Assembly (NCBI GenBank): GCA_036245525.1
Contig: BTPG01000005.1
Span: forward strand, 119,240,917-119,304,916
DNA: 64,000 nt
Direction of reading: 5' to 3'
Source of the DNA: Semisulcospira habei
Lineage: Eukaryota > Mollusca > Gastropoda > Semisulcospiridae
Numbering within the stretch: the stretch's first letter is position 1; each line of letters begins with the position of its first letter. The notes beneath the pieces were generated by a model. That model searched no databases and was not told where the DNA came from. It was given only the letters and a program-made list of their open reading frames with translations. Of this stretch, positions 1-64,000 are shown in pieces. The translations under genes and the position numbers were made by a program.

Positions 1-3000
1 GAGGTGGTGATGATGATGATGAGGAGGAGGAGGAGGTGGTGATGATGATGATGAGGAGGAGGAGGAGGTGGTGATGATGATGATGAGGAGGAGGAGGATG
101 GTGGTGATGATGATGATGAGGAGGAGGAGGAGGTGGTGATGATTGATGATGAGGATGGAGGAGGAGGTGGTGATGATGATGATGAGGAGGAGGAGGATGG
201 TGGTGATGATGATGATGAGGAGGAGGAGGAGGTGGTGATGATGATGATGATGAGGAGGAGGAGGTGGTGATGATGATGATGATGAGGAGGAGGTGGTGGT
301 GATGATGATGATGAGGAGGAGGAGGAGGTGGTGATGATGATGATGATGAGGAGGAGGAGGTGGTGATGATGATGATGATGAGGAGGAGGAGGTGGTGATG
401 ATGATGATGAGGAGGAGGAGGAGTGGGGTGATGATGATGATGATGAGGAGGAGGAGGTGGTGATGATGATGATGATGAGGAGGAGGAGGTGGTGATGATG
501 ATGATGAGGAGGAGGAGGATGGTGGTGATGATGATGATGATGAGGAGGAGGAGGTGGTGATGATGATGATGATGATGAGGAGGAGGTGGTGATGATGATG
601 ATGATGATGAGGAGGAGGAGGTGGTGATGATGATGATGATGATGAGGAGGAGGTGGTGATGATGATGATGATGATGAGGAGGAGGTGGTGATGATGATGA
701 TGATGATGAGGAGGAGGTGGTGATGATGATGATGATGATGAGGAGGAGGTGGTGATGATGATGATGATGAGGAGGAGGAGGTGGTGATGATGATGATGAT
801 GAGGAGGAGGAGGTGGTGATGATGATGATGATGATGAGGAGGATGGTGGTGATGATGATGATGATGAGGAGGAGGAGGTGGTGATGATGATGATGATGAG
901 GAGGAGGAGGTGGTGATGATGATGATGATGAGGAGGAGGAGGTGGTGATGATGATGATGATGAGGAGGAGGAGGTGGTGATGATGATGATGATGAGGAGG
1001 AGGAGGTGGTGATGATGATGATGATGAGGAGGAGGAGGTGGTGATGATGATGATGATGAGGAGGAGGAGGTGGTGATGATGATGATGATGAGGAGGAGGA
1101 GGTGGTGATGATGATGATGATGAGGAGGAGGAGGTGGTGATGATGATGATGATGAGGAGGAGGAGGTGGTGATGATGATGATGATGAGGAGGAGGAGGTG
1201 GTGATGATGATGATGATGAGGAGGAGGATGGTGGTGATGATGATGATGATGAGGAGGAGGAGGTGGTGATGATGATGATGATGAGGAGGAGGAGGTGGTG
1301 ATGATGATGATGATGAGGAGGAGGAGGTGGTGATGATGATGATGATGAGGAGGAGGAGGTGGTGATGATGATGATGATGAGGAGGAGGAGGTGGTGATGA
1401 TGATGATGATGAGGAGGAGGAGGTGGTGATGATGATGATGATGAGGAGGAGGAGGTGGTGATGATGATGATGATGAGGAGGAGGAGGTGATGATGATGAT
1501 GATGATGAGGAGGAGGAGGTGATGATGATGATGATGATGAGGAGGAGGAGGTGATGATGATGATGATGATGAGGAGGAGGAGGTGATGATGATGATGATG
1601 ATGAGGAGGAGGAGGTGATGATGATGATGATGATGAGGAGGAGGAGGTGATGATGATGATGATGATGAGGAGGAGGAGGTGATGATGATGATGATGATGA
1701 GGAGGAGGAGGTGTTGATGATGATGATGATGAGGAGGAGGAGGTGATGATGATGATGATGAGGAGGAGGAGGTGATGATGATGATGATGATGAGGAGGAG
1801 GAGGTGATGATGATGATGATGATGAGGAGGAGGAGGTGATGATGATGATGATGATGAGGAGGAGGAGGTGATGATGATGATGATGATGAGGAGGAGGAGG
1901 TGATGATGATGATGATGATGAGGAGGAGGAGGTGATGATGATGATGATGATGATGAGGAGGAGGAGGTGATGATGATGATGATGATGATGAGGAGGAGGA
2001 GGTGATGATGATGATGATGATGATGAGGAGGAGGAGGAGATGATGATGATGATGATGATGAGGAGGAGGAGGAGATGATGATGATGATGATGATGAGGAG
2101 GAGGAGGAGATGATGATGATGATGATGATGAGGAGGAGGAGGAGATGATGATGATGATGATGATGAGGAGGAGGAGGAGATGATGATGATGATGATGATG
2201 AGGAGGAGGAGGAGATGATGATGATGATGATGATGAGGAGGAGGAGGAGATGATGATGATGATGATGATGAGGAGGAGGAGGAGATGATGATGATGATGA
2301 TGATGAGGAGGAGGAGGAGATGATGATGATGATGATGATGAGGAGGAGGAGGAGATGATGATGATGATGATGATGAGGAGGAGGAGGAGATGATGATGAT
2401 GATGATGATGAGGAGGAGGAGGAGATGATGATGATGAGGATGATGAGGAGGAGGAGGAGATGATGATGATGATGATGATGAGGAGGAGGAGGAGATGATG
2501 ATGATGATGATGATGAGGAGGAGGAGGAGATGATGATGATGATGATGATGAGGAGGAGGAGGAGATGATGATGATGATGATGATGAGGAGGAGGAGGAGA
2601 TGATGATGATGATGATGATGAGGAGGAGGAGGAGATGATGATGATGATGATGATGAGGAGGAGGAGGAGATGATGATGATGATGATGATGAGGAGGAGGA
2701 GGAGATGATGATGATGATGATGATGAGGAGGAGGAGGAGATGATGATGATGATGATGATGAGGAGGAGGAGGAGATGATGATGATGATGATGATGAGGAG
2801 GAGGAGGAGATGATGATGATGATGATGATGAGGAGGAGGAGGAGATGATGATGATGATGATGATGAGGAGGAGGAGGAGATGATGATGATGATGATGATG
2901 AGGAGGAGGAGGAGATGATGATGATGATGATGATGAGGAGGAGGAGGAGATGATGATGATGATGATGATGAGGAGGAGGAGATGATGATGATGATGATGA

Positions 3001-3492
3001 TGAGGAGGAGGAGATGATGATGATGATGATGATGAGGAGGAGGAGATGATGATGATGATGATGATGAGGAGGAGGAGATGATGATGATGATGATGATGAG
3101 GAGGAGGAGATGATGATGATGATGATGATGAGGAGGAGGAGATGATGATGATGATGATGATGAGGAGGAGGAGATGATGATGATGATGATGATGAGGAGG
3201 AGGAGATGATGATGATGATGATGATGAGGAGGAGGAGATGATGATGATGATGATGATGAGGAGGAGGAGATGATGATGATGATGATGATGAGGAGGAGGA
3301 GATGATGATGATGATGATGATGAGGAGGAGGAGATGATGATGATGATGATGATGAGGAGGAGGAGATGATGATGATGATGATGATGAGGAGGAGGAGATG
3401 ATGATGATGATGATGATGAGGAGGAGGAGATGATGATGATGATGATGATGAGGAGGAGGAGATGATGATGATGATGATGATGATGAGGAGGA

Positions 3493-3523
<31 letters not shown>

Positions 3524-3525
3524 GA

Positions 3526-3556
<31 letters not shown>

Positions 3557-3558
3557 GA

Positions 3559-3592
<34 letters not shown>

Positions 3593-3594
3593 GA

Positions 3595-3625
<31 letters not shown>

Positions 3626-3627
3626 GA

Positions 3628-3661
<34 letters not shown>

Positions 3662-3663
3662 GA

Positions 3664-3694
<31 letters not shown>

Positions 3695-3696
3695 GA

Positions 3697-3730
<34 letters not shown>

Positions 3731-3732
3731 GA

Positions 3733-3769
<37 letters not shown>

Positions 3770-3771
3770 GA

Positions 3772-3805
<34 letters not shown>

Positions 3806-3807
3806 GA

Positions 3808-3854
<47 letters not shown>

Positions 3855-3985
3855 GGAGATGATGATGATGATGATGATGATGATGAGGAGATGATGATGA
3901 TGATGATGATGATGATGAGGAGATGATGATGATGATGATGATATGGAGATGATGATGATGATGAGGAGATGATGATATGCAGATG
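1..3985. repeat. GAT/GAG composite satellite (32-35 bp period)
   Basis: Tandem array built from runs of GAT followed by runs of GAG. Early units (to about 1490) are 32 bp and contain GGTGGT; from about 1490 to 2035 the marker becomes GGTGAT at the same period; from about 2036 to 2960 units are 35 bp with AGATG instead of GGTG; to about 3490 they are 32 bp again, then 29-35 bp and irregular. There is no C on the plus strand until position 3980. Reading frames of Met/Glu across it are composition artefacts. Confidence 0.97.
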
Positions 3986-3996
3986 ATGATATGGAG

Positions 3997-4061
3997 GAGA
4001 TGAGATGAGATGAGATGAGATGAGATGAGATGAGATGAGATGAGATGAGATGAGATGAGAN
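3997..4061. repeat. GATGA pentanucleotide repeat ending in an ambiguous base
   Basis: About 12 copies of GATGA close the satellite. Position 4061 is n, the only ambiguous base seen in the window, right at the satellite/unique junction. The assembled satellite length may therefore be unreliable. Confidence 0.9.
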
Positions 4062-4219
4062 GATTAGGTACCTTAAACGACCTTTTTTTCAATCATGTCC
4101 TTGCTAAGCTATAGCACGCACGTAAACACACATACACATAATTGTGTTGTACCCGTCTTTTCTAAGCGTGTTTCTTTCTCCGTTGGGTACTTCTTTACAT
4201 AATTTTATATATAAAAGTA

Positions 4220-4222
<3 letters not shown>

Positions 4223-4292
<70 letters not shown>
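4223..4292. repeat. GA microsatellite
   Basis: About 35 GA units, followed directly by GAT units and a LINE 3'-end-like sequence. The same order recurs at 38602-38830. Confidence 0.95.
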
Positions 4293-4296
<4 letters not shown>

Positions 4297-4402
4297 GATG
4301 ATGATGATGAAACTTTATTTATCAACGGTAAAAAGTTTTGACAGAAACAAATCGTCATTTTACAAACTTGCCGTTGCTAACATCTACAACATAAAATAGA
4401 TT
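4291..4402 (-). mobile_element. LINE 3'-end-like dispersed repeat, copy 1
   Basis: On the minus strand this reads as a 3' UTR ending AATAAAGTTTCATCATCATC and running into a TC microsatellite. A second copy at 38711-38830 matches closely through 'acaaacttgccgttgctaac'. AATAAAG followed by short tandem repeats is usual for CR1/L2-type LINE tails. No coding part is left, so the clade is not assigned. Confidence 0.6.
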
Positions 4403-4465
4403 AAAAGATAATAATAATAAAAATAATAAAGAATTATATTTACACATAATTATTTCATGCAACAA

Positions 4466-4469
<4 letters not shown>

Positions 4470-4528
<59 letters not shown>
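4470..4528. repeat. GA microsatellite
   Basis: Roughly 29 GA units just upstream of the I-type LINE fragment. Confidence 0.93.
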
Positions 4529-4529
<1 letters not shown>

Positions 4530-4559
4530 ACAGGCGGGCTAAGAACGACACCCATCCAC

Positions 4560-5731
4560 ACCTTAGAAACCATCACTGGACTTCATTGCTTAGACAAAAA
4601 ACGGGAGTAGGTCCTTGCTCACAGTGAAAAGTTGTAGAGACTGCCCACCCACCCAGTCCATCAGCAACTCCAAGAACAAACAAAGAACAGGCTGAAGAGG
4701 AGCAGCTTCAACAACCTCACAAAACAACTCACAAGAGCTCACCAGGACACCATCTACAATGCCTCAAATGGTCGAGAACCTCTTCAAGCTACTGAGGACT
4801 GGATAACCTCCCTGGAAAACGTGCTGTTACTGATGTCCCAGGAAAAGCCAGCAAAGAATCCCAGTCAGAAGCCGTCCTCAGGTCTCTCACACTGGAAATG
4901 CTGGACCGAAATTACAATGCATCAATCTGGGCACACGCTTTTACAGATGGATCATCAGACGCAGCTGTCAAGAATGGAGGCAGTGGAATTATCATCCGCT
5001 ACCCAGATGGACACACCACATCCAAATTCCTGCCTGCGAGAAGACTGTCAACCAACTACCGGGCTGAACTCACTGCTCTACGAGAGGCTGCCAGCCTTGT
5101 TGGTGCAGACGATCTCCTGCCCTCACACGTCGTTTTCCTGACCGACTGCAGATCCACCATCCAAAGCCTGCAGTCCCACAGTGAGCAGCTGGAGAAAGAA
5201 ACACTGCACCTCAGTGCTGGTCGCCCTCACGCCTAACACAAGTGGCTGTTCAGTGGGTACCTGCTCACTGTGGACTATCAGAAAACAAGGAGGGAGACAG
5301 ACTCGCTAAGTCCGGTAGCAAGCTTGAGCAGCCAAACCAACCGATGTCCTTCCAGGAAGTCAAAACCCTCATTAAGCGGCTCTATCATGCAGACTGACAG
5401 ACCCAACACAACCCACCATCTGATGACCAGTTAAAACACCTCCAGCGCCAGCAACATAGGACCATATTCCATCTAAGGACTGGTCACTGCCGACTGCGTG
5501 CACACTTGTACCGCCTTGGACTGTCACACACTGCAGACTGCTTGTGTGAAACTGGTTTACAGACCCCAGAGCATGTACTGCAGTCATGTCCCCTGTACCA
5601 AGACGTCAGGATACAGCACTGGCCACATGGAGCGACGCTGTCAGAGAAACTCTGGGGCTCCAACTTCATCTTAACGACCAATCTTGACACCTGAGGCAGA
5701 AACTCGGGAACGCTGAAGAAGAAGAAGAATT
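4560..5731 (+). pseudogene. I-type LINE 3' part with RNase H domain (broken)
   Basis: 5'-truncated non-LTR retrotransposon encoding the end of ORF2. The 4898-5236 reading frame carries an RNase H domain: FTDGSS (first catalytic Asp), YRAELTALREA (catalytic Glu) and FLTDCRS (second Asp). After a frame break near 5225 the domain continues with a WVPAHCGL-type segment. The C-terminus (5506-5694) has a Cys-rich knuckle (CLCETG then HVLQSC). A GAA tail (5713-5730) marks the 3' end. RNase H inside ORF2 is typical of the I group; Nimbus in snails is a known example, but naming this copy Nimbus would be inference. Same lineage as the minus-strand tails at 7693-7936, 9874-10059 and 16790-16945. Confidence 0.85.
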
Positions 5732-5782
5732 GACGAAGACTGCAGAAACGCAGTTTCCGTCAACTGGCACTGAACGGGTTAA
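5731..5782. mobile_element. Palindromic element, family C end fragment
   Basis: Carries the right terminus of family C (GGCACTGAACGGGTTAA, TTAA at 5779-5782) and a short hairpin around GACTGCAGAAACGCAGT. The central GCAAGAGGCATAG core is missing, so this is an internally deleted copy abutting the LINE tail. Confidence 0.6.
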
Positions 5783-6334
5783 GAGTATTATCTATAATTA
5801 TGTAGATAATAGACTTATGGCGGGCGACCACGTATAGTCGTAAATGAAGTGAATATTAGTTTTCGAGATGAACATTAGAGCCTGAAGATAATGGATTGTA
5901 CAATATGCAGATGGGCACACCTGTAAGTGAGAAAGTGTCGAATTTAATTTTTTTTTTTTAAATTATTTATTATTTTATTTTATTTTATTTTATTTCTATA
6001 GTCTTTTAGAAAACTTCTGATGTCTTCAATTTTATCATTGACACTTTATTTTGTATTATTTCTTTTTATTTTATTTTTTATTTTTTTATTTTTAATAATT
6101 ACGTTTTATTCTGATGTCTGCAATTCATCTTTAATATTCTAGGTTCTTTTCTTTTCTTAATTTATGTTATTTTACTTTATTTTATTTTATTATTTTTTTA
6201 TTTTATTGTATGATTTTACTTATGATCTGTGATACAGTCTAATGAATACTCTAATTTATCAGCGGGAACTTTATGTTTGGAAATTACGTCTCTACAGTTG
6301 TATAGTAAAATATCACAGGCCAGGGCACAAAAGC
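5783..6334. other. AT-rich stretch, no gene seen
   Basis: T-rich low-complexity DNA with TTTTA runs between 5945 and 6220. No reading frame with a recognisable domain, and no tandem array. Confidence 0.6.
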
Positions 6335-6501
6335 TGTAACCTACATAACCCAACGGCCACATTAACACCTAACGACTATAGTTGCAGCAAATGGATGGAC
6401 CATGATAATTCAAGGCTAGCGCCAAGCTAATCTGGCACTACCCTTGATTTATCATGGTCGATCCATTTCCTGCTGTAGTGTGTATGGGCTAAATATGTTA
6501 A
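6335..6501. mobile_element. Palindromic element, family B (copy 1)
   Basis: Contains GACCATGATAATTCAAGG and, inverted, CCCTTGATTTATCATGGTC. The left arm is shortened. Right terminus is GGGCTAAATATGTTAA with TTAA at 6498-6501. Shares its core with ten other copies. Confidence 0.75.
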
Positions 6502-6574
6502 AAGCATGTTCATAAGGTATGATACCTCTTTCCTGTCAAGTCTTTTTAAGTCCCTTCTATTTATAGAAGGGACT

Positions 6575-6722
6575 TTTTAGGATGTGTCGCGATGGGGCGA
6601 ATGTCCATGATGGCAAAGGCGGGCAGGCCTAAACCTCTGACGACTGAAGTAACAAGATAAAAATTATGTCATGTCTAGTTACGCTAAACTCGCTGCTGAA
6701 CGTACATTTGGCGCGAAAGGCC

Positions 6723-6788
<66 letters not shown>

Positions 6789-7585
6789 TTGTGTGTGTAT
6801 GTGTGTGTGTGTGTGTGTGTGCGCGCGCGCGCGCGTATGTATATAGACACGAGAATCTCAGATATTGCTGTACGTACAAGCTAAAAACTTGGCGAAATAC
6901 TTTTTTTAAGGGGCGGCTAAGAGCGCCTCCGAGCATGTTGTAACTGAATGTCTCAGTGAAGACATAAAAGACCGTTTATAGAAAGTTGATTGCCACAGAT
7001 TAGAGTCCGTAATTTTAGTCATATTTACTTGAAATTTTGGATATAGCTAGTTTGGAGAAATACATTGGAAGTGTTCGTTAGCCAGCTTTGCACCTTTTCA
7101 ACTTTTTGAATAATAATTAATTCATTTTTGCAAGTTTTGGATCCACTATATACTCCCATCAAAGTCAGCCCTGGAAGAGGCTGTTGAACAAAACAGTCAG
7201 CCCTGGAAGAGGCTGCATGCCATTCGGATAATTGACGTAAAATATCAATTTCGTCACTGTGTACACGAAGTCGTGAGACTTGCCATGCCATGACGTCAAG
7301 CTTATAGTGACGTCATTTTGCTGCTCGTGCTATTCTTCTTCAGAATTCCTGTCGCTACTCCAGGCTACAGAGCGTACAAATGGCGGGAAGCACCGTGTAT
7401 CCGTCTTTATTTGTGTGTGCGGCCGGCGTGTGTGTTGATCAGAGGTTGGCTTAGAGAGGAAGGAAATGGATCAGAAAGATTAGCTTAAAAGTATGAACAC
7501 CTGTGAATGTTCCTTAAAGATAAACGCATGAGAGCTCCAAACAATACGGTAGACTTTGGGATGAAATCCTCGTCGTGTTCAAGAT
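6575..7585 (+). repeat. 1-kb dispersed/duplicated segment, copy 1
   Basis: Collinear with 10092-11162: the shared order is GATAAAAATTA, a long TG microsatellite (6724-6834 here), GACACGAGAATCTC, GAGTCCGTAATTTT, GGATATAGCTAG, AGTGACGTCATTTTG, and finally ACAATACGGTAGACTTTGGG. The copies are clearly diverged. No coding domain is recognised; short frames inside are not conserved between the copies. TGACGTCA, the CRE octamer, is present in both, but a regulatory role is only a possibility. Confidence 0.8.
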
Positions 7586-7686
7586 ATATAGGAGATATTT
7601 CAACATCGGAATCAGGTCAAAGACAAAAGGTAGAGACTCTTGACAGCGAGGACAGCTCTCAGATAGAAGGGACTTTGTGGGTTATC

Positions 7687-7936
7687 TTCTTCTCGAACGC
7701 CGTCACACTTGGAGTTTGGCTCTCAAAATGAAATCTGTGGTATTCTGTAGCGCCTCCACAGGCCCGTACAGTTTCTCTTGTAGGGTGGCGGGCTTCGGCC
7801 ATATCTCCTCCGTCAGCAACTGGTGGTTCCGACAGTCCTGGAGGATGTGCTCTGTGGTCTGCTCTGCTTCTCCACAAGGGCACAGGAGAGATGGCACGAG
7901 GTGGAAGCGTCTGTGCAGGTGGAAATTGAATTTGTG
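7687..7936 (-). mobile_element. I-type LINE 3' end, downstream half of a split copy
   Basis: Minus strand encodes the ORF2 C-terminus: CPCGEAEQTTEHILQDC knuckle, then LLTEEIWPKPATLQEKL and a stop, followed by a GAAGAA tail at 7687-7696. Bases 7754-7936 are repeated at 9874-10059 on the other side of a Rex1/CR1-type LINE. Related to the RNase H LINE at 4560-5731. Confidence 0.85.
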
Positions 7937-9873
7937 GGTTATACAATACAATAATACAATACAATACAATACAATAATACTTTATTAATCCCACGGGGAA
8001 ATTCACTGTCTGCCCATACAACACATGGCCTCATCAATCACTCATTAAAATCACACTCAATTAAAGAAAACACTCAATTAAAGAAATGAACTGTAACAGA
8101 CATATTGTTACCTTTGAATAACAATTTAGTTAGTTAGTTATTTGGGTTTAACGCCGAGCAGGCGAATAAGGCCATCTCACGGCAGTTGAATAACAATAGT
8201 AATAATACTAGTAATAATACTGAGAGGGCTAGTACTAAGGACGGAAGAATGTTGACCGACACTATCTACTGATATTACTGTTGAAAAGGGTAACAGCCTG
8301 AGGGACAAAAGAGTTGGCATAACGTGATGTACGACTTTTGGGTATTCGGAGTCTGCCACTTCGTTCGATACGTCTGCTGTCAAATTCATATCTAAGTGGA
8401 TGTGTTTTGTCATCAAGAATGTCTGCCAATTTGTTTGTAATCCGTCTGTTGTACAGTGTGTCCAAATTATCCTGTGCCCTACCAATCACCCCACCCCCTT
8501 TCCGGATTACTTTGTTAAGGCGATCTTGGTCTCTGTTACATAAATTTCTCCCCCAGCACGTCAGTCCAAAAGTTAAAATGTTAACAATACTGGAGCAGTA
8601 AAAACATCTGTAAAAGCTGAGTGCTTACATGAAATGATCTGAGCTTTCTCAAACAGTAAAGACGGGTATGCGTTTTTTTCACAATAGCATCTGTGTTTTG
8701 TTTCCAGTTCAGCGCGTTGTCAAAAAGAACACCTAAATACGTGTAGGACTCTACACGCTCAACTTCTGTTCCCTTGATAACAACAGGACCGGGATGCTGT
8801 TTGTTATTCCTGAAATCTATGACCATCTCTTTTGTCTTGCCAACATGTAATTCAAGGTAGTTTCTATCGCACCACTCTACAAAGTCATCGATCTCTTGTC
8901 GATAGTGTCTGTCGTCCTCATCTGTAATCAGACCTGTCAGTGCCGTGTCGTCAGCGTATTTGTCCATGACACAGTCGTCATGAGTAGCTTTACAGTCTGC
9001 TGTGTACAAAGAAAACAAAAAAGGCGACAGGACAGTCCCCTGTGGTGCACCGGTGTTGGTAAAAAGTACATCTGAGATTAGATCCGAACTAATTCTGGCG
9101 TACTGTGGCCGGTTAGTGAGATAGTCTAAAACCCAAAGAATGGTAGAGGCATTTATGTTCATGTGAACTAGTTTGGAGGCGAGTATGTGTGGCTGAATGG
9201 TGTTAAAAGCAGACGAAAAATCATAGAACATCAGTCGAATGGAGGCTCCTGGGTTCTCTAAATGAGAGTAGATGTTTACAACATGCAAAATGGAATCATC
9301 AACACCTCTTTGCCATCTGTAAGCAAACTGAAAGGGGTCCATAAAATCTGCAAACTCTATTTTAAAATGTGAAAGAACAGCCCTCTCAAAAACCTTCATG
9401 ACACAAGAGGTAAGAGCAACTGGTCTTAAATCATTCATCACAGATACAGTTTGCTTTTTTGGCACGGGGACAATACAAGAGGTCTTCCATGAACAGGGAA
9501 CGACACACTGGGTAAGTGACATGTTAAAAATATAGCAAAGAATTCGGTACAGTTGTTCAGCGCATAATTTTAACACATTTGATTTAACACCATCTGGCCC
9601 AGCCGCTTTGTTTGGGTTGGTATGTTTAAGTACGCTAAGCACCTCCTCCTCAGTCACCACAATCACTTCACTTTGCATGTGTTTAGGTCCACTAACTAGC
9701 ATTTCCTTGACCTGTTCACTCTCATGCTCAAAATCATGACAATCAAATCTTGCATAGAACTGATTTAAGTCGTTGGCATAGTCCGTAGTTTTGCTCAAAA
9801 CCGGAACAGCTCTTTGCTTCTTGTTCCCACTCATCAGATTCATACCCTCCCACACACGTTTCATGTTACCAGT
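7937..9873 (-). pseudogene. Rex1/CR1-type LINE, 5'-truncated, near-intact reverse transcriptase
   Basis: Non-LTR retrotransposon on the minus strand. From about 9870 down to 8581 the reverse transcriptase is open: NKAAGPDG, FYDFSSAFNTI, GAPQGTVLSPFLF and the catalytic KYADDTAL box are all present in order. A frameshift near 8600 separates the C-terminal segment (8262-8489), which has the SFVPQAVTLFN ending typical of Rex1/CR1/L2 elements. The endonuclease is missing. The 3' end has AATAAAGTATTATTGT followed by TTGTA/ATTGT repeats (7940-7980). In the present DNA its frame runs by chance into the flanking I-type LINE, giving a chimeric 479-codon frame that is not a real protein. Confidence 0.88.
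8126..8185 (-). mobile_element. 60-bp SINE-tail-like insertion
   Basis: Inserted in the 3' UTR of the Rex1/CR1-type LINE and flanked by a perfect 12-bp duplication TTGAATAACAAT (8114-8125 and 8186-8197). On the minus strand it reads CTCGGCGTTAAACCCAAATA followed by AACT repeats. Related pieces occur at 17195-17255 and, weakly, at 16641-16712. Confidence 0.8.
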
Positions 9874-10059
9874 CTCCACAGGCCAGTACAGTTTCTCTTG
9901 TAGGGTGGCGGGCTTCGGCCATATCTCCTCCGTCAGCAACTGGTGGTTCCCACAGTCCTGGAGGATGTGCTCTGTGGTCTGCTCTGCCGCTTCTCCACAA
10001 GGGCACAGGGGAGATGGCACGAGGTGGAAGCGTCTGTGCAGGTGGAAATTGAATTTGTG
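9874..10059 (-). mobile_element. I-type LINE 3' end, upstream copy of the flanking duplication
   Basis: 186 bp, nearly identical to 7754-7936: three substitutions seen plus a 3-base indel. It encodes the same EHILQDC...ATLQEKL segment. Together the two copies flank the Rex1/CR1-type LINE. Confidence 0.85.
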
Positions 10060-10091
10060 TTTTATGGTTCATCTTATCTTGTTTGTCGACT

Positions 10092-10242
10092 TTAGGATGG
10101 GCTGGTTGGAGCACGTTCCGTAGCATGCAAATGACGAACATAGGCGGGCACACATAAGACTGACAGTGAAGTAACACGATAAAAATTACGTCATGCCTAG
10201 CTAAGCTAACCGCGCTGTTCAACGTACATATGGCGGGAAGCG

Positions 10243-10306
<64 letters not shown>

Positions 10307-10318
10307 GTGCGTGTGTGC

Positions 10319-10386
<68 letters not shown>

Positions 10387-11162
10387 GCGTGCGTGCTGAC
10401 ACGAGAATCTCCAGTGTTTGTGTACGTACAGCCCTGAAACTTTAGGAAATGTTTCAATCGAGATGTATTTCAGTCGGGGAGCCTTGGAGCATATTTTAAA
10501 TGGTAGACTCGTTAAAGAGAGAAGTTGCCGTTGTCTATAAAGTCGGTTGACCCGCATTTGAGTCCGTAATTTTCGTTCTATTCACTCGGAATTTTTGGAT
10601 ATAGCTAGCTTGCAGATAGGCATTGGATGAGTGGCGTTAGTCAGCTTTGTGTCTTTTCAACATTTTCGTAAAAAGTAATTCATTGCAGAAAAAAAAATTA
10701 AAAAGTAAGAATTCTCGTCTTCTGGAGAAGGATCATACAGTGACGTTAAGGAGCCAAACACGTCAGTGTTACACAATGTTCCTAAATTGTCGCAAAGAAC
10801 GAGATGTATACAATGTTTCTGAATTGACATCAAATTAGTCACTTTGTACACGGCGTACGCGTCGTAATGCCATGACGTGATGCTTTATAGTGACGTCATT
10901 TTGATGCAAATGCTATTCTTCCTCTACATAATTCCAGTCGCTACTCCGGCCCACAGGCCGTACTAATTGCGGTAAGCGCCATGTGTCTGTCTTTATTTGT
11001 GTGTGCGGGTGTGTTTTCATCAGAGGTTGGGTTAGAGAGGAGGGAAATGGATCAGACGGATAAGCTTAAAAATATAAACATCAACTCTGAATGTTCCTAA
11101 AAGAAAAGCGCATGTGAGCTCCAAACAATACGGTAGACTTTGGGATGAAATCCTCATCTTGT
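10092..11162 (+). repeat. 1-kb dispersed/duplicated segment, copy 2
   Basis: Diverged partner of 6575-7585 in the same orientation, with its own long TG microsatellite (10245-10395, interrupted by TGCG) at the matching place and the same AGTGACGTCATTTTG and ACAATACGGTAGACTTTGGG landmarks. Confidence 0.8.
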
Positions 11163-11827
11163 TCTTTCTTTCTTCTTTCTAGTATTCCCGTAACCACACC
11201 ACAGCACATGCACAGGTACCCCATACCCTAGTGTATTTGTTATCTCTTCATCTGACCAAAAAAAAAATCAATTTTATTTACTCATCAGTTTTCATTATAA
11301 TGTACACTTGTCCTTCTTCTTCTTCGTGTTTTTTCTTTCTTATCTTTGTTCGATACCTTAGACTTTTATTTCGCAGTCTTTTTGGACTTTTTTAATTTTT
11401 AATTTTATTGCTATCGGAAGCAGATTGGTTTTTCGAGTTTTAAATCATTATATTCCACATCAGACACCCTCAGTCGTCAAGGAAACAAGTGATTTCAGCT
11501 AGATGCTGACTAATTTTTATGTTCCCCCGCAACTGTCCACGCAGCTATTCCGCAGTTTTGTATTTGGGTGGTGATGATTATGCTGATGTCCATATGCAAT
11601 TCGCCTATATCTATCCCACGTTAAAGTGCTGATTGTGCTTTGGTGGCAAGAGGTTTTGTGCAGAAGAGATAGAAAAAGATAATCAATTTTGAAATTAAAA
11701 GAGTGGTAGGAGAGAGAGAAAAGAAGGGAAAGGAATAGGTGTGTGTGTGGGAGGGGGGAGGGGTAAAAGGGGGGAAGGGGGACGGCCTCCGACAAAACAA
11801 CTAAACTCATCGAGTCTCGTAGTAGTA
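11163..11827. other. No gene seen
   Basis: T-rich then G-rich sequence (GGGGGGAGGGG near 11755). No recognisable domain, splice-bounded exon or repeat family. Confidence 0.5.

Positions 11828-11909
<82 letters not shown>
11828..11909. repeat. ATT microsatellite
   Basis: About 27 ATT units. A further short ATT run lies at 12459-12474, so the segment between is bounded by the same trinucleotide. Confidence 0.95.
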
Positions 11910-11910
<1 letters not shown>

Positions 11911-12458
11911 GGGGTGTAGGGGGCTCTGGATAGAGGTAGTACCTTTGCTGTTCGGCAGCTGCGTCCTACATAGGACGGACGGGCATCACTGGTCCTCATC
12001 CATCTCCTTAATCTCTCACGTGCTGGCTCCAAGCGCCACACCCTGGCAAACCACCTCAGCTGGTGGGCTAAACCATGTGAGGGGGTGGTGTTCACATTGC
12101 ACCACTAGGCGGACGAGCTGTTTCTGACAGCCAACGGCTAGAGGACGGAGGAGATCAGGTTGGATCCAACGGCCAAATGTGGGGGAGTAAACCCTTCAAA
12201 TCAGGAGTGGAGCCCCGAAGGCAGACAGCTGCCTGTATTCACGCACTGTTCTGGCAGCTCCTGCAGCCAAACTGGTGCCAAACGTACTGCTTTGCATTCC
12301 TTTGGATACATCAGCGAGGCCGAGAGGGGGGATCTTGACGACTGGGCATCCCAGGATCTCCATACACTTCGCCCAGGCTTGCGCACTGGAGAGGTCACTC
12401 CAGTGACTGACCCAGCAAGCGCATACTCCATTGTCTTTCGAGACAGGATGCCGAACAT
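11910..12458 (+). repeat. Unassigned dispersed-repeat-like segment between ATT tracts
   Basis: GC-richer than its surroundings and ending ATGCCGAACATT then ATT repeats, as retroposed 3' ends often do. The open frame from 12160 (about 110 codons before the repeat) shows no domain I can name. A non-LTR 3' fragment is the best guess. Confidence 0.35.
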
Positions 12459-12624
12459 TATTATTATTATTATTGCTATCATCATATTGTATTATTATTA
12501 TTTGAAGTTCACTTTATTGGAGTTAATTAGCCCATGTTTTTTTCACACTAAGGTGAAGCACTCAACTCCATTCAGTTAATTTCCTAAATCCGACAAATAC
12601 AGTAAAAGGCACAAAAGTACCCAC

Positions 12625-12692
12625 ACTGGTTGTCTCCCTCGATTCGCTAACGCTGATCAGTCAGCATTAGCGAATTGAGGGAGACAACCAGT
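12625..12692. mobile_element. Singleton perfect hairpin (H)
   Basis: 68-bp palindrome: ACTGGTTGTCTCCCTC at the left edge and GAGGGAGACAACCAGT at the right, with a small asymmetric centre at CTGATCAGTCAG. One or two mismatches in arms of about 30 bp. Confidence 0.75.
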
Positions 12693-13143
12693 ACAACTTG
12701 ACAATCCAAAGCACACACTCCACGTCGTAACGCGGTTAGCGCCATCTATCGCCTATAGCTCATAAACATTTAAGAGGACAGTCTTAGCCTGACGAAATGG
12801 TTCATATAAGTTTGTGCTACAAACACCTAGAAGTACACATTCTTTTTTTTTTTTTTTCTTTTTTATTTAACGAAAGACCCGTACAAGTGCATGCTCGTTA
12901 AAATTGACATTCTTAAGGCTGCATGAAGTGTGCCGGTCTGTGAATTTCGACCATACGAATACAGGCCATTAGGTCCAAACTTACAGTTCAACAGGCATAT
13001 TTAGCACTGTTACAATGTTCAGACACACATCTAGCAGCCGTCATTTTCAAAGTCACAGGCAAGCTAACATATTATTGTCTGGAAACTATACAAAAGTTCC
13101 GAATAATGCGCAAGTTTAATTACTATCATAAGATATTGGTTAG
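12693..13143. other. No gene seen
   Basis: Unique-looking sequence with a T run at 12843-12858. No domain or repeat recognised. Confidence 0.5.
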
Positions 13144-13263
13144 CACGGGTCTGCTATGTGGGCCTTTGTAGGCCTGAGAGAGGTCAAAGCAACCATTGTA
13201 CCCCGAAGGCCTTCGGTGTACAATGGTTACTTTGACCTCTATCAGGCCTACAAGGGTCCGTGC
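13144..13263. mobile_element. Singleton hairpin (J)
   Basis: Inverted repeat: TGTAGGCCTGAGAGAGGTCA on the left and TGACCTCTATCAGGCCTACA on the right, with CCGAAGGCCTTCGG in the centre. The outer bases (GCACGGGTC...GGGTCCGTGC) pair imperfectly as well. Built like the other palindromic elements but with an unrelated core. Confidence 0.7.
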
Positions 13264-13587
13264 AGAAAAATCCTAATATTTGTTCCTAAGAATGTCGCTT
13301 CAAAGCCGAATACTATAATTATGTAAGAGTTCTAAATGCATGTTTGAGTGATGAATCGAATGACAACCACTGTTCCACCACATTACTCTGATGTCAATAT
13401 GTAGACAATGCAGCTCGAAACAATTTTTTTTCCAAAAACCAAATAAAAATTGACAAGCTGCCAGCAAAAGCTTGTTTGTGCTTGACCCCGTGCAATTGTC
13501 CAGGACAGAACACGCTTAGAAAGGAGAAGTAGAGCGCAACGGATTAAATTCTTTCAAAATAAACATACAGACATAATTGGACTATAT

Positions 13588-14215
13588 TACTTACTTACTT
13601 ACGCCTGCCACCCCTCCCCGGGTATAGGCCGTCGACGAAAGACCTCCAGTGACTCCTGTCCTGTGCTTTTCCTTCGATTTTACTCCAGGTGGTTCCCAAT
13701 CTCTTGATGTCTACTTGGAGGTCTCGACGCCAGGTGTTTCTCGGCCTGCCTCTTTTCCTCTTTCCCTGGGGGTTCCATGACAATGCCTGCCTAGTGATAC
13801 TGGAAGCTGGCTTTCTCAGACTGTGACCAATCCATCCCCATCTTCTTCGCCCAATTTCATTCTCTGCTGTTATCTGCTCTGTTCTCTCCCAGAGTCTGAA
13901 TTTGCTGATCTTCTCTGGCCAGTGGATTTTCAAAATTCTTCTAAGGGAACTGTTTATGAAGATCTGTATTCTGTTGACTGTGGTTTTTGTCAATCTCCAA
14001 GTCTCTGCTCCATATAGGAGAACTGCTTTTACATTGGAGTTGAAAATCCGGACTTTGGTGTGTTGTGACAGCTCTCTGGAACTCCACACTTTTTTCAACT
14101 GGAGAAAGGCTACTCTGGCTTTACCGATTCGTGCTCTGACATCTGCATCAGTGCCGCTTTTTTTTTTGTCTATGATGCTCCCGAGAATTGGACTATATGT
14201 ACTACCTTTCTTCAG
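13588..14215 (-). pseudogene. LINE ORF2 C-terminus with AAGT tail (RTE-like)
   Basis: Minus-strand frame 14098-13595 encodes the region downstream of a reverse transcriptase: LLYGAETWRLTKTTVNRIQ, then RRWGWIGHSLRKP and KRKRGRPRNTWRRDL, ending GLYPGRGGRRK. The AAGT tandem tail at 13588-13604 marks the 3' end. This tail domain is common in invertebrate endonuclease/reverse-transcriptase LINEs. Exact clade not assigned; the catalytic domains are truncated away. Confidence 0.82.
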
Positions 14216-14227
14216 GTACGCTCGGAG

Positions 14228-14340
14228 TAGCCTCTAGCCTCCCCAGTAAGCAAAGACCCTCGAGCTGTGCGCGGGCCCACTGCGGCCGTCGTGGGCCTGA
14301 AGACGTTTTGTTACTGGGGTCATGCCCTGGGAAAGCGTAG
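14228..14340. mobile_element. Palindromic element, family F (copy 1)
   Basis: GC-rich inverted repeat around GTGCGCGGGCCCACTGCGGC with AGTAAGCAAAGACCC at one end and GTTTTGTTACTGGGG at the other. Family members lie near 16975, 53950 and 59915, and a half copy near 22095-22140. Confidence 0.65.
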
Positions 14341-14496
14341 CGGTACTCCAGCGCGCTATATTGACGAGAGTACAGAGATGGAGTAACCAGATCTGGACGG
14401 CGCCATCTGTCGTCTGCGTCCCGACGTTTGAGAAAATGTATGGACCAATGACTACTCAATTATACTGTTTTTGCGCATCTACACATCGCTCATATA

Positions 14497-14497
14497 T

Positions 14498-14532
<35 letters not shown>

Positions 14533-14534
14533 TT
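14497..14534. repeat. TTTA microsatellite
   Basis: About nine TTTA units. Confidence 0.9.
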
Positions 14535-14637
14535 AGTGTAATCTTAATATATCTCTCGACGTTAAGTGTCACTTTTGTCTGCCTCTGTTGTACCACATTG
14601 TATTACTATTAGACTCAGGAAGTGAATTGTTAAGTGG

Positions 14638-15360
14638 TAGTCATAGTCGTAGTATAGTATGATGCAATCACACCAGACGCACGCACATAGTGTTCTTGTA
14701 AAGAATCTTAACTCAGCTGCATGGCCTCACACGTGGCACAAGGTTGTAGACCACTCTGGAGTAACAGTTCCAACAATATTTTATTGCAGCGATGCGATCT
14801 CCACAGAATGCATCCACAAATGCACCAACACTGATACACTGTCTCCTCTACAATGCATCAACATTTTTGACACACTGCATCTCTCATAAAATGTACACAC
14901 ATATTTCCTAACACGGTCGTTTAAACTATTATATATTTACAGAACAATCCAGCAAATTCTCCCAACATAACCAATCAGAAAAGAAAACGTAACCAAAACT
15001 CATTAACATTCATTAAAAAAGAACTCGTTAGAAGTTATTACAAATTTCCACTACCATCTAAGTGCCTTTGATACAATGATATGATATGTTGCCGAGAACT
15101 TTGCCGTCATAATATATGAGGTCACTAGAAAGATTGCGACCCTGCTCGAACCTTCCAGTGTAATCTAGGTCAAACTTTACAGCAATGTAGCGAAACTACG
15201 TGTCACAACAAAAATCGATCGCAATTCGCCATGCAAAAGAAAATGAATCTTACTAAAAATGTACGTAATTCTTATCCAAAATAACTCAAATGAATATCGG
15301 ATCTTTCCTATGTTTAACACACACATGCTCTCAAAGAATAACACAACCACAAACGTAACA
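14638..15360 (-). mobile_element. Solo LTR, copy 1 (5-bp TSD TGAAT)
   Basis: On the minus strand it starts TGTTACG and ends TTAACA, the TGT...ACA ends of LTR retrotransposons. It is flanked by the perfect 5-bp duplication TGAAT (14633-14637 and 15361-15365). Homologous to 33379-34070 and 47541-48560, with an AATAAAATATTG segment that could be the polyadenylation signal. No internal gag/pol is present, as expected after LTR-LTR recombination. A 5-bp duplication fits Gypsy, Copia or BEL groups. Confidence 0.9.
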
Positions 15361-15399
15361 TGAATGTCCGGGTCCGAATATTTAAGGCAGTGTGGTTGT

Positions 15400-15449
15400 G
15401 CGCGCGCGCGTGCGTGCGTGGGCGTTTGCGTGCGCGTGTGTGTGAGTGA

Positions 15450-15524
<75 letters not shown>
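15400..15524. repeat. TG/CG microsatellite
   Basis: GCGCGCGC start then a long TG tract immediately after the solo LTR. Confidence 0.95.
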
Positions 15525-15525
<1 letters not shown>

Positions 15526-15792
15526 TTATATGACGAAAACCAAGTTTCTAAAATGAACATACTGCTTTTTATCATAAAAGGACAGTGAATGTGTGCGTTC
15601 GTGCGTATGTCAACGCGAAGTCTACCACAAGCCGATGTTAGTAAAATAGCGTAGCGCAAATGTCACACCAGCACATTCGGCTCTTACACACACTGTTTGG
15701 AGAGATAGGTTGACGATAGTTCAAGGATAATGTCAGCTAATGTCATAGCGCACTACCAGTAAACAGATCAGGTCAGTTGGATGAGGGACCTG

Positions 15793-15866
15793 AAATCCTG
15801 CGCAAACCGATAAAGACAGGTGCTCCTGCAGGGAGCACCTGTCTGTATCGGCTTGCGCAGGATTTA
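15793..15866. mobile_element. Singleton hairpin (I)
   Basis: AAATCCTGCGCAAACCGATA at the left pairs with TATCGGCTTGCGCAGGATTT at the right. The centre AGGTGCTCCTGCAGGGAGCACCT is itself a near-perfect palindrome. Confidence 0.75.
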
Positions 15867-16034
15867 AGCTCACTCATACATCTGATACCTCGTCCTATGG
15901 CCGACGTCTGTTGCAGTTGACCCGCTAGCTTCCTGTTCACTGGGCTTCCAGTGCAAATCCAGCCCCCACAGAACTGGATTAAAAAGTCTACGAATTTAGA
16001 TCCATAACTAGACCCATGCTTCGAGCTACATGTA

Positions 16035-16124
16035 GATCCTTTGGGTGTCGGTAGCGGTTTTATTCGCGATGATTTCTGCAGGAATCATCGCGACTAAAAC
16101 CGCTACCGACACCCAAAGGGTTAA
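16035..16124. mobile_element. Palindromic element, family D (copy 1)
   Basis: CCTTTGGGTGTCGGTAGCGG on the left and its complement on the right, with GATTTCTGCAGGAATC in the centre. The right edge is TTAA (16121-16124). Copies 2 and 3 lie at 46710-46802 and 48813-48904. Confidence 0.85.
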
Positions 16125-16640
16125 ATTCATCCTGGTTTTTTTTCCCCTCATACGCATTGTCCAGTTATTTTGCTCCTGTGCATGTAACAAACACCAATTA
16201 TGCACGCACAAAACATATTTGTCAGAATTGTTTGACTCACACTTTGGACAGGCGGCGGAAATGTGGTCCGGGAAAGAATTTAGGGTTGGATCGGGTGGGG
16301 GTGGGGGGGGGGGGGAAGGCGGAGGGAGACATATTTCGTGCCCCAAAGCACAAATTAACGAACAGCATCGAGATATATGTCCGAAGTGATGTCAGTTGCC
16401 AAGCTTATCACGTGACATGTGCTCTTAACTCACTTCATTTTCGGTGGGGGTTGATGTTGGGGGTGAAGGGTGGATGTTATAGGTTTTAAGACAAAAACGA
16501 CAACCCAACTTATTTGTCTCCTCTTATTTTTTAACAGGATTTAAAAAAAAACAAAAAAAACCCCAAAAAACAAAAAAAAAAACACATGAGAGATGCTTGA
16601 AAAAAGTTTCATCATTATTCTCGTAGTCTGAGTCCGTGGT
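16125..16640. other. No gene seen; poly(G) and poly(A) tracts
   Basis: Includes a G-rich run near 16297-16315 and A-rich runs near 16535-16585. Short frames here read through the low-complexity tracts and show no domain. Confidence 0.5.
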
Positions 16641-16712
16641 TGGTTGGTTGGTTGGTTGGTTAGTTCAGGGTTTAACGTCTACGGCAGTTCCATAAGTCTA
16701 TACCGGATAGAA
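16641..16712 (-). mobile_element. SINE-tail-like fragment with AACC tail
   Basis: On the minus strand it reads AGACGTTAAACCCTGAAC then AACC repeats, similar to the CGGCGTTAAACCC plus AACT-tail pieces at 8126-8185 and 17195-17255. Confidence 0.45.
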
Positions 16713-16784
16713 CTGCCAACCCGGAGGTGTAAATGTGATGATATGATGACTCAAAGCGAACCCACGGAGCTCTGTGGAGCTTCC

Positions 16785-16945
16785 TCTTCTTCTTCTTCTT
16801 CTCGAACGCCGTCACACTTGGAGTTTGGCTCTCAAAATGAAATCTGTGGTCTTCTGCAGCGCCTCCACAGGCCCGTACAGTTTCTCTTGTAGAGTGGCGG
16901 GCTTCGGCCATATCTCCTTCCTCAGCAGTTGGTGGTTCCACAGTC
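16785..16945 (-). mobile_element. I-type LINE 3' end, short copy
   Basis: About 155 bp almost identical to the 7693-7850 LINE tail (LYGPVEALQKTTDFILRAKL, stop, GAAGAAGAAGAA tail). 5'-truncated at about 16945. Confidence 0.85.
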
Positions 16946-16974
16946 CTAGAGGATGGGGCTGATTATGACAGCTG

Positions 16975-17085
16975 TGACCCAGTCTGCAAAAGGCTATTGG
17001 GCCGAAGTCGGCCGCAGTGGGCCCGCGCACTGTCGTGCGCGGGCCTACTGCGGTCGACTTCAGCCCAAAAGCCTTAGCGTACTAG
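16975..17085. mobile_element. Palindromic element, family F (copy 2)
   Basis: Long hairpin: GCAAAAGGCTATTGGGCCGA at the left, with CAGCCCAAAAGCCTTAGC at the right, and GTGGGCCCGCGCAC/GTGCGCGGGCC flanking a 4-base loop near 17030. Confidence 0.75.
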
Positions 17086-17194
17086 GAAGGTACCGACAGG
17101 TTGGCATAATCATGCCTATTCGGCGCAGTCAGCTTGCCATATGCAACAATTACAAATGAGTACCGGCTCCACCAGTAAGTTTACTTTTGTGAAC

Positions 17195-17255
17195 ACGTAG
17201 TAAGATGGCTGTAGCCGCCTACTCGGCGTTTAACCCGAATAACTAACTAAAATGA
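17195..17255 (+). mobile_element. SINE-tail-like fragment
   Basis: GCCGCCTACTCGGCGTTTAA then CCCGAATAACTAACTAA. Same end as the insertion at 8126-8185, in the opposite orientation. Confidence 0.55.
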
Positions 17256-18231
17256 TAACTTGTTCGTAAAAAGCGAGATTTGCATTGTAATACCAAGAAA
17301 ATTGACATATTAATTAGCGTTTTGCCAAATCAGCTAAATCATGGCAGAACTCTTCCCAGTTCCACCTCCTCTCCCACCCTTTCGCCTCATCCCTCACCTC
17401 ATTCTGTTTACGAGTTTCGCCCACATGCCAGTCCTGAAATCTGAAAAATTAAATTCTTTTAAAACTCCAACAATGATAGCAGGACCGTGTGGTGTTACAC
17501 TGCCCCAGAAGAGATCAAGCCAACTTCCTGGATGTGGCGATTTTAAGATCTCCGGATCCCGTGGATTGAGGAGAAGGCGGTCATCTCTAGGGAATCCCCT
17601 TGATGATCGCACTGTTGTAACGAGAATTGGCACAATGTAACAAATGCCACAAAACCTCGATAGGACACTGCTTTGAGGCTTCTTGTGGTTTGCGACACAT
17701 TGTTGGTTGTCACAAAGTATTCTTGAGCTTGATCTTGATATTAAAAAGCTTGATATTTCAAAAATGCGTAGGTCTCAGTTCATGCATGCAGTATTAGGAA
17801 ATAAGAAAATAAATGTCCGTCACACGACGTAATCAGCGAACAGTAAAATATTTAGTAATGATAATCTGCCCGTGTTAACATAAATACACTGTGTTCACAT
17901 GCTATCTTTAGATATATTTTCTTCATACACTTGATACAAAATCTGTTTTTAGTTCTTCTAAATGCCAGTTTTGTGCTCAAATTTGTGTCCATGTTACGCG
18001 GCAATATTTGAGCATGGCTGACTATTAGCTAATGCCTCACTCCGACTTCTGTAAGTAAGTGGGTTTTTTTCCCTGCCAATACTTTCTACTGACATTAAAC
18101 ATCTAAAAAATGTAATTTGTGGGTTTTAAAGCACATTTAAGTTTGAGCCCATGTCAAGTTTTATTACAATGCAATTTTTCGTATTGGGTTAAACTATTTG
18201 TTTAAATAACCATACAAACAAGTCCACCTTG
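17256..18231. other. No convincing gene; weak local repeat
   Basis: A 99-codon frame at 17341-17640 has no recognisable domain or splice context. Its 3' part (17535-17625) resembles 18555-18625 (GTGGATTGAGG, CTAGGGAA, CCTTGATGA), so both are probably pieces of one old dispersed repeat. Confidence 0.4.
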
Positions 18232-18307
18232 TGTTAGTTATCTTTTCTTTGGTGATCGAGATGCCAGATGGCATGGCGATCTCCATCACCAAATAAAGAT
18301 AACTAGC
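18232..18307. mobile_element. Singleton hairpin (K)
   Basis: GTTAGTTATCTTTTCTTTGG at the left pairs with CCAAATAAAGATAACTAGC at the right; the core GAGATGCCAGATGGCATGGCGATCTC folds too. Confidence 0.65.
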
Positions 18308-19001
18308 ACATTGAGATAAAATATATCAAGAACATTGTGCACTTGTCTATACGTCTATTCTGAAAATAATGTAAGCCGAAATATTAATAAATTGTGTTGT
18401 GCTTGTCGTTCCTAACCGTGTTTCTTTTTTTCGTTAAGATTTCCTGAGTACCTACCAACAATTTGCCACAAAGAACTCGGAGACTTGAAGAAGTGACCAA
18501 GTGATTTATGGCAGTTGTCACATCGTCACAAACCGTGTTACCAAAAACAAAACAAAAAGATCTCCTGTGGATTGAGGGACAGACTAGCTCTAGGGAACCG
18601 CCTTGATGAACGCACTTGTAAGGCTGCGAAAAGATTTTATATTTAAAAAAAAAAAAAAACTGCTAGGAAAAGATGTACATATCGGATTGTTGAGCCGTAA
18701 TCTTTTTTTTTTTTTTTTTTTTTTTTTGTACCCCTGAAGCTCACAGAGCGGCGTGCATTAAAAAAAAGGTATTTCTGAGACGAATGCATATTAAATACAC
18801 TCATGTTGGGAGAGATGCGTTGACGGCGATAGTTCCGCGGCTGTGCCTGATTTAGGTCGCGGAATGTGAAGTTACAAGACAGAATATGGGAGGTGACTGG
18901 CTGAGACATTTCCCAATCGCAGTCACGTTTGACCCGTCTGCGGCTGGAACAGAATTAGAAATTGAACGTGTTCGCGAAGGTAGCTCTCACTATACTTAAG
19001 T

Positions 19002-19227
19002 TTAACCTATTCGCTGACGACAAAGATTGAACTCCACACAACTGCAAGAGGTATAGATCCTCATGAGCCCCCGAGCTGCGGGGACTCTTGAGGATCTATG
19101 CCTTTTGCTGAAACCACTTCGTATCCATGTTCCTTTTGAAGGCTGCGGCTGTTTAACGTTGATTTACGATTTAACAAACAAAACAACAACAAAAAATGTT
19201 TGCTTCCATTGGCACTGAAGGGGTTAA
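19002..19227. mobile_element. Palindromic element, family C (copy 2)
   Basis: TTAA at both edges (19002-19005, 19224-19227), with GGCACTGAAGGGGTTAA as the right terminus. The central hairpin has GGTATAGATCCTCATGAGCC and its inverse. Confidence 0.85.
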
Positions 19228-19370
19228 GCCCCACCAGGCGCCACTTTTAAACTATAATGATCCATCCATCTCCTGCTGTTGAAGCAGTGACGGAAAAAAT
19301 GGTAAATTTTGCTGCGCATTTTTGACAGAAAAAAGTTTGTGAATATCAGAAAACCAAACCTGGACTGCAC

Positions 19371-19406
<36 letters not shown>

Positions 19407-19433
19407 TTGCGAACTTTCGTATCCGCTGAAGAC

Positions 19434-19513
19434 TTAACTCATTCGAAACGTGTCGCCTCCGGATACGCGGCTTATGCCGCGTATTCGGATGCGGCACGTC
19501 TCGAAAGAGTTAC
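19434..19513. mobile_element. Palindromic element, family A (copy 1)
   Basis: TTAA at the left edge (19434-19437), CTCATTCGAAACGTGTCGCC arm, TTAC at the right. It abuts the left end of the next family C copy. Confidence 0.85.
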
Positions 19514-19714
19514 CCCTACCACTTTCAGTGGACGCAGACTGTCTTCTTTGTTAATTCAGCGCCAGAGAACCCCCGCCATCAAAGGAACATGGATACAGTG
19601 ATTTTAGCAAGAGGCATGGATCATCAAGAGCCCACGTAACTCCGGTGGCTCACGAGGATCTATGCTTCTTGCAGTTGGATTGTGTTCAATTTTGTCTCGG
19701 CAGTATAGGGGTAA
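19510..19714. mobile_element. Palindromic element, family C (copy 3)
   Basis: Has the usual C left arm (GACGCAGACTGT, TTAATTCAGCGCC) and the hairpin around AGAGGCATGGATC. The right terminus is CAGTATAGGGGTAA. Confidence 0.8.
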
Positions 19715-19723
19715 AAGCCGTAA

Positions 19724-20150
19724 GGGGCGGTCCGTGGCGCAGTGGTTAAGGCGCCTGCCACCAATGCTAAAGGTGCGAGGTTCGATTACAGGTTCCGGTG
19801 TCGGATTTTTCTCCTCTAGTAAGTGTCACCGTTAATTCGGACGGACCGTCGGGGGTTCTTTCTCCGGGTACTCCGACTCTTCCTCCCCCTCCACTTTGGT
19901 ATCAGTTTCAGCCCACTTAATCAAATTTCAAATACAAACGATTTTCAATTTCCAAAAACTACAGTAGCTCGCTTGAGCTTGCCCTTAGCACCACGTTAAT
20001 GTTCTATGTTTATGTACAGTGTGTGAGTGAATGCGCGTGATTCACGTGAGCGTGCTTGTTGGGTTAAGTTCGCGGCGGCGCTTTGAGCCGATTTTCAATT
20101 GGGATAAAGCGCCTATTTAATGCGCTTATTATTATTATTATTATGATTAT
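19724..20150 (+). mobile_element. tRNA-derived SINE
   Basis: The 5' head carries polymerase III promoter boxes: box A TGGCGCAGTGG (19735-19745) and box B GGTTCGATTAC (19779-19789), 33 bp apart. The body follows for about 300 bp, with GGCGCTTTGAGCC and GGGATAAAGCGCC near the end, and a TTA tail at 20127-20142. The tRNA part has lost an acceptor stem and does not fold as a functional tRNA, so it is not annotated as tRNA. Mobilisation by a LINE partner with a similar tail is inferred. Confidence 0.82.
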
Positions 20151-20189
20151 CATTGCCGCAAAAAGACGTCAAAAGATCCCATGTCCTCT

Positions 20190-20262
20190 AGCAACAGACA
20201 TAGAGTACCATGTGCCCCCTGCAATCGCATAGCCTAATGAGAATCTATGCCTTTTGCAAACA
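20190..20262. mobile_element. Palindromic element, family C (degenerate copy 4)
   Basis: Retains TAGCAACAGACATAGAGTA and, inverted, GAGAATCTATGCCTTTTGC. The arms have decayed. Confidence 0.55.
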
Positions 20263-20798
20263 TTAGAAGCTGGCTCGGGACTCTGTCAGAATTTTTAAAT
20301 TAACATGATTCAGTTATGGCAATAGGCTTGCTGTGTTTGTACAAAGTAGTAATCAATAATTAATCAGGAAAGGAACTTCGACCACGCGATTTCCAGTCTA
20401 TTTTTTTATCTGCCGCAAAGTTTTTTTTAATAACAAAAAAAAGAGAGGAAAATCCAAAAGGGAAAAATTACTTAAAGTTCACTTGCTTTAAACTTCAAAG
20501 GTATTATAAATTATTTCATTTGGCTGAGCACTGACTTCTTTTAGATTTTGAGATTTACCGTATGAACTTAATTTTTTTTTTCACACATTTTTGTTTTTGT
20601 TTTTGTTCTCGAATGCTGTCAATCTGTACCAAACAAAAAAGGTGGGTGTTAATGTAATGCCTGTATGGCTCACTCCCTACCCCACTTCTCCCTCCTTAAC
20701 CTCGCCCGTTGTTGTGTGTGTGTTTTTTGTTTTGTTTTGTTGTTGTTGTTTTGTTTTTGTTCGGGGGGGGGGGGGGGATATTATATTATAATTTATGG

Positions 20799-20952
20799 AG
20801 CAACATTTTGCTTGATATAGTGCCGATAACAGGCAGACGTGATTACGAGACCCGAATAAAAATGTCCGAGTGGTAAGAGGAGGACATTTGATTCGAGTCA
20901 AGTAATCACATCAGTCTGTTTATCGGTACTATATCAAACAAAATTGTTGCTC
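20799..20952. mobile_element. Inverted-repeat element (L)
   Basis: Terminal inverted repeats of about 30 bp: GAGCAACATTTTGCTTGATA at the left and TATCAAACAAAATTGTTGCTC (read as complement) at the right. The interior GCAGACGTGATTACG pairs loosely with GTAATCACATCAGTCTG. Resembles a foldback MITE. Confidence 0.65.
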
Positions 20953-21598
20953 AATATACTTTATGTACCCAGTCCAAAACAAAACTATGCCGCGCGCCAG
21001 TCATTTTACGGCTGATTGCGGTGTTCAGACAAAACACATGAATGGCAGACTCAGACTCGCTGTCGACTCAGCGCGTAGATTTCGTCTGACTATGAAGACA
21101 TCAGTGCATTGTATAACCGTGCGTGTTGCTGAGTAAATTCTACTTGTAACTAGATCACGCATAATTCCGAAAAATGCCAGCTGGTTTGTTTATTTAGCTC
21201 TTTTCCCAGGTTGTTGATATCACCAGTTGACATCTCGTCAGTTTCACTTGTCAGTCCAGCTAACTTGCACGTTTCCTGGCGTCTTTTCTCCGTTCGTGTT
21301 TGTGTATAGGATATAAATTTCGAGCGTTCATACACACTAAGCTGTATTTCATTACTACTACACATAAGGAGCTCGTTAATGTTGCAGTGTGAGAACATTT
21401 CGCGTATCCGTTTTAAAAATCCAAGTATCATCAAGATCGAGTCTTCTTTGCGCGAAAAGTATACCTATCAAGCTCATGATGAATATTAATTTGCTTGTTA
21501 AACAATATATCAATACATGTGTGAGTCAAACCGAGAAGGGAAAACTTTATGGAGTGGGTACATATGGAGATTAAGTTATGCTTGACCTGCCGCTACGC
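20953..21598. other. No gene seen
   Basis: Unique-looking sequence; the longest frames (to 94 codons) lack domains and splice context. Confidence 0.5.
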
Positions 21599-21712
21599 AA
21601 AGTAAATCATTAACCGATAAAACGCAAGCTTTGGCTTGCATTTTATTGGACGAACTGAGGGCGGATGTTTGATTTTGCGTAACATGAGGTCAGACATCAT
21701 TTGATTTACTTA
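21599..21712. mobile_element. Inverted-repeat element (M)
   Basis: AAGTAAATCA at the left and TGATTTACTT at the right, with a 13-bp hairpin ATAAAACGCAAGC/GCTTGCATTTTAT inside. Weak; could be chance. Confidence 0.35.
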
Positions 21713-22588
21713 TGCATCGACGTTTTGAAAGATATTAACCTCAGAATCGACATATTATTCTTTACTCTTCGAAGTGGCATCGTGTCACAGTTGGGTCGCT
21801 TTTACGTTACACCGCGTCAGTGGCTGATCGCTATGTGACATGGCAAGGAAACAGTCAAAAGTGCGCAGGAGATTTCACAGCCTTTATCACCACACGTTGA
21901 TTGACACAACCTCATAACGCGTGGTCGGGAAAAACGTGCGAGTTGTACAAAATGTGCTACCTCATCTCAGTTCAGGTATTCAGTGTGATAAATGCGTTTG
22001 CGTCCGCCACGGCGGCTGATCACTTTGTGGTTTAAGCACAGGACTATAGTGAATAGCAAAGGCGGAGATGGACGTTGTATAAATCAATTCAATCTATGCG
22101 CTGGCCCACTGGGGAAGAAGATGTTTTACTACTGGGGTACCAATATTCTGTCCATCTAATTACTGCATACATGTGCATGATGGTTTTACAAACAAAACTG
22201 CGCCTCTCTCCTGGTAAACATGTTCCCAAACTTTGGCTGTGACAAATCATCTCGACAGAAGGCGCTACCGACAGCCAAAAGGCTAACTTCACAAATGTAC
22301 ATTTTCCCGCCATCTTCATTGAACATTATGTGAGAGATCTTCCTTGAAGAAATTCTACAGCAGCGGAAAAGTCTCCTCACTGAACGCATTTTTACTGCGC
22401 AAGAGACGCAGGTCCAGATCATCACCAAAAGCCCACGCAAGGCTCATCTCTGACTTGCGTGACTCGCTTGCAATTGTATATGTTACACGGAGGACATTTG
22501 GGCCGTTGGCATGGGATTATCGTTGCGTAATCGGTCACCTCCTATCACCGGCAGCAGTATAATAGTACTACTACTCATGTTAATTTAA
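21713..22588. other. No gene seen; half of a family F and of a family D element
   Basis: 22095-22140 has the GGCCCACTGGGG...TTACTACTGGGG end of family F. 22240-22290 has CGCTACCGACAGCCAAAAGG of family D. No complete hairpin and no coding domain. Confidence 0.45.
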
Positions 22589-22805
22589 TTAACTCATTCT
22601 ACCTCAGACACACCACAGCAAGATAAGGATCGACCATGATAGTTCAAGGGTGATGTCAGAATAGCTTGGCGCCTATGGGCGCCAAGCTATTCTGGTATCA
22701 CCCTTGAACTATCATGGTCGATACAGTCCTGAACTGCAATGCAGTCTTCAGAGGACAACGGCAAAATAATTATTGGGATTTCGGTGTTGGGGTAGAATGA
22801 GTTAA
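22589..22805. mobile_element. Palindromic element, family B (copy 2, full length)
   Basis: 217 bp with TTAA at both edges (22589-22592, 22802-22805) and TTAACTCATTCTACC/GGTAGAATGAGTTAA termini. The core is ATCGACCATGATAGTTCAAG through GGCGCCTATGGGCGCC to its complement. The best copy for defining the family. Confidence 0.92.
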
Positions 22806-23402
22806 AAGGTGACGCAACGTAAGGCAACGGTCATCACATGCCTGTGATTATGCTGGCTCATAAGGAGCTGTGTTGCCTACCTATTGGCATCATCTACATG
22901 TTTTATCAGGGCCGGATCCGGGAGGAGGGAGGGGGGTGCTTTGGTACTACAGCACCCCCCCCCCCCTCTTCGGCTGGCATCAAACTATAAATAAGTGTGT
23001 TTAAATTTGAGTTGTAACGCTTGTGTTTCAGTGCCGTACGTAACACCAGTTAGAAACTTTCAAAAACGTCAGAAGTACATTTTCGGTTGTGGTGTTTTGA
23101 TATATACTAGACCGTGGCAATAGAAAAAAAAAAAAGTTGAGCACCCCCAACCCCTCTTGAAAACTGATTGATCCGGACCTGTTTATGGATAGCATTATTT
23201 TTTATTTCGAGGTCGTTTCGGAGTTTTCAGGCAAGGATTGATGGCGAAAGTTTTAACCACAGTGTTTTGCTAGATAGCTGTCAGCACCATTCCTCGAATT
23301 TCCTCCACTCGAGGGCCCCTCGAATTAATTGACGTCAGAAAGCTGTCGTCAGATGATTTCTTACTTTTTGTCGGCAGTGATCACAATCAGGCTCCTTACA
23401 TC
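22806..23402. other. No gene seen
   Basis: Contains an 11-G/13-C style inverted tract near 22920-22970 (GGGAGGAGGGAGGGGGG against CCCCCCCCCCC) and nothing else recognisable. Confidence 0.5.
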
Positions 23403-23472
23403 TATCTGCAAGAGGAATAGATTCTCATGAGCCCCTGCAAGGCAGGGGCTCATGAGAATCTATGCCTCTTGA
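23403..23472. mobile_element. Palindromic element, family C (copy 5, core)
   Basis: GCAAGAGGAATAGATTCTCA on the left and its near complement on the right, centred on CCCCTGCAAGGCAGGGG. Outer termini not found. Confidence 0.75.
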
Positions 23473-23725
23473 TGGTAGGTGTTGGTTCTGTTCACGGGCT
23501 TATCTAATACTCCTTTGTAGGAAGGCAGTTGGGTTTATCTATGTAATTATTGACAAGACATCGTGTTACGCTTGCGACGAAAACGTTATTGCCTGCGAGG
23601 GACGGGATTATTTCGCAGCTGACTATAGGTGCAAATTGGAAGAAAAAAATTGCCAACGAAAATATTCCACTTTTAGTTTTGAAATCGAGTACCACTGCTG
23701 CATAAAGAGAGACGCCGGGAAGCAG

Positions 23726-23801
<76 letters not shown>

Positions 23802-23816
23802 GTGTTTGTGTGTGTT
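23726..23816. repeat. TG microsatellite
   Basis: About 45 TG units with occasional TTTG. Confidence 0.95.
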
Positions 23817-24048
23817 GTCCGTGTTGTTGGTTGGTTAGTTGGTTGTTGTTTTTTTTTTTTTTTCCCTCGCCTTAGACCTTACCAGCGATCATAAGAATGA
23901 AGTCCCGCGATTAATGTTCTACCAGATAACCTAATTTGATCATCCGTTAGAAGAAAACAAATAAAGAGGAGGAAAGGAACAACAAATAATCAGCATTTAA
24001 GCATTAACCTGATATGTATTCCTTGTGAAGTGAAGTGAAATAAATAAG

Positions 24049-24128
24049 TTAACCCATTCGAGGCGTGCCGCCTCCGGATACGCGGCATAAGCCGCGTATC
24101 CGGAGGCGGCACGCCTCGAATGAGTTAA
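24049..24128. mobile_element. Palindromic element, family A (copy 2, near-perfect)
   Basis: TTAA at both edges (24049-24052, 24125-24128). Arms of 31 bp match exactly from ATTCGAGGCGTGCCGCCTCC to its complement around the 4-base loop ATAA. Confidence 0.92.
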
Positions 24129-24180
24129 AAAGTGAAATAAAATGAAATGAAATGAAACACAATAAATTAAATAAGAAATG

Positions 24181-24398
24181 TATTGACCGGTTCAGTGCTA
24201 GTTGTCGCAGACTTCGTTTCTGCAATCTTCGTTAATTCAAGACCAAAAATCCCCTAGCTGTCCCAGGAACATGGATACAAAGTTGTATCAGCAAGAGGCA
24301 TAGATCTTCATAAGCCCTTGCATTTGCGGGGGCTCTTTATGTTGTACTCTTCTTGCAGTTGTGTGGTGTTCATATTGCCGCAGCACTGAACGGGTTAA
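24181..24398. mobile_element. Palindromic element, family C (copy 6)
   Basis: Left GACCGGTTCAGTGCTAG, right AGCACTGAACGGGTTAA with TTAA at 24395-24398. The core hairpin is partly decayed. Confidence 0.85.
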
Positions 24399-24914
24399 AA
24401 ACAATAAAGATTAAAAATATTAGCAAACTAAGTTACTTTCAATCTTATGAGGTATTTTTAAACAAAGGAGTAAGGGTGGCAGTAAGACTGCACTTTCGCT
24501 TGGCGACGGGAAAGGGGAGAAAGCCAAATGTTATGCAATCTCGTCATTAATATTAAAGATGGGCTGTGACATTCTTGAAGGGCCGTCTTTCTATTCTATG
24601 TCGTCATTTCTAAAAGAGTCCAAAGTGTTTTAGATATAACTTGTTGTAATATTCCGGATTTAGGAACATGCTGATGCAAACAGTGTTTGTATTTGTGTTT
24701 AAAACTTTTTTCTTTTTTTGTGTGTGTGTTTATTTCAGGTGATGATGATGTTGCCTTGAAGTTGTGAAGACAAAATGCGTCATGATAATATTGTATTTTG
24801 ATTGTTTGCTGATTTTGTACCTTACAATTCGAGGCAGTAGGGTTCAAACTTCGAGCCCAGCACACATTTTGTTTCTCGTAGCTATAAATCAAAGCCTATG
24901 GAGCACGGAGAGTA
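24399..24914. other. No gene seen
   Basis: AT-rich sequence without recognisable domain or repeat. Confidence 0.5.
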
Positions 24915-25128
24915 GTAACCCCTTCAGTGCCGGCTGACGCAGATTGTGTTTCTGCAATCTTCTTTGATTCAACACCAAAAGCCCTGGCTGTCCTAGGAAC
25001 ATGGATTCAAAGCGGTGTCAGCAAGAGATATACATCCTCATGAGCCCCCGCGACTGCGGGGGCTCATGAGGATCTATACCTCTTGTATGTGGGTGGTATT
25101 AAGATTTTTTCGACACTGAACGGATTAA
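24915..25128. mobile_element. Palindromic element, family C (copy 7)
   Basis: GTAACCCCTTCAGTGCCGG at the left, CGACACTGAACGGATTAA at the right. The hairpin core is CCTCATGAGCCCCCGC/GCGGGGGCTCATGAGG with intact arms. Confidence 0.9.
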
Positions 25129-25139
25129 ATATAGGCAGG

Positions 25140-26361
<1,222 letters not shown>

Positions 26362-26549
26362 GATTCTGTAAGGGATCTCCAACAACAAAAAAATAAAATA
26401 AAAATAATCCCACCGCAAGACAAAATGTTCTTCCAGTTGACAAGACATTACAAGTCCTGTGGACTGAAGTATTTTAACTCGTCTGAAATGTCATAAAAGA
26501 ATTTTGTTCTAGGATGCGGAAAGAAATCATTAGTTGTCTTTGCCCAAAG

Positions 26550-26766
26550 TTAACCTGTTCGCTGCCATCGTACGCAGATTGTGTTTCTGAAATTGTTGTT
26601 GTTAACTCAACGCCAAAGAACCCCAGCCGTCAAAGACACAAAGTGGTTTTAGCAAGAGGCATAAGCTCCGTCAACTGCGGGGGATCATTAGAATCTATAC
26701 CTCTTGTGGTTGGTTGGTGTTCAATTATTCTCTGCAGTGAAGCGAAAGGTTCGCAGAAAGGGGTAA
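26550..26766. mobile_element. Palindromic element, family C (copy 8)
   Basis: TTAACCTGTTCGCTGCCATC at the left, TTTTAGCAAGAGGCATAAG hairpin, GGGGTAA at the right (26763-26766). Confidence 0.8.
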
Positions 26767-26799
26767 ATCTTTACACTTTCAGCCTGAACAGCGAGTAAA

Positions 26800-26850
26800 A
26801 AGAATTGATCGGGATAGTTCAAGGGTAGTGCTTGATTAGCTTTGTGTCTT
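26800..26850. mobile_element. Palindromic element, family B fragment
   Basis: Left arm only: GATCGGGATAGTTCAAGG then GTAGTGCTTGATTAGC. The right arm is absent. Confidence 0.55.
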
Positions 26851-26945
26851 TTGAGACTCCAGCGTTGAGTGTATAGTGACCAGCAGAATACTCCTAATCT
26901 TATAGATCTCACAAAGTCAAAGGAAAACTCTGCATGTATGAGTGA

Positions 26946-27155
26946 AGTAAAACCCAATGACAAAAATAATTGAACACGATCCAACTGCAAGAGATATAGA
27001 TCCTTATAAGCCCTCGCAATTGCAGGGGCTTATGAAGATCTATGCCTCTTGCTGACACCAATTTGTATAAATGATATTTGGATGGATGGTGATCCTTTGG
27101 AGTTCAATAAAATATTTGGAAACGCAACCTGCGTCCATTGTCAGTGAAGGGTTAA
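26946..27155. mobile_element. Palindromic element, family C (copy 9)
   Basis: Hairpin TGCAAGAGATATAGATCC with its complement GGGGCTTATGAAGATCTATG; right terminus TCAGTGAAGGGTTAA (TTAA 27152-27155). Confidence 0.82.
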
Positions 27156-27854
27156 CTTATAATGAATAGTGTCTGCTTTCCAGGAAGAAGAACCGACGGT
27201 TTTCGTCCAATATAGAAAACATTGACCTGTACGCTTTCCGGTGCTAGGCGCTATGTTAGATCGACCGGGGTCAACAGCACTGCTAGGAGGTGGTGCATGG
27301 GATTGTACTGTCACCGCTTCAAGAAGGCTATGTTTGGTCCATGACAAGTCTCGAAACGTATATTTGAGCAATCACGATTTCGTGACAATATTTTTCACGA
27401 ATAACGGACCATGACGAGTATGTGTCACGAGTCACAAAAACCTAACCCGCGTCAATAACGTATCACGATCTCAACATAATTATGTCCTCTCCCCCCCCCC
27501 CCCACCCCCTACCCACTAATGTACGAGCAAAAAGAAGCTTCAGGGAAACAATACAGAGACAATTTAATCAGTCGCATTGCACTGGCTGACATCAGACTTC
27601 TGAATTAATTTGGTTTTTGTCTTGAGAGCAAATAACTTCGTGAGGCCAGAAACCGGTCTCTGGGCTGTGATTTTTGTTTCCATCTGCAAGAGACAACTTT
27701 TTATCAGAAATGTATGTCTCTTGCGCGAAACTTATACCTGGCTGGACACATTACAATATGATCATGCTTGAAACGAATAGTCTTTTACTGGAACACTGAC
27801 ACCTCGTTCCCCTTTCAAGTCATTTGACGCATTCAAACCAAACAACAAGATAAA
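27156..27854. other. No gene seen
   Basis: Includes C tracts near 27486-27510 and a small CAAGAGAC hairpin near 27685-27725, probably a decayed C core. No domain recognised. Confidence 0.5.
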
Positions 27855-28050
27855 TATCGACCATGATAGTTCAAGGGTGGTGCCAGAATAGCTTGGCGCC
27901 TAAAGGCGCCAGGCTATTGTGGCACCACCCTTTAACTAACATGGTCGTTCTGTCTCTGGAACAGACATGTCGATCTGTCTAATGAATGCCTGGATGCACC
28001 CAGCTATTCTGGCACCGCTCTTGAAATGCCTCGTTCGAATCTGTCTCTAA
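27855..28050. mobile_element. Palindromic element, family B (copy 3 plus partial repeat)
   Basis: Core ATCGACCATGATAGTTCAAG through GGCGCCTAAAGGCGCC to the complementary arm, then a second partial right arm (CAGCTATTCTGGCACCGCTC) at 28000-28021. Confidence 0.8.
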
Positions 28051-28384
28051 AACCACACGGGGGTCATTTACAGCCATCTGTTCCAAGGCGGGTTTTCATA
28101 GCTAGACTTCGACGGCACAACGCGTATTCAATGTTGTCTTGCCTCAAATGAGACTTTTGTACGCTTCTTTTTACAGTCCGTGTGAGTAGACACACGTAAC
28201 AATTTTCTTTTCGCAACGCCCCTGGCACAAGTCAGTAGAACTCCCCTATGTACAAAGAAGATGAAGAGCAGAAACTTCTTTCATTTTTACGAAGCGCAAA
28301 AACTTCATAAGTTAAAAGTAAACTCTTTTGCGCAGCATTATTTTATTATGTTAAAAAAAATTTTAATAAAAAAACATGTGTAAA
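28051..28384. other. No gene seen
   Basis: Ends in an A/T-rich stretch directly before the LINE fragment. Confidence 0.5.
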
Positions 28385-29284
28385 AGAGACATTGGAGATT
28401 ATCAACCCAGTATGGCCTGGAGACAAACACGAACAGGGTGTCGGATTTCTCGTCCACAAAGACATCGTGAACACTGTCATGAGTTGTCGGCCAGTCTCCA
28501 GTAGGCTTATCACCATACGCTTGAGGGCAACCCCATTTAATATCACCATTGTACAAGTTTACGCCCCAACAACAGACTATGGCGATGAGGAAATAGAAGA
28601 CTTATATTACCAACTGCAAGAAGTCTTGGACCAGACCCCAAGAAAGACATTCTTGTGGTGCAGGGAGACTGGAATGCTAAAATAGGAAAGGATGCTGCTA
28701 GGAACTGGAAAGGCACATGCGGACGTTACTGCAATGCAGAGACCAACGACAGAGGGTTAAGGATCCTGGAATTTTCCAGCTGAAATGATATATAGCTGAT
28801 AAACACGTTCGGCCCCCAAAAAGCATCCAGAGGGTAGACATGGCACAGCCCGAACGGAGAGCACCATAACCAAATTGACTACATCATGGTGAAGAGACGC
28901 TTCCAAACCAGTGTGAACATTGCCAAGACCAGAAGTTTTCCAGGAGCAGACATTGGAAGCGACCATGACTTGATGATGATGATGATGACCTTCCGACTCC
29001 GACTAAAGAAGGTCAACAAGCAGGGTCCCACCAGAATCAAGTTTGACCTCGAGAAGACGAAAGACCCAGAGGTAGCGGAAGCCTTCCAGGCAAAGATACG
29101 AGGAAAATTCGCGCCACTGCTAATTCTAGGTGCAGAAGATGTGGATGTGGACACACTGATCGACAGATTTAACACTGCTGTAACCCAGACAGCCAGTGAG
29201 ATCCTTGGCAAACACCGAAAAGCAAAGAAACCTTGGGTTACAGCTGACATCTTTGTTCTATGTGACAAGCGTCGAGAATTAAAG
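28385..29284 (+). pseudogene. RTE/BovB-type LINE fragment, endonuclease part (5' of insertion)
   Basis: Closely matches 61450-62337 of the longer copy. It encodes part of the apurinic-like endonuclease: HEQGVGFLVHKDIVNTVMSC, ITIVQVYAPTTDYGDEEIE, then, after frame breaks near 28650, IDYIMVKRRFQTSVNIA. A GATGAT expansion lies at 28974-28986. The copy is interrupted after GTCGAGAATTAAAG (29271-29284) by the hammerhead-bearing insertion and continues for only 47 bases at 31706-31752. Confidence 0.9.
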
Positions 29285-29538
29285 GTTACAAAGTAAAGTA
29301 GGTTATAGCACTGTCAGGGGAGAGAAATGTGCATGATCGACCAGTGATCATAGATCTACTGTGGCCAAAGCACAAAAAAAAAAAGATAGGAAAGAGAGGG
29401 GGCGCTAAGAAAGTGACCGAAAGCAATGCATATGGAAGCCCCCCCCGAAGGGGGGCGTATCACATATCCACTGTTCCAGCCACTCAGTGCATGGAAATTT
29501 AAATCTAGGTCCCCCAAGGGGGGTCCAGATATTTAGCC

Positions 29539-29582
29539 GGTGTGGACAGCTGTTTCGGTCTAGGCGACCTCTTCAGCACACC
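29539..29582 (-). ncRNA. Hammerhead ribozyme, unit 1
   Basis: Self-cleaving RNA motif read on the minus strand. Stem I GGUGUG pairs with CACACC; conserved CUGAAGA; stem II GGUC pairs with GACC around loop GCCUA; GAAA; stem III ACA pairs with UGU around GC; cleavage triplet GUC. Stem I extends outward (GCC/GGC, UAUU/AAUA, CCAG/CUGG) past a GAU bulge, giving a type I hammerhead. The 3-bp stem III is the form that usually works as a dimer in tandem transcripts. Confidence 0.92.
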
Positions 29583-30056
29583 ATCGGCAATACTGGAGGA
29601 GGCAGGAAATTCTGCCTACCTGCAATGACAACCACATTTTACTGTGGTGTCTGCAGGGGCATACATTCCATGCCACCACCCAGAGTTAAATCTCCATGCA
29701 CCCTAAAAGAGAACCTACCAAAAGGGGGGAAGGGGTTGCAGTCGATATTGTAGTGATAAATGAAAAGAAAAGGGGAGACTGCCAGTGCTAATATTTTAGG
29801 AAGGTTACAAAGTAAAGTAGGTTATAGCACTGTCAGGGGAGAGAAATGTGCATGATCGACCAGTGATCATAGATCTACTGTGGCCAAAGCACAAAAAAAA
29901 AAGATAGGAAAGAGAGGGGGCGCTAAGAAAGTGACCGAAAGCAATGCATATGGAAGCCCCCCCCGAAGGGGGGCGTATCACATATCCACTGTTCCAGCCA
30001 CTCAGTGCATGGAAATTTAAATCTAGGTCCCCCAAGGGGGGTCCAGATATTTAGCC

Positions 30057-30100
30057 GGTGTGGACAGCTGTTTCGGTCTAGGCGACCTCTTCAGCACACC
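30057..30100 (-). ncRNA. Hammerhead ribozyme, unit 2
   Basis: Same 44-nt core as unit 1 with every conserved base intact, 518 bp further on. In a multimeric minus-strand transcript, cleavage at this and the adjacent sites would release unit-length RNA of about 518 nt. Confidence 0.92.
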
Positions 30101-30573
30101 ATCGGCAATACTGGAGGAGGCAGGAAATTCTGCCTACCTGCAATGACAACCACATTTTACTGTGGTGTCTGCAGGGGCATACATTCCATGCCACCACCCA
30201 GAGTTAAATCTCCATGCACCCTAAAAGAGAACCTACCAAAAGGGGGGAAGGGGTTGCAGTCGATATTGTAGTGATAAATGAAAAGAAAAGGGGAGACTGC
30301 CAGTGCTAATATTTTAGGAAGGTTACAAAGTAAAGTAGGTTATAGCACTGTCAGGGGAGAGAAATGTGCATGATCGACCAGTGATCATAGATCTACTGTG
30401 GCCAAAGCACAAAAAAAAAAGATAGGAAAGAGAGGGGGCGCTAAGAAAGTGACCGAAAGCAATGCATATGGAAGCCCCCCCGAAGGGGGGCGTATCACAT
30501 ATCCACTGTTCCAGCCACTCAGTGCATGGAAATTTAAATCTAGGTCCCCCAAGGGGGGTCCAGATATTTAGCC

Positions 30574-30617
30574 GGTGTGGACAGCTGTTTCGGTCTAGGC
30601 GACCTCTTCAGCACACC
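30574..30617 (-). ncRNA. Hammerhead ribozyme, unit 3
   Basis: Identical core; 517 bp from unit 2. CTGAAGA, GAAA and GTC elements are all present on the minus strand. Confidence 0.92.
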
Positions 30618-31090
30618 ATCGGCAATACTGGAGGAGGCAGGAAATTCTGCCTACCTGCAATGACAACCACATTTTACTGTGGTGTCTGCAGGGGCATACA
30701 TTCCATGCCACCACCCAGAGTTAAATCTCCATGCACCCTAAAAGAGAACCTACCAAAAGGGGGGAAGGGGTTGCAGTCGATATTGTAGTGATAAATGAAA
30801 AGAAAAGGGGAGACTGCCAGTGCTAATATTTTAGGAAGGTTACAAAGTAAAGTAGGTTATAGCACTGTCAGGGGAGAGAAATGTGCATGATCGACCAGTG
30901 ATCATAGATCTACTGTGGCCAAAGCACAAAAAAAAAAGATAGGAAAGAGAGGGGGCGCTAAGAAAGTGACCGAAAGCAATGCATATGGAAGCCCCCCCGA
31001 AGGGGGGCGTATCACATATCCACTGTTCCAGCCACTCAGTGCATGGAAATTTAAATCTAGGTCCCCCAAGGGGGGTCCAGATATTTAGCC

Positions 31091-31134
31091 GGTGTGGACA
31101 GCTGTTTCGGTCTAGGCGACCTCTTCAGCACACC
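31091..31134 (-). ncRNA. Hammerhead ribozyme, partial unit 4
   Basis: Identical core. The truncated unit stops about 15 bp beyond, so on the RNA sense strand the left arm begins almost exactly at the base of extended stem I (CCAGUAUUGCC). Confidence 0.92.
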
Positions 31135-31363
31135 ATCGGCAATACTGGAATATATTAGCACTGGCAGTCTCCCCTTTTCTTTTCATTTATCACTACAATA
31201 TCGACTGCAACCCCTTCCCCCCTTTTGGTAGGTTCTCTTTTAGGGTGCATGGAGATTTAACTCTGGGTGGTGGCATGGAATGTATGCCCCTGCAGACACC
31301 ACAGTAAAATGTGGTTGTCATTGCAGGTAGGCAGAATTTCCTGCCTCCTCCAGTATTGCCGAT

Positions 31364-31407
31364 GGTGTGCTGAAGAGGTCGCCTAGACCGAAACAGCTGT
31401 CCACACC
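31364..31407 (+). ncRNA. Hammerhead ribozyme, inverted unit
   Basis: Plus-strand copy: GGTGTG (31364-31369), CTGAAGA (31370-31376), GGTC/GACC stem II, GAAA (31390-31393), ACAGCTGT stem III, cleavage expected after C31401, CACACC (31402-31407). Confidence 0.92.
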
Positions 31408-31705
31408 GGCTAAATATCTGGACCCCCCTTGGGGGACCTAGATTTAAATTTCCATGCACTGAGTGGCTGGAACAGTGGATATGTGATACGCCCCCCTTCG
31501 GGGGGGCTTCCATATGCATTGCTTTCGGTCACTTTCTTAGCGCCCCCTCTCTTTCCTATCTTTTTTCTTTGTGCTTTGGCCACAGTAGATCTATGATCAC
31601 TGGTCGATCATGCACATTTCTCTCCCCTGACAGTGCTATAACCTACTTTACTTTGTAACCTTCCTAAAATATTAGCACTAGCAGTCTCCCCTTTTCTTTT
31701 CATTT

Positions 31706-31752
31706 GTCGAGAATTAAAGAAAAAGAAATCAGAGGTAGAAGGAGCTAAACAA
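31706..31752 (+). pseudogene. RTE/BovB-type LINE fragment, continuation after insertion
   Basis: Starts with the second copy of the 14-bp duplication and continues AAAAAGAAATCAGAGGTAG as in the intact copy at 62326-62370. Cut off at CTAAACAAT by the tail of a minus-strand LINE. Confidence 0.85.
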
Positions 31753-32213
31753 TCTATCTATCTATCTATCTATATCCCGTGGTCTTGCCGACCGTTGGGG
31801 CACCACTGATGACTTGGCAACCAGCTCCCTCCATTCCTCTCTGTTCTCTGCCATTCTTAGCGTATCACACAGCCTCAGTCCTGTCCACTCTGAGATATTG
31901 TCCTCCCATCTTTTCCTCTGTCTTCCTCTCCTTCGTCCTCTTGCACAGTGCCTTGCAGGATTGTTTTGGCAAGCCCTGCTGAACGTGTGACATGCCCATA
32001 CCACTTCAGTTTGCGTTTTTTCACAACGGCTAATAGTTCTTCATAGGGCCCGATGGCTTGCCTGATTCTGCTTCCCACTTCCTCGTTCGTGATGTCATCT
32101 CTGTATGAAATGCCAAGCAGCCTTCGAAAACATCTCATTTCAGTGGCTTGTATCCTCCTTTCAAGGTCTGCTGTGAGGGTCCATGACTCGCAGGCATACA
32201 AGAACACTGAGAT
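31753..32213 (-). pseudogene. RTE/BovB-type LINE 3' end with TAGA tail
   Basis: Minus strand encodes the ORF2 end: LYACESWTLTADLERRIQAT, then CFRRLLGISYRDDITNEEVG and KRKLKWYGHVTRSAGLAKT, with frame breaks before the stop near 31762. The tail is GATA repeats (31753-31774). Same family as 61.2-64.0 kb, where the matching protein segment runs into the window edge. 5'-truncated at a GCGG/GACA repeat. Confidence 0.88.
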
Positions 32214-32245
32214 GACTAGCGGGCGGGCGGGCGGGCGGGCGGGCG

Positions 32246-32276
<31 letters not shown>

Positions 32277-32298
32277 ACAGACAGACAGACAGATAGAT
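32214..32298. repeat. GCGG, GACA and GATA simple repeats
   Basis: Six GGGC-type units, then GGAC, about ten GACA units, then GATA. Confidence 0.9.
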
Positions 32299-32542
32299 GG
32301 CCTGGAGTAGGTCGCTTTAAACCTGTATTGCGCTCCTCAGAAGAAAATTCACAGTTTTTGCAGTTTCAACATCGGAAAAAATTTTGATATTTAAAGGGGT
32401 GTTTGTGCGAAGAAAGAACGCAAAAGTGAAAGGAGAGGAAATTTGGTGGTGGGGACAGGTGATGAGAGCGTGGGTGAATTGCGTGTAGAGAGTGGGTGCA
32501 TCATTACGCGATTGATACCTGCAAATATCACCAGACGAAATT

Positions 32543-32685
32543 GTACTGACGAGCAAAAGAAAAACATCACTGGAATCATCGGTATGACGAGCATAAGAAA
32601 TGTGATATCAGTGGAGCCATCGGAAACACAGAAGTGTTTCCGATGGCTCCAATAATGTCACATTTCTTTAGTTTCGTCATACACT
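32543..32685. mobile_element. Foldback element, family G (copy 1)
   Basis: Begins TACTGACGAGCAAAAGAAA. Inside, TGACGAGCATAAGAAATGTG pairs with CACATTTCTTTAGTTTCGTC, and GGAGCCATCGGAAACAC with GTGTTTCCGATGGCTCC around AGAA. Relatives at 45749-45848 and 53668-53760 share the ACTGACGAGCAAAA/TTTTGCTCGCCAGT ends. Confidence 0.78.
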
Positions 32686-32734
32686 GCAGACGACAGACCA
32701 GCATCAAAGAAAGGGCAAACTGTATTTCTGTGAT

Positions 32735-32812
32735 GGTCTGGGATTTTGGATCCTACGGCGTCCAAGCCGTAAGGTCCAAAATCACGGACCAGAGCACGCG
32801 TCTTGTGGTTTA
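32735..32812. mobile_element. Singleton hairpin (N)
   Basis: GGTCTGGGATTTTGGATCCT/ACGGCG on the left; AGCCGTAAGGTCCAAAATCA and CGGACCAG on the right around TCCA. Confidence 0.65.
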
Positions 32813-33378
32813 AACGCCGAACAAAGGCCGTCTCAAGTCGATCAAAAAAGTACAACTACTCTCAGACACGCAGTATCAAAGAGTTTCTGGGACGGTCTCC
32901 ATCATGAAAGATCTTAGACTGATAATCTGATATTTGCTTCACTTTCTTTTCGTCTGGATGATTATGCTTGTAAAAACATTAAATAAAAATGTAAACATGT
33001 GCAAACGAAACGAAAAGAAAGGAAACAACAACACGAGTACAGAAAGTTCAGTAAAATCTGTGAGGTCCTTTTCGTCTTCTTCATCCCGGGTTTTTTGGGG
33101 TTTTTTTTAAAGAAAGATGCATTCTCCATGCTGACATATATCAGCGCCACTTACACTATTCTAACAGCACAAAGAACGTTTGTCAAATGTGTTTCATGCA
33201 GTGATTAAGTGAAACAAAGAGACCCTAAGGATCTCGGGGTGTGCCGTGCGCGTGCCAACGGCTCCCGACGGCCCGATAACCTTTTGCGCATTCCTTCATC
33301 CTCATTCCCTGCACTGAGAAGAATTTGTGTGGCGTGCATGACCTGAATGAGTTTAGCTTTAAATTATTTTAAAATGAC
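32813..33378. other. No gene seen
   Basis: Sequence without recognisable coding domain; weak matches of GTATCAAAGA...GGACGGTCTCC to the flank of hairpin N. Confidence 0.45.
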
Positions 33379-34070
33379 TGTTAAGTTTGTGGTTGTGCTA
33401 TTCTTTTGAGAGCATGTGTGTATTAATCATAGGAAAGATCCGATATTCATTTGAGTTATTTTGGATAAGAATTACGTACCTTTTTAGTAGGATTCATTTT
33501 CTTTAGCAAGGAGAATTGCGATCGATTTTTGTTGTGACGTGTATTTTCGCTACAATGTTGTAAACTTTGACCTACATTAGACTGGAAGGTTCGAGCAGGG
33601 TCGCGATCTTTCTAGTGACCTCAGATATGATGTCAAAGTTGTTGGTTACAATTCGCAACGATGTATCGAATGCGCCTAGACGTTAGTGGAAACTTGTGGT
33701 TTGATCTAGAGTGTTCTTTTTCGTGAATATTAATAAGTTTTGGTTACTTTTGTTTTGATTGGTTGAGTTGTGTGAATTTGCTGGATTGTTCTGGAAATCT
33801 GTAATAGCATAAAAGACGGTTTTAGGAAATATGTGTGTACATTGTATGAGAGACGCAGTGTGTCAAAAGGGTTGATGCATTGTAGAAGAAACAGTGTATC
33901 AGTGTTGGTGCATTTGAGGATGTATTGTGTGGAGATTGCATCGCTGCAATAAAATATTGTGTGGTCTACAACCTTGTGCCACGTGTGATGAGCTGAGTGA
34001 AGTTTCTTTACAAGAACCCTGCATACGTGCGTCTTGTGTGATTGCATCTTACTACGACTACCACGTAACA
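33379..34070 (+). mobile_element. Solo LTR, copy 2 (5-bp TSD ATGAC)
   Basis: 692 bp from TGTTAAGTTTGTGG to CCACGTAACA, flanked by ATGAC (33374-33378 and 34071-34075). AATAAAATATTGTGTGG at 33949 is the likely polyadenylation region. Homologous to 14638-15360 (inverse) and 47541-48560. No internal region remains. Confidence 0.93.
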
Positions 34071-34075
34071 ATGAC

Positions 34076-34266
34076 ATTGTTTGCGTTTTTTCCTGAAACC
34101 ACAGGAACAGGCAACCCAAACGAGTCCGAAACAGTATATTTAAGACGTAAGAAGTATATGTAAGGCGTAGACATCGTGGTATAGGGCTTCACTTGCATGA
34201 GGTTCCTGATTCTGTGGTGTACCGAACGAACGTGCTGACAATTGACATGTAGCCGGTGCCTGACTG
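34076..34266. other. No gene seen
   Basis: Unique spacer between the solo LTR and the 280-bp tandem duplication. Confidence 0.45.
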
Positions 34267-34827
34267 TCAGCGCTAGCCAATCAGAGTGCGCGAATGAGAC
34301 ACACCCGCGTCACAGTGATGCCAAAAGTCGGCCATTTTTGTCCGACAACCGAGGCTGGTGACGGAGGTAACTGAGAGAGAAAAGAAATGCCTGGGGCCTT
34401 TGTAAACGCGATTCCAGATATCCTGAGCGTCTAGCAGGTGGTGTAAGGTTCATACCATTCCCAAAGCAATGAAAAATTCATGCGATGGATCAAATTCTGT
34501 GGTAGATCGCATCACTGAGCAGATGAACGTCAGTAAAGTGGACTGGTCAGCGCTAGCCAATCAGAGTGCGCGAATGAGACACACCAGCGTGATGCCAAAA
34601 GTCGGCCATTTTTGTCCGACAACCGAGCTGGTGACGGAGGTAACTGAGAGAGAAAAGAAATGCCTGGGGCCTTTGTAAACGCGATTCCAGATATCCTGAG
34701 CGTCTAGCAGGTGGTGTAAGGTTCATACCATTCCCAAAGCAATGAAAAATTCATGCGATGGATCAAATTCTGTGGTAGATCGCATCACTGAGCAGATGAA
34801 CGTCAGTAAAAGTAAAGTGGATGGAAG
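34267..34827 (+). repeat. 280-bp tandem duplication with CCAAT boxes
   Basis: Two copies, starting at 34267 and 34547, 280 bp apart and nearly identical (copy 1 has an extra CCGCGTCACAG-like stretch, copy 2 an extra AGTAAA). Each begins TCAGCGCTAGCCAATCAGAG, a CCAAT-box-like promoter motif, includes a GTCGGCCATTTTTGTCCGAC hairpin, and ends after GATGAACGTCAGTAAA. Located 0.7-1 kb upstream of the THAP-type exon, so a duplicated promoter or first exon is plausible but unproven. Confidence 0.8.
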
Positions 34828-35065
34828 GTCAGTTCATATTAATTTCTCCTGAATCTGTTCATTATAAAATTGAAATCGGTAATGTCAGTCCGCACATGTA
34901 AATATCTGTAGTGAAGGAAGGTGGTACTATCAATTAGTATAGCAAGTCAGTCCGGCGTTTCTCAGTCCCTGATACAATGAAAAGCATAGTGTACGAGTGC
35001 GAGAGATAGTTCTGTTGAATGCTTCTTAACCCTCATCATTCGGAATACACCAGTGTGTGAAATAT

Positions 35066-35152
35066 GTTTGACTAAGATAGTGCAAGGGTAGTGCCAGAAT
35101 AGCTTGGCGCCTGTAGGCGCCAAGCTATTCTGGCACCACACTAGTTGAACTA
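35066..35152. mobile_element. Palindromic element, family B (copy 4, core)
   Basis: GATAGTGCAAGGGTAGTGCC and AGAATAGCTTGGCGCC against the complementary right arm GGCGCCAAGCTATTCTGGCA. Inside the presumed first intron of the THAP-type gene. Confidence 0.8.
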
Positions 35153-35264
35153 AAGTAATTGGTCTATATCCTTGTCTGCAAGTACTATAATGTAGCTTGC
35201 ATATGGCAGTGTACAATTTTGAAGCTTTTAGCCTTAGTATCATATGGGTTAATTCATTTCACAG

Positions 35265-35431
35265 CATTTTGTCCATGGCAAGCCGTCTGAAGCGTTTCCA
35301 GACCCGTTGCCAGCATGCCCTGCTTTGCGTAGCAGTGGGACAAATCACACACGCAAACGACCACCTCCCAAAAAGCGACTGTCGACAGAGCCACATCAGA
35401 AACGGTCACGCAGAACACTGGTTGCTCCAAG
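35265..35431 (+). CDS. THAP-type zinc-finger exon (partial gene)
   Basis: Exon bounded by TTCATTTCACAG and CCAAG|GTATGC. In frame it gives HFVHGKPSEAFPDPLPACPA and then a basic stretch rich in K/R (RKRPPPKKRL, KRSRRTL). HF..GKPS...PD is the C-terminal end of a THAP (C2CH) DNA-binding domain, with the first two Cys and third Cys expected in an upstream exon I could not identify. The basic tract is a likely nuclear localisation signal. Further exons at 35864, 36024 and 37248 are proposed; phases between the last two do not fit, so an exon is missing or the gene is degraded. Confidence 0.6.
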
Positions 35432-35863
35432 GTATGCATCGATTAGCATTTCACAATCTGTTATGTCTAAGCTTACTTAGTTCCTTCACACACACATACA
35501 CACTCTTTCATACACACTAGCACACTCTCTCGTACACACAAATACACATTGTACACATGCACACACTACAGGAACACAAACAGCAGTTTCCATGATGCAA
35601 CTAATCTGTTTATTTTAGGCAAAATATGTGGCTGCACACACGTGTGTAAGATGCTACGAAACAAGCTCCTATGGTGGTAACACCCTTTGAGTTTAGAGCA
35701 ACAAACACAATGTGATTTCCTAATATATCACAATTAACTTCATGTTTGTTGCTATAAACTTTGACAAAGGGTGTACATACAAAATGAATTTTATTTATTA
35801 ATCAAATGAATTTCCAGAAATCATTTAACTAATATATTGTTAATAATATTACCACTGTACAAG

Positions 35864-35965
35864 TGCAGCTACAGATGCTGAGTATGACCAGGAAGAATAC
35901 AGTGTCAATCATGTCTCTGTGCAACACGTTGTCCTCCCCCCTTTTGCTTTGCCTTTCTCGTTTTA
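35864..35965 (+). CDS. Candidate acidic exon of the THAP-type gene
   Basis: After GTACAAG, continuing the phase of the previous exon: ATDAEYDQEEYSVNHVSVQH, in frame to a stop at about 35966. The donor is not clear. It starts with nearly the same bases as the exon at 36024 (TGCA..TACAGATGCTGAG), so the two may be duplicated, alternative exons. Confidence 0.35.
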
Positions 35966-36023
35966 AATGCTGTTCAATTCAGGGACTGTTCTTAACAAAG
36001 GTGTTTCTGTTGTTGTCAACAAG

Positions 36024-36078
36024 TGCATATACAGATGCTGAGTCCCTAAATGGCACACAGAAAAGCAGTGATGACAAG
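36024..36078 (+). CDS. Candidate short exon of the THAP-type gene
   Basis: CAACAAG|TGCATATACAGATGCTGAG to GATGACAAG|GTAATC, 55 bp, giving AYTDAESLNGTQKSSDDK. Duplicate of the beginning of the 35864 exon. Confidence 0.35.
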
Positions 36079-36366
36079 GTAATCTGGTCTGCTCAATCTC
36101 ATTTAATAAATAAATAAACGTTCAGGCTTTTGTTTTTGTATGCTGTTCTCCAACCTGAAATGAATAACAAACAAGAAAGGCAAAGCCTTTGGGGCTCACT
36201 TGCTCAAGATACCCGGCAGCTTTGGTTCCACACATCACATCAAGGGAGCCAGTAAATAAGTACTCAAGGCCAGCTTTAGAAATCCTACCAGGATCACCTT
36301 CCATCCGTATTACTGCGGTGACTGTGATGCATATGCTGCTGTAGATGTAGAGGCTGCTTTAAGTTG

Positions 36367-37215
36367 TTAACCTTTAACATGTTTGATGTATATGTCTGTC
36401 AGTTTAAGCAGCATATCGTGCATCATCTGGTTGTCTGGGAGTACTCTTTGTATGTGTAAATCACGTTTTGTGTAGAACACAAAATCACAGAATGGTGCCC
36501 TTGTGACCAGCAGCTGACCTTGTACCTGGTACATGTACAAATGGCCTTTCTTTAGTGTGTTCTTGTTGTCAGTCTTCTCCAAACAAAATCCACTTCTGTT
36601 GGCCTGGACAGCCTCTTCAAATGTCATATCCCTGACGGAATCAGGACACCTTTTTACAAGAATTCCTCTCCGTTGTTGTCACAAACCCTTCCATCAGGGA
36701 GGCACCAAGAAATGGAAAATCTGGATTGACAACAAGACCACAACTGTGCACATGCAGCTTACTCTTCTTGATGTACATTTGCCTAGCAATTGTTTCGTTT
36801 ACTGCACTATAGCTAGTTACAACTGAAAAGAAGGGCTTGCTGTCAAATATATTTCGCAGAAATATGTCTGACACTGGATTCTTCCTGGTCATACAACGTC
36901 CGAAACCTGAGGCAGTAGTGATGCGTTTCTTCCGCTCTGTGTGCCATAAAGAACAGGTTGCCTGTTTATGGGTTGCTTGTTCGAGCACCCCTGCACCATC
37001 TAGTGTCAGATTGAAGTGTGACCATTCATGTTGTTGCTGGATCAAAGTTGGTGGAATAGAAAAGATTGGCGTCTTGGGGAAATCAACATGTCCACAAACA
37101 AGTGATGTAGTCAAAGGCAACAGCTCCTGTTCTATAAGTGGTACCAGTAACATAGAATAAAATAAAATGGAACATTCTGTATTTATATCACAGTTGATGA
37201 CTGCTTTCTGTGTCA
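36367..37215 (-). pseudogene. YqaJ-family nuclease exon (frameshifted)
   Basis: The 37216-36641 frame carries the N-terminal half of a YqaJ/lambda-exonuclease-like domain: RKKRITTASGFGRCMTRKN, then ARQMYIKKSKLHVHSCGLVV and NPDFPFLGAS, where the catalytic Asp normally follows. Two indels near 36645-36700 shift into a second frame (36627-36367) with FCLEK, KKGHLYMYQVQGQLLVTRAP and FCDFVFYTKRDLHIQRV. The family is a PD-(D/E)XK nuclease. Reads as the last exon of a minus-strand gene whose SWIM exons are at 39.4-40.2 kb. The indels indicate a pseudogene. Confidence 0.82.
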
Positions 37216-37247
37216 TTACACTGACGTACTGATTTCATTTGTTTCAG

Positions 37248-37401
37248 ATTTGATCCTTCTAGTCCTTGTTGCGGAGAATAAGCATCTCGGGGAGCAGCTT
37301 GAGGCAACACAAGCTCATGTGCAGAAACTTGAACAGCTGTGTGCCAGCCAAGCACTTCAAAGTGTGGAGCTTCAGAGGCAAATCTGGAAAAAATTTAGAT
37401 G
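37248..37401 (+). CDS. Leucine-zipper terminal exon (candidate, THAP-type gene)
   Basis: Acceptor TTTGTTTCAG at 37238-37247. In frame: LVLVAENKHLGEQLEATQAH then VQKLEQLCASQALQSVELQR and a stop at 37399-37401. A heptad pattern of Leu/Val predicts a coiled coil of about 45 residues. THAP proteins often end in a coiled coil for dimerisation. It lies within the intron of the minus-strand YqaJ gene, so the two genes interleave. Confidence 0.5.
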
Positions 37402-38060
37402 ACAATTCAATTCAATTCAATTCAAATACTTTATTGTGTCAGTCTAGCCGACAAATTTTCTTTCGTTGGGATCACATGCGCGCGTACGGTTTTAGCCACA
37501 TTATAACAATGGTGAAAAAAAAACAAAAAAAAAAAACAAACAAACAAACATGACCACAGTGTACATTGTTAGTGGTATAGGAGTGAGTCTGTCACTTGCA
37601 AGATGCCACTGCGACATCTGAGGTGCAAGTTCCTCGACGGCGTCAACAAGGAGAGAGAGATACGCTAGTTAACACACTCTTCATTTAGGAGACGGATGAC
37701 CGAGGGTACAAAGCTGCCCTTGTAGCGTTTGGTTTTAACAAGAGGAGCCTTGAACCTACGGCCAGACGGGAGCTTTTGAAGGTGCTTAGAAAGGCAGTGG
37801 GAAGTGTCAGCTGCCAGCCTCAGGCCCTTGCGTATCATTCTCGTCCTGTAGAGGCCGTCAAGGCTCTCCAACCTGCCCCCAACGATTTTCTCACTAAGCC
37901 TACAAACAAGCCTACTGCCATGCACCAGGTTTCTTTAAATACGCCATAATATGAGGATTTCTTGAAAATCGTTGGCTTTCTAGTGCCTGATAACAAAACT
38001 CCTTTCACAATGCATAAGAATGTGAAAGGTTCAAAACAGCTTCCGCTGCAGGAGCAGTTT
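37402..38060 (-). pseudogene. Rex1/CR1-type LINE 3' fragment
   Basis: Minus strand encodes the C-terminus KLPSGRRFKAPLVKTKRYKG, SFVPSVIRLLN and a stop near 37665, then a 3' UTR ending AATAAAGTATTTGAATTG with AATTG repeats (37404-37430). Same ORF2 end as the 7937-9873 element but another subfamily. Confidence 0.82.
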
Positions 38061-38598
38061 CTTATGACGCTCATGAAATTAAGGCTGAACTCTTGACTTC
38101 AAACTTCTTGCTCAATTGTTCTCTATAACTCGGACAGTGGAATCCTTTTCAGAGCCTGGGTCAATTACATTTATTTTAGATTTAACAGCATTCCCCTGTG
38201 GCCTCACAGAGATGTCTTGTCACTGAGCCCTGATGCCCCTTTTGGCCCATGTTGATTACATAGGCCAAAGGAAGGCTGTAGGGCTCAAGGGGTTAAACTA
38301 TAACATACATATAACTAACTTGTGCATATGCAGTTGTCGGAGCAGTAATCTCAATAAAAATTAAACTGTGGGGTGTTTCAAACCATCAGGTCTTATTCAT
38401 TTAAAGAATAAGAATAGAGTACTGCCTACTTAGTTAACTGATTATCATCCATGCTGAAGAATGACTCATGAGCTCCTACAACTGCAAAGACTCACATAAT
38501 GTACTCTTTGTGGACAGTTCTAGGATGACATGTTTTCCATACTTTTCAATATGCGTTTATAAATAAAATATGTGATCAGCAGTCATTTTTGCACATGC

Positions 38599-38830
<232 letters not shown>

Positions 38831-38969
38831 ATATATTTACATACAAAACCCAATAGCATCATTATATACAGAAAAAATAATAACACTCATCACACGCACA
38901 TGCACACACGCACGCACGCGCGCGCGCCGCTCACACATACACCCACACACACAAACAAACACGAGCACA

Positions 38970-38977
38970 TACACACA

Positions 38978-39032
<55 letters not shown>
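38970..39032. repeat. CA microsatellite
   Basis: CA repeats (about 27 uninterrupted) with preceding GCGC; a second CA run lies at 39216-39258. Confidence 0.93.
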
Positions 39033-39033
<1 letters not shown>

Positions 39034-39215
39034 AAAACCATCTTATGAAATACATGAGTTAAGGAAATATTACAGTACCTGAGAAGTACTAAGTTTGACT
39101 CATCAGGTAATCAGAAAGTTTTGTTTTAAAACTTCCTGGTGAGAGAGAGAGAGTTAATTCTGTGCATACAGATTTACTTCCACACTCACTGTTCACCGTG
39201 CAAATGCACAGGGAC

Positions 39216-39260
<45 letters not shown>

Positions 39261-39389
39261 ACTCTACACAAATATGCATACATGTACATTGGCATACACA
39301 CTTGTGTGAACATACAATTCTACATAACAGTATGTTCAAATTACAGAGTTTCAACCAGAATCTGCACACTGAACTGAAGTAAACCTTAC

Positions 39390-39625
39390 CTGTTGTCATC
39401 AAAGATTGCCATGTTGGCTTCCTATTCTTGTTGACGTTTCCAGGCTTTGAAATAATCATGCTGGAAACTGGCTCAGGTGGAATTTTCTGTCCAGGGGGTC
39501 AGTCCCATTGCTGTCGTGAACTTGTACATGATGTCTCTGCAGGGATGTCCTTCAGGCTTGCCAGGATCCAGTTCCTCATGGTCCAAATTATGGCAAGCAC
39601 ATACGGAGTACACTGTCCAGCGAGT
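39390..39625 (-). pseudogene. SWIM/YqaJ gene, exon 2
   Basis: Acceptor TTTTTTTTCAG (minus) and donor ACAACAG|GTAAGG. Splicing from exon 1 gives CTCKAG joined to LAGQC across the intron, with the frame maintained, completing the CxC...C part of a SWIM zinc finger. The expected His after CT is replaced by Pro-Tyr, and an in-frame stop follows within about 30 codons, so the product is probably not functional. Confidence 0.7.
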
Positions 39626-39865
39626 CTGAAAAAAAACCCAGCTAAAACTTTAAAGCACAACACACAAGCTTAGGAAGATTGTAAGCACGCCTTGGCATAT
39701 GCAACATTGTGCTTTTAGTACCTTCGCAGGCTTTATCAAAATCCTTGCATAAACGATAACACAAATTTAGTCTCTCCTTCGTCAGCGGAACACAAACTGT
39801 CAACTGCTAAAACTATGACAAGCACAGTCTATACTTATAATGCATGATGTAGAATTGATACATAC

Positions 39866-40189
39866 CCTGCTTTGCATGTGCAGAAAGCATCGGTGACCGT
39901 CTTCTTCGTTGAGTCAATGGACAGGTGCACCGAGTGTGGCTTTTCCGCCTTGGCTTGACTGTGGAAAATTGTTCCATGCACGTCAAAGCCAGACGAAAGC
40001 CACGACAACTTTGTACGCTTTGAATGTACTGCTCCCTGCTGAACAAATTTGCACGTTCTCTCTGCCTAAGGGTGATAGGGTATGTGGCAAGTATTGCTCC
40101 GAAATATCATCAGCAATGTCTGACAAGCGCGCACTTACGCACGTGGATGCAGCCATTTTCGCTTTGTTTTTCGCTTTCAGCTGTGACAT
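39866..40189 (-). pseudogene. SWIM/YqaJ gene, exon 1 (frameshifted)
   Basis: Frame 40189-39983 starts MSQLKAKNKAKMAAS. A frame change near 39990 leads to the SWIM region: GTIFHSQAKAEKPHSVHL, then STKKTVTDAFCTCKAG up to a GG|GTATG donor. HSQ...AFCTCKAG...QC is the signature found upstream of YqaJ nucleases in invertebrate SWIM/YqaJ proteins. Head of the minus-strand gene ending at 36367. A GC-box-like GGGCGGAG lies just upstream at 40231-40238. Confidence 0.72.
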
Positions 40190-40560
40190 GTTTGTCGGAG
40201 CTTCGGGTCAAGGTTGAATTCTGGGTCAGTGGGCGGAGTTATATCTGAGCGGGCTACGTATCAATTGTCGTTGTCTGTGGAGTCCCTTAGTGCAGAGCCA
40301 GAGGAGCACGTGCCAGTCTCAAACATCAGTTCACCACCCACACGTCTTGTTCTTGGCCCGTCTGCCCTAATCTCTCAGAAGCCAGACTCTCCATTTTGGT
40401 CAACAGCAAGATTTTCATCGTATTCCTATGTAAACTCGCTTTTCACAAAACTGTAGATACTGGCTTTAGCCAGATCAGAGCTGATCTGACTGATTGGTTC
40501 ACCCCTGACGTTAATGGGCGATGATCGTCTTAAATAGGCTTTTGAACGTGGCAGCATGAT
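40190..40560 (-). other. Putative upstream region of the SWIM/YqaJ gene
   Basis: GC-richer than its surroundings with GGGCGGAG (40231) and CCAATCAG-type motif read on the minus strand (40490-40497). An 80-codon plus-strand frame at 40214-40456 has no known domain. Promoter function is inferred from position only. Confidence 0.3.
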
Positions 40561-41436
40561 TCATGGGCGGCCACAAAACCTACGACATGTCTGTGTCAGC
40601 CTGACCCAGATTGAGTCGTCACTTTGCTTTTTCGCTGAGAAGATAAGTAACCACTGAGTTGAATACTTGTTTGTTTGTTGTTGTTGTTTTTTAAAGTTAC
40701 AACACAATTTATTATATTTCGAAATCCCGAAATAGTAATACATGTCTTTTTAAAGTTTATATATAATATATATAATTTTACATTTTTCTCCGGTGAGGTC
40801 TCCTCGACCGAGGTTGGTGCAATTCGTTTATTGCCATTGCCAGCTACAGACGACGTAGGCATCATTAAATGTGTCTATCTCAAAAGATAGTGCTTTTTAG
40901 CCAGTGGTTTCGTATTGTTCCTAATCTTATTAGCATTGCTATCTTCTTCCCCAAAACATGTTAATCTCCCCGTTCGTAACTGAAGTGATTCACAGTAGGA
41001 GAAATACGTTAACTTATGTTTGGAGTAAAAATACCACTTGGTTGCCGATATATCGACGTTTACAGTGTGGCGAACATGAAAAATTACAGCAGACCTTTTT
41101 TACTTTGACAGATTTTATTCATTTTTGATCGTTGATAAACTTATTCTCTGTTCTTCTGTACGTAAAATTCTAATTTTAATCAAATATGATAGCGATGGTG
41201 TAAAACTAGAAGATTTTAAAATTACGGTTTAAAAAACTTCTTGTACTTTGTGAGTTAATGAAGATTTATTACTGTCTGACAAACTTTGTGTTCGCAACTG
41301 ATTGGCTTGTGTATTGAAAACCATCTAAACACACCTATGTCCGATATTGTTGCACTGAAATTATTGTCAAATTTGTACAAGGGAAGGATGAACGTTTTAC
41401 CCGCAGTTAAAAAATAAACACATTCCACTCGATCCG
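40561..41436. other. No gene seen
   Basis: AT-rich, no domain; a TATATAATATATATAA tract near 40758. Confidence 0.5.
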
Positions 41437-41439
41437 AGG

Positions 41440-41632
41440 ACCGAAATCCTCAAATTTTGAAGGTGCCCTCTGAAGGACTGCATTACAATTTTAGAGTCAG
41501 TTCGAGCATGATAGTGTAGGGTGGTGCCAGAATAGCTTGGCGCCTATGGGCGCCACGCTATTCTGGCACCACCCTTGAACTATCATGCTCGATCCATGTC
41601 TTATTGTGGTGTGTCCGGGCTGAATGAGTTAA
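41440..41632. mobile_element. Palindromic element, family B (copy 5)
   Basis: Core TTCGAGCATGATAGTGTAGG through GGCGCCTATGGGCGCC to the complement; right terminus GGGCTGAATGAGTTAA (TTAA 41629-41632). Opposite orientation to copy 2. Confidence 0.88.
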
Positions 41633-41797
41633 CAAAAATGTGGTATTTTTACAAATTATAATGAATATTTAAAGTGTAACAAATAGTGTGTTCACCGACT
41701 TTGGTAAGGTTTCGCTGAATTGTGCCTTCTTCTTCTTCTTGTTATTCTTATTATCCCCCCCCCCCCCCTAACTTCCGGGGCAAGGCGAACGCTATCC

Positions 41798-41868
41798 AGC
41801 TACAAGCGACATACACTCTCATGAGCCCTGCAGTCGCCGGGGCTCATGAGGATTTGTGTCTCTTGTTA
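41798..41868. mobile_element. Palindromic element, family C (copy 10, core)
   Basis: CTCATGAGCCCTGCAGTCGC and GGGGCTCATGAGGATTTGTG with weaker outer arms. Confidence 0.72.
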
Positions 41869-41999
41869 GTCCTGTGTTCTTCATGCCTATATTTGGTCCA
41901 AATTACGTCTGTGTTTTTCACACGAATCTCGGTCAGTGTATAGTGGTTTCAGACGCGCAGTTCGTGATGACTGTCAGCGATGGTTTGTTATTATTATTA

Positions 42000-42060
42000 T
42001 TGTTAGTATCATCATCATCATCATCATCATCACCATCATCATTATCATCATCATTAGTAT
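42000..42060. repeat. ATC-rich microsatellite
   Basis: Imperfect ATC/ATT run next to family B copy 6. Confidence 0.8.
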
Positions 42061-42071
42061 TACCACTACTA

Positions 42072-42283
42072 TTAAGCCATTTAGCCCAACGCCCTACAGC
42101 AGGAGCTGGATCAACCATAATTATTCAAGGGTAGTGCCAGATTATCTTGGCGCCTCATGGCGCCAAGCTAATCTGGCGCTACCCTTGAATAATCATAGTC
42201 GTTCTATCTCCTGCAACTGGTACATAATCATCAGGTGACACCTCCAAAATTTCAAAATACGGCCTTGGGGCTGTATGGGTTAA
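42072..42283. mobile_element. Palindromic element, family B (copy 6, full length)
   Basis: TTAA at both edges (42072-42075, 42280-42283). Core CAACCATAATTATTCAAGGG with the complementary right arm around GGCGCCTCATGGCGCC. Confidence 0.9.
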
Positions 42284-43059
42284 ACTGCCGTTTCCGTACA
42301 AAGCTGGTGCCCGGTTGGCTAACCGAAGGTTCCGGTCCGTTGATAGACTTCAACCATTTCCGCCACGCTTCGGTAAAAAAAAAAAAGATCCGGTCTCTAT
42401 AATCTGCATATTATTTGGATCTTTACTGCTAGTCGTTTTCTGCACGTGTTAAAAACTTGATTCGACTATTATTTAATTTTCTCCAAGAGGAATACTGTGA
42501 GCTGTCTAAGCATTCACCGAATCAAACAGTTCACAGCTGCGGCCATTTGCAAGCGGAAACGAGACTTCCGATTTCTTGACTAAGCTTGGGGCGTGTGAAT
42601 GGTTGAGGTGAAACATATGTCGGTCTTTCCGATCGATGACTCAAACCCAAAGAACAGACCGTTGTAGTCATTTCGATAATGATGAAGGTTAGTGTCAGCT
42701 GATAAAAAACAAAACCCACATATTCCCCAGTAACAAAAACGTCGCGGGCCCTAGGAACTTTGCTTATTGGGTTGGGTGAGTGTGCGGAGGGTGATACGTG
42801 ATACAGCATCGGCAACACAAGGGCACAAAAATGTTACGTCTTCATTATATCTTCCTTTTTTTTTTTTTTTAGTACAACTCTCAACTCTCGCCCTTTTCAG
42901 AAGCGGGGAATAGAAGAGGGGTGAAGAATATGACCTTTTCTTACTCCCGCCCTTCTTTATGCGCATTTAAGCGGAAAACAAGCCTGTATCACACAATGGT
43001 ACGTGAACACGAGTGGTCTTAAAACGTTATCCTGCTCGCCTTCGCTCATGGGATTAGTT
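42284..43059. other. No gene seen
   Basis: No domain or repeat family recognised; A and T runs near 42375 and 42856. Confidence 0.5.
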
Positions 43060-43310
43060 TTAACCCTCTCAGAGCTAGCTGACGCAGACTGTGTTTCTGC
43101 AATCTTCGTTAACTCTTTCGAGACGTACCGCATCCGGATTCGCGGCGTAAAGCCGCGAATCCGGATGCGGCACGTCTCGAAAGAGTTAATTCAACACCAA
43201 CAATAGCTATTCTAGGAACATGGCTTCAAAGTGGTGTCAGCAAGAGGCATAGATCCTACGGGGGCTGATGAGGATCTGTATCTCTTGCAGTTGGGTGGTA
43301 TTTACATTTT
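43060..43310. mobile_element. Palindromic element, family C (copy 11), hosting an A element
   Basis: TTAACCCTCTCAGAGCTAGC left terminus, GACGCAGACTGTGTTTCTGC, then interrupted at its internal TTAA by family A copy 3. It resumes TTCAACACCAACAATAGC, AGCAAGAGGCATAGATCC and GAGGATCTGTATCTCTTGC. The right terminus has decayed. Confidence 0.88.
43109..43189. mobile_element. Palindromic element, family A (copy 3), nested with TTAA duplication
   Basis: 73-bp insert between TTAA (43109-43112) and TTAA (43186-43189). Arms CTCTTTCGAGACGTACCGCA and its complement, one mismatch near the edge, 5-base loop. Other C copies have a single TTAA at this position (CTTCGTTAATTCAAC). Confidence 0.95.
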
Positions 43311-43739
43311 TAGACTTATTTTTAATGTCTGTTTATTTTGTGTGCGCGCGTGTTTGCTTGTTTGTTTGGTTAGTTGGTTGGTTAGTGGGCTGCGTAGTGG
43401 GTTGATAAGTGGCCTGTTTGACTGGCTGCCTGCTTGCTTTCTAATATTGTTGTTCTTGTTGTCCTTAAAGACGCTGTTGTTGTCATTTTGTTGTTTTCTT
43501 TAATTTTGTTTCGTTTCACTTTATTTTCATTTGTTTGCTTGTTTGTTTGTTTGTTTGTTTGTGTGTATGTTTGTTTCTTTGTTTTTGTTTGTTTGTTTTC
43601 GTTTGTTTATTTCATAATTGTCAAACCAAAATAGTAAATTCATTGAAAAGAACATGTTGCGCATCACAGTAAATTATTATGATTGAAAATAAGATTGTAA
43701 CTTGCTGCAAGTTTCATGAATCGTCACGTTTCATGAATC
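43311..43739. other. T/G-rich low complexity, no gene seen
   Basis: TTTG and TTGG repeats (43350-43600). The reading frames across it are composition artefacts. Confidence 0.6.
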
Positions 43740-43859
43740 CTGTCTGACTCTCTGTCTCTCTGTCTCTGTCTCTGTCTCCCTGTCTCCCTGTCTCCCTGTC
43801 TCTCTGTCTATCTGTCTCTGTCTCTGTCTCTCTCTCTGTCTCTGTCTCTCTCTCTGTCT

Positions 43860-43935
<76 letters not shown>
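43740..43935. repeat. TCTG/TC microsatellite
   Basis: TCTGTCTC-type units grading into a pure TC run (43875-43934). Confidence 0.95.
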
Positions 43936-43938
<3 letters not shown>

Positions 43939-44099
43939 CGCGATTAATCCAATTAAATCAATTTGTAATCCTTTTCAAATCTTTAATCAGAAACACCCAA
44001 ATCAGTCTAATCACTACTCTAATGTCTAGTCCTTGTCATTCGCAGGCAGACGTAAAATCTAGAATACCCGTCAGTTCTAGAATGCAAATGTTGGATGTA

Positions 44100-44192
44100 A
44101 ATGTTGCCAACAACTTGCAGCAAGAGGTACAGCTTTTGATGAGTCCCTGCTTCGGCAGGGACGCTTGAAAATCTGTGCCTTTTGCACCCGAA
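44100..44192. mobile_element. Palindromic element, family C (copy 12)
   Basis: AGCAAGAGGTACAGCTTTTG, CCCTGCTTCGGCAGGG centre, AAAATCTGTGCCTTTTGC right arm. Confidence 0.72.
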
Positions 44193-44237
44193 AAGCGTTG
44201 GTTGAAAGACTGTACATGACACTTCGTCGAGCCTGTG

Positions 44238-44318
44238 TTAACTCATTCGAGACGTGCCGCATCCGGACACGCGGCTTAAAGCCGCGTGTTCGGATGCATT
44301 ACCTCTCAAATGAGTTAA
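44238..44318. mobile_element. Palindromic element, family A (copy 4)
   Basis: TTAA at both edges (44238-44241, 44315-44318). Left arm CTCATTCGAGACGTGCCGCA; the right arm carries several changes (ATTACCTCTCAAATGAG). Confidence 0.9.
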
Positions 44319-44569
44319 GTTAACGTTATTTACGTCCAGTCTCTACAGGATACCAAGCCAGACACCGTGGGTTCAAAAGACTGAAATTTACAACTAACGA
44401 GGAAATACTTTTGCAAGACGGGCGTCATATCTAAAAGCGACAAGATCGTCATCCGGAACGTCTGAATACACACAGTAGCAATCATGGCTTCCATTAATCC
44501 ATCACTTAAATTTGCCTTTTGGCAAGTTGGGAAGTTGTCTAGTGTACTTCTTCACTAAGAAGAAATACG

Positions 44570-44640
44570 TGCCCACAAGAGGCATAAATCCCCATGAATC
44601 CCCTCAAATTGGGGAGACATGAGGATCTGTGCATCATGTC
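44570..44640. mobile_element. Palindromic element, family C (copy 13)
   Basis: ACAAGAGGCATAAATCCCCA with GAGGATCTGTGCATCATG; centre CCCTCAAATTGGGG. Confidence 0.68.
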
Positions 44641-44759
44641 CGTTTAATTTGTTTATCTTAATACTCTAGGTCGTAATTGTGACTTAAAAAAAAAATCACT
44701 TAATTTTGCGTCTTTTTTTAAAAAATTATTTCGGTGCTGTTCTGCATTACAGACTGCAA

Positions 44760-44832
44760 GTCACGTACAAACGGAATAAATCCTCATGAGTCCCCGCAGT
44801 TTGTAAGGGCACATTAGTATTTATGCCTCTCG
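44760..44832. mobile_element. Palindromic element, family C (copy 14, decayed)
   Basis: AATAAATCCTCATGAGTCCC and, inverted, TAGTATTTATGCCTCTCG. Confidence 0.6.
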
Positions 44833-44882
44833 ATGACTTAATTTGATCAGTACCCGATTCCAATGACCGGACGTTATCTGAA

Positions 44883-44935
44883 ACAGACAAAGATCCTCGT
44901 GAGCCTTCTCATTCTGTGGACTTCATGAGAATTAA
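44883..44935. mobile_element. Palindromic element, family C (copy 15, decayed)
   Basis: AAAGATCCTCGTGAGCC against GACTTCATGAGAATTAAAG. Confidence 0.5.
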
Positions 44936-45087
44936 AGTTAATAATATTGACTTGGCGTTGTTTTTCCTCTTTTGGTCTTATTTATATCATGCATTCTCCG
45001 GCGAGAAGTGTTAAAAGGCATTCAGTCTATAGTTGTGAAGAGACTAATTTCATTTAAATCCGTGTTCCTAAAGAGAGCAACACACTT

Positions 45088-45153
45088 GCAAGAGACACAG
45101 ATCTATATTCGTCCCCGCAAATTGCAGGTACTCATGAAAATCTCTGCCTCTTG
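45088..45153. mobile_element. Palindromic element, family C (copy 16)
   Basis: TGCAAGAGACACAGATCTAT with CATGAAAATCTCTGCCTCTT. Confidence 0.68.
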
Positions 45154-45631
45154 TTGAGTTCAGTTATATCATTTTTAATTCTTATACGGAGGAAGTCAAA
45201 AGGCTTGAAGTCTACAACTGCGCGAACACTAAAAAAAGAAATCATCAAAGCCTCCTTAAATCAAAGTTTCTTTCTAAGACCGTAAATACTGTGCAGAACA
45301 GTCATGCGCTGGCGCCTCGAGACGGCCGCAAATCAAGCTTATTCGAATTCTAAAATCAGAACAACATTAGACAATGGCGGACTTACAAAATAGGGGGGGG
45401 GGGGGGGTTGAAGTGAGAGGGGAAGAAGGGGGGGGGGGGAGGTGGGCAGCGCAAGCATTCAAGAATGCGATTCTCTCAACAATGTCTGTCGTATCAAACG
45501 TACACGAACCCTGATTTTTTTTTTTTCTTCTAAAAGGTCTCTTCGATTGTGTTTCTTTCTTTGTTTTGTGATCAGTGACAAAAGCGTTAGAAAATCCTTC
45601 AACCTAAGATTTTTCGGGATTTATTGTGTAA

Positions 45632-45736
45632 TCCATTCACTGCCGGGACAAGGCCTACGCCATCCATCAGCAAAAGGTCGTAGGTCCTGATGTGGCCCCG
45701 CTTAAGAGTGAACTCATGAGTAGCTATGCCTCTTGC
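45632..45736. mobile_element. Palindromic element, family C-like (copy 17)
   Basis: AATCCATTCACTGCCGGGAC left terminus; right arm CTCATGAGTAGCTATGCCTC. The hairpin is poor. Confidence 0.5.
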
Positions 45737-45748
45737 TCATTCTAATTT

Positions 45749-45848
45749 TACTGACGAGCAAAATAAAATGCCACATTTTAGAATCATCAGAAATATTTAG
45801 TGTCTTTGATGATTCCCAACATATCGCATTTCTTTTGCTCGACAGTAT
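45749..45848. mobile_element. Foldback element, family G (copy 2)
   Basis: TACTGACGAGCAAAATAAAA on the left; CGCATTTCTTTTGCTCGACA and GTA on the right. The interior AGAATCATCAGAAA pairs with TTGATGATTC. Confidence 0.8.
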
Positions 45849-46027
45849 ATGCAAGAACAGTTCAATTTATATAGCACAGAACAGTTATTGATGTTAATAG
45901 AAGGAACAAAGCACCATTCCTACTGCATTTGAGAAACTGTGAGAAAGTTGACTATTGGTCTTGAAATAATGTCTAGGTGCCAGTGATAAAAAAACGAACA
46001 CGGGACGCAAACGTTTTCCTCCGCGGA

Positions 46028-46243
46028 GTAACCCATTCAGGCCCTGACGCTCTACAGCAAGAGATGGGTCGACCATGATAATTCAAGGGTAGTGCCAGAT
46101 TAGCTTGGCGCCTGTCGGCGCCTAGCTAATCTGGCATTACCCTTGAATTATCATGGTCGAGCCATCTTCTGCAACAGGTGCATAGTCGTTAGATGACCCC
46201 TCCAAAATCTGGGGAAATACGTGCGTCGGGCTGAATGAGTTAA
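46028..46243. mobile_element. Palindromic element, family B (copy 7, full length)
   Basis: GTAACCCATTCAGGCCC at the left, GGGCTGAATGAGTTAA at the right (TTAA 46240-46243). Core GTCGACCATGATAATTCAAG through GGCGCCTGTCGGCGCC. Confidence 0.9.
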
Positions 46244-46510
46244 TAATAGTTATGATTTTTATGAAGGCGTCAGTCAGCCAGATGCAATTCTGAAGAAGAT
46301 TAAAAGTAATGCGCACTAAGAAGCAGCAACATTACGTCATTATACCGTGTGATTCACGACATCGTTAGTCGCACGACGCCGTGCGTATAATGAAAGGCTT
46401 GTGATGTTGACTGCAAATGGCACTGTCATGACGCGAAGTCTACAATGGCGCCATGTTTCTCCTCTTAGATGCACTGCTATTTTCCTTAAGATTGGCTGGT
46501 GATGAATTCC

Positions 46511-46566
46511 TTAACTCATTCGAGACGTGCCGCCTCCGAATACGCAGCTTACACCGAATGAGTTGG
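46511..46566. mobile_element. Palindromic element, family A (copy 5, right arm deleted)
   Basis: TTAACTCATTCGAGACGTGC then CCGAATGAGTTGG. The second arm is lost except for its terminal 12 bases. Confidence 0.8.
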
Positions 46567-46709
46567 TACGTATGCAAGTTTCTGTGTGGGTTTTGTCGTT
46601 GATTTTTAACCATAATTAATCCCTCATTTAGAAACATGCATATGTTCTCCATACCTTTTTTATTACTAGATTTTATACTTTATTTTGAAACCGACAAAAA
46701 TCCATTTTC

Positions 46710-46802
46710 TTAACCCTTTGGGTGTCGGTACCGGTTTTAGTCGCGATGATTCCGGTAGGAATCATCGGGACTAAACCCTCTACCGACACGGAAAAGGGTT
46801 AA
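46710..46802. mobile_element. Palindromic element, family D (copy 2)
   Basis: TTAACCCTTTGGGTGTCGG...CCGACACGGAAAAGGGTTAA with TTAA at both edges; centre GATTCCGGTAGGAATC. Confidence 0.88.
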
Positions 46803-47540
46803 ACATTCTCGAACTTGTTTCATTGCTCCTTCCACTATTTCAGTCTTCCAAAGTGTAGAGATATATAGTTGTTGGCCATGAGCATTGAAAGGGTTAATTA
46901 GTGTGACAAAATAAATTGCGGCCGTGTTTTTTATGGCTTTCGGGAAGGAGACATACGACAGACATTCGCATTGCGAAACCAGATTATGCCAGAAACATCC
47001 GGTCGATTCCAGACTGCGCAGTCATTTGCGTTGTATTCCGACAGAAAAATAGTGTCCAGGCCTTTGATTTTGGACCTCAGCAATGAAACAAGATAAAAAG
47101 GGCTAATGAAATATTAATATATGAAATGAAATGAAAATAATATAAAAAGACAAAAAAGAAGGGCTCCATAAAAATGTCTCGAATAGAAGATAAGTCTGAA
47201 TGCGCAAATAGTAGTGTTTTTGTGTGTGTGTGTGAAATGTTACTTTGCATGGGATCGACATTTCAGGAGCTAGCCCGTTTTTTGTTGTTGTTGTTGTTGT
47301 TGTTGTTTTGTTGTTGTTTTAATCATTATGTGTACTCTAGGTGATTCTAAACTTCTTTTGACTTGACTTGGTTTGGTGTTTAGCATGACGTGCTTGGCTT
47401 TGCTTTTGCTTGACTTGACCCACTCTGCTTAGCGTGGAAATCGATAAATGTAAACTTTACCACGTTCGTACAGTTCGTGAATTCTCTACGAATTTACCAA
47501 GAGGGCTGCGCGAGCTTTCCGATAATCGTAGGAGCATGAG
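46803..47540. other. No gene seen
   Basis: Contains a TTG repeat (47281-47320) and ends with ATGAG, the target duplication of the next solo LTR. Confidence 0.5.
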
Positions 47541-48560
47541 TGTTACGGTTGTGGTTGTGTTATTCTTTTTAGGGCATGTGTGTGTTAATCATAGGAAAAG
47601 GTCCGGTGTTCAGCTGAGTTATTGTTGATAAGAATCACGTAACTTTTAAGTATAATTCGTTTTCTTTTGCATGGAGAATTGCGATCGATTTTTTGTGCAG
47701 CTACAATGTTGCATATTTCCCTACGTTGTTGCAAACCTGGCACATTCTGGGAGAGCCGCGATCGTTCTAGTGACCTCAAATATGACAAAGCTTTGAATGT
47801 AGTAGCCTACACATGTTGGCTACGATTAGCAACATTTACGGAAATGCACCTAGATGCTAGGGGAGGCTTTTAGACAGATCTAGAGTGTTCTTTTTAATGA
47901 ATATTAATGAGTTTTGGGCGTTACGTTTTCTTTTCTGATTGGTTGAGTTGGGTAATTTGCCGGTTTGTTATGGAAGTCTATAATAGTATAAAAGACCGTG
48001 TTAGGAAATATGTGTATACATTGTATGAGAGATACAGTGTATCAAAACTGCGGATGCATTGTAGAAGAGATAGTGTATCAGTGTTGGTGCATTGCATAGG
48101 AGACACAGTGCATCAAAACTGCGGATGCATTGTATGCGACATGAGACAGTATATATATAGATTTATCTTATTTTACTTACTTAGATGTGTGTGCATACTT
48201 AGTAGAATGACTGCTATACATGTGTGGTTTGGTATTTTAGAGTCTGCTTGATTGTGATGTATGTATGTTTTATGTGTTGATCTTAATATGGACGCTCGTC
48301 AGTTGTGCCGCAAAAAATCCTAATGTTTATGCATATGGCAATAAAGTTTATCTTAGGCTTATCTTATCTTATTTGTGGACGCATTGTGTTGAAACTGCGT
48401 CGTGCGAGTAAAGTACTGTTGGAACTGTTACTCCAGTGTGGTCTGCAACCTTGTGCCACGTGTGACGAGTTGCAACTGAGTGAGGTTTCTTTACAAGAAC
48501 CCTACCGGTGTCTGTGCGACTGTGATTGCATCATACTACGAAAACGACTACCACGTAACA
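47541..48560 (+). mobile_element. Solo LTR, copy 3 (5-bp TSD ATGAG), internally expanded
   Basis: TGTTACGGTTGTGG to CCACGTAACA, flanked by ATGAG (47536-47540 and 48561-48565). About 330 bp longer than copy 2 because of repeated GGATGCATTGTA units (48040-48130) and an insertion at about 48150-48370. No internal coding region. Confidence 0.92.
48150..48370 (+). mobile_element. Retroposed insertion inside solo LTR 3
   Basis: Absent from the other two LTR copies. Ends GGCAATAAAGTTTATC followed by TTATC-type repeats (48330-48375), a LINE/SINE-style tail. Exact edges and target duplication could not be fixed. Confidence 0.6.
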
Positions 48561-48812
48561 ATGAGAAGTCTATACAATGATCGTCCGTCGATCTGATCAA
48601 AACTAAGGTACACTAAGAAAAAGCGTACTCTACAGATTCTGAAGCCGTTTACAAATTTGCTGTAGGTTACTGCTTTCACGAGATATTAGGTTGCAAATAC
48701 GTACTAAAAACACAACGCGCCGAGCACACAGCCATAATGGCTAGCAAAGCTACATTACAGGGGTTACTTCCCCTAACGTAGCATCGGTCAGCTACGGTCA
48801 GTGGACATGCTG

Positions 48813-48904
48813 TTAATCCGTTGGGTGTCGGTAGCGGTTTTATTCGCGATGATTCCTGCAGGAATCATCGCGACTAAAACCATTACCGACACCCGAAGGG
48901 TTAA
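48813..48904. mobile_element. Palindromic element, family D (copy 3, full length)
   Basis: 92 bp with TTAA at both edges (48813-48816, 48901-48904); TTGGGTGTCGGTAGCGG arm and complement, centre GATTCCTGCAGGAATC. Confidence 0.92.
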
Positions 48905-49061
48905 GCTGTCGTCTGCTGCTGCATAACACAAACATAAAACAGATAGGCAAAACATAAAGGAGGGGGGTGGGGGAGTCGCACGTAAACGTAAAATTAATCA
49001 GTAATACAAAAGGACGACCAAACATCACCTGGTCACACTTAAATTACTTTACTGGTGCGAC

Positions 49062-49268
49062 TTAACCGCTGTGCGTGCATGTTTGTTTATGAAATCTTGG
49101 TTCATTCAAGGCCTACAACCAACACCGTCCAAGAAACAAGAAAAAACGGTCTCAGCAAGAGCTAGAGGCATGGATGCTCATGAGCCCCCGCAGTCGCGGG
49201 GGCTCATGAGGATCTATGTCTCTTGCGTTGGATCATTGTTCTCCTTTCCTCGGCAGTGAAGAGGTTAA
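49062..49268. mobile_element. Palindromic element, family C (copy 18, full length)
   Basis: 207 bp, TTAA at both edges. Hairpin GGATGCTCATGAGCCCCCGC with its complement, loop AGTC. Confidence 0.9.
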
Positions 49269-49500
49269 CTAGACATTCCCTGCAAGGAACGAAACACTGC
49301 AGAGAAAGAATATTTACAACGCTCTTGATTGACCTCGTTTCTTCCTTTGTTGGGATTTTCTGACCTTCATTGCTGATGCGACTTGACCTTATCTGCTCCT
49401 TACCTAACGCCACTTGACTTTATTGCTAGTTTGCTTCTTTAATTTGGCCTTAATTTGCTTTACTTTGCTTTACTTTGCTTTTCGTGTGTCTAATTCGCCT

Positions 49501-49716
49501 TTAACCCTTTCCTTGTTACTGTGCGTACATTGTAGTTTCTGAAATCTGTGTTCACTGAACGACCAAACGCCACAACTGTCCAAAGAGCACGTACCCGAAG
49601 TGGTCTTATCAAGAGGTATAGATCCTCATGATCCCCCGCAATCGCGGGGGCTCAAAAGGATCTATGTCTCTTGCAGTTGGATCGTGTCCACTTCGTCTCG
49701 GCAGTGAAGGGGTTAA
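49501..49716. mobile_element. Palindromic element, family C (copy 19, full length)
   Basis: 216 bp, TTAACCCTTTCCTTG left, GGCAGTGAAGGGGTTAA right. Hairpin AGGTATAGATCCTCATGATC/CAAAAGGATCTATGTCTCTT. Confidence 0.92.
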
Positions 49717-49725
49717 CCCCCCCCC

Positions 49726-49727
<2 letters not shown>

Positions 49728-49769
<42 letters not shown>
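49728..49769. repeat. Poly(A) tract
   Basis: About 42 A's after a C run, immediately right of family C copy 19. Confidence 0.9.
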
Positions 49770-49771
<2 letters not shown>

Positions 49772-50044
49772 AACAACAACAACCAAACTTTTTTTTAAAA
49801 TTAAAAAACCGAAAGTGATGTAAACAGTTTTATCCCTTTATTTCCTGGGGGGCCTAATTTTCAGCAAATTCTCTGAAGATTTCAGGGTGAAATGTCATTA
49901 CCTCGCGTTGATTATAAGCGTGTGTGATTCGGGAGCTTACGGCTCAGTGCAAATGGCTCAGCTTAGTGCAACGGCTTACGGCAGGTTAGTGCAAAATCAC
50001 ACAGATCAGCAGCCATAACGCTGACTGAGAGTTATTGAGGTTTT

Positions 50045-50252
50045 AGTCCCTTCATCGCCAATGGACGGTGTTTCTGAAAAAGTTGTTAATTTAACGTCAA
50101 GGACCCCCTGCCGTCGAAAGAAGGTAGATACAAAAGAAGTCTCAACAAGACGCATAGATCCTCATGGGCCCCCGCAACTGCAGGGCCTCATGAGGATCTA
50201 TGATTCATGCACGATGGGTTGCTTTCACTTTTCCTCGGCAATGAAAGAGTCA
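50045..50252. mobile_element. Palindromic element, family C (copy 20)
   Basis: TAGTCCCTTCATCGCC left, CTCGGCAATGAAAGAGTCAAG right; hairpin GCATAGATCCTCATGGGCCC and complement. Confidence 0.85.
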
Positions 50253-50336
50253 AGATAACTGGCCTACTCCAAAATACTTCTTTTTTCTGATAGATATAAT
50301 CCCGCTGCTTCATGATAAAGGACAAAGCAAGAGTCG

Positions 50337-50548
50337 TTACCCATTCAGTCCCGACACACCACAGCAAGATATGGCTCGACCGTGATAGTTCAAGGGTGGT
50401 GCCAGAATAGCTTGGCGCCTACAGGCGCCAAGCTATTCTGGCACCACCCTTGAACTATCACGGTCGACCTGTCTCCTGAATTGTAATGCAGTCTTGAGAG
50501 GACAACTCCAAAATGTGGGAATTTCGCACCTTGGAGACAATGAGTTAA
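50337..50548. mobile_element. Palindromic element, family B (copy 8, full length)
   Basis: TTACCCATTCAGTCCCGAC left, GAGACAATGAGTTAA right. Core arms of about 44 bp from TCGACCGTGATAGTTCAAGG around GCGCCTACAGGCGC with no mismatch seen. Confidence 0.92.
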
Positions 50549-50711
50549 ATAAAATAATAATAGTAATAGTGAACGCTCGTTCACTACAAAGTGAAGTGCC
50601 AATCATTCAGTTCTCTTTAATTTCCAAATAAGTTATCATCATCCAGATTCTCCTCAATGGCAAGAGCCAAGCAGATTGTCAGTCATACAGCAAAGCCCAT
50701 CCAGCACGAGG

Positions 50712-50757
50712 TGTGCATTCTCATGAGCCCCTGCTGTCGAAGGACAAGCAAGGTATC
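50712..50757. mobile_element. Palindromic element, family C fragment
   Basis: GTGCATTCTCATGAGCCCCT only, cut off before family A copy 6. Confidence 0.5.
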
Positions 50758-50779
50758 CTGGCTTTTTCTGGTATCCTGG

Positions 50780-50855
50780 CTCATTCGAGACGAACGGCAT
50801 CCGGATACGCGGCTTAAGCCGCAAATCCTGACGCCTTTCGTCTCGAATGAGTTAA
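50780..50855. mobile_element. Palindromic element, family A (copy 6)
   Basis: CTCATTCGAGACGAACGGCA to CGTCTCGAATGAG with TTAA at the right (50852-50855); changes in the inner right arm. Confidence 0.85.
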
Positions 50856-50999
50856 ACTCATCCAAGAATTTGAAAAAATACAATTATAAAAAATTGCCAT
50901 TTACGGAGACCTCCACTGCCCGACCAATATGTTCTTTTTGTAAAATGACATATTTTACAATTTAATCATGTATTGATTTTCTTCTTGTATCTTCTCTTC

Positions 51000-51110
51000 C
51001 TTTTTCATTTTTTTTTTTTTTTTTTGATTTGGTTTGATTTTGCTTTTCTGCTTTTTTTTTTTTTTTTTTTTGGGGGGGGGAGGTGGGGGGGGGGGGAGGG
51101 GGGGGGTAAT
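51000..51110. repeat. Poly(T)/poly(G) low complexity
   Basis: T runs at about 51008-51025 and 51052-51071, then G-rich tract 51072-51108. Confidence 0.9.
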
Positions 51111-51631
51111 TTGTTCGGGTGTTTTTGTTTTTTTGTTTGCTTGTTTTGTTTTGCTTTTAACTTTTATACAGAAATGAAACTGAGCTATATAGGGCTGTCG
51201 TTCAGTGGCAATAATTTGCTGTGGTTGATTTCTATTTTGATTTTTTTTTCCTTAAAAGATTTGAACAAACTAAGTTGTGCGACGGTTAATTACCACCATG
51301 CAAAGACAGCACTAAACACTTGGTTATAATGGCGTACAAAAATAGTAAAAGCAGCGATGCCCATATACCGCGTTTTTTCTTCCATCTCATTACGATATAC
51401 GAAAGTCACGGGCACTACCTAGCTATCGTTATTGTATCTCTGGCCTCGTTGTCGGGAATGACGTCTGCTTAGCTGGGCGACCATGGGGACCAGATGTTAC
51501 AGGGAAAATAACCTACCTGGAATAAGAAGAAGGATAAGACTCCGTTCTGACAAATGGGGCCATAGGTATATTTATCAAGTTAGCATTAATCCATGCACTG
51601 TCTGGTTCACTGTCTCGCGCTTTTGCACCAA

Positions 51632-51698
51632 CGTGCAAGAGACACAGATTCTCATGAGCCCCCGCGACAGCGGGGACTCATGAGAATATGTCTCTTGC
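51632..51698. mobile_element. Palindromic element, family C (copy 21, core)
   Basis: TGCAAGAGACACAGATTCTC against GAGAATATGTCTCTTGC; centre CCCCCGCGACAGCGGGG. Confidence 0.78.
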
Positions 51699-51856
51699 CG
51701 GCCTCGTCCTTATTATCAGGCATCAGACAGACTCGGTTAACCGTCGGTGAATTTGCGATGCGGTTTTGAGAGACACAAGCTTCTGGCCTACTCTTGCTCT
51801 CTTGCAAGCTGTTTTTGTTTATCCCGTTTACTGTCAGAGCAACGAAAAAACACCTA

Positions 51857-51925
51857 AACGCAAGAGGCATAGATCCTCATGGGCCCCCGCAATTTCGGGG
51901 GCCCATAAGGATCTATGCCTCTTGC
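51857..51925. mobile_element. Palindromic element, family C (copy 22, core)
   Basis: GCAAGAGGCATAGATCCTCA and its complement GGATCTATGCCTCTTGC, centre CCCCCGCAATTTCGGGGG. Arms almost perfect. Confidence 0.82.
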
Positions 51926-52296
51926 TTGGATGGACTCAATCTACGATAGTTTCGAGACACCGCTCCCAGTACATGACAATCTGGGTAATCAGATCTCACT
52001 GTGGACGCCAATATGACTCTTTTAGTTGGATCAATTATTGAACTAGCCATGGCCATCAGTTTTACAGAACAACCTGAACAGACGACACGGAGATCTAGCG
52101 CTGATCTCATTACTGTAGTCCAGTGTCTTATATGAGATTTTGTGCTGCGTCTTGAACCGGAACCTTAATTGTTTGGGGTTGTTTTGTTGTTGTTGTTTGC
52201 ACCTAAAGACGTTTGCTGACCTTTTTTCTGCCGTGACCGGCATTTTTGAAACTGTCGCAGATCAACAACAGCTTTAGAAACACATATATTAGAAGG

Positions 52297-52406
52297 CTAG
52301 AACGTGGCATAGATCACCATGAGCCCCCGCAGCTGCGTGGGGTCATGGGGATCTATGTCTCTTGTCGTTGTGTGGTGGCTGCTTTGTCTCGGTAGTGAAG
52401 GGTTAG
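52297..52406. mobile_element. Palindromic element, family C (copy 23)
   Basis: GTGGCATAGATCACCATGAG with GGGGATCTATGTCTCTTG; right terminus GGTAGTGAAGGGTTAG. Confidence 0.8.
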
Positions 52407-52854
52407 GACAAAAAAAAATCACGCTGAAAAGGGGGGGGGGGGGAGGGGATGTCTTTAATTCCGTGTTGTAGAATAAACCTCTTTGAAGAAAGCTGCTTTT
52501 CAGTAAGGCTTTGATGAGAAGTATCGATCTTAGCCAAGGGTCAATAAACAGGATTTTGGTCAATCTTTTCAATTGAAAATTTCTTATTAATTAAAAATAA
52601 TAACGAGCAGCAATGACAAAAACAAACGGAATAAAAACAAAAGGAATCCGGAATATAGTCAAATAAACATTTCTTTATTTCGTTGTCATTTTTTGGATGA
52701 GCGTATTACGCAATATTTGCTTTGTAAGCATGCAATAGACAGACAGAGATGCATATTTCATAAGTGACTTGAATAGTGTGAATTTATACGAGACTCGTTT
52801 TGTACAAAAGAACTCAGAAAAGGTCAGTGCGTGAAAAAGATAATGAGAAGAAGG
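52407..52854. other. No gene seen
   Basis: G run at 52431-52447 and AT-rich sequence; no domain. Confidence 0.5.
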
Positions 52855-52956
52855 TTAACCATTTGACTGCTACTGACGATACCGTTCAGCGGAAAAGACG
52901 CGTGACTACGCCTCTTTTCCGCCGAACGCTATCGTCGTTAGCAGTCAAGGGGTTAG
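52855..52956. mobile_element. Palindromic element, family E
   Basis: TTAACCATTTGACTGCTA at the left and TTAGCAGTCAAGGGGTTAG at the right; CCGTTCAGCGGAAAAGACGC pairs with CCTCTTTTCCGCCGAACG. Same TTAA-CC edge as families A-D with a new core. Confidence 0.85.
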
Positions 52957-53667
52957 AAATAATTGGTGTATACATTGTGGCTTGAGAAAGAAAAAAGATC
53001 GTACTCGTAGGCCTACTACAAGAAATTAAGACAAGTGTAAATGCAAATAAATAACGGACAATAAAGAAAACATAATTTGAATTTGTTTTTCTTTTTTTCA
53101 AATTCTTTTTCTTCCTTCCATTCATGTTATTATTTGTGTAACAAAAGATTTCAAAGTCGTTACAAATTATCTATCCCCTTGCCACTGAGCGGTGTTTTCT
53201 CGAGGTAATTTGAGCACGAATCACAACGACAAAAACCGCTTTCCGACAGCCAAAGGTTTACAACGAAAATAATACTTGTTGCTCGCTTCCCAGTGCATGT
53301 GTTTGCTGGTCTCTGGTTATGGGCGCTAAGGCTCCAAGGGGTGTGGTACAAAATCACACACCATTTCACACTGTTACTGAATTCACTACATCTCACGGCA
53401 TTCAAAGTGAGAAACAAAGACAAAAAATAAAGAAATAATTCAACTGAATATTAATGATATAAAGGAGAACGTAGGTCTGGCGAAATACGGTGAATCTCAG
53501 TTTAGAACATTTGAAAATGTTCACTCCACCAAAACCTGTATTCCTCTCATTTCAAGAGTAACATCTGATTATATAATTCAGACCAAAAAGGTGACTTCCA
53601 AGTGTGTAAGATGCAAAGAAATGGGATTTTCTTTCTAAACTGAAGAGCAAAATGGGATTTTCTTTCT
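52957..53667. other. No gene seen; decayed family D piece
   Basis: 53195-53258 keeps ACAAAAACCGCTTTCCGACA and GCCAAAGG of family D without the opposite arm. Confidence 0.4.
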
Positions 53668-53760
53668 ATACTGACGAGAAAAAGAAAATGCGACATTTTT
53701 GTAATCGTCAAGTGTTTCCTCGATTCCGAAAATGTCGCCATTCTTTTGCTCGCCAGTATG
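53668..53760. mobile_element. Foldback element, family G (copy 3)
   Basis: TATACTGACGAGAAAAAGAA to TTCTTTTGCTCGCCAGTATG; inner AATGCGACATTTT pairs with AAAATGTCGCC. Outer TATA/GTATGTA suggests a TA target site, as in Tc1/mariner-type MITEs. Confidence 0.8.
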
Positions 53761-53949
53761 TAAGACTGTTTTAATCTGACAGAATTATGTGTAACTGTCT
53801 TTCTAAGCGTGTTTCTTTCATCCTTGGGATTTTCTTAACATCCTAGCCTTTGTGGTAAGCTCAACTTCCCAAGAGATTCAACAATGCAAGCTTTGAATCT
53901 TCGCTCTGTTGTTCTCATTACTGTCAACAATACACAACTGCAAGAAGAG

Positions 53950-54040
53950 GCATCCCTAGCAGCAAAACGTATTTGGGTCCACGACGGCCGCAGTGGACCG
54001 TTGCGGGCCCGACGATCTTTGCTTTCTGGGTTGTGTTCTT
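53950..54040. mobile_element. Palindromic element, family F (copy 3)
   Basis: AGCAGCAAAACGTATTTGGG to GACGATCTTTGCTTTCTGGG with CCACGACGGCCGCAGTGG in the middle. Confidence 0.7.
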
Positions 54041-54086
54041 AGAACACTTCGGGCTGATATGTGTGTGTGTTCGTGTCTTTGTTTAA

Positions 54087-54125
<39 letters not shown>

Positions 54126-54160
54126 CGTGCGTGCGTGTGCCTGCGTGCGTGCGTGCGTGT

Positions 54161-54245
<85 letters not shown>
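54087..54245. repeat. TG microsatellite
   Basis: TG array interrupted by GCGTGCGTGC; 30 or more uninterrupted units at 54167-54244. Confidence 0.95.
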
Positions 54246-54247
<2 letters not shown>

Positions 54248-54345
54248 ATGGAGGGGGAAATGGTCATAAGTATTTGTCATGCACTCAGTCTGCGGTAGCT
54301 TCATAAGTTTCATGTGTTGCTTAAGATACCTTCTTTCGTCCCTCT

Positions 54346-54982
<637 letters not shown>

Positions 54983-55559
54983 CTATTTTGGAACTATGAT
55001 GGTGGACATTTTCGCACACATAACCGGCCCAAGTTGTTAAAACACAAATATGGACAATTCGACGAGCCCCTGTTTAGGCCTACATCCCTACCTTTCAGTC
55101 CCAGATTCCGTTCTTCCAACCGACCCTGAACTATTTTTCCGAGGTAAAAAAAAAAAAAAAAAAAAAAAAACAATCCGCCTACGTATAAGTTGAAAATCTA
55201 GCAGACAATGAAGAGGAGATCATTCATGTTCAGAGCAGTTGTGATTTGCTGATTTGCCCTTAGCTCCGAAGCCTTGTTTTTTTTCACAGATATACAAGTT
55301 AGAGTCGACTTTGAAATTTTTGTGAACGGCGAAATTGGAGTCGGAAACTGTATATTTTTTAGGCCTTTTCAAATATTAAGACAAAGTTTGGTTCATTAAC
55401 TTTTTAATTTGCTCTCAAACTATCAGGTCTAGTCACAAAACAAAACAAAACAAAAAAAAAACAAAAAAAAAACAAAAAAAAAAATCCATGCAAGAAAAAA
55501 GCTGACAAAACAAAACGTTTACAATGTATTCAGTCAAGATGCAGTTCAATGACTTGTTC
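54983..55559. other. No gene seen
   Basis: A runs at 55146-55170 and 55447-55485; no domain recognised. Confidence 0.5.
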
Positions 55560-56990
55560 CACAGGCTTGTTAGGGCCTCTGCTATTTTGTTTATACATCA
55601 ACGATCTACCGTTTCACCTAATGTCCGAATCTGTCGAATGTGACTTGTTTTGCTGACGATACTTCAATCCATAAGGCAAATAAAAACCTTAATGTGGTTG
55701 CAGAAAGCCTACAACCCAGCCTTGATGAGGTGTCCGCCTGGTGTGAACGTAACTCAGTGATTATCCATCCAGCAAAAACCAAGTCAATGGTAATTGCGAC
55801 ACGCCAAAAACACCAACTAAGCCCCCTTTCACTTGATTTGTCTTTCGAAGGCAATTCTATTGAGCAAGTGTCTGAATACCGCCTCCTTGGAATTATCATA
55901 GATGATCAGCTCAAATGGCAGGCACACACACATAAAGTGTGTAAAACTGTTTCAAGAAACAATTTCATGCTGTCCAAACTGAAGCATTTCACTTACTTTG
56001 AAACCAGAAAAATATTTTATTGTGCACATATTCAGTCCCACATTAATAAATTATTATGCTTTGTCGGTGTGGGATGGCTGCAGAGATGTACATTTAAAAA
56101 GACTGAACTCCTTACACAGACGAGCAGCGAAATTAATTTACACGATCCTCCTTTGACAACCACAAACCAGATAGGTGAGGCTAGCGCTGGCAGAATTGTA
56201 TACAAACCAAGGGGAATCACAGCGCTGGACAGACAAACAGTTAGATCCATATCTTCATAGTGTCTGTCCAGCGCTGTGATTCCCCTTGGTTTGCATACAT
56301 ACTTTGACAACGGATAAGATTCACAAAGCGGGACTTCTTTCTCTCAAGAATCAGTCTGCATTTAACAAAGGTGTTCTCCTGTTCAAGATTCGGAATAACA
56401 ACACTCCAGAATATCTAACCCAGCTACTAGCCCGGTCTCTGTCCCGCTATGGCGATACGAAAAGCCTGTATGTAGTACCCAAAACCAGAATAGACTTATT
56501 TAAAACCAGTCTAGCATTCTCGGGGGCGACTTTGTATAATCCTCTTCCATCCCACATAAAGACCACTCCAACGGTATCATGTTTCAAGAAAAGTCTTTTA
56601 AAATATTTATCTTCGCAGCCATAACTATCTGCAAGCTTTGCTTTCCATACGTAGATATCATAACTCTACTACTATGTATGTATACATGTACAACGTGTGT
56701 GTGCATGTGTGCGTGTGTGCGTGATCGTTGTGTGCGTGTGAATCGGTGTGTGCGCATGCGAATATGTGCGCGGCGTTTTGTTGTTGCTTTTGCGTTGTCG
56801 TTCATTTCTCTTTTCTTACCGTTGCTCCCCCACCCCCAACACGGTAGGCGATGGTCATATACATGTATTAATGTAATGTAATTGCTGTGTTTGTTTGTAG
56901 ATGTAGCAACGGCAGACTTGAAAAATGGCATTGCCTCTGGCAGTGTTAATATCTTTACCGTTGTAAAATAAACGATTCATTGATTCATTG
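55560..56990 (+). pseudogene. CR1/Jockey-type LINE, RT C-terminal half
   Basis: 5'-truncated within reverse transcriptase. Starts near ILFINDLPFHL, then the catalytic TCFADDTSIH (55640 on), VSAWCERNSVIIHPAKTKSM and YRLLGIIIDDQLKWQAHTHK. A frame break near 56030 and an inserted 141-bp hairpin (56161-56301) interrupt it. It resumes DKIHKAGLLSLKNQSAFNKG and ends SCFKKSLLKYLSSQP at 56624. The 3' UTR ends AAATAAACGATTCATTGATT. Endonuclease and N-terminal RT motifs are absent. Confidence 0.85.
56161..56301. mobile_element. 141-bp hairpin insertion with 10-bp target duplication
   Basis: Flanked by CTTTGACAAC (56151-56160 and 56302-56311). Arms ACAAACCAAGGGGAATCACA (from 56202) and its complement (to 56296), about 37 bp, with GCGCTGGACAGACA continuing the stem. 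Absent from the LINE consensus, whose reading frame is continuous across the duplicated bases. Confidence 0.88.
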
Positions 56991-57358
56991 TGTAGAACAA
57001 TTTTTTTTATTTTCTCGACGGGTATAACTGCACAGTATTTATTGTGTTTAGTCATTGTACCCCAGCCTCTGGACTGTTCAAGCGCCCGTACGCATACCTA
57101 CCCACACACACGCATGACCTTTCCGCAAAATATATTCATCCTTGCCAAACTTTGTAGAACAAAAAGAAAAATACATGTTAATTTAAAAGTTAGTTTTAGA
57201 GCCCAAGGCATTTTATAAAGAAGATCTAACGGGATCCGTTGAAGATTTTCTTTTATCGTGTTAATCTAGGTCAGTGTGTAGATGCAGCGAAAGGGTGCGC
57301 GTAGCTGAAGGGGGACGGAGGGTTGTGGAGGGAGGAATGAAGATCGCTTTCTGAGAAT
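56991..57358. other. No gene seen
   Basis: No domain or repeat family recognised. Confidence 0.5.
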
Positions 57359-57566
57359 GTAACCCCTTCCCTGCCTGCGGACGCAAATTATGCCTTTGAA
57401 ACAATAGCAAATTTAACGCTTAACAACCCAGGGTACACTGATATTTAAATGGGCCAGCAATAGGCAAAGAACCTCATGAGCCCCCGCATACCGAGGGCTC
57501 ATGAGGTTATTTGCCTCTTGCAGTTGGATTGTGAGAACATGTCTTCTCGGCAGTGGTGCGGTTTAG
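57359..57566. mobile_element. Palindromic element, family C (copy 24)
   Basis: GTAACCCCTTCCCTGCCTGC left, CTCGGCAGTGGTGCGGTTTAG right; hairpin GGCAAAGAACCTCATGAGCC/GGGCTCATGAGGTTATTTGCC. Confidence 0.88.
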
Positions 57567-57848
57567 CTAACAAGGATTAACTACTGCTAAAGATGCACTC
57601 GAAACAGTCATGCCATTACATGTGTTCTTCAGTAAGGGTCCGTTGAGTTTTAACGACAAGATTGATTGGGATTCAAAGTGCAGAAATAGTCTAACTACAC
57701 TGAAAACAACAATACATTCAAGAGCAAAAGAAAAATAAACACCCTCAACTTGAGGCCACGATTAGGCCCACAAAATACGAAGAGACAGGAAAGTCCAACG
57801 AAGAGTTTCTTAGGTGTGACAGATTTTTGAAAATAACAATAATGTTGA

Positions 57849-58010
57849 CCTGAACCTCTTCACCGCCAAGAAGTGGACACCATCCAACTGGAAGAGACAT
57901 AGATCTATATCTCTTGCCTGTTGCAGGTGCCCATGGGCATCTGTGCATCTTACTGACATCAATTTGTGTCCATGATCCTTTTGATGGCTGACGCTTTTTC
58001 GCCTTCAATT
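57849..58010. mobile_element. Palindromic element, family C (copy 25, decayed core)
   Basis: ACCTCTTCACCGCCAAG left; AGAGACATAGATCTATATCT rearranged centre; GGGCATCTGTGCATCTTAC right arm. Confidence 0.6.
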
Positions 58011-58044
58011 GAAAAATAAAAAGATTTCAGGAACATTGTGTCCC

Positions 58045-58515
58045 AGGTAAAAAATCCCTATATTTTGGAGTTGTCCTCATAGGACTGCATTACAATTCAG
58101 GAGACAGATCGAGCGTGATAGTTCAAGAGTGGTGCCAGAATAGCGCGGCGCCTATAGGCGCCAAACTATTCTGGCACCACCCTTGAACTATCATGGTCAA
58201 GCCATATCTGGCTGTGATAGGGGCGGATCAGTTACCTCCTCCGGGGGGGGGGGGGGGGGGAGAAGGGGTCCAATGTTTTTGTTTGAGACCTTCAGCCTCA
58301 TACAAAAGGCCTCCCCGGCGGTAGACCATGCTGGGGCGGTTGAAAATTCGATAAGGTGGGGGGGGGGGGGGGGGGGTGTCATTATGTTACTCTCTGAGGG
58401 AAGGCGCGTGCGTGTTGTTTGTGCGTCAAAAGGGGAGGGGGGGGGTCCGAAACGTCAGTAACACCCCCCCCAAAGACCCGCCCCTGCTGTGGTGTGTCGG
58501 GACTAAATGAGTTAA
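58045..58515. mobile_element. Palindromic element, family B (copy 9), interrupted
   Basis: Core GAGCGTGATAGTTCAAGAGT around GGCGCCTATAGGCGCC with complement to 58200. The terminus GGTGTGTCGGGACTAAATGA and TTAA (58512-58515) is separated from the core by about 264 bp of poly(G)/poly(C)-rich sequence (58221-58484), absent from other B copies. Confidence 0.8.
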
Positions 58516-58616
58516 GATGTTAACTTATAGTGTGATATTTGCCTTTACAAGCCGTACGTTACATATTCACAGACCAGCACACAATTCCAGCCAAAATTTC
58601 ACAATTTAAGTTCAAA

Positions 58617-58718
58617 TTTACAATGAAACAGGACAATTCGGCGGTCGCTGTCAGTTGAAATCAAGATTCAAAAACGCCACCTTATACGCAATTTGTAACA
58701 GCGAAAGAGCCAGCAAAG
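58617..58718 (+). repeat. 105-bp direct repeat, left copy (partner 58938-59043)
   Basis: TGAAACAGGACAATTCGGCG and TCAGTTGAAATCAAGATTCA recur at 58938-59043, flanking family B copy 10. The right copy reaches the stop region of the FN3 exon, so the left copy may be duplicated 3' UTR. Confidence 0.85.
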
Positions 58719-58932
58719 TTAGCCCACTCATCCCTCACGCCCTGAAGCAGGAGATGGGTCGACCTTGATAGTTCAAAGATAGTGCCAGATTAGCTTGGCA
58801 TCTATCGGCGCCAAGCTAATCTGGCATTGCCCTTGAATTATCATGGTCGATCCATCTCCTGCAACTGGTGCATACTCGTTAGATGACTTCTCCAAAATTT
58901 GGCAAATACGTGCGTCGGGCTGAATGAATTAA
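58719..58932. mobile_element. Palindromic element, family B (copy 10)
   Basis: TTAGCCCACTCATCCCTCAC left, GGGCTGAATGAATTAA right (TTAA 58929-58932); core TCGACCTTGATAGTTCAAAG with its complement. Confidence 0.9.
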
Positions 58933-59042
58933 GTTCAAAATTACACTGAAACAGGACAAATTGGCGGTCGTTGTCAGTTGAAATCAAGACTCAAGAACAC
59001 CATCTCATACGCAATTCGTAACAGCAAAAGAGATAGCAAAGT

Positions 59043-59365
59043 TTAATTCCTCGGCATTTGTGCGAAGACTGGAGAACTGAGAGGGCCAAAGTCGTACTTA
59101 TTTCGTGCAGCAACTTGAAACATGTACCTCTCGCCGCCTATCAGGTTGGGAATAACCACCGACTGAACGGATCCGAACAGGGGGAACTGATACGTGCCTC
59201 TGGTTGGAAGATCGTTCTGATCGACGCTCGCAAAATTGATTACGTATCCGGTGACGTCCTCAGATTCTGGGGCGGGTGCGGGCGAGGGTGTGTCCCGCCA
59301 CTGAAGGTAGACGGCACTGTTGTTGACTGCTTCGACGTTGTAGACTTGGGGCCGCCCTGGCATAC
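59043..59365 (-). CDS. Fibronectin type III domain, terminal exon of a host gene
   Basis: Minus-strand exon after an acceptor TTCTGCCTCTAG (59366-59377). About 106 codons forming one FN3 domain: GRPQVYNVEAVNNSAVYLQW with the B-strand Trp, VTGYVINFASVDQND with the C-strand Tyr, and IPNLIGGERYMFQVAARNKY with the L..G..Y.F.V.A.N signature, ending GPLSSPVFAQM and a TAA at about 59044. FN3 modules occur in adhesion receptors, tyrosine phosphatases and muscle giant proteins, so the gene cannot be named from this exon. Upstream exons should lie to the right on the minus strand but I see none by eye. The frame is clean, unlike all the neighbouring reading frames. Confidence 0.8.
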
Positions 59366-59542
59366 CTAGAGGCAGAAGACAGAATCGAAAATGAAAGTGA
59401 CTGCCAAGCGTGTAAAATGTTTGGAAAAAACAAAGAAACTCGAATCAGAAGAAACAATAAAGAAACAAACACGCTTCAGAGAACAAGGACAAGAAGTGTG
59501 TAAATGTGAGGAAATAACACAGAAACAAAGTTCTTATCCCAT

Positions 59543-59739
59543 TTAACTCCAAGGCCGTATTTTCCAAATTTGGGAGGTGTCACTTGAAGACTAAGTACTG
59601 GTTGCAGGAGATAGATTGACCATGATAATTCAAGGGTAGTGCCAGATGAGCTGAAGGCACTAAGCTCATCTGGCACTATCCTTGAATTACCATGGTCAAA
59701 TCATCTTCTACGGCAGGGCGTTAGGACTAAATGAGTTAA
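59543..59739. mobile_element. Palindromic element, family B (copy 11)
   Basis: TTAACTCCAAGGCCGTATTT left, GGACTAAATGAGTTAA right. The core has a deletion: GCCAGATGAGCTGAAGGC replaces the GGCGCC centre. Confidence 0.85.
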
Positions 59740-59914
59740 GAACAATTAAAAGAATCATGCTTCAGCAAACAAAGACAAAAGCGTATAAATTGGAAGAAAT
59801 AACACAGAAACACGGTTAGAAAAAAAAAATAAAGAAGGAAAATAAAACAAGCTCCGCCCAGACCCATCTTAAACTCTACCGTATTTTCTATACGGTAGAC
59901 AAAAACAAAAACTT

Positions 59915-60012
59915 CCTCAGTAGCAAGACGCCTTCGGCACTACGACGGCCGCAGTGGGCCCGCGCACAACCGTGCAGCCATCGTGGGACCGCGGACCTTT
60001 GCTGACTGGTTT
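59915..60012. mobile_element. Palindromic element, family F (copy 4)
   Basis: AGTAGCAAGACGCCTTCGGC to CGGACCTTTGCTGACTGG with ACGACGGCCGCAGTGGGCCC and GCGCACAACCGTGC within. Confidence 0.68.
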
Positions 60013-60880
60013 AAGAGAACATGGACAAAACAAACGAAAGGGGCACAAAATAGCCATATTTTGACAAAAACTGTTTTTTTCTCGAATACATGTACTGTCT
60101 TCAACTTAAAAGAATCAAACCAAAACTTATTATGGAGATACCTGATGCTGATGGTAAGGCCTTTCTATACATATTAATTGGGATGACCCCTCGGAAAGGT
60201 CAAGGGTCACAGGAGGTCGGCAAGTGCGTGGAAAATGATAACACCTTTTCTATACTTGCTAATTTAGTCAACCCCTCACAAAGGTGGAGGGTTGAGAAAT
60301 GTGAAAAAAAAATGTACATTTTGAGACAACTCAGATTTCGTTGGTACAAAAGCCAACCATTTACATGTTTGGAAACTTGAATGCTTGCTCATTTTAGTGA
60401 CCTGTTGTAAAGCCATAAGGGCTTTTTCTTTCTTGCTCTTTTTTACCTGCATCTGTGTAACACTGTAGCACATGTATGCAGATAATATGCACATTTTGAA
60501 TGCAGTTTTGAATAATTTACTGGTAGTCATTTTCTTACGCACACCTGTTGATGAGTATTTGTTCATGGGGACATGTAAAAGTGACACTAATGGCAGCTTC
60601 TGCGACTGATTTGGTTTTTGGCTATGTGCGAAACAAAAGTGAGTATGTTCTGGCCAATGGTCGTCCATCCGCCGTCGTTTGTGGTATAAAAAAAAAAAAA
60701 AACGTTGGCACTTTCTCAGAGACTACTGAAGCCACAGACAACAAACTTGGCCCGAGGATACTTTCTAAACATACCAATTTCAGTGACCTCTCTCAATGGT
60801 CACAGGAGATCAGGAAATGGGTAAAAATAGCCATATTTGGACAAAAATTATTTTGGGCTCATCTATGAAGCAGTGGGCAG
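60013..60880. other. No gene seen; weak internal direct repeat
   Basis: AAATAGCCATATTT(T/G)GACAAAA occurs at about 60048 and 60827, and GGTCACAGGAG-like segments nearby, suggesting two diverged copies of one repeat. No domain. Confidence 0.45.
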
Positions 60881-63800
60881 ATGTTCACATCTGCACGGGA
60901 CATAGACGACCCCGCCCTCCACGAGTCGCCTGCTGCCTTGCAGGTTAGGTTTTAGATAACCAAAGGCTAGGGTGCTGACACGGTACCTGATTGGGTGTAT
61001 GAACTTCCTTGATGAAGTCACCACTCAGGGCGAAAGAGTCCCAGGAGGGTCTCATCGGCCAAGTGTCCAGGACCAAGGCGAGCCACAAGTTATGTGGAGT
61101 TTCGGTTGTGGTTAACAGCCTGGAGAGGGATGGGCTCCGCCAGGTTCTTTTGCCCAAGACACACCACATGCAATGACAACCTTACCTCAATCCATACCGG
61201 ATCGGTCGTCGCCCGGAACAAGGACCGCGCCTTCTGTCTTGCGCCAGATCAGAGGTGTTAAGTGTGTTACTGGTGCACCATCACCATCAAACCTCCGTGC
61301 CAGAAACAACATCAGCATTGGCACTTGGAACGTCAGAACATTAAGAACGCGTGGAAAGGTAGAGGAACTGACACATAAAATGAACAGATACCATTGGACC
61401 ATCCTAGGACTTTGCAAAGTACGATGGAAGAACCTTGGGGAAACATCAACCCAGGAAAACTGTACTACAGTGGCAGAGAAGACAAACACGAACAGGGTGT
61501 CGGATTTCTAGTCCACAAAGACATCGTGAACACCGTCATGAGTTGTCGGCCAGTCTCCAGTAGGGTTATCACCATACGCTTGAGGGCAACCCCATTTAAT
61601 ATCACCATTGTACAAGTTTATGCCCCAACAACAGACTATGGCGATGAGGAAATAGAAGACTTCTATGACCAACTGCAAGAAGTTCTGGACCAGACCCCCA
61701 AGAAAGACATTCTTGTGGTGCAGGGAGACTGGAATGCCAAAATAGGAGAGGATGCTGCTAGGAACTGGAAAGGCACATGCGGACGCTACTGCAATGCAGA
61801 GACCAACGACAGAGGCTTAAGGTTCCTGGAATTTGCCAGTTCAAATGATCTAAAGCTGATGAACACGTTTGGCCCGCACAAAGCATACAGAAGGTGGACA
61901 TGGCACAGCCCGAACGGAGAGCACCATAACCAAATTGACTACATCATGGTAAAGAGACGCTTCCAAACCAGTGTGAACATTGCCAGGACAAGACGTTTTC
62001 CAGGAGCAGACATTGGAAGCGACCATGACTTAGTGATGATGACCTTCCGACTCCGCCTAAAGAAGGTCAACAAGCAGGGTCCCACCAGAATCAAGTTTGA
62101 CCTCGAAAAGCTGAAAGACCCAGAGGTAGCGGAAGCCTTTCAGGCAAAGATAGGAGGAAAATTCGCACCACTGCTACTTCTAGGTGCAGAAGACACGGAC
62201 GTGGACACACTGATTGAAACATTTAACACTGTTGTAACCCAAACAGCCAGTGAGTTCCTTGGCAAACACCGACAAGCAAAGAAACCTTGGGTTACAGCTG
62301 ACATCTTTGTTCTATGTGACAAGCGTCGAGAATTAAAGAAAAAGAAATCAGAGGTAGAAGGAGCTAAACAATACAGGGAAATTAACCAGGATATCAAGAA
62401 AAGCATGAAAAAGGCAAAGAATAAGTGGATTGAATATCAGTGTAATCACGTAGAAGAAAATCTGAACAAAAATAATAACAAAAAAGCGTACCAGCTGGTG
62501 AAAGACCTGACCAGTGTAAAACAAGGACGCTCCTCGATCATTCAAGATAGTGAAGGGAACTGTCTTACGGAAGACCAAGACATACTGAAGAGATGGACAG
62601 AGTACTGCTCAGATTTGTACAACCACCCAGCTGCAGGGGACCCAGGCATACTTGTCAACCCACCCGTGACCAACAATGGCAACTATCCCATCCTCCGAGA
62701 AGAGGTAGAGACTGCAGTGAAGTCGCTGAAAAAAAGGGAAGGCAGCAGGAGCAGACAACATCCCTGCAGAGCTAGTCCAAGAAGGGGGAGAAGACACGAT
62801 AAGCGCCTTGCTAACAATCTGCAATAAGATCTGGCAGTTAGGGAATTGGCCAACACCATGGACCCAATCACTTATAATAACTCTCCCCAAAAAAGGCAAC
62901 TTACATCAATGCCAGAACTATCGCACGATCAGTCTTATATCCCACCCAAGCAAAGTCATGTTAAAGATCCTACTGAACAGGCTGAAGCCACAGGCAGAGG
63001 AAATCATAGCTGAGGAACAGGCAGGCTTCAGACCAGGGCGCAGCACAACTGAGCAGATCTTCAACCTGAGAGTTCTATGTGAGAGATACCTCCAGCACCA
63101 GCAGGACCTCTATCATGTCTTTGTGGATTTTAAGTAGCGTTTGACAGGGTGTGGCATGCAGCCCTTTGGTCCACCATGAAGCTATTCAACATCAATGCCA
63201 ACCTGATCAAAGTCATAGCAAACCTTTACAACAAGGCCACTAGCGCAGTCTGCTTCAACGGCAAAATAGGAAACTGGTTTAGGACTACAGTTGGAGTCAG
63301 ACAAGGCTGCTTGCTCTCACCTACTCTTTTCAACATCTTCCTGGAAAGAATCATGATGGACGCTCTGAAAGATCATGAAGGAACTGTCAGTATTGGAGGC
63401 AGAACAATCACGAACTTGCGCTTTGCGGACGACATTGATGGCCTTGCAGGAACAGAGAAGGAGCTAGCTCAGCTGGTGGAAAAGCTGGATAGTACAGCCA
63501 TTGCATATGGGATGGAAATCAGTGCAGAGAAGACCAAACTGATGACGAATAACGCCAGTGGCATTAGCACTGAAATCATGGTTGGAGGCCAAAAACTGGA
63601 CACGGTTAAGAAATTCAAATACTTAGGAGCCATTGTGACAGATGAGGGATCAAAACCAGAAATACTGTCCAGGATTGCGCAGACAACAACAGCACTGACA
63701 AGATTGAAGACCATAATATGGAAGGACAGAAACATCACACTCTGCTCCAAGATCAGACTGATGCGCTCCTTAGTCATCTCAGTGTTCTTGTATGCCTGCG

Positions 63801-64000
63801 AGTCATGGACCCTCACAGCAGACCTTGAAAGGAGGATACAAGCCACTGAAATGAGATGTTTTCGAAGGCTGCTTGGCATCTCATACAGAGATCACATCAC
63901 AAACGAGGAAGTGGGAAGCAGAATCAGACAAGCCATCGGGCCCTATGAAGACGTATTAGCCATTGTGAGAAAACGCAAACTGAAGTGGTATGGGCATGTC
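60881..64000 (+). pseudogene. RTE/BovB-type LINE, nearly full length, runs off window
   Basis: Endonuclease plus reverse transcriptase ORF2. It opens near 61173-61320; NNISIGTWNVRTLRTRGKVE is the start of the apurinic-like endonuclease, then ITIVQVYAPTTDYGDEEIE, VQGDWNAKIGEDAARNWKG and ADIGSDHDLVMMTFRLRLKK (the SDH box). RT follows with AEEQAGFRPGRSTTEQIFNL, GVRQGCLLSPTLFNIFLERI and the catalytic RFADDIDGLAG (about 63418). Frame breaks at about 61480 and 62740 and a stop with frame change at 63135 show it is dead. The 3' end is beyond 64000; the fragment at 31753-32213 shows how it should end (TAGA tail). Confidence 0.92.

What the first reader, a model, noticed from the sequence alone, without database searches (positions are those of the whole stretch)
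29285..31705. Tandem hammerhead-ribozyme element (five intact ribozymes) inserted in a LINE
Each 518-bp unit contains a full hammerhead: stem I GGUGUG/CACACC, CUGAAGA, stem II GGUC/GACC, GAAA, stem III ACA/UGU and GUC. All five copies keep every core base. Hammerheads in retrozymes and Penelope-like elements are established; this unit, longer than usual animal retrozymes and without any encoded polymerase, may be a new family.
Basis: partly seen in the sequence, partly recalled or inferred. Interest (0 to 1): 0.97.

Follow-up and report, generated by a model that had tools for sequence, protein, structure and literature searches.

The report
Circular-RNA ribozyme jumper, Penelope-style insertion
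A 518-base non-coding mobile element that carries a self-cutting RNA (a hammerhead ribozyme) sits inside another transposon, and the pattern of its copies suggests that it jumps by being copied round and round from a small RNA circle by a Penelope-type enzyme, a step long proposed for animal ribozyme elements but not pinned down.

Summary
Confirmed: 29285-31705 is a 2,421-bp insertion with a 14-bp target duplication in a LINE; a second LINE copy at 61480-62372 shows the empty site. It holds five identical type I hammerheads, four on the minus strand and one on plus, in two head-to-head arms. Rfam's type I model scores 22.8 bits, below its cut-off of 34. By anatomy it is a metazoan retrozyme. 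In the same 1.98-Gb genome I analysed 39 loci (the best-matching, so probably young). In 27 both outer ends are RNA 3'-type; in 26 of these one arm starts at site A and the other about 46 nt downstream at site B. Target duplications of 13-15 bp occur in 27 of 39, and nicks favour ^NTT on both strands. These resemble Penelope-like (PLE) insertions. Variants shared between loci sit in all units of a locus or in a single unit, with three exceptions beside a T run, so each insertion seems to come from one monomer, best explained by a monomeric RNA circle copied repeatedly. The class, the circle and a PLE helper had been proposed before. RNA, cleavage and the helper remain unshown.

The parts
29271..29284 (.). 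left target-site duplication GTCGAGAATTAAAG
   Evidence: single copy at the empty site 62325-62338
29285..31705 (.). whole retrozyme insertion, 2,421 bp
29285..31149 (-). left arm: ribozyme-sense strand on minus, 3.6 units; outer end at 29285 is RT start site A
31149..31705 (+). right arm: ribozyme-sense strand on plus, 1.07 units; outer end at 31705 is RT start site B, about 46 nt further than A
29545..29576 (-). hammerhead core motif, copy 1 (predicted cut 3' of C at 29545)
30063..30094 (-). hammerhead core motif, copy 2
30580..30611 (-). hammerhead core motif, copy 3
31097..31128 (-). hammerhead core motif, copy 4
31370..31401 (+). hammerhead core motif, copy 5 (predicted cut 3' of C at 31401); Rfam RF00163 match 31364-31407
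29783..29832 (-). predicted stem-loop A (8 bp, 34-nt loop) across the junction of units 1 and 2; site A is 21 nt into the loop
   Evidence: also in the circular fold; prediction only
29738..29782 (-). predicted stem-loop B (6 bp, 33-nt loop); site B is 19 nt into the loop
   Evidence: and the circular fold; not in the best fold of a longer stretch
31706..31719 (.). right target-site duplication GTCGAGAATTAAAG

Best explanation
A non-autonomous metazoan retrozyme with a 518-nt unit, probably mobilised by a Penelope-like enzyme from a monomeric RNA circle. Inferred: an array is transcribed, the hammerheads (probably as dimers) cut out 518-nt monomers, and a host ligase closes them into circles. 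A GIY-YIG reverse transcriptase cuts both target strands 13-15 bp apart in front of NTT; one 3' end primes cDNA synthesis at site A, the other at site B. Each cDNA runs round the circle, up to nine units, and the two cDNA ends are joined, giving head-to-head arms between target duplications. Shown here: ends, duplications, orientation, nick bias, one-monomer haplotypes. Not shown: RNA, cleavage, the circle itself, the helper enzyme.
For: Empty site and 14-bp duplication. A/B outer ends in 26 of the 27 loci with two RNA 3'-type ends, of 39 examined (corrected); by hand 28/2^27, about 2e-7, if ends were drawn independently at 50:50. Duplications of 13-15 bp in 23 of 39, 27 of 39 after a rescan that allowed mismatches (one has a mismatch). 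NTT after 24 of 46 nicks against 8.6% background. 32 minus-to-plus junctions; in the maps plus is followed by minus only between separate pieces. Shared variants are in all units of a locus, both arms, or in one unit; within-locus difference 1.8% against 8.3% shuffled, 0 of 1000 as low. L066 carries in all 8 units the three substitutions of one unit of L047. Circle fold -194.5 against -139.9, sd 6.6, for 60 shuffles.
Against: No RNA or cleavage data. Rfam below cut-off. A transcript of a perfectly uniform array could mimic a circle. For the anole PLE, insertion in vitro did not need ribozyme cleavage, unprocessed RNA was the main template, and RT starts did not differ between strands (PMC11167929), which fits neither the circle nor the strict A/B pairing. 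Duplications here are 13-15 bp; those named in the rotifer passages I saw are 8-10. That paper explains head-to-head repeats by self-priming. Five GIY-YIG loci read in this genome show no hammerhead or shared signal. Stem-loop B is missing from the best fold of a longer stretch.
Confidence: 0.7

Rival explanations
1. A LINE mobilises the RNA by target-primed reverse transcription, and the inverted arms are 'twin priming' on a linear multimeric transcript.
For: LINEs are abundant in the window; twin priming gives inverted 5' parts and variable duplications (recalled).
Against: Both outer ends fall at two fixed internal sites (26 of 27); no poly(A) at the ends printed; duplications nearly constant at 13-15 bp and the same NTT bias on both strands; one-monomer haplotypes.
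Confidence: 0.12
2. The unit is the pseudo-LTR of an autonomous hammerhead-bearing PLE of this genome, and the arrays are its ORF-less derivatives rather than an independent retrozyme family. Same insertion machinery, different origin.
For: PLE pseudo-LTRs carry hammerheads, occur in direct and inverted copies with a tail, and can act in trans. GIY-YIG genes are present: 35 matches, 83 matches of one family.
Against: None of the 39 loci has an ORF between units (arms contiguous apart from short gaps); unit has no frame of 120 aa or more; the five GIY-YIG loci read do not match the unit beyond 25 nt, though their 5' parts may be missing.
Confidence: 0.25
3. Template is a linear multimer transcribed from a homogeneous array, not a circle; insertion still PLE-like.
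For: Anole PLE uses unprocessed RNA in vitro; most arrays are homogeneous, so their transcripts would be too.
Against: Existing arrays carry many single-unit variants (92 of 109 private variants), yet variants shared between loci are all-unit or single-unit with three exceptions. L066 matches one unit of L047, not the row of its units.
Confidence: 0.2
4. Ordinary satellite DNA spread by DNA recombination, the hammerhead being decayed or decorative.
For: Tandem arrays; Rfam below threshold.
Against: Dispersed insertions with duplications and an empty site; fixed ends; whole ribozyme motif in 120 of 125 units, although its columns vary no less than the rest (13 against 12.6 expected).
Confidence: 0.02

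Closest known systems
Metazoan non-LTR retrozymes (Cervera and de la Pena 2020, PMC7229834; parts 1-4 of 6 read, i.e. main text to the Discussion, no supplements)
   Same: Type I hammerhead in tandem non-coding units, GC under 50%, duplications longer than 4 bp, no LTR features
   Different: Unit 518 against about 170-400; RNA circle not shown here; insertion anatomy (A/B ends, inverted arms) not described in what I read
Penelope-like elements (PMC11167929 parts 1-2 of 4; PMC3846280 passages and Discussion)
   Same: Hammerhead, tandem plus inverted repeats head-to-head, tail at one end, RT start at two adjacent internal sites, both strands cut, AT-rich targets with ATT-type motif
   Different: No ORF in the element; tail about 46 instead of 30-40 bp; duplication 13-15 instead of the 8-10 bp in the rotifer passages; ends strictly paired A/B
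Amphibian satellite 2 type hammerhead repeats (described in PMC7229834)
   Same: Short stem III with a palindromic loop, expected to cleave better as a dimer
   Different: 330-350 nt units; insertion anatomy not seen in the text read
Plant LTR retrozymes (PMC4918200, search listing only; described)
   Same: Non-autonomous, ribozyme-made circles proposed as template
   Different: Type III hammerhead, LTRs, 4-bp duplications, Gypsy helper proposed

Membership tests
Metazoan non-LTR retrozyme | type I hammerhead in every tandem unit | tested here: met
   five of five in the window; 120 of 125 long units; Rfam type I only at 22.8 of 34 bits
Metazoan non-LTR retrozyme | no coding capacity, no LTR | tested here: met
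   no frame of 120 aa or more inside; repeats are whole units, not LTRs. PBS/PPT not looked for
Metazoan non-LTR retrozyme | unit about 170-400 nt | tested here: not met
   517-519 bp; the paper itself allows circles of 150 to over 1000 nt, so I treat size as descriptive
Metazoan non-LTR retrozyme | GC under 50%, duplications over 4 bp | tested here: met
   47.7%; 13-15 bp
Metazoan non-LTR retrozyme | self-cleavage and circular/linear monomer RNA | not testable with these tools
   no RNA data; haplotypes only suggest a circle
Penelope-like element | ORF with RT and GIY-YIG endonuclease | tested here: not met
   no ORF in the element; so not filed as a PLE
Penelope-like element (mode of insertion) | direct plus inverted repeats, head-to-head, tail at one end | tested here: met
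   26 A/B of 27 loci with two 3'-type ends, of 39; 32 head-to-head junctions
Penelope-like element (mode of insertion) | AT-rich target, ATT-type nick on both strands | tested here: met
   NTT at 24 of 46 nicks, ATT at 6 of 46 against 2.1%
Penelope-like element (mode of insertion) | helper PLE sharing the cis signals | tested here: inconclusive
   PLE-type genes present but 0 of 5 loci read share them
LINE-mobilised SINE | 3' end at a poly(A) or LINE-like tail | tested here: not met
   ends printed show none; comparison with LINE 3' ends was not made

The most novel reading that the evidence does not exclude
A distinct retrotransposition mode: a dimeric PLE enzyme sits on one small ribozyme-made RNA circle at two adjacent stem-loops, one per protomer, cuts both target strands 13-14 bp apart and fires two reverse transcriptions from the same circle, each rolling around it, so that one circle yields a head-to-head array in a single event. 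The ribozyme's purpose would then be to make an endless template.
Probability: 0.45. Interest if true: 0.87.

Novelty: new variant of a known kind. Interest (0 to 1): 0.74.

Why it matters
Which enzyme moves animal retrozymes has been open: a 2020 review says that the repeats show no conserved motif from which the helper could be deduced (PMC7761336, section 7). The ends, duplications, nick bias and haplotypes found here are such signs (PLE-type machinery, one-monomer template) and can be checked in any animal genome with retrozymes. My searches of the held library (listings, capped) showed no title or abstract reporting them. Two key papers (Cervera 2014, Lunse 2017) are not held, and supplements could not be read, so I cannot say that it is not in print.

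Tried and rejected
Rfam at gathering score, and with E up to 10 on 2.6 kb, gave no hammerhead; only a 101-nt search did. Three pattern scans of viral contigs: two empty, one with 12 hits that I judged chance by a hand estimate and did not use. PLE loci L071-L075 were examined for the ribozyme and for the unit: none beyond 25-nt matches; a vague likeness of a pyrimidine-rich stretch in L071/L072 to the RT-start loops was not tested and is dropped. A likeness of stem-loops A and B to each other (9 of 2000 shuffles score as high) was chosen after seeing it and is not used. Run-off of RT at hammerhead cuts is not supported: inner ends scatter, 1 of 64 within 5 nt of the cut. Hairpin self-priming as a general cause of the inversion is not supported, because the inner breakpoints of the two arms mostly differ (L054 and L045 have overlaps of 87 and 32). 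Two older, diverged copies in L059 and L064 also end B/A, but their duplications carry 1-2 mismatches; they are not counted. Purifying selection on the ribozyme is not shown: its columns vary as expected by length (13 against 12.6). One search's 115 diverged motifs contain the core by construction of the pattern and at least one looks like chance.

Rows dropped: HSPs under 25 bp or 85% identity for ends; units under 380 bp or 92% identity for haplotypes; alignment columns 378, 458 and 482 (homopolymer edges) from the difference and shuffling tests; loci without an exact duplication of 13 bp or more from the nick motif (23 of 39 used). Sample: the places listed, grouped by me into 38 further loci, all fetched; the tool scored 40 of 1,730 candidates, so the sample favours close matches.

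Full report
What is there. The window holds a 2,421-bp insertion at 29285-31705 flanked by GTCGAGAATTAAAG on both sides. A second copy of the same LINE in the window (61480-62372; joined flanks 93.7% identical over 899 aligned columns) has that sequence once and no insert, so insertion and duplication are shown by an empty site. The insert is built of a 517-519 bp unit: 3.6 units with the ribozyme strand on minus, then, at 31149, a switch to 1.07 units with the ribozyme strand on plus. The units differ in homopolymer lengths; the few substitutions lie in the plus arm, one in the A run, one in the last 50 bp, and some at the inner junction. No stop-to-stop frame of 120 aa or more lies inside.

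The ribozyme. Each unit carries GGTGTG-CTGAAGA-GGTC-GCCTA-GACC-GAA-ACAGCTGT-C-CACACC, with an outer GCC/GGC pairing after a GAU bulge: a type I hammerhead with every core base. A descriptor finds only these five in 64 kb and none in 300 simulated windows. Rfam's type I model aligns from end to end at 22.8 bits, below the curated 34; at gathering score Rfam finds nothing in the window. Stem III is short and ACAGCUGU is its own complement, as in amphibian retrozymes that cleave better as dimers (PMC7229834). Alone, the 53-nt core folds better another way (-21.5 against -13.7 kcal/mol), so activity of a single copy is uncertain. In fetched copies 120 of 125 units of at least 480 bp keep the whole motif. 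The genome holds 330 exact 32-nt motifs, reversed control 0, and 115 diverged ones, control 1. Folded as a circle the unit is more stable than shuffles (-194.5 against -139.9, sd 6.6, 60 shuffles).

Other copies. The window's own genome (1.98 Gb, unnamed) gave 233 matches; the tool scored 40 of 1,730 candidates. I grouped the places listed into 38 further loci, fetched all 38 and analysed them with the window's own: 39. They are the best-matching, so probably the youngest, copies.

Ends. The common architecture is a minus arm followed by a plus arm (32 such junctions); in the maps plus followed by minus occurs only between separate or diverged pieces (L054, L058, L059, L064). An arm's outer end is the 3' side of the ribozyme-strand RNA. 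It falls within a few bases of site A (...ACTTTGTAAC) or within about 7 bases of site B (...CCCCTTTTCTTTTCATTT), about 46 nt downstream of A. The script counted A/B 25, 5'-end/A 6, 5'-end/B 1, A/A 1, B/B 1, and 5 with an unclassified end. The B/B locus (L039) is B/A with a 15-bp duplication once a separate 34-bp piece is left out. That gives A/B 26, A/A 1 (L066), B/B 0 among the 27 loci with two 3'-type ends. The other 12 have one truncated or unclear end; two of these (L033, L035) run into N. Whether one arm is A or B cannot be told from strand alone.

Target. Exact duplications of 13-15 bp occur in 23 of 39 loci (13 bp in 12, 14 in 9, 15 in 2). A rescan of the other 16, with mismatches allowed, added L039 (15), L064 (13), L066 (14, with 8 nt of filler) and L061 (one mismatch), making 27 of 39. 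Reading each nick as duplication^flank on its own strand (46 nicks of 23 loci), T is 74% and 70% at +2 and +3, and NTT follows 24 of 46 nicks against 8.6% in the flanks, binomial p 3e-14; the bias is present for A arms and for B arms.

RNA signals. Sites A and B lie 21 and 19 nt into the 34- and 33-nt loops of two adjacent predicted stem-loops, which also appear in the circular fold. In the best fold of a longer stretch stem-loop A remains but B is replaced by another pairing, and an isolated piece that ends inside loop A does not show stem A. Older copies are too few for a covariation test. This part is prediction.

Template. I aligned 144 units; 18 substitution columns are shared by two or more loci. 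Their minor letters are in all units of a locus, in both arms - 216G in 9 of 9 (L049), 9 of 9 (L050), 5 of 5 (L058), 3 of 3 (L063); 434G in 8 of 8 (L066), 5 of 5 (L047); 245A in 6 of 6 (L069) - or in a single unit. The exceptions are column 458 in L049 (2 of 9) and L060 (5 of 6) and column 482 in L046 (3 of 4), both at the edges of the T run. Within-locus difference at shared sites is 1.8% against 8.3% in shuffles, none of 1000 as low; between the two arms of one locus it is 2.4%, within an arm 1.3%, between loci 8.5%. Private variants lie mostly in one unit (92 of 109; all units 6; some 11), so later homogenisation is not a good explanation. L066 carries in all 8 units the three substitutions of one of the five units of L047, as if that unit had been the source; gene conversion is not excluded. 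Each insertion thus seems to have passed through one monomer, yet arms run up to 9 units (L049) without a break at the ribozyme cut, and inner ends do not gather at the cut (1 of 64). A monomeric circle copied repeatedly explains both; a transcript of a uniform array is not excluded.

Comparison. PLEs insert in this style: direct repeats with an adjacent inverted repeat, most often head-to-head, and a tail at one end (PMC3846280, passages and Discussion). The one enzyme tested cuts and extends both strands at ATT-type sites and starts RT at two adjacent internal sites in a stem-loop (PMC11167929, parts 1-2 of 4). Differences and contrary points: in that enzyme the start sites did not differ between strands, ribozyme cleavage was not needed in vitro and unprocessed RNA was the main template; the rotifer paper explains the inversions by self-priming and names duplications of 8-10 bp. 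Retrozymes supply the ribozyme, tandem units and circles (PMC7229834, parts 1-4 of 6). A PLE helper had been proposed from shared type I hammerheads, tandem copies and co-occurrence, while a review found no motif that would reveal the helper (PMC7761336, passages and section 7). The genome has GIY-YIG genes (35 matches, 150 of 1,583 candidates scored), one family with 83 matches (75 of 2,805 scored). Pfam calls GIY-YIG in four loci tested again and in L072, and a weak RT match only in L074; calling them PLEs rests on that and on my reading of the frames. None of the five loci read has the hammerhead or the unit; only 5.5-7 kb of each was seen. The helper is unidentified.

Host. Among named relatives of the LINE are Babylonia, Aplysia and Biomphalaria, but also fish, crustaceans and others (120 of 799 listed); a named PLE relative is from Batillaria. 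A gastropod is a guess.

Verdict. The finding is real. By anatomy it is a member of the retrozyme class, one descriptive feature (size) outside the described range and the RNA untested. It inserts like a Penelope element without being one. The paired A/B ends and one-monomer haplotypes are the points I have not seen described.

Noticed in passing
1-4058: Large minisatellite: 32-bp GAGGTGATGATG... unit, about 121 copies, 97% matches, running off the window start.
   Followed up: no
34262-34810: Near-identical tandem duplication of a 273-bp unit (2.0 copies, 96% matches), unrelated to the 518-bp unit by the self-search.
   Followed up: no
61379-63137: Second copy of the host LINE, with endonuclease and part of the reverse transcriptase (Pfam); it gives the empty site.
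   Followed up: yes
59043-59444: Likely host exon with a fibronectin type III domain on the minus strand.
   Followed up: no
L047:4139-4655 and L066: One unit of L047 carries the three substitutions found in all 8 units of L066: a possible parent unit and its daughter insertion.
   Followed up: partly
L049, L069: Unit lengths within one insertion vary (516-528 and 519-534) through homopolymer runs while substitutions are few in L049, as if the runs slipped during reverse transcription.
   Followed up: no
L058, L059, L064: Diverged (72-88%) copies of the same family lie within about 1.5 kb of the young insertion; in L059 and L064 they also end B/A.
   Followed up: partly
L071-L075: GIY-YIG genes of at least two sequence types beside microsatellites; L075 also holds a long array of short repeats reading LTHNPLSGLR.
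   Followed up: partly
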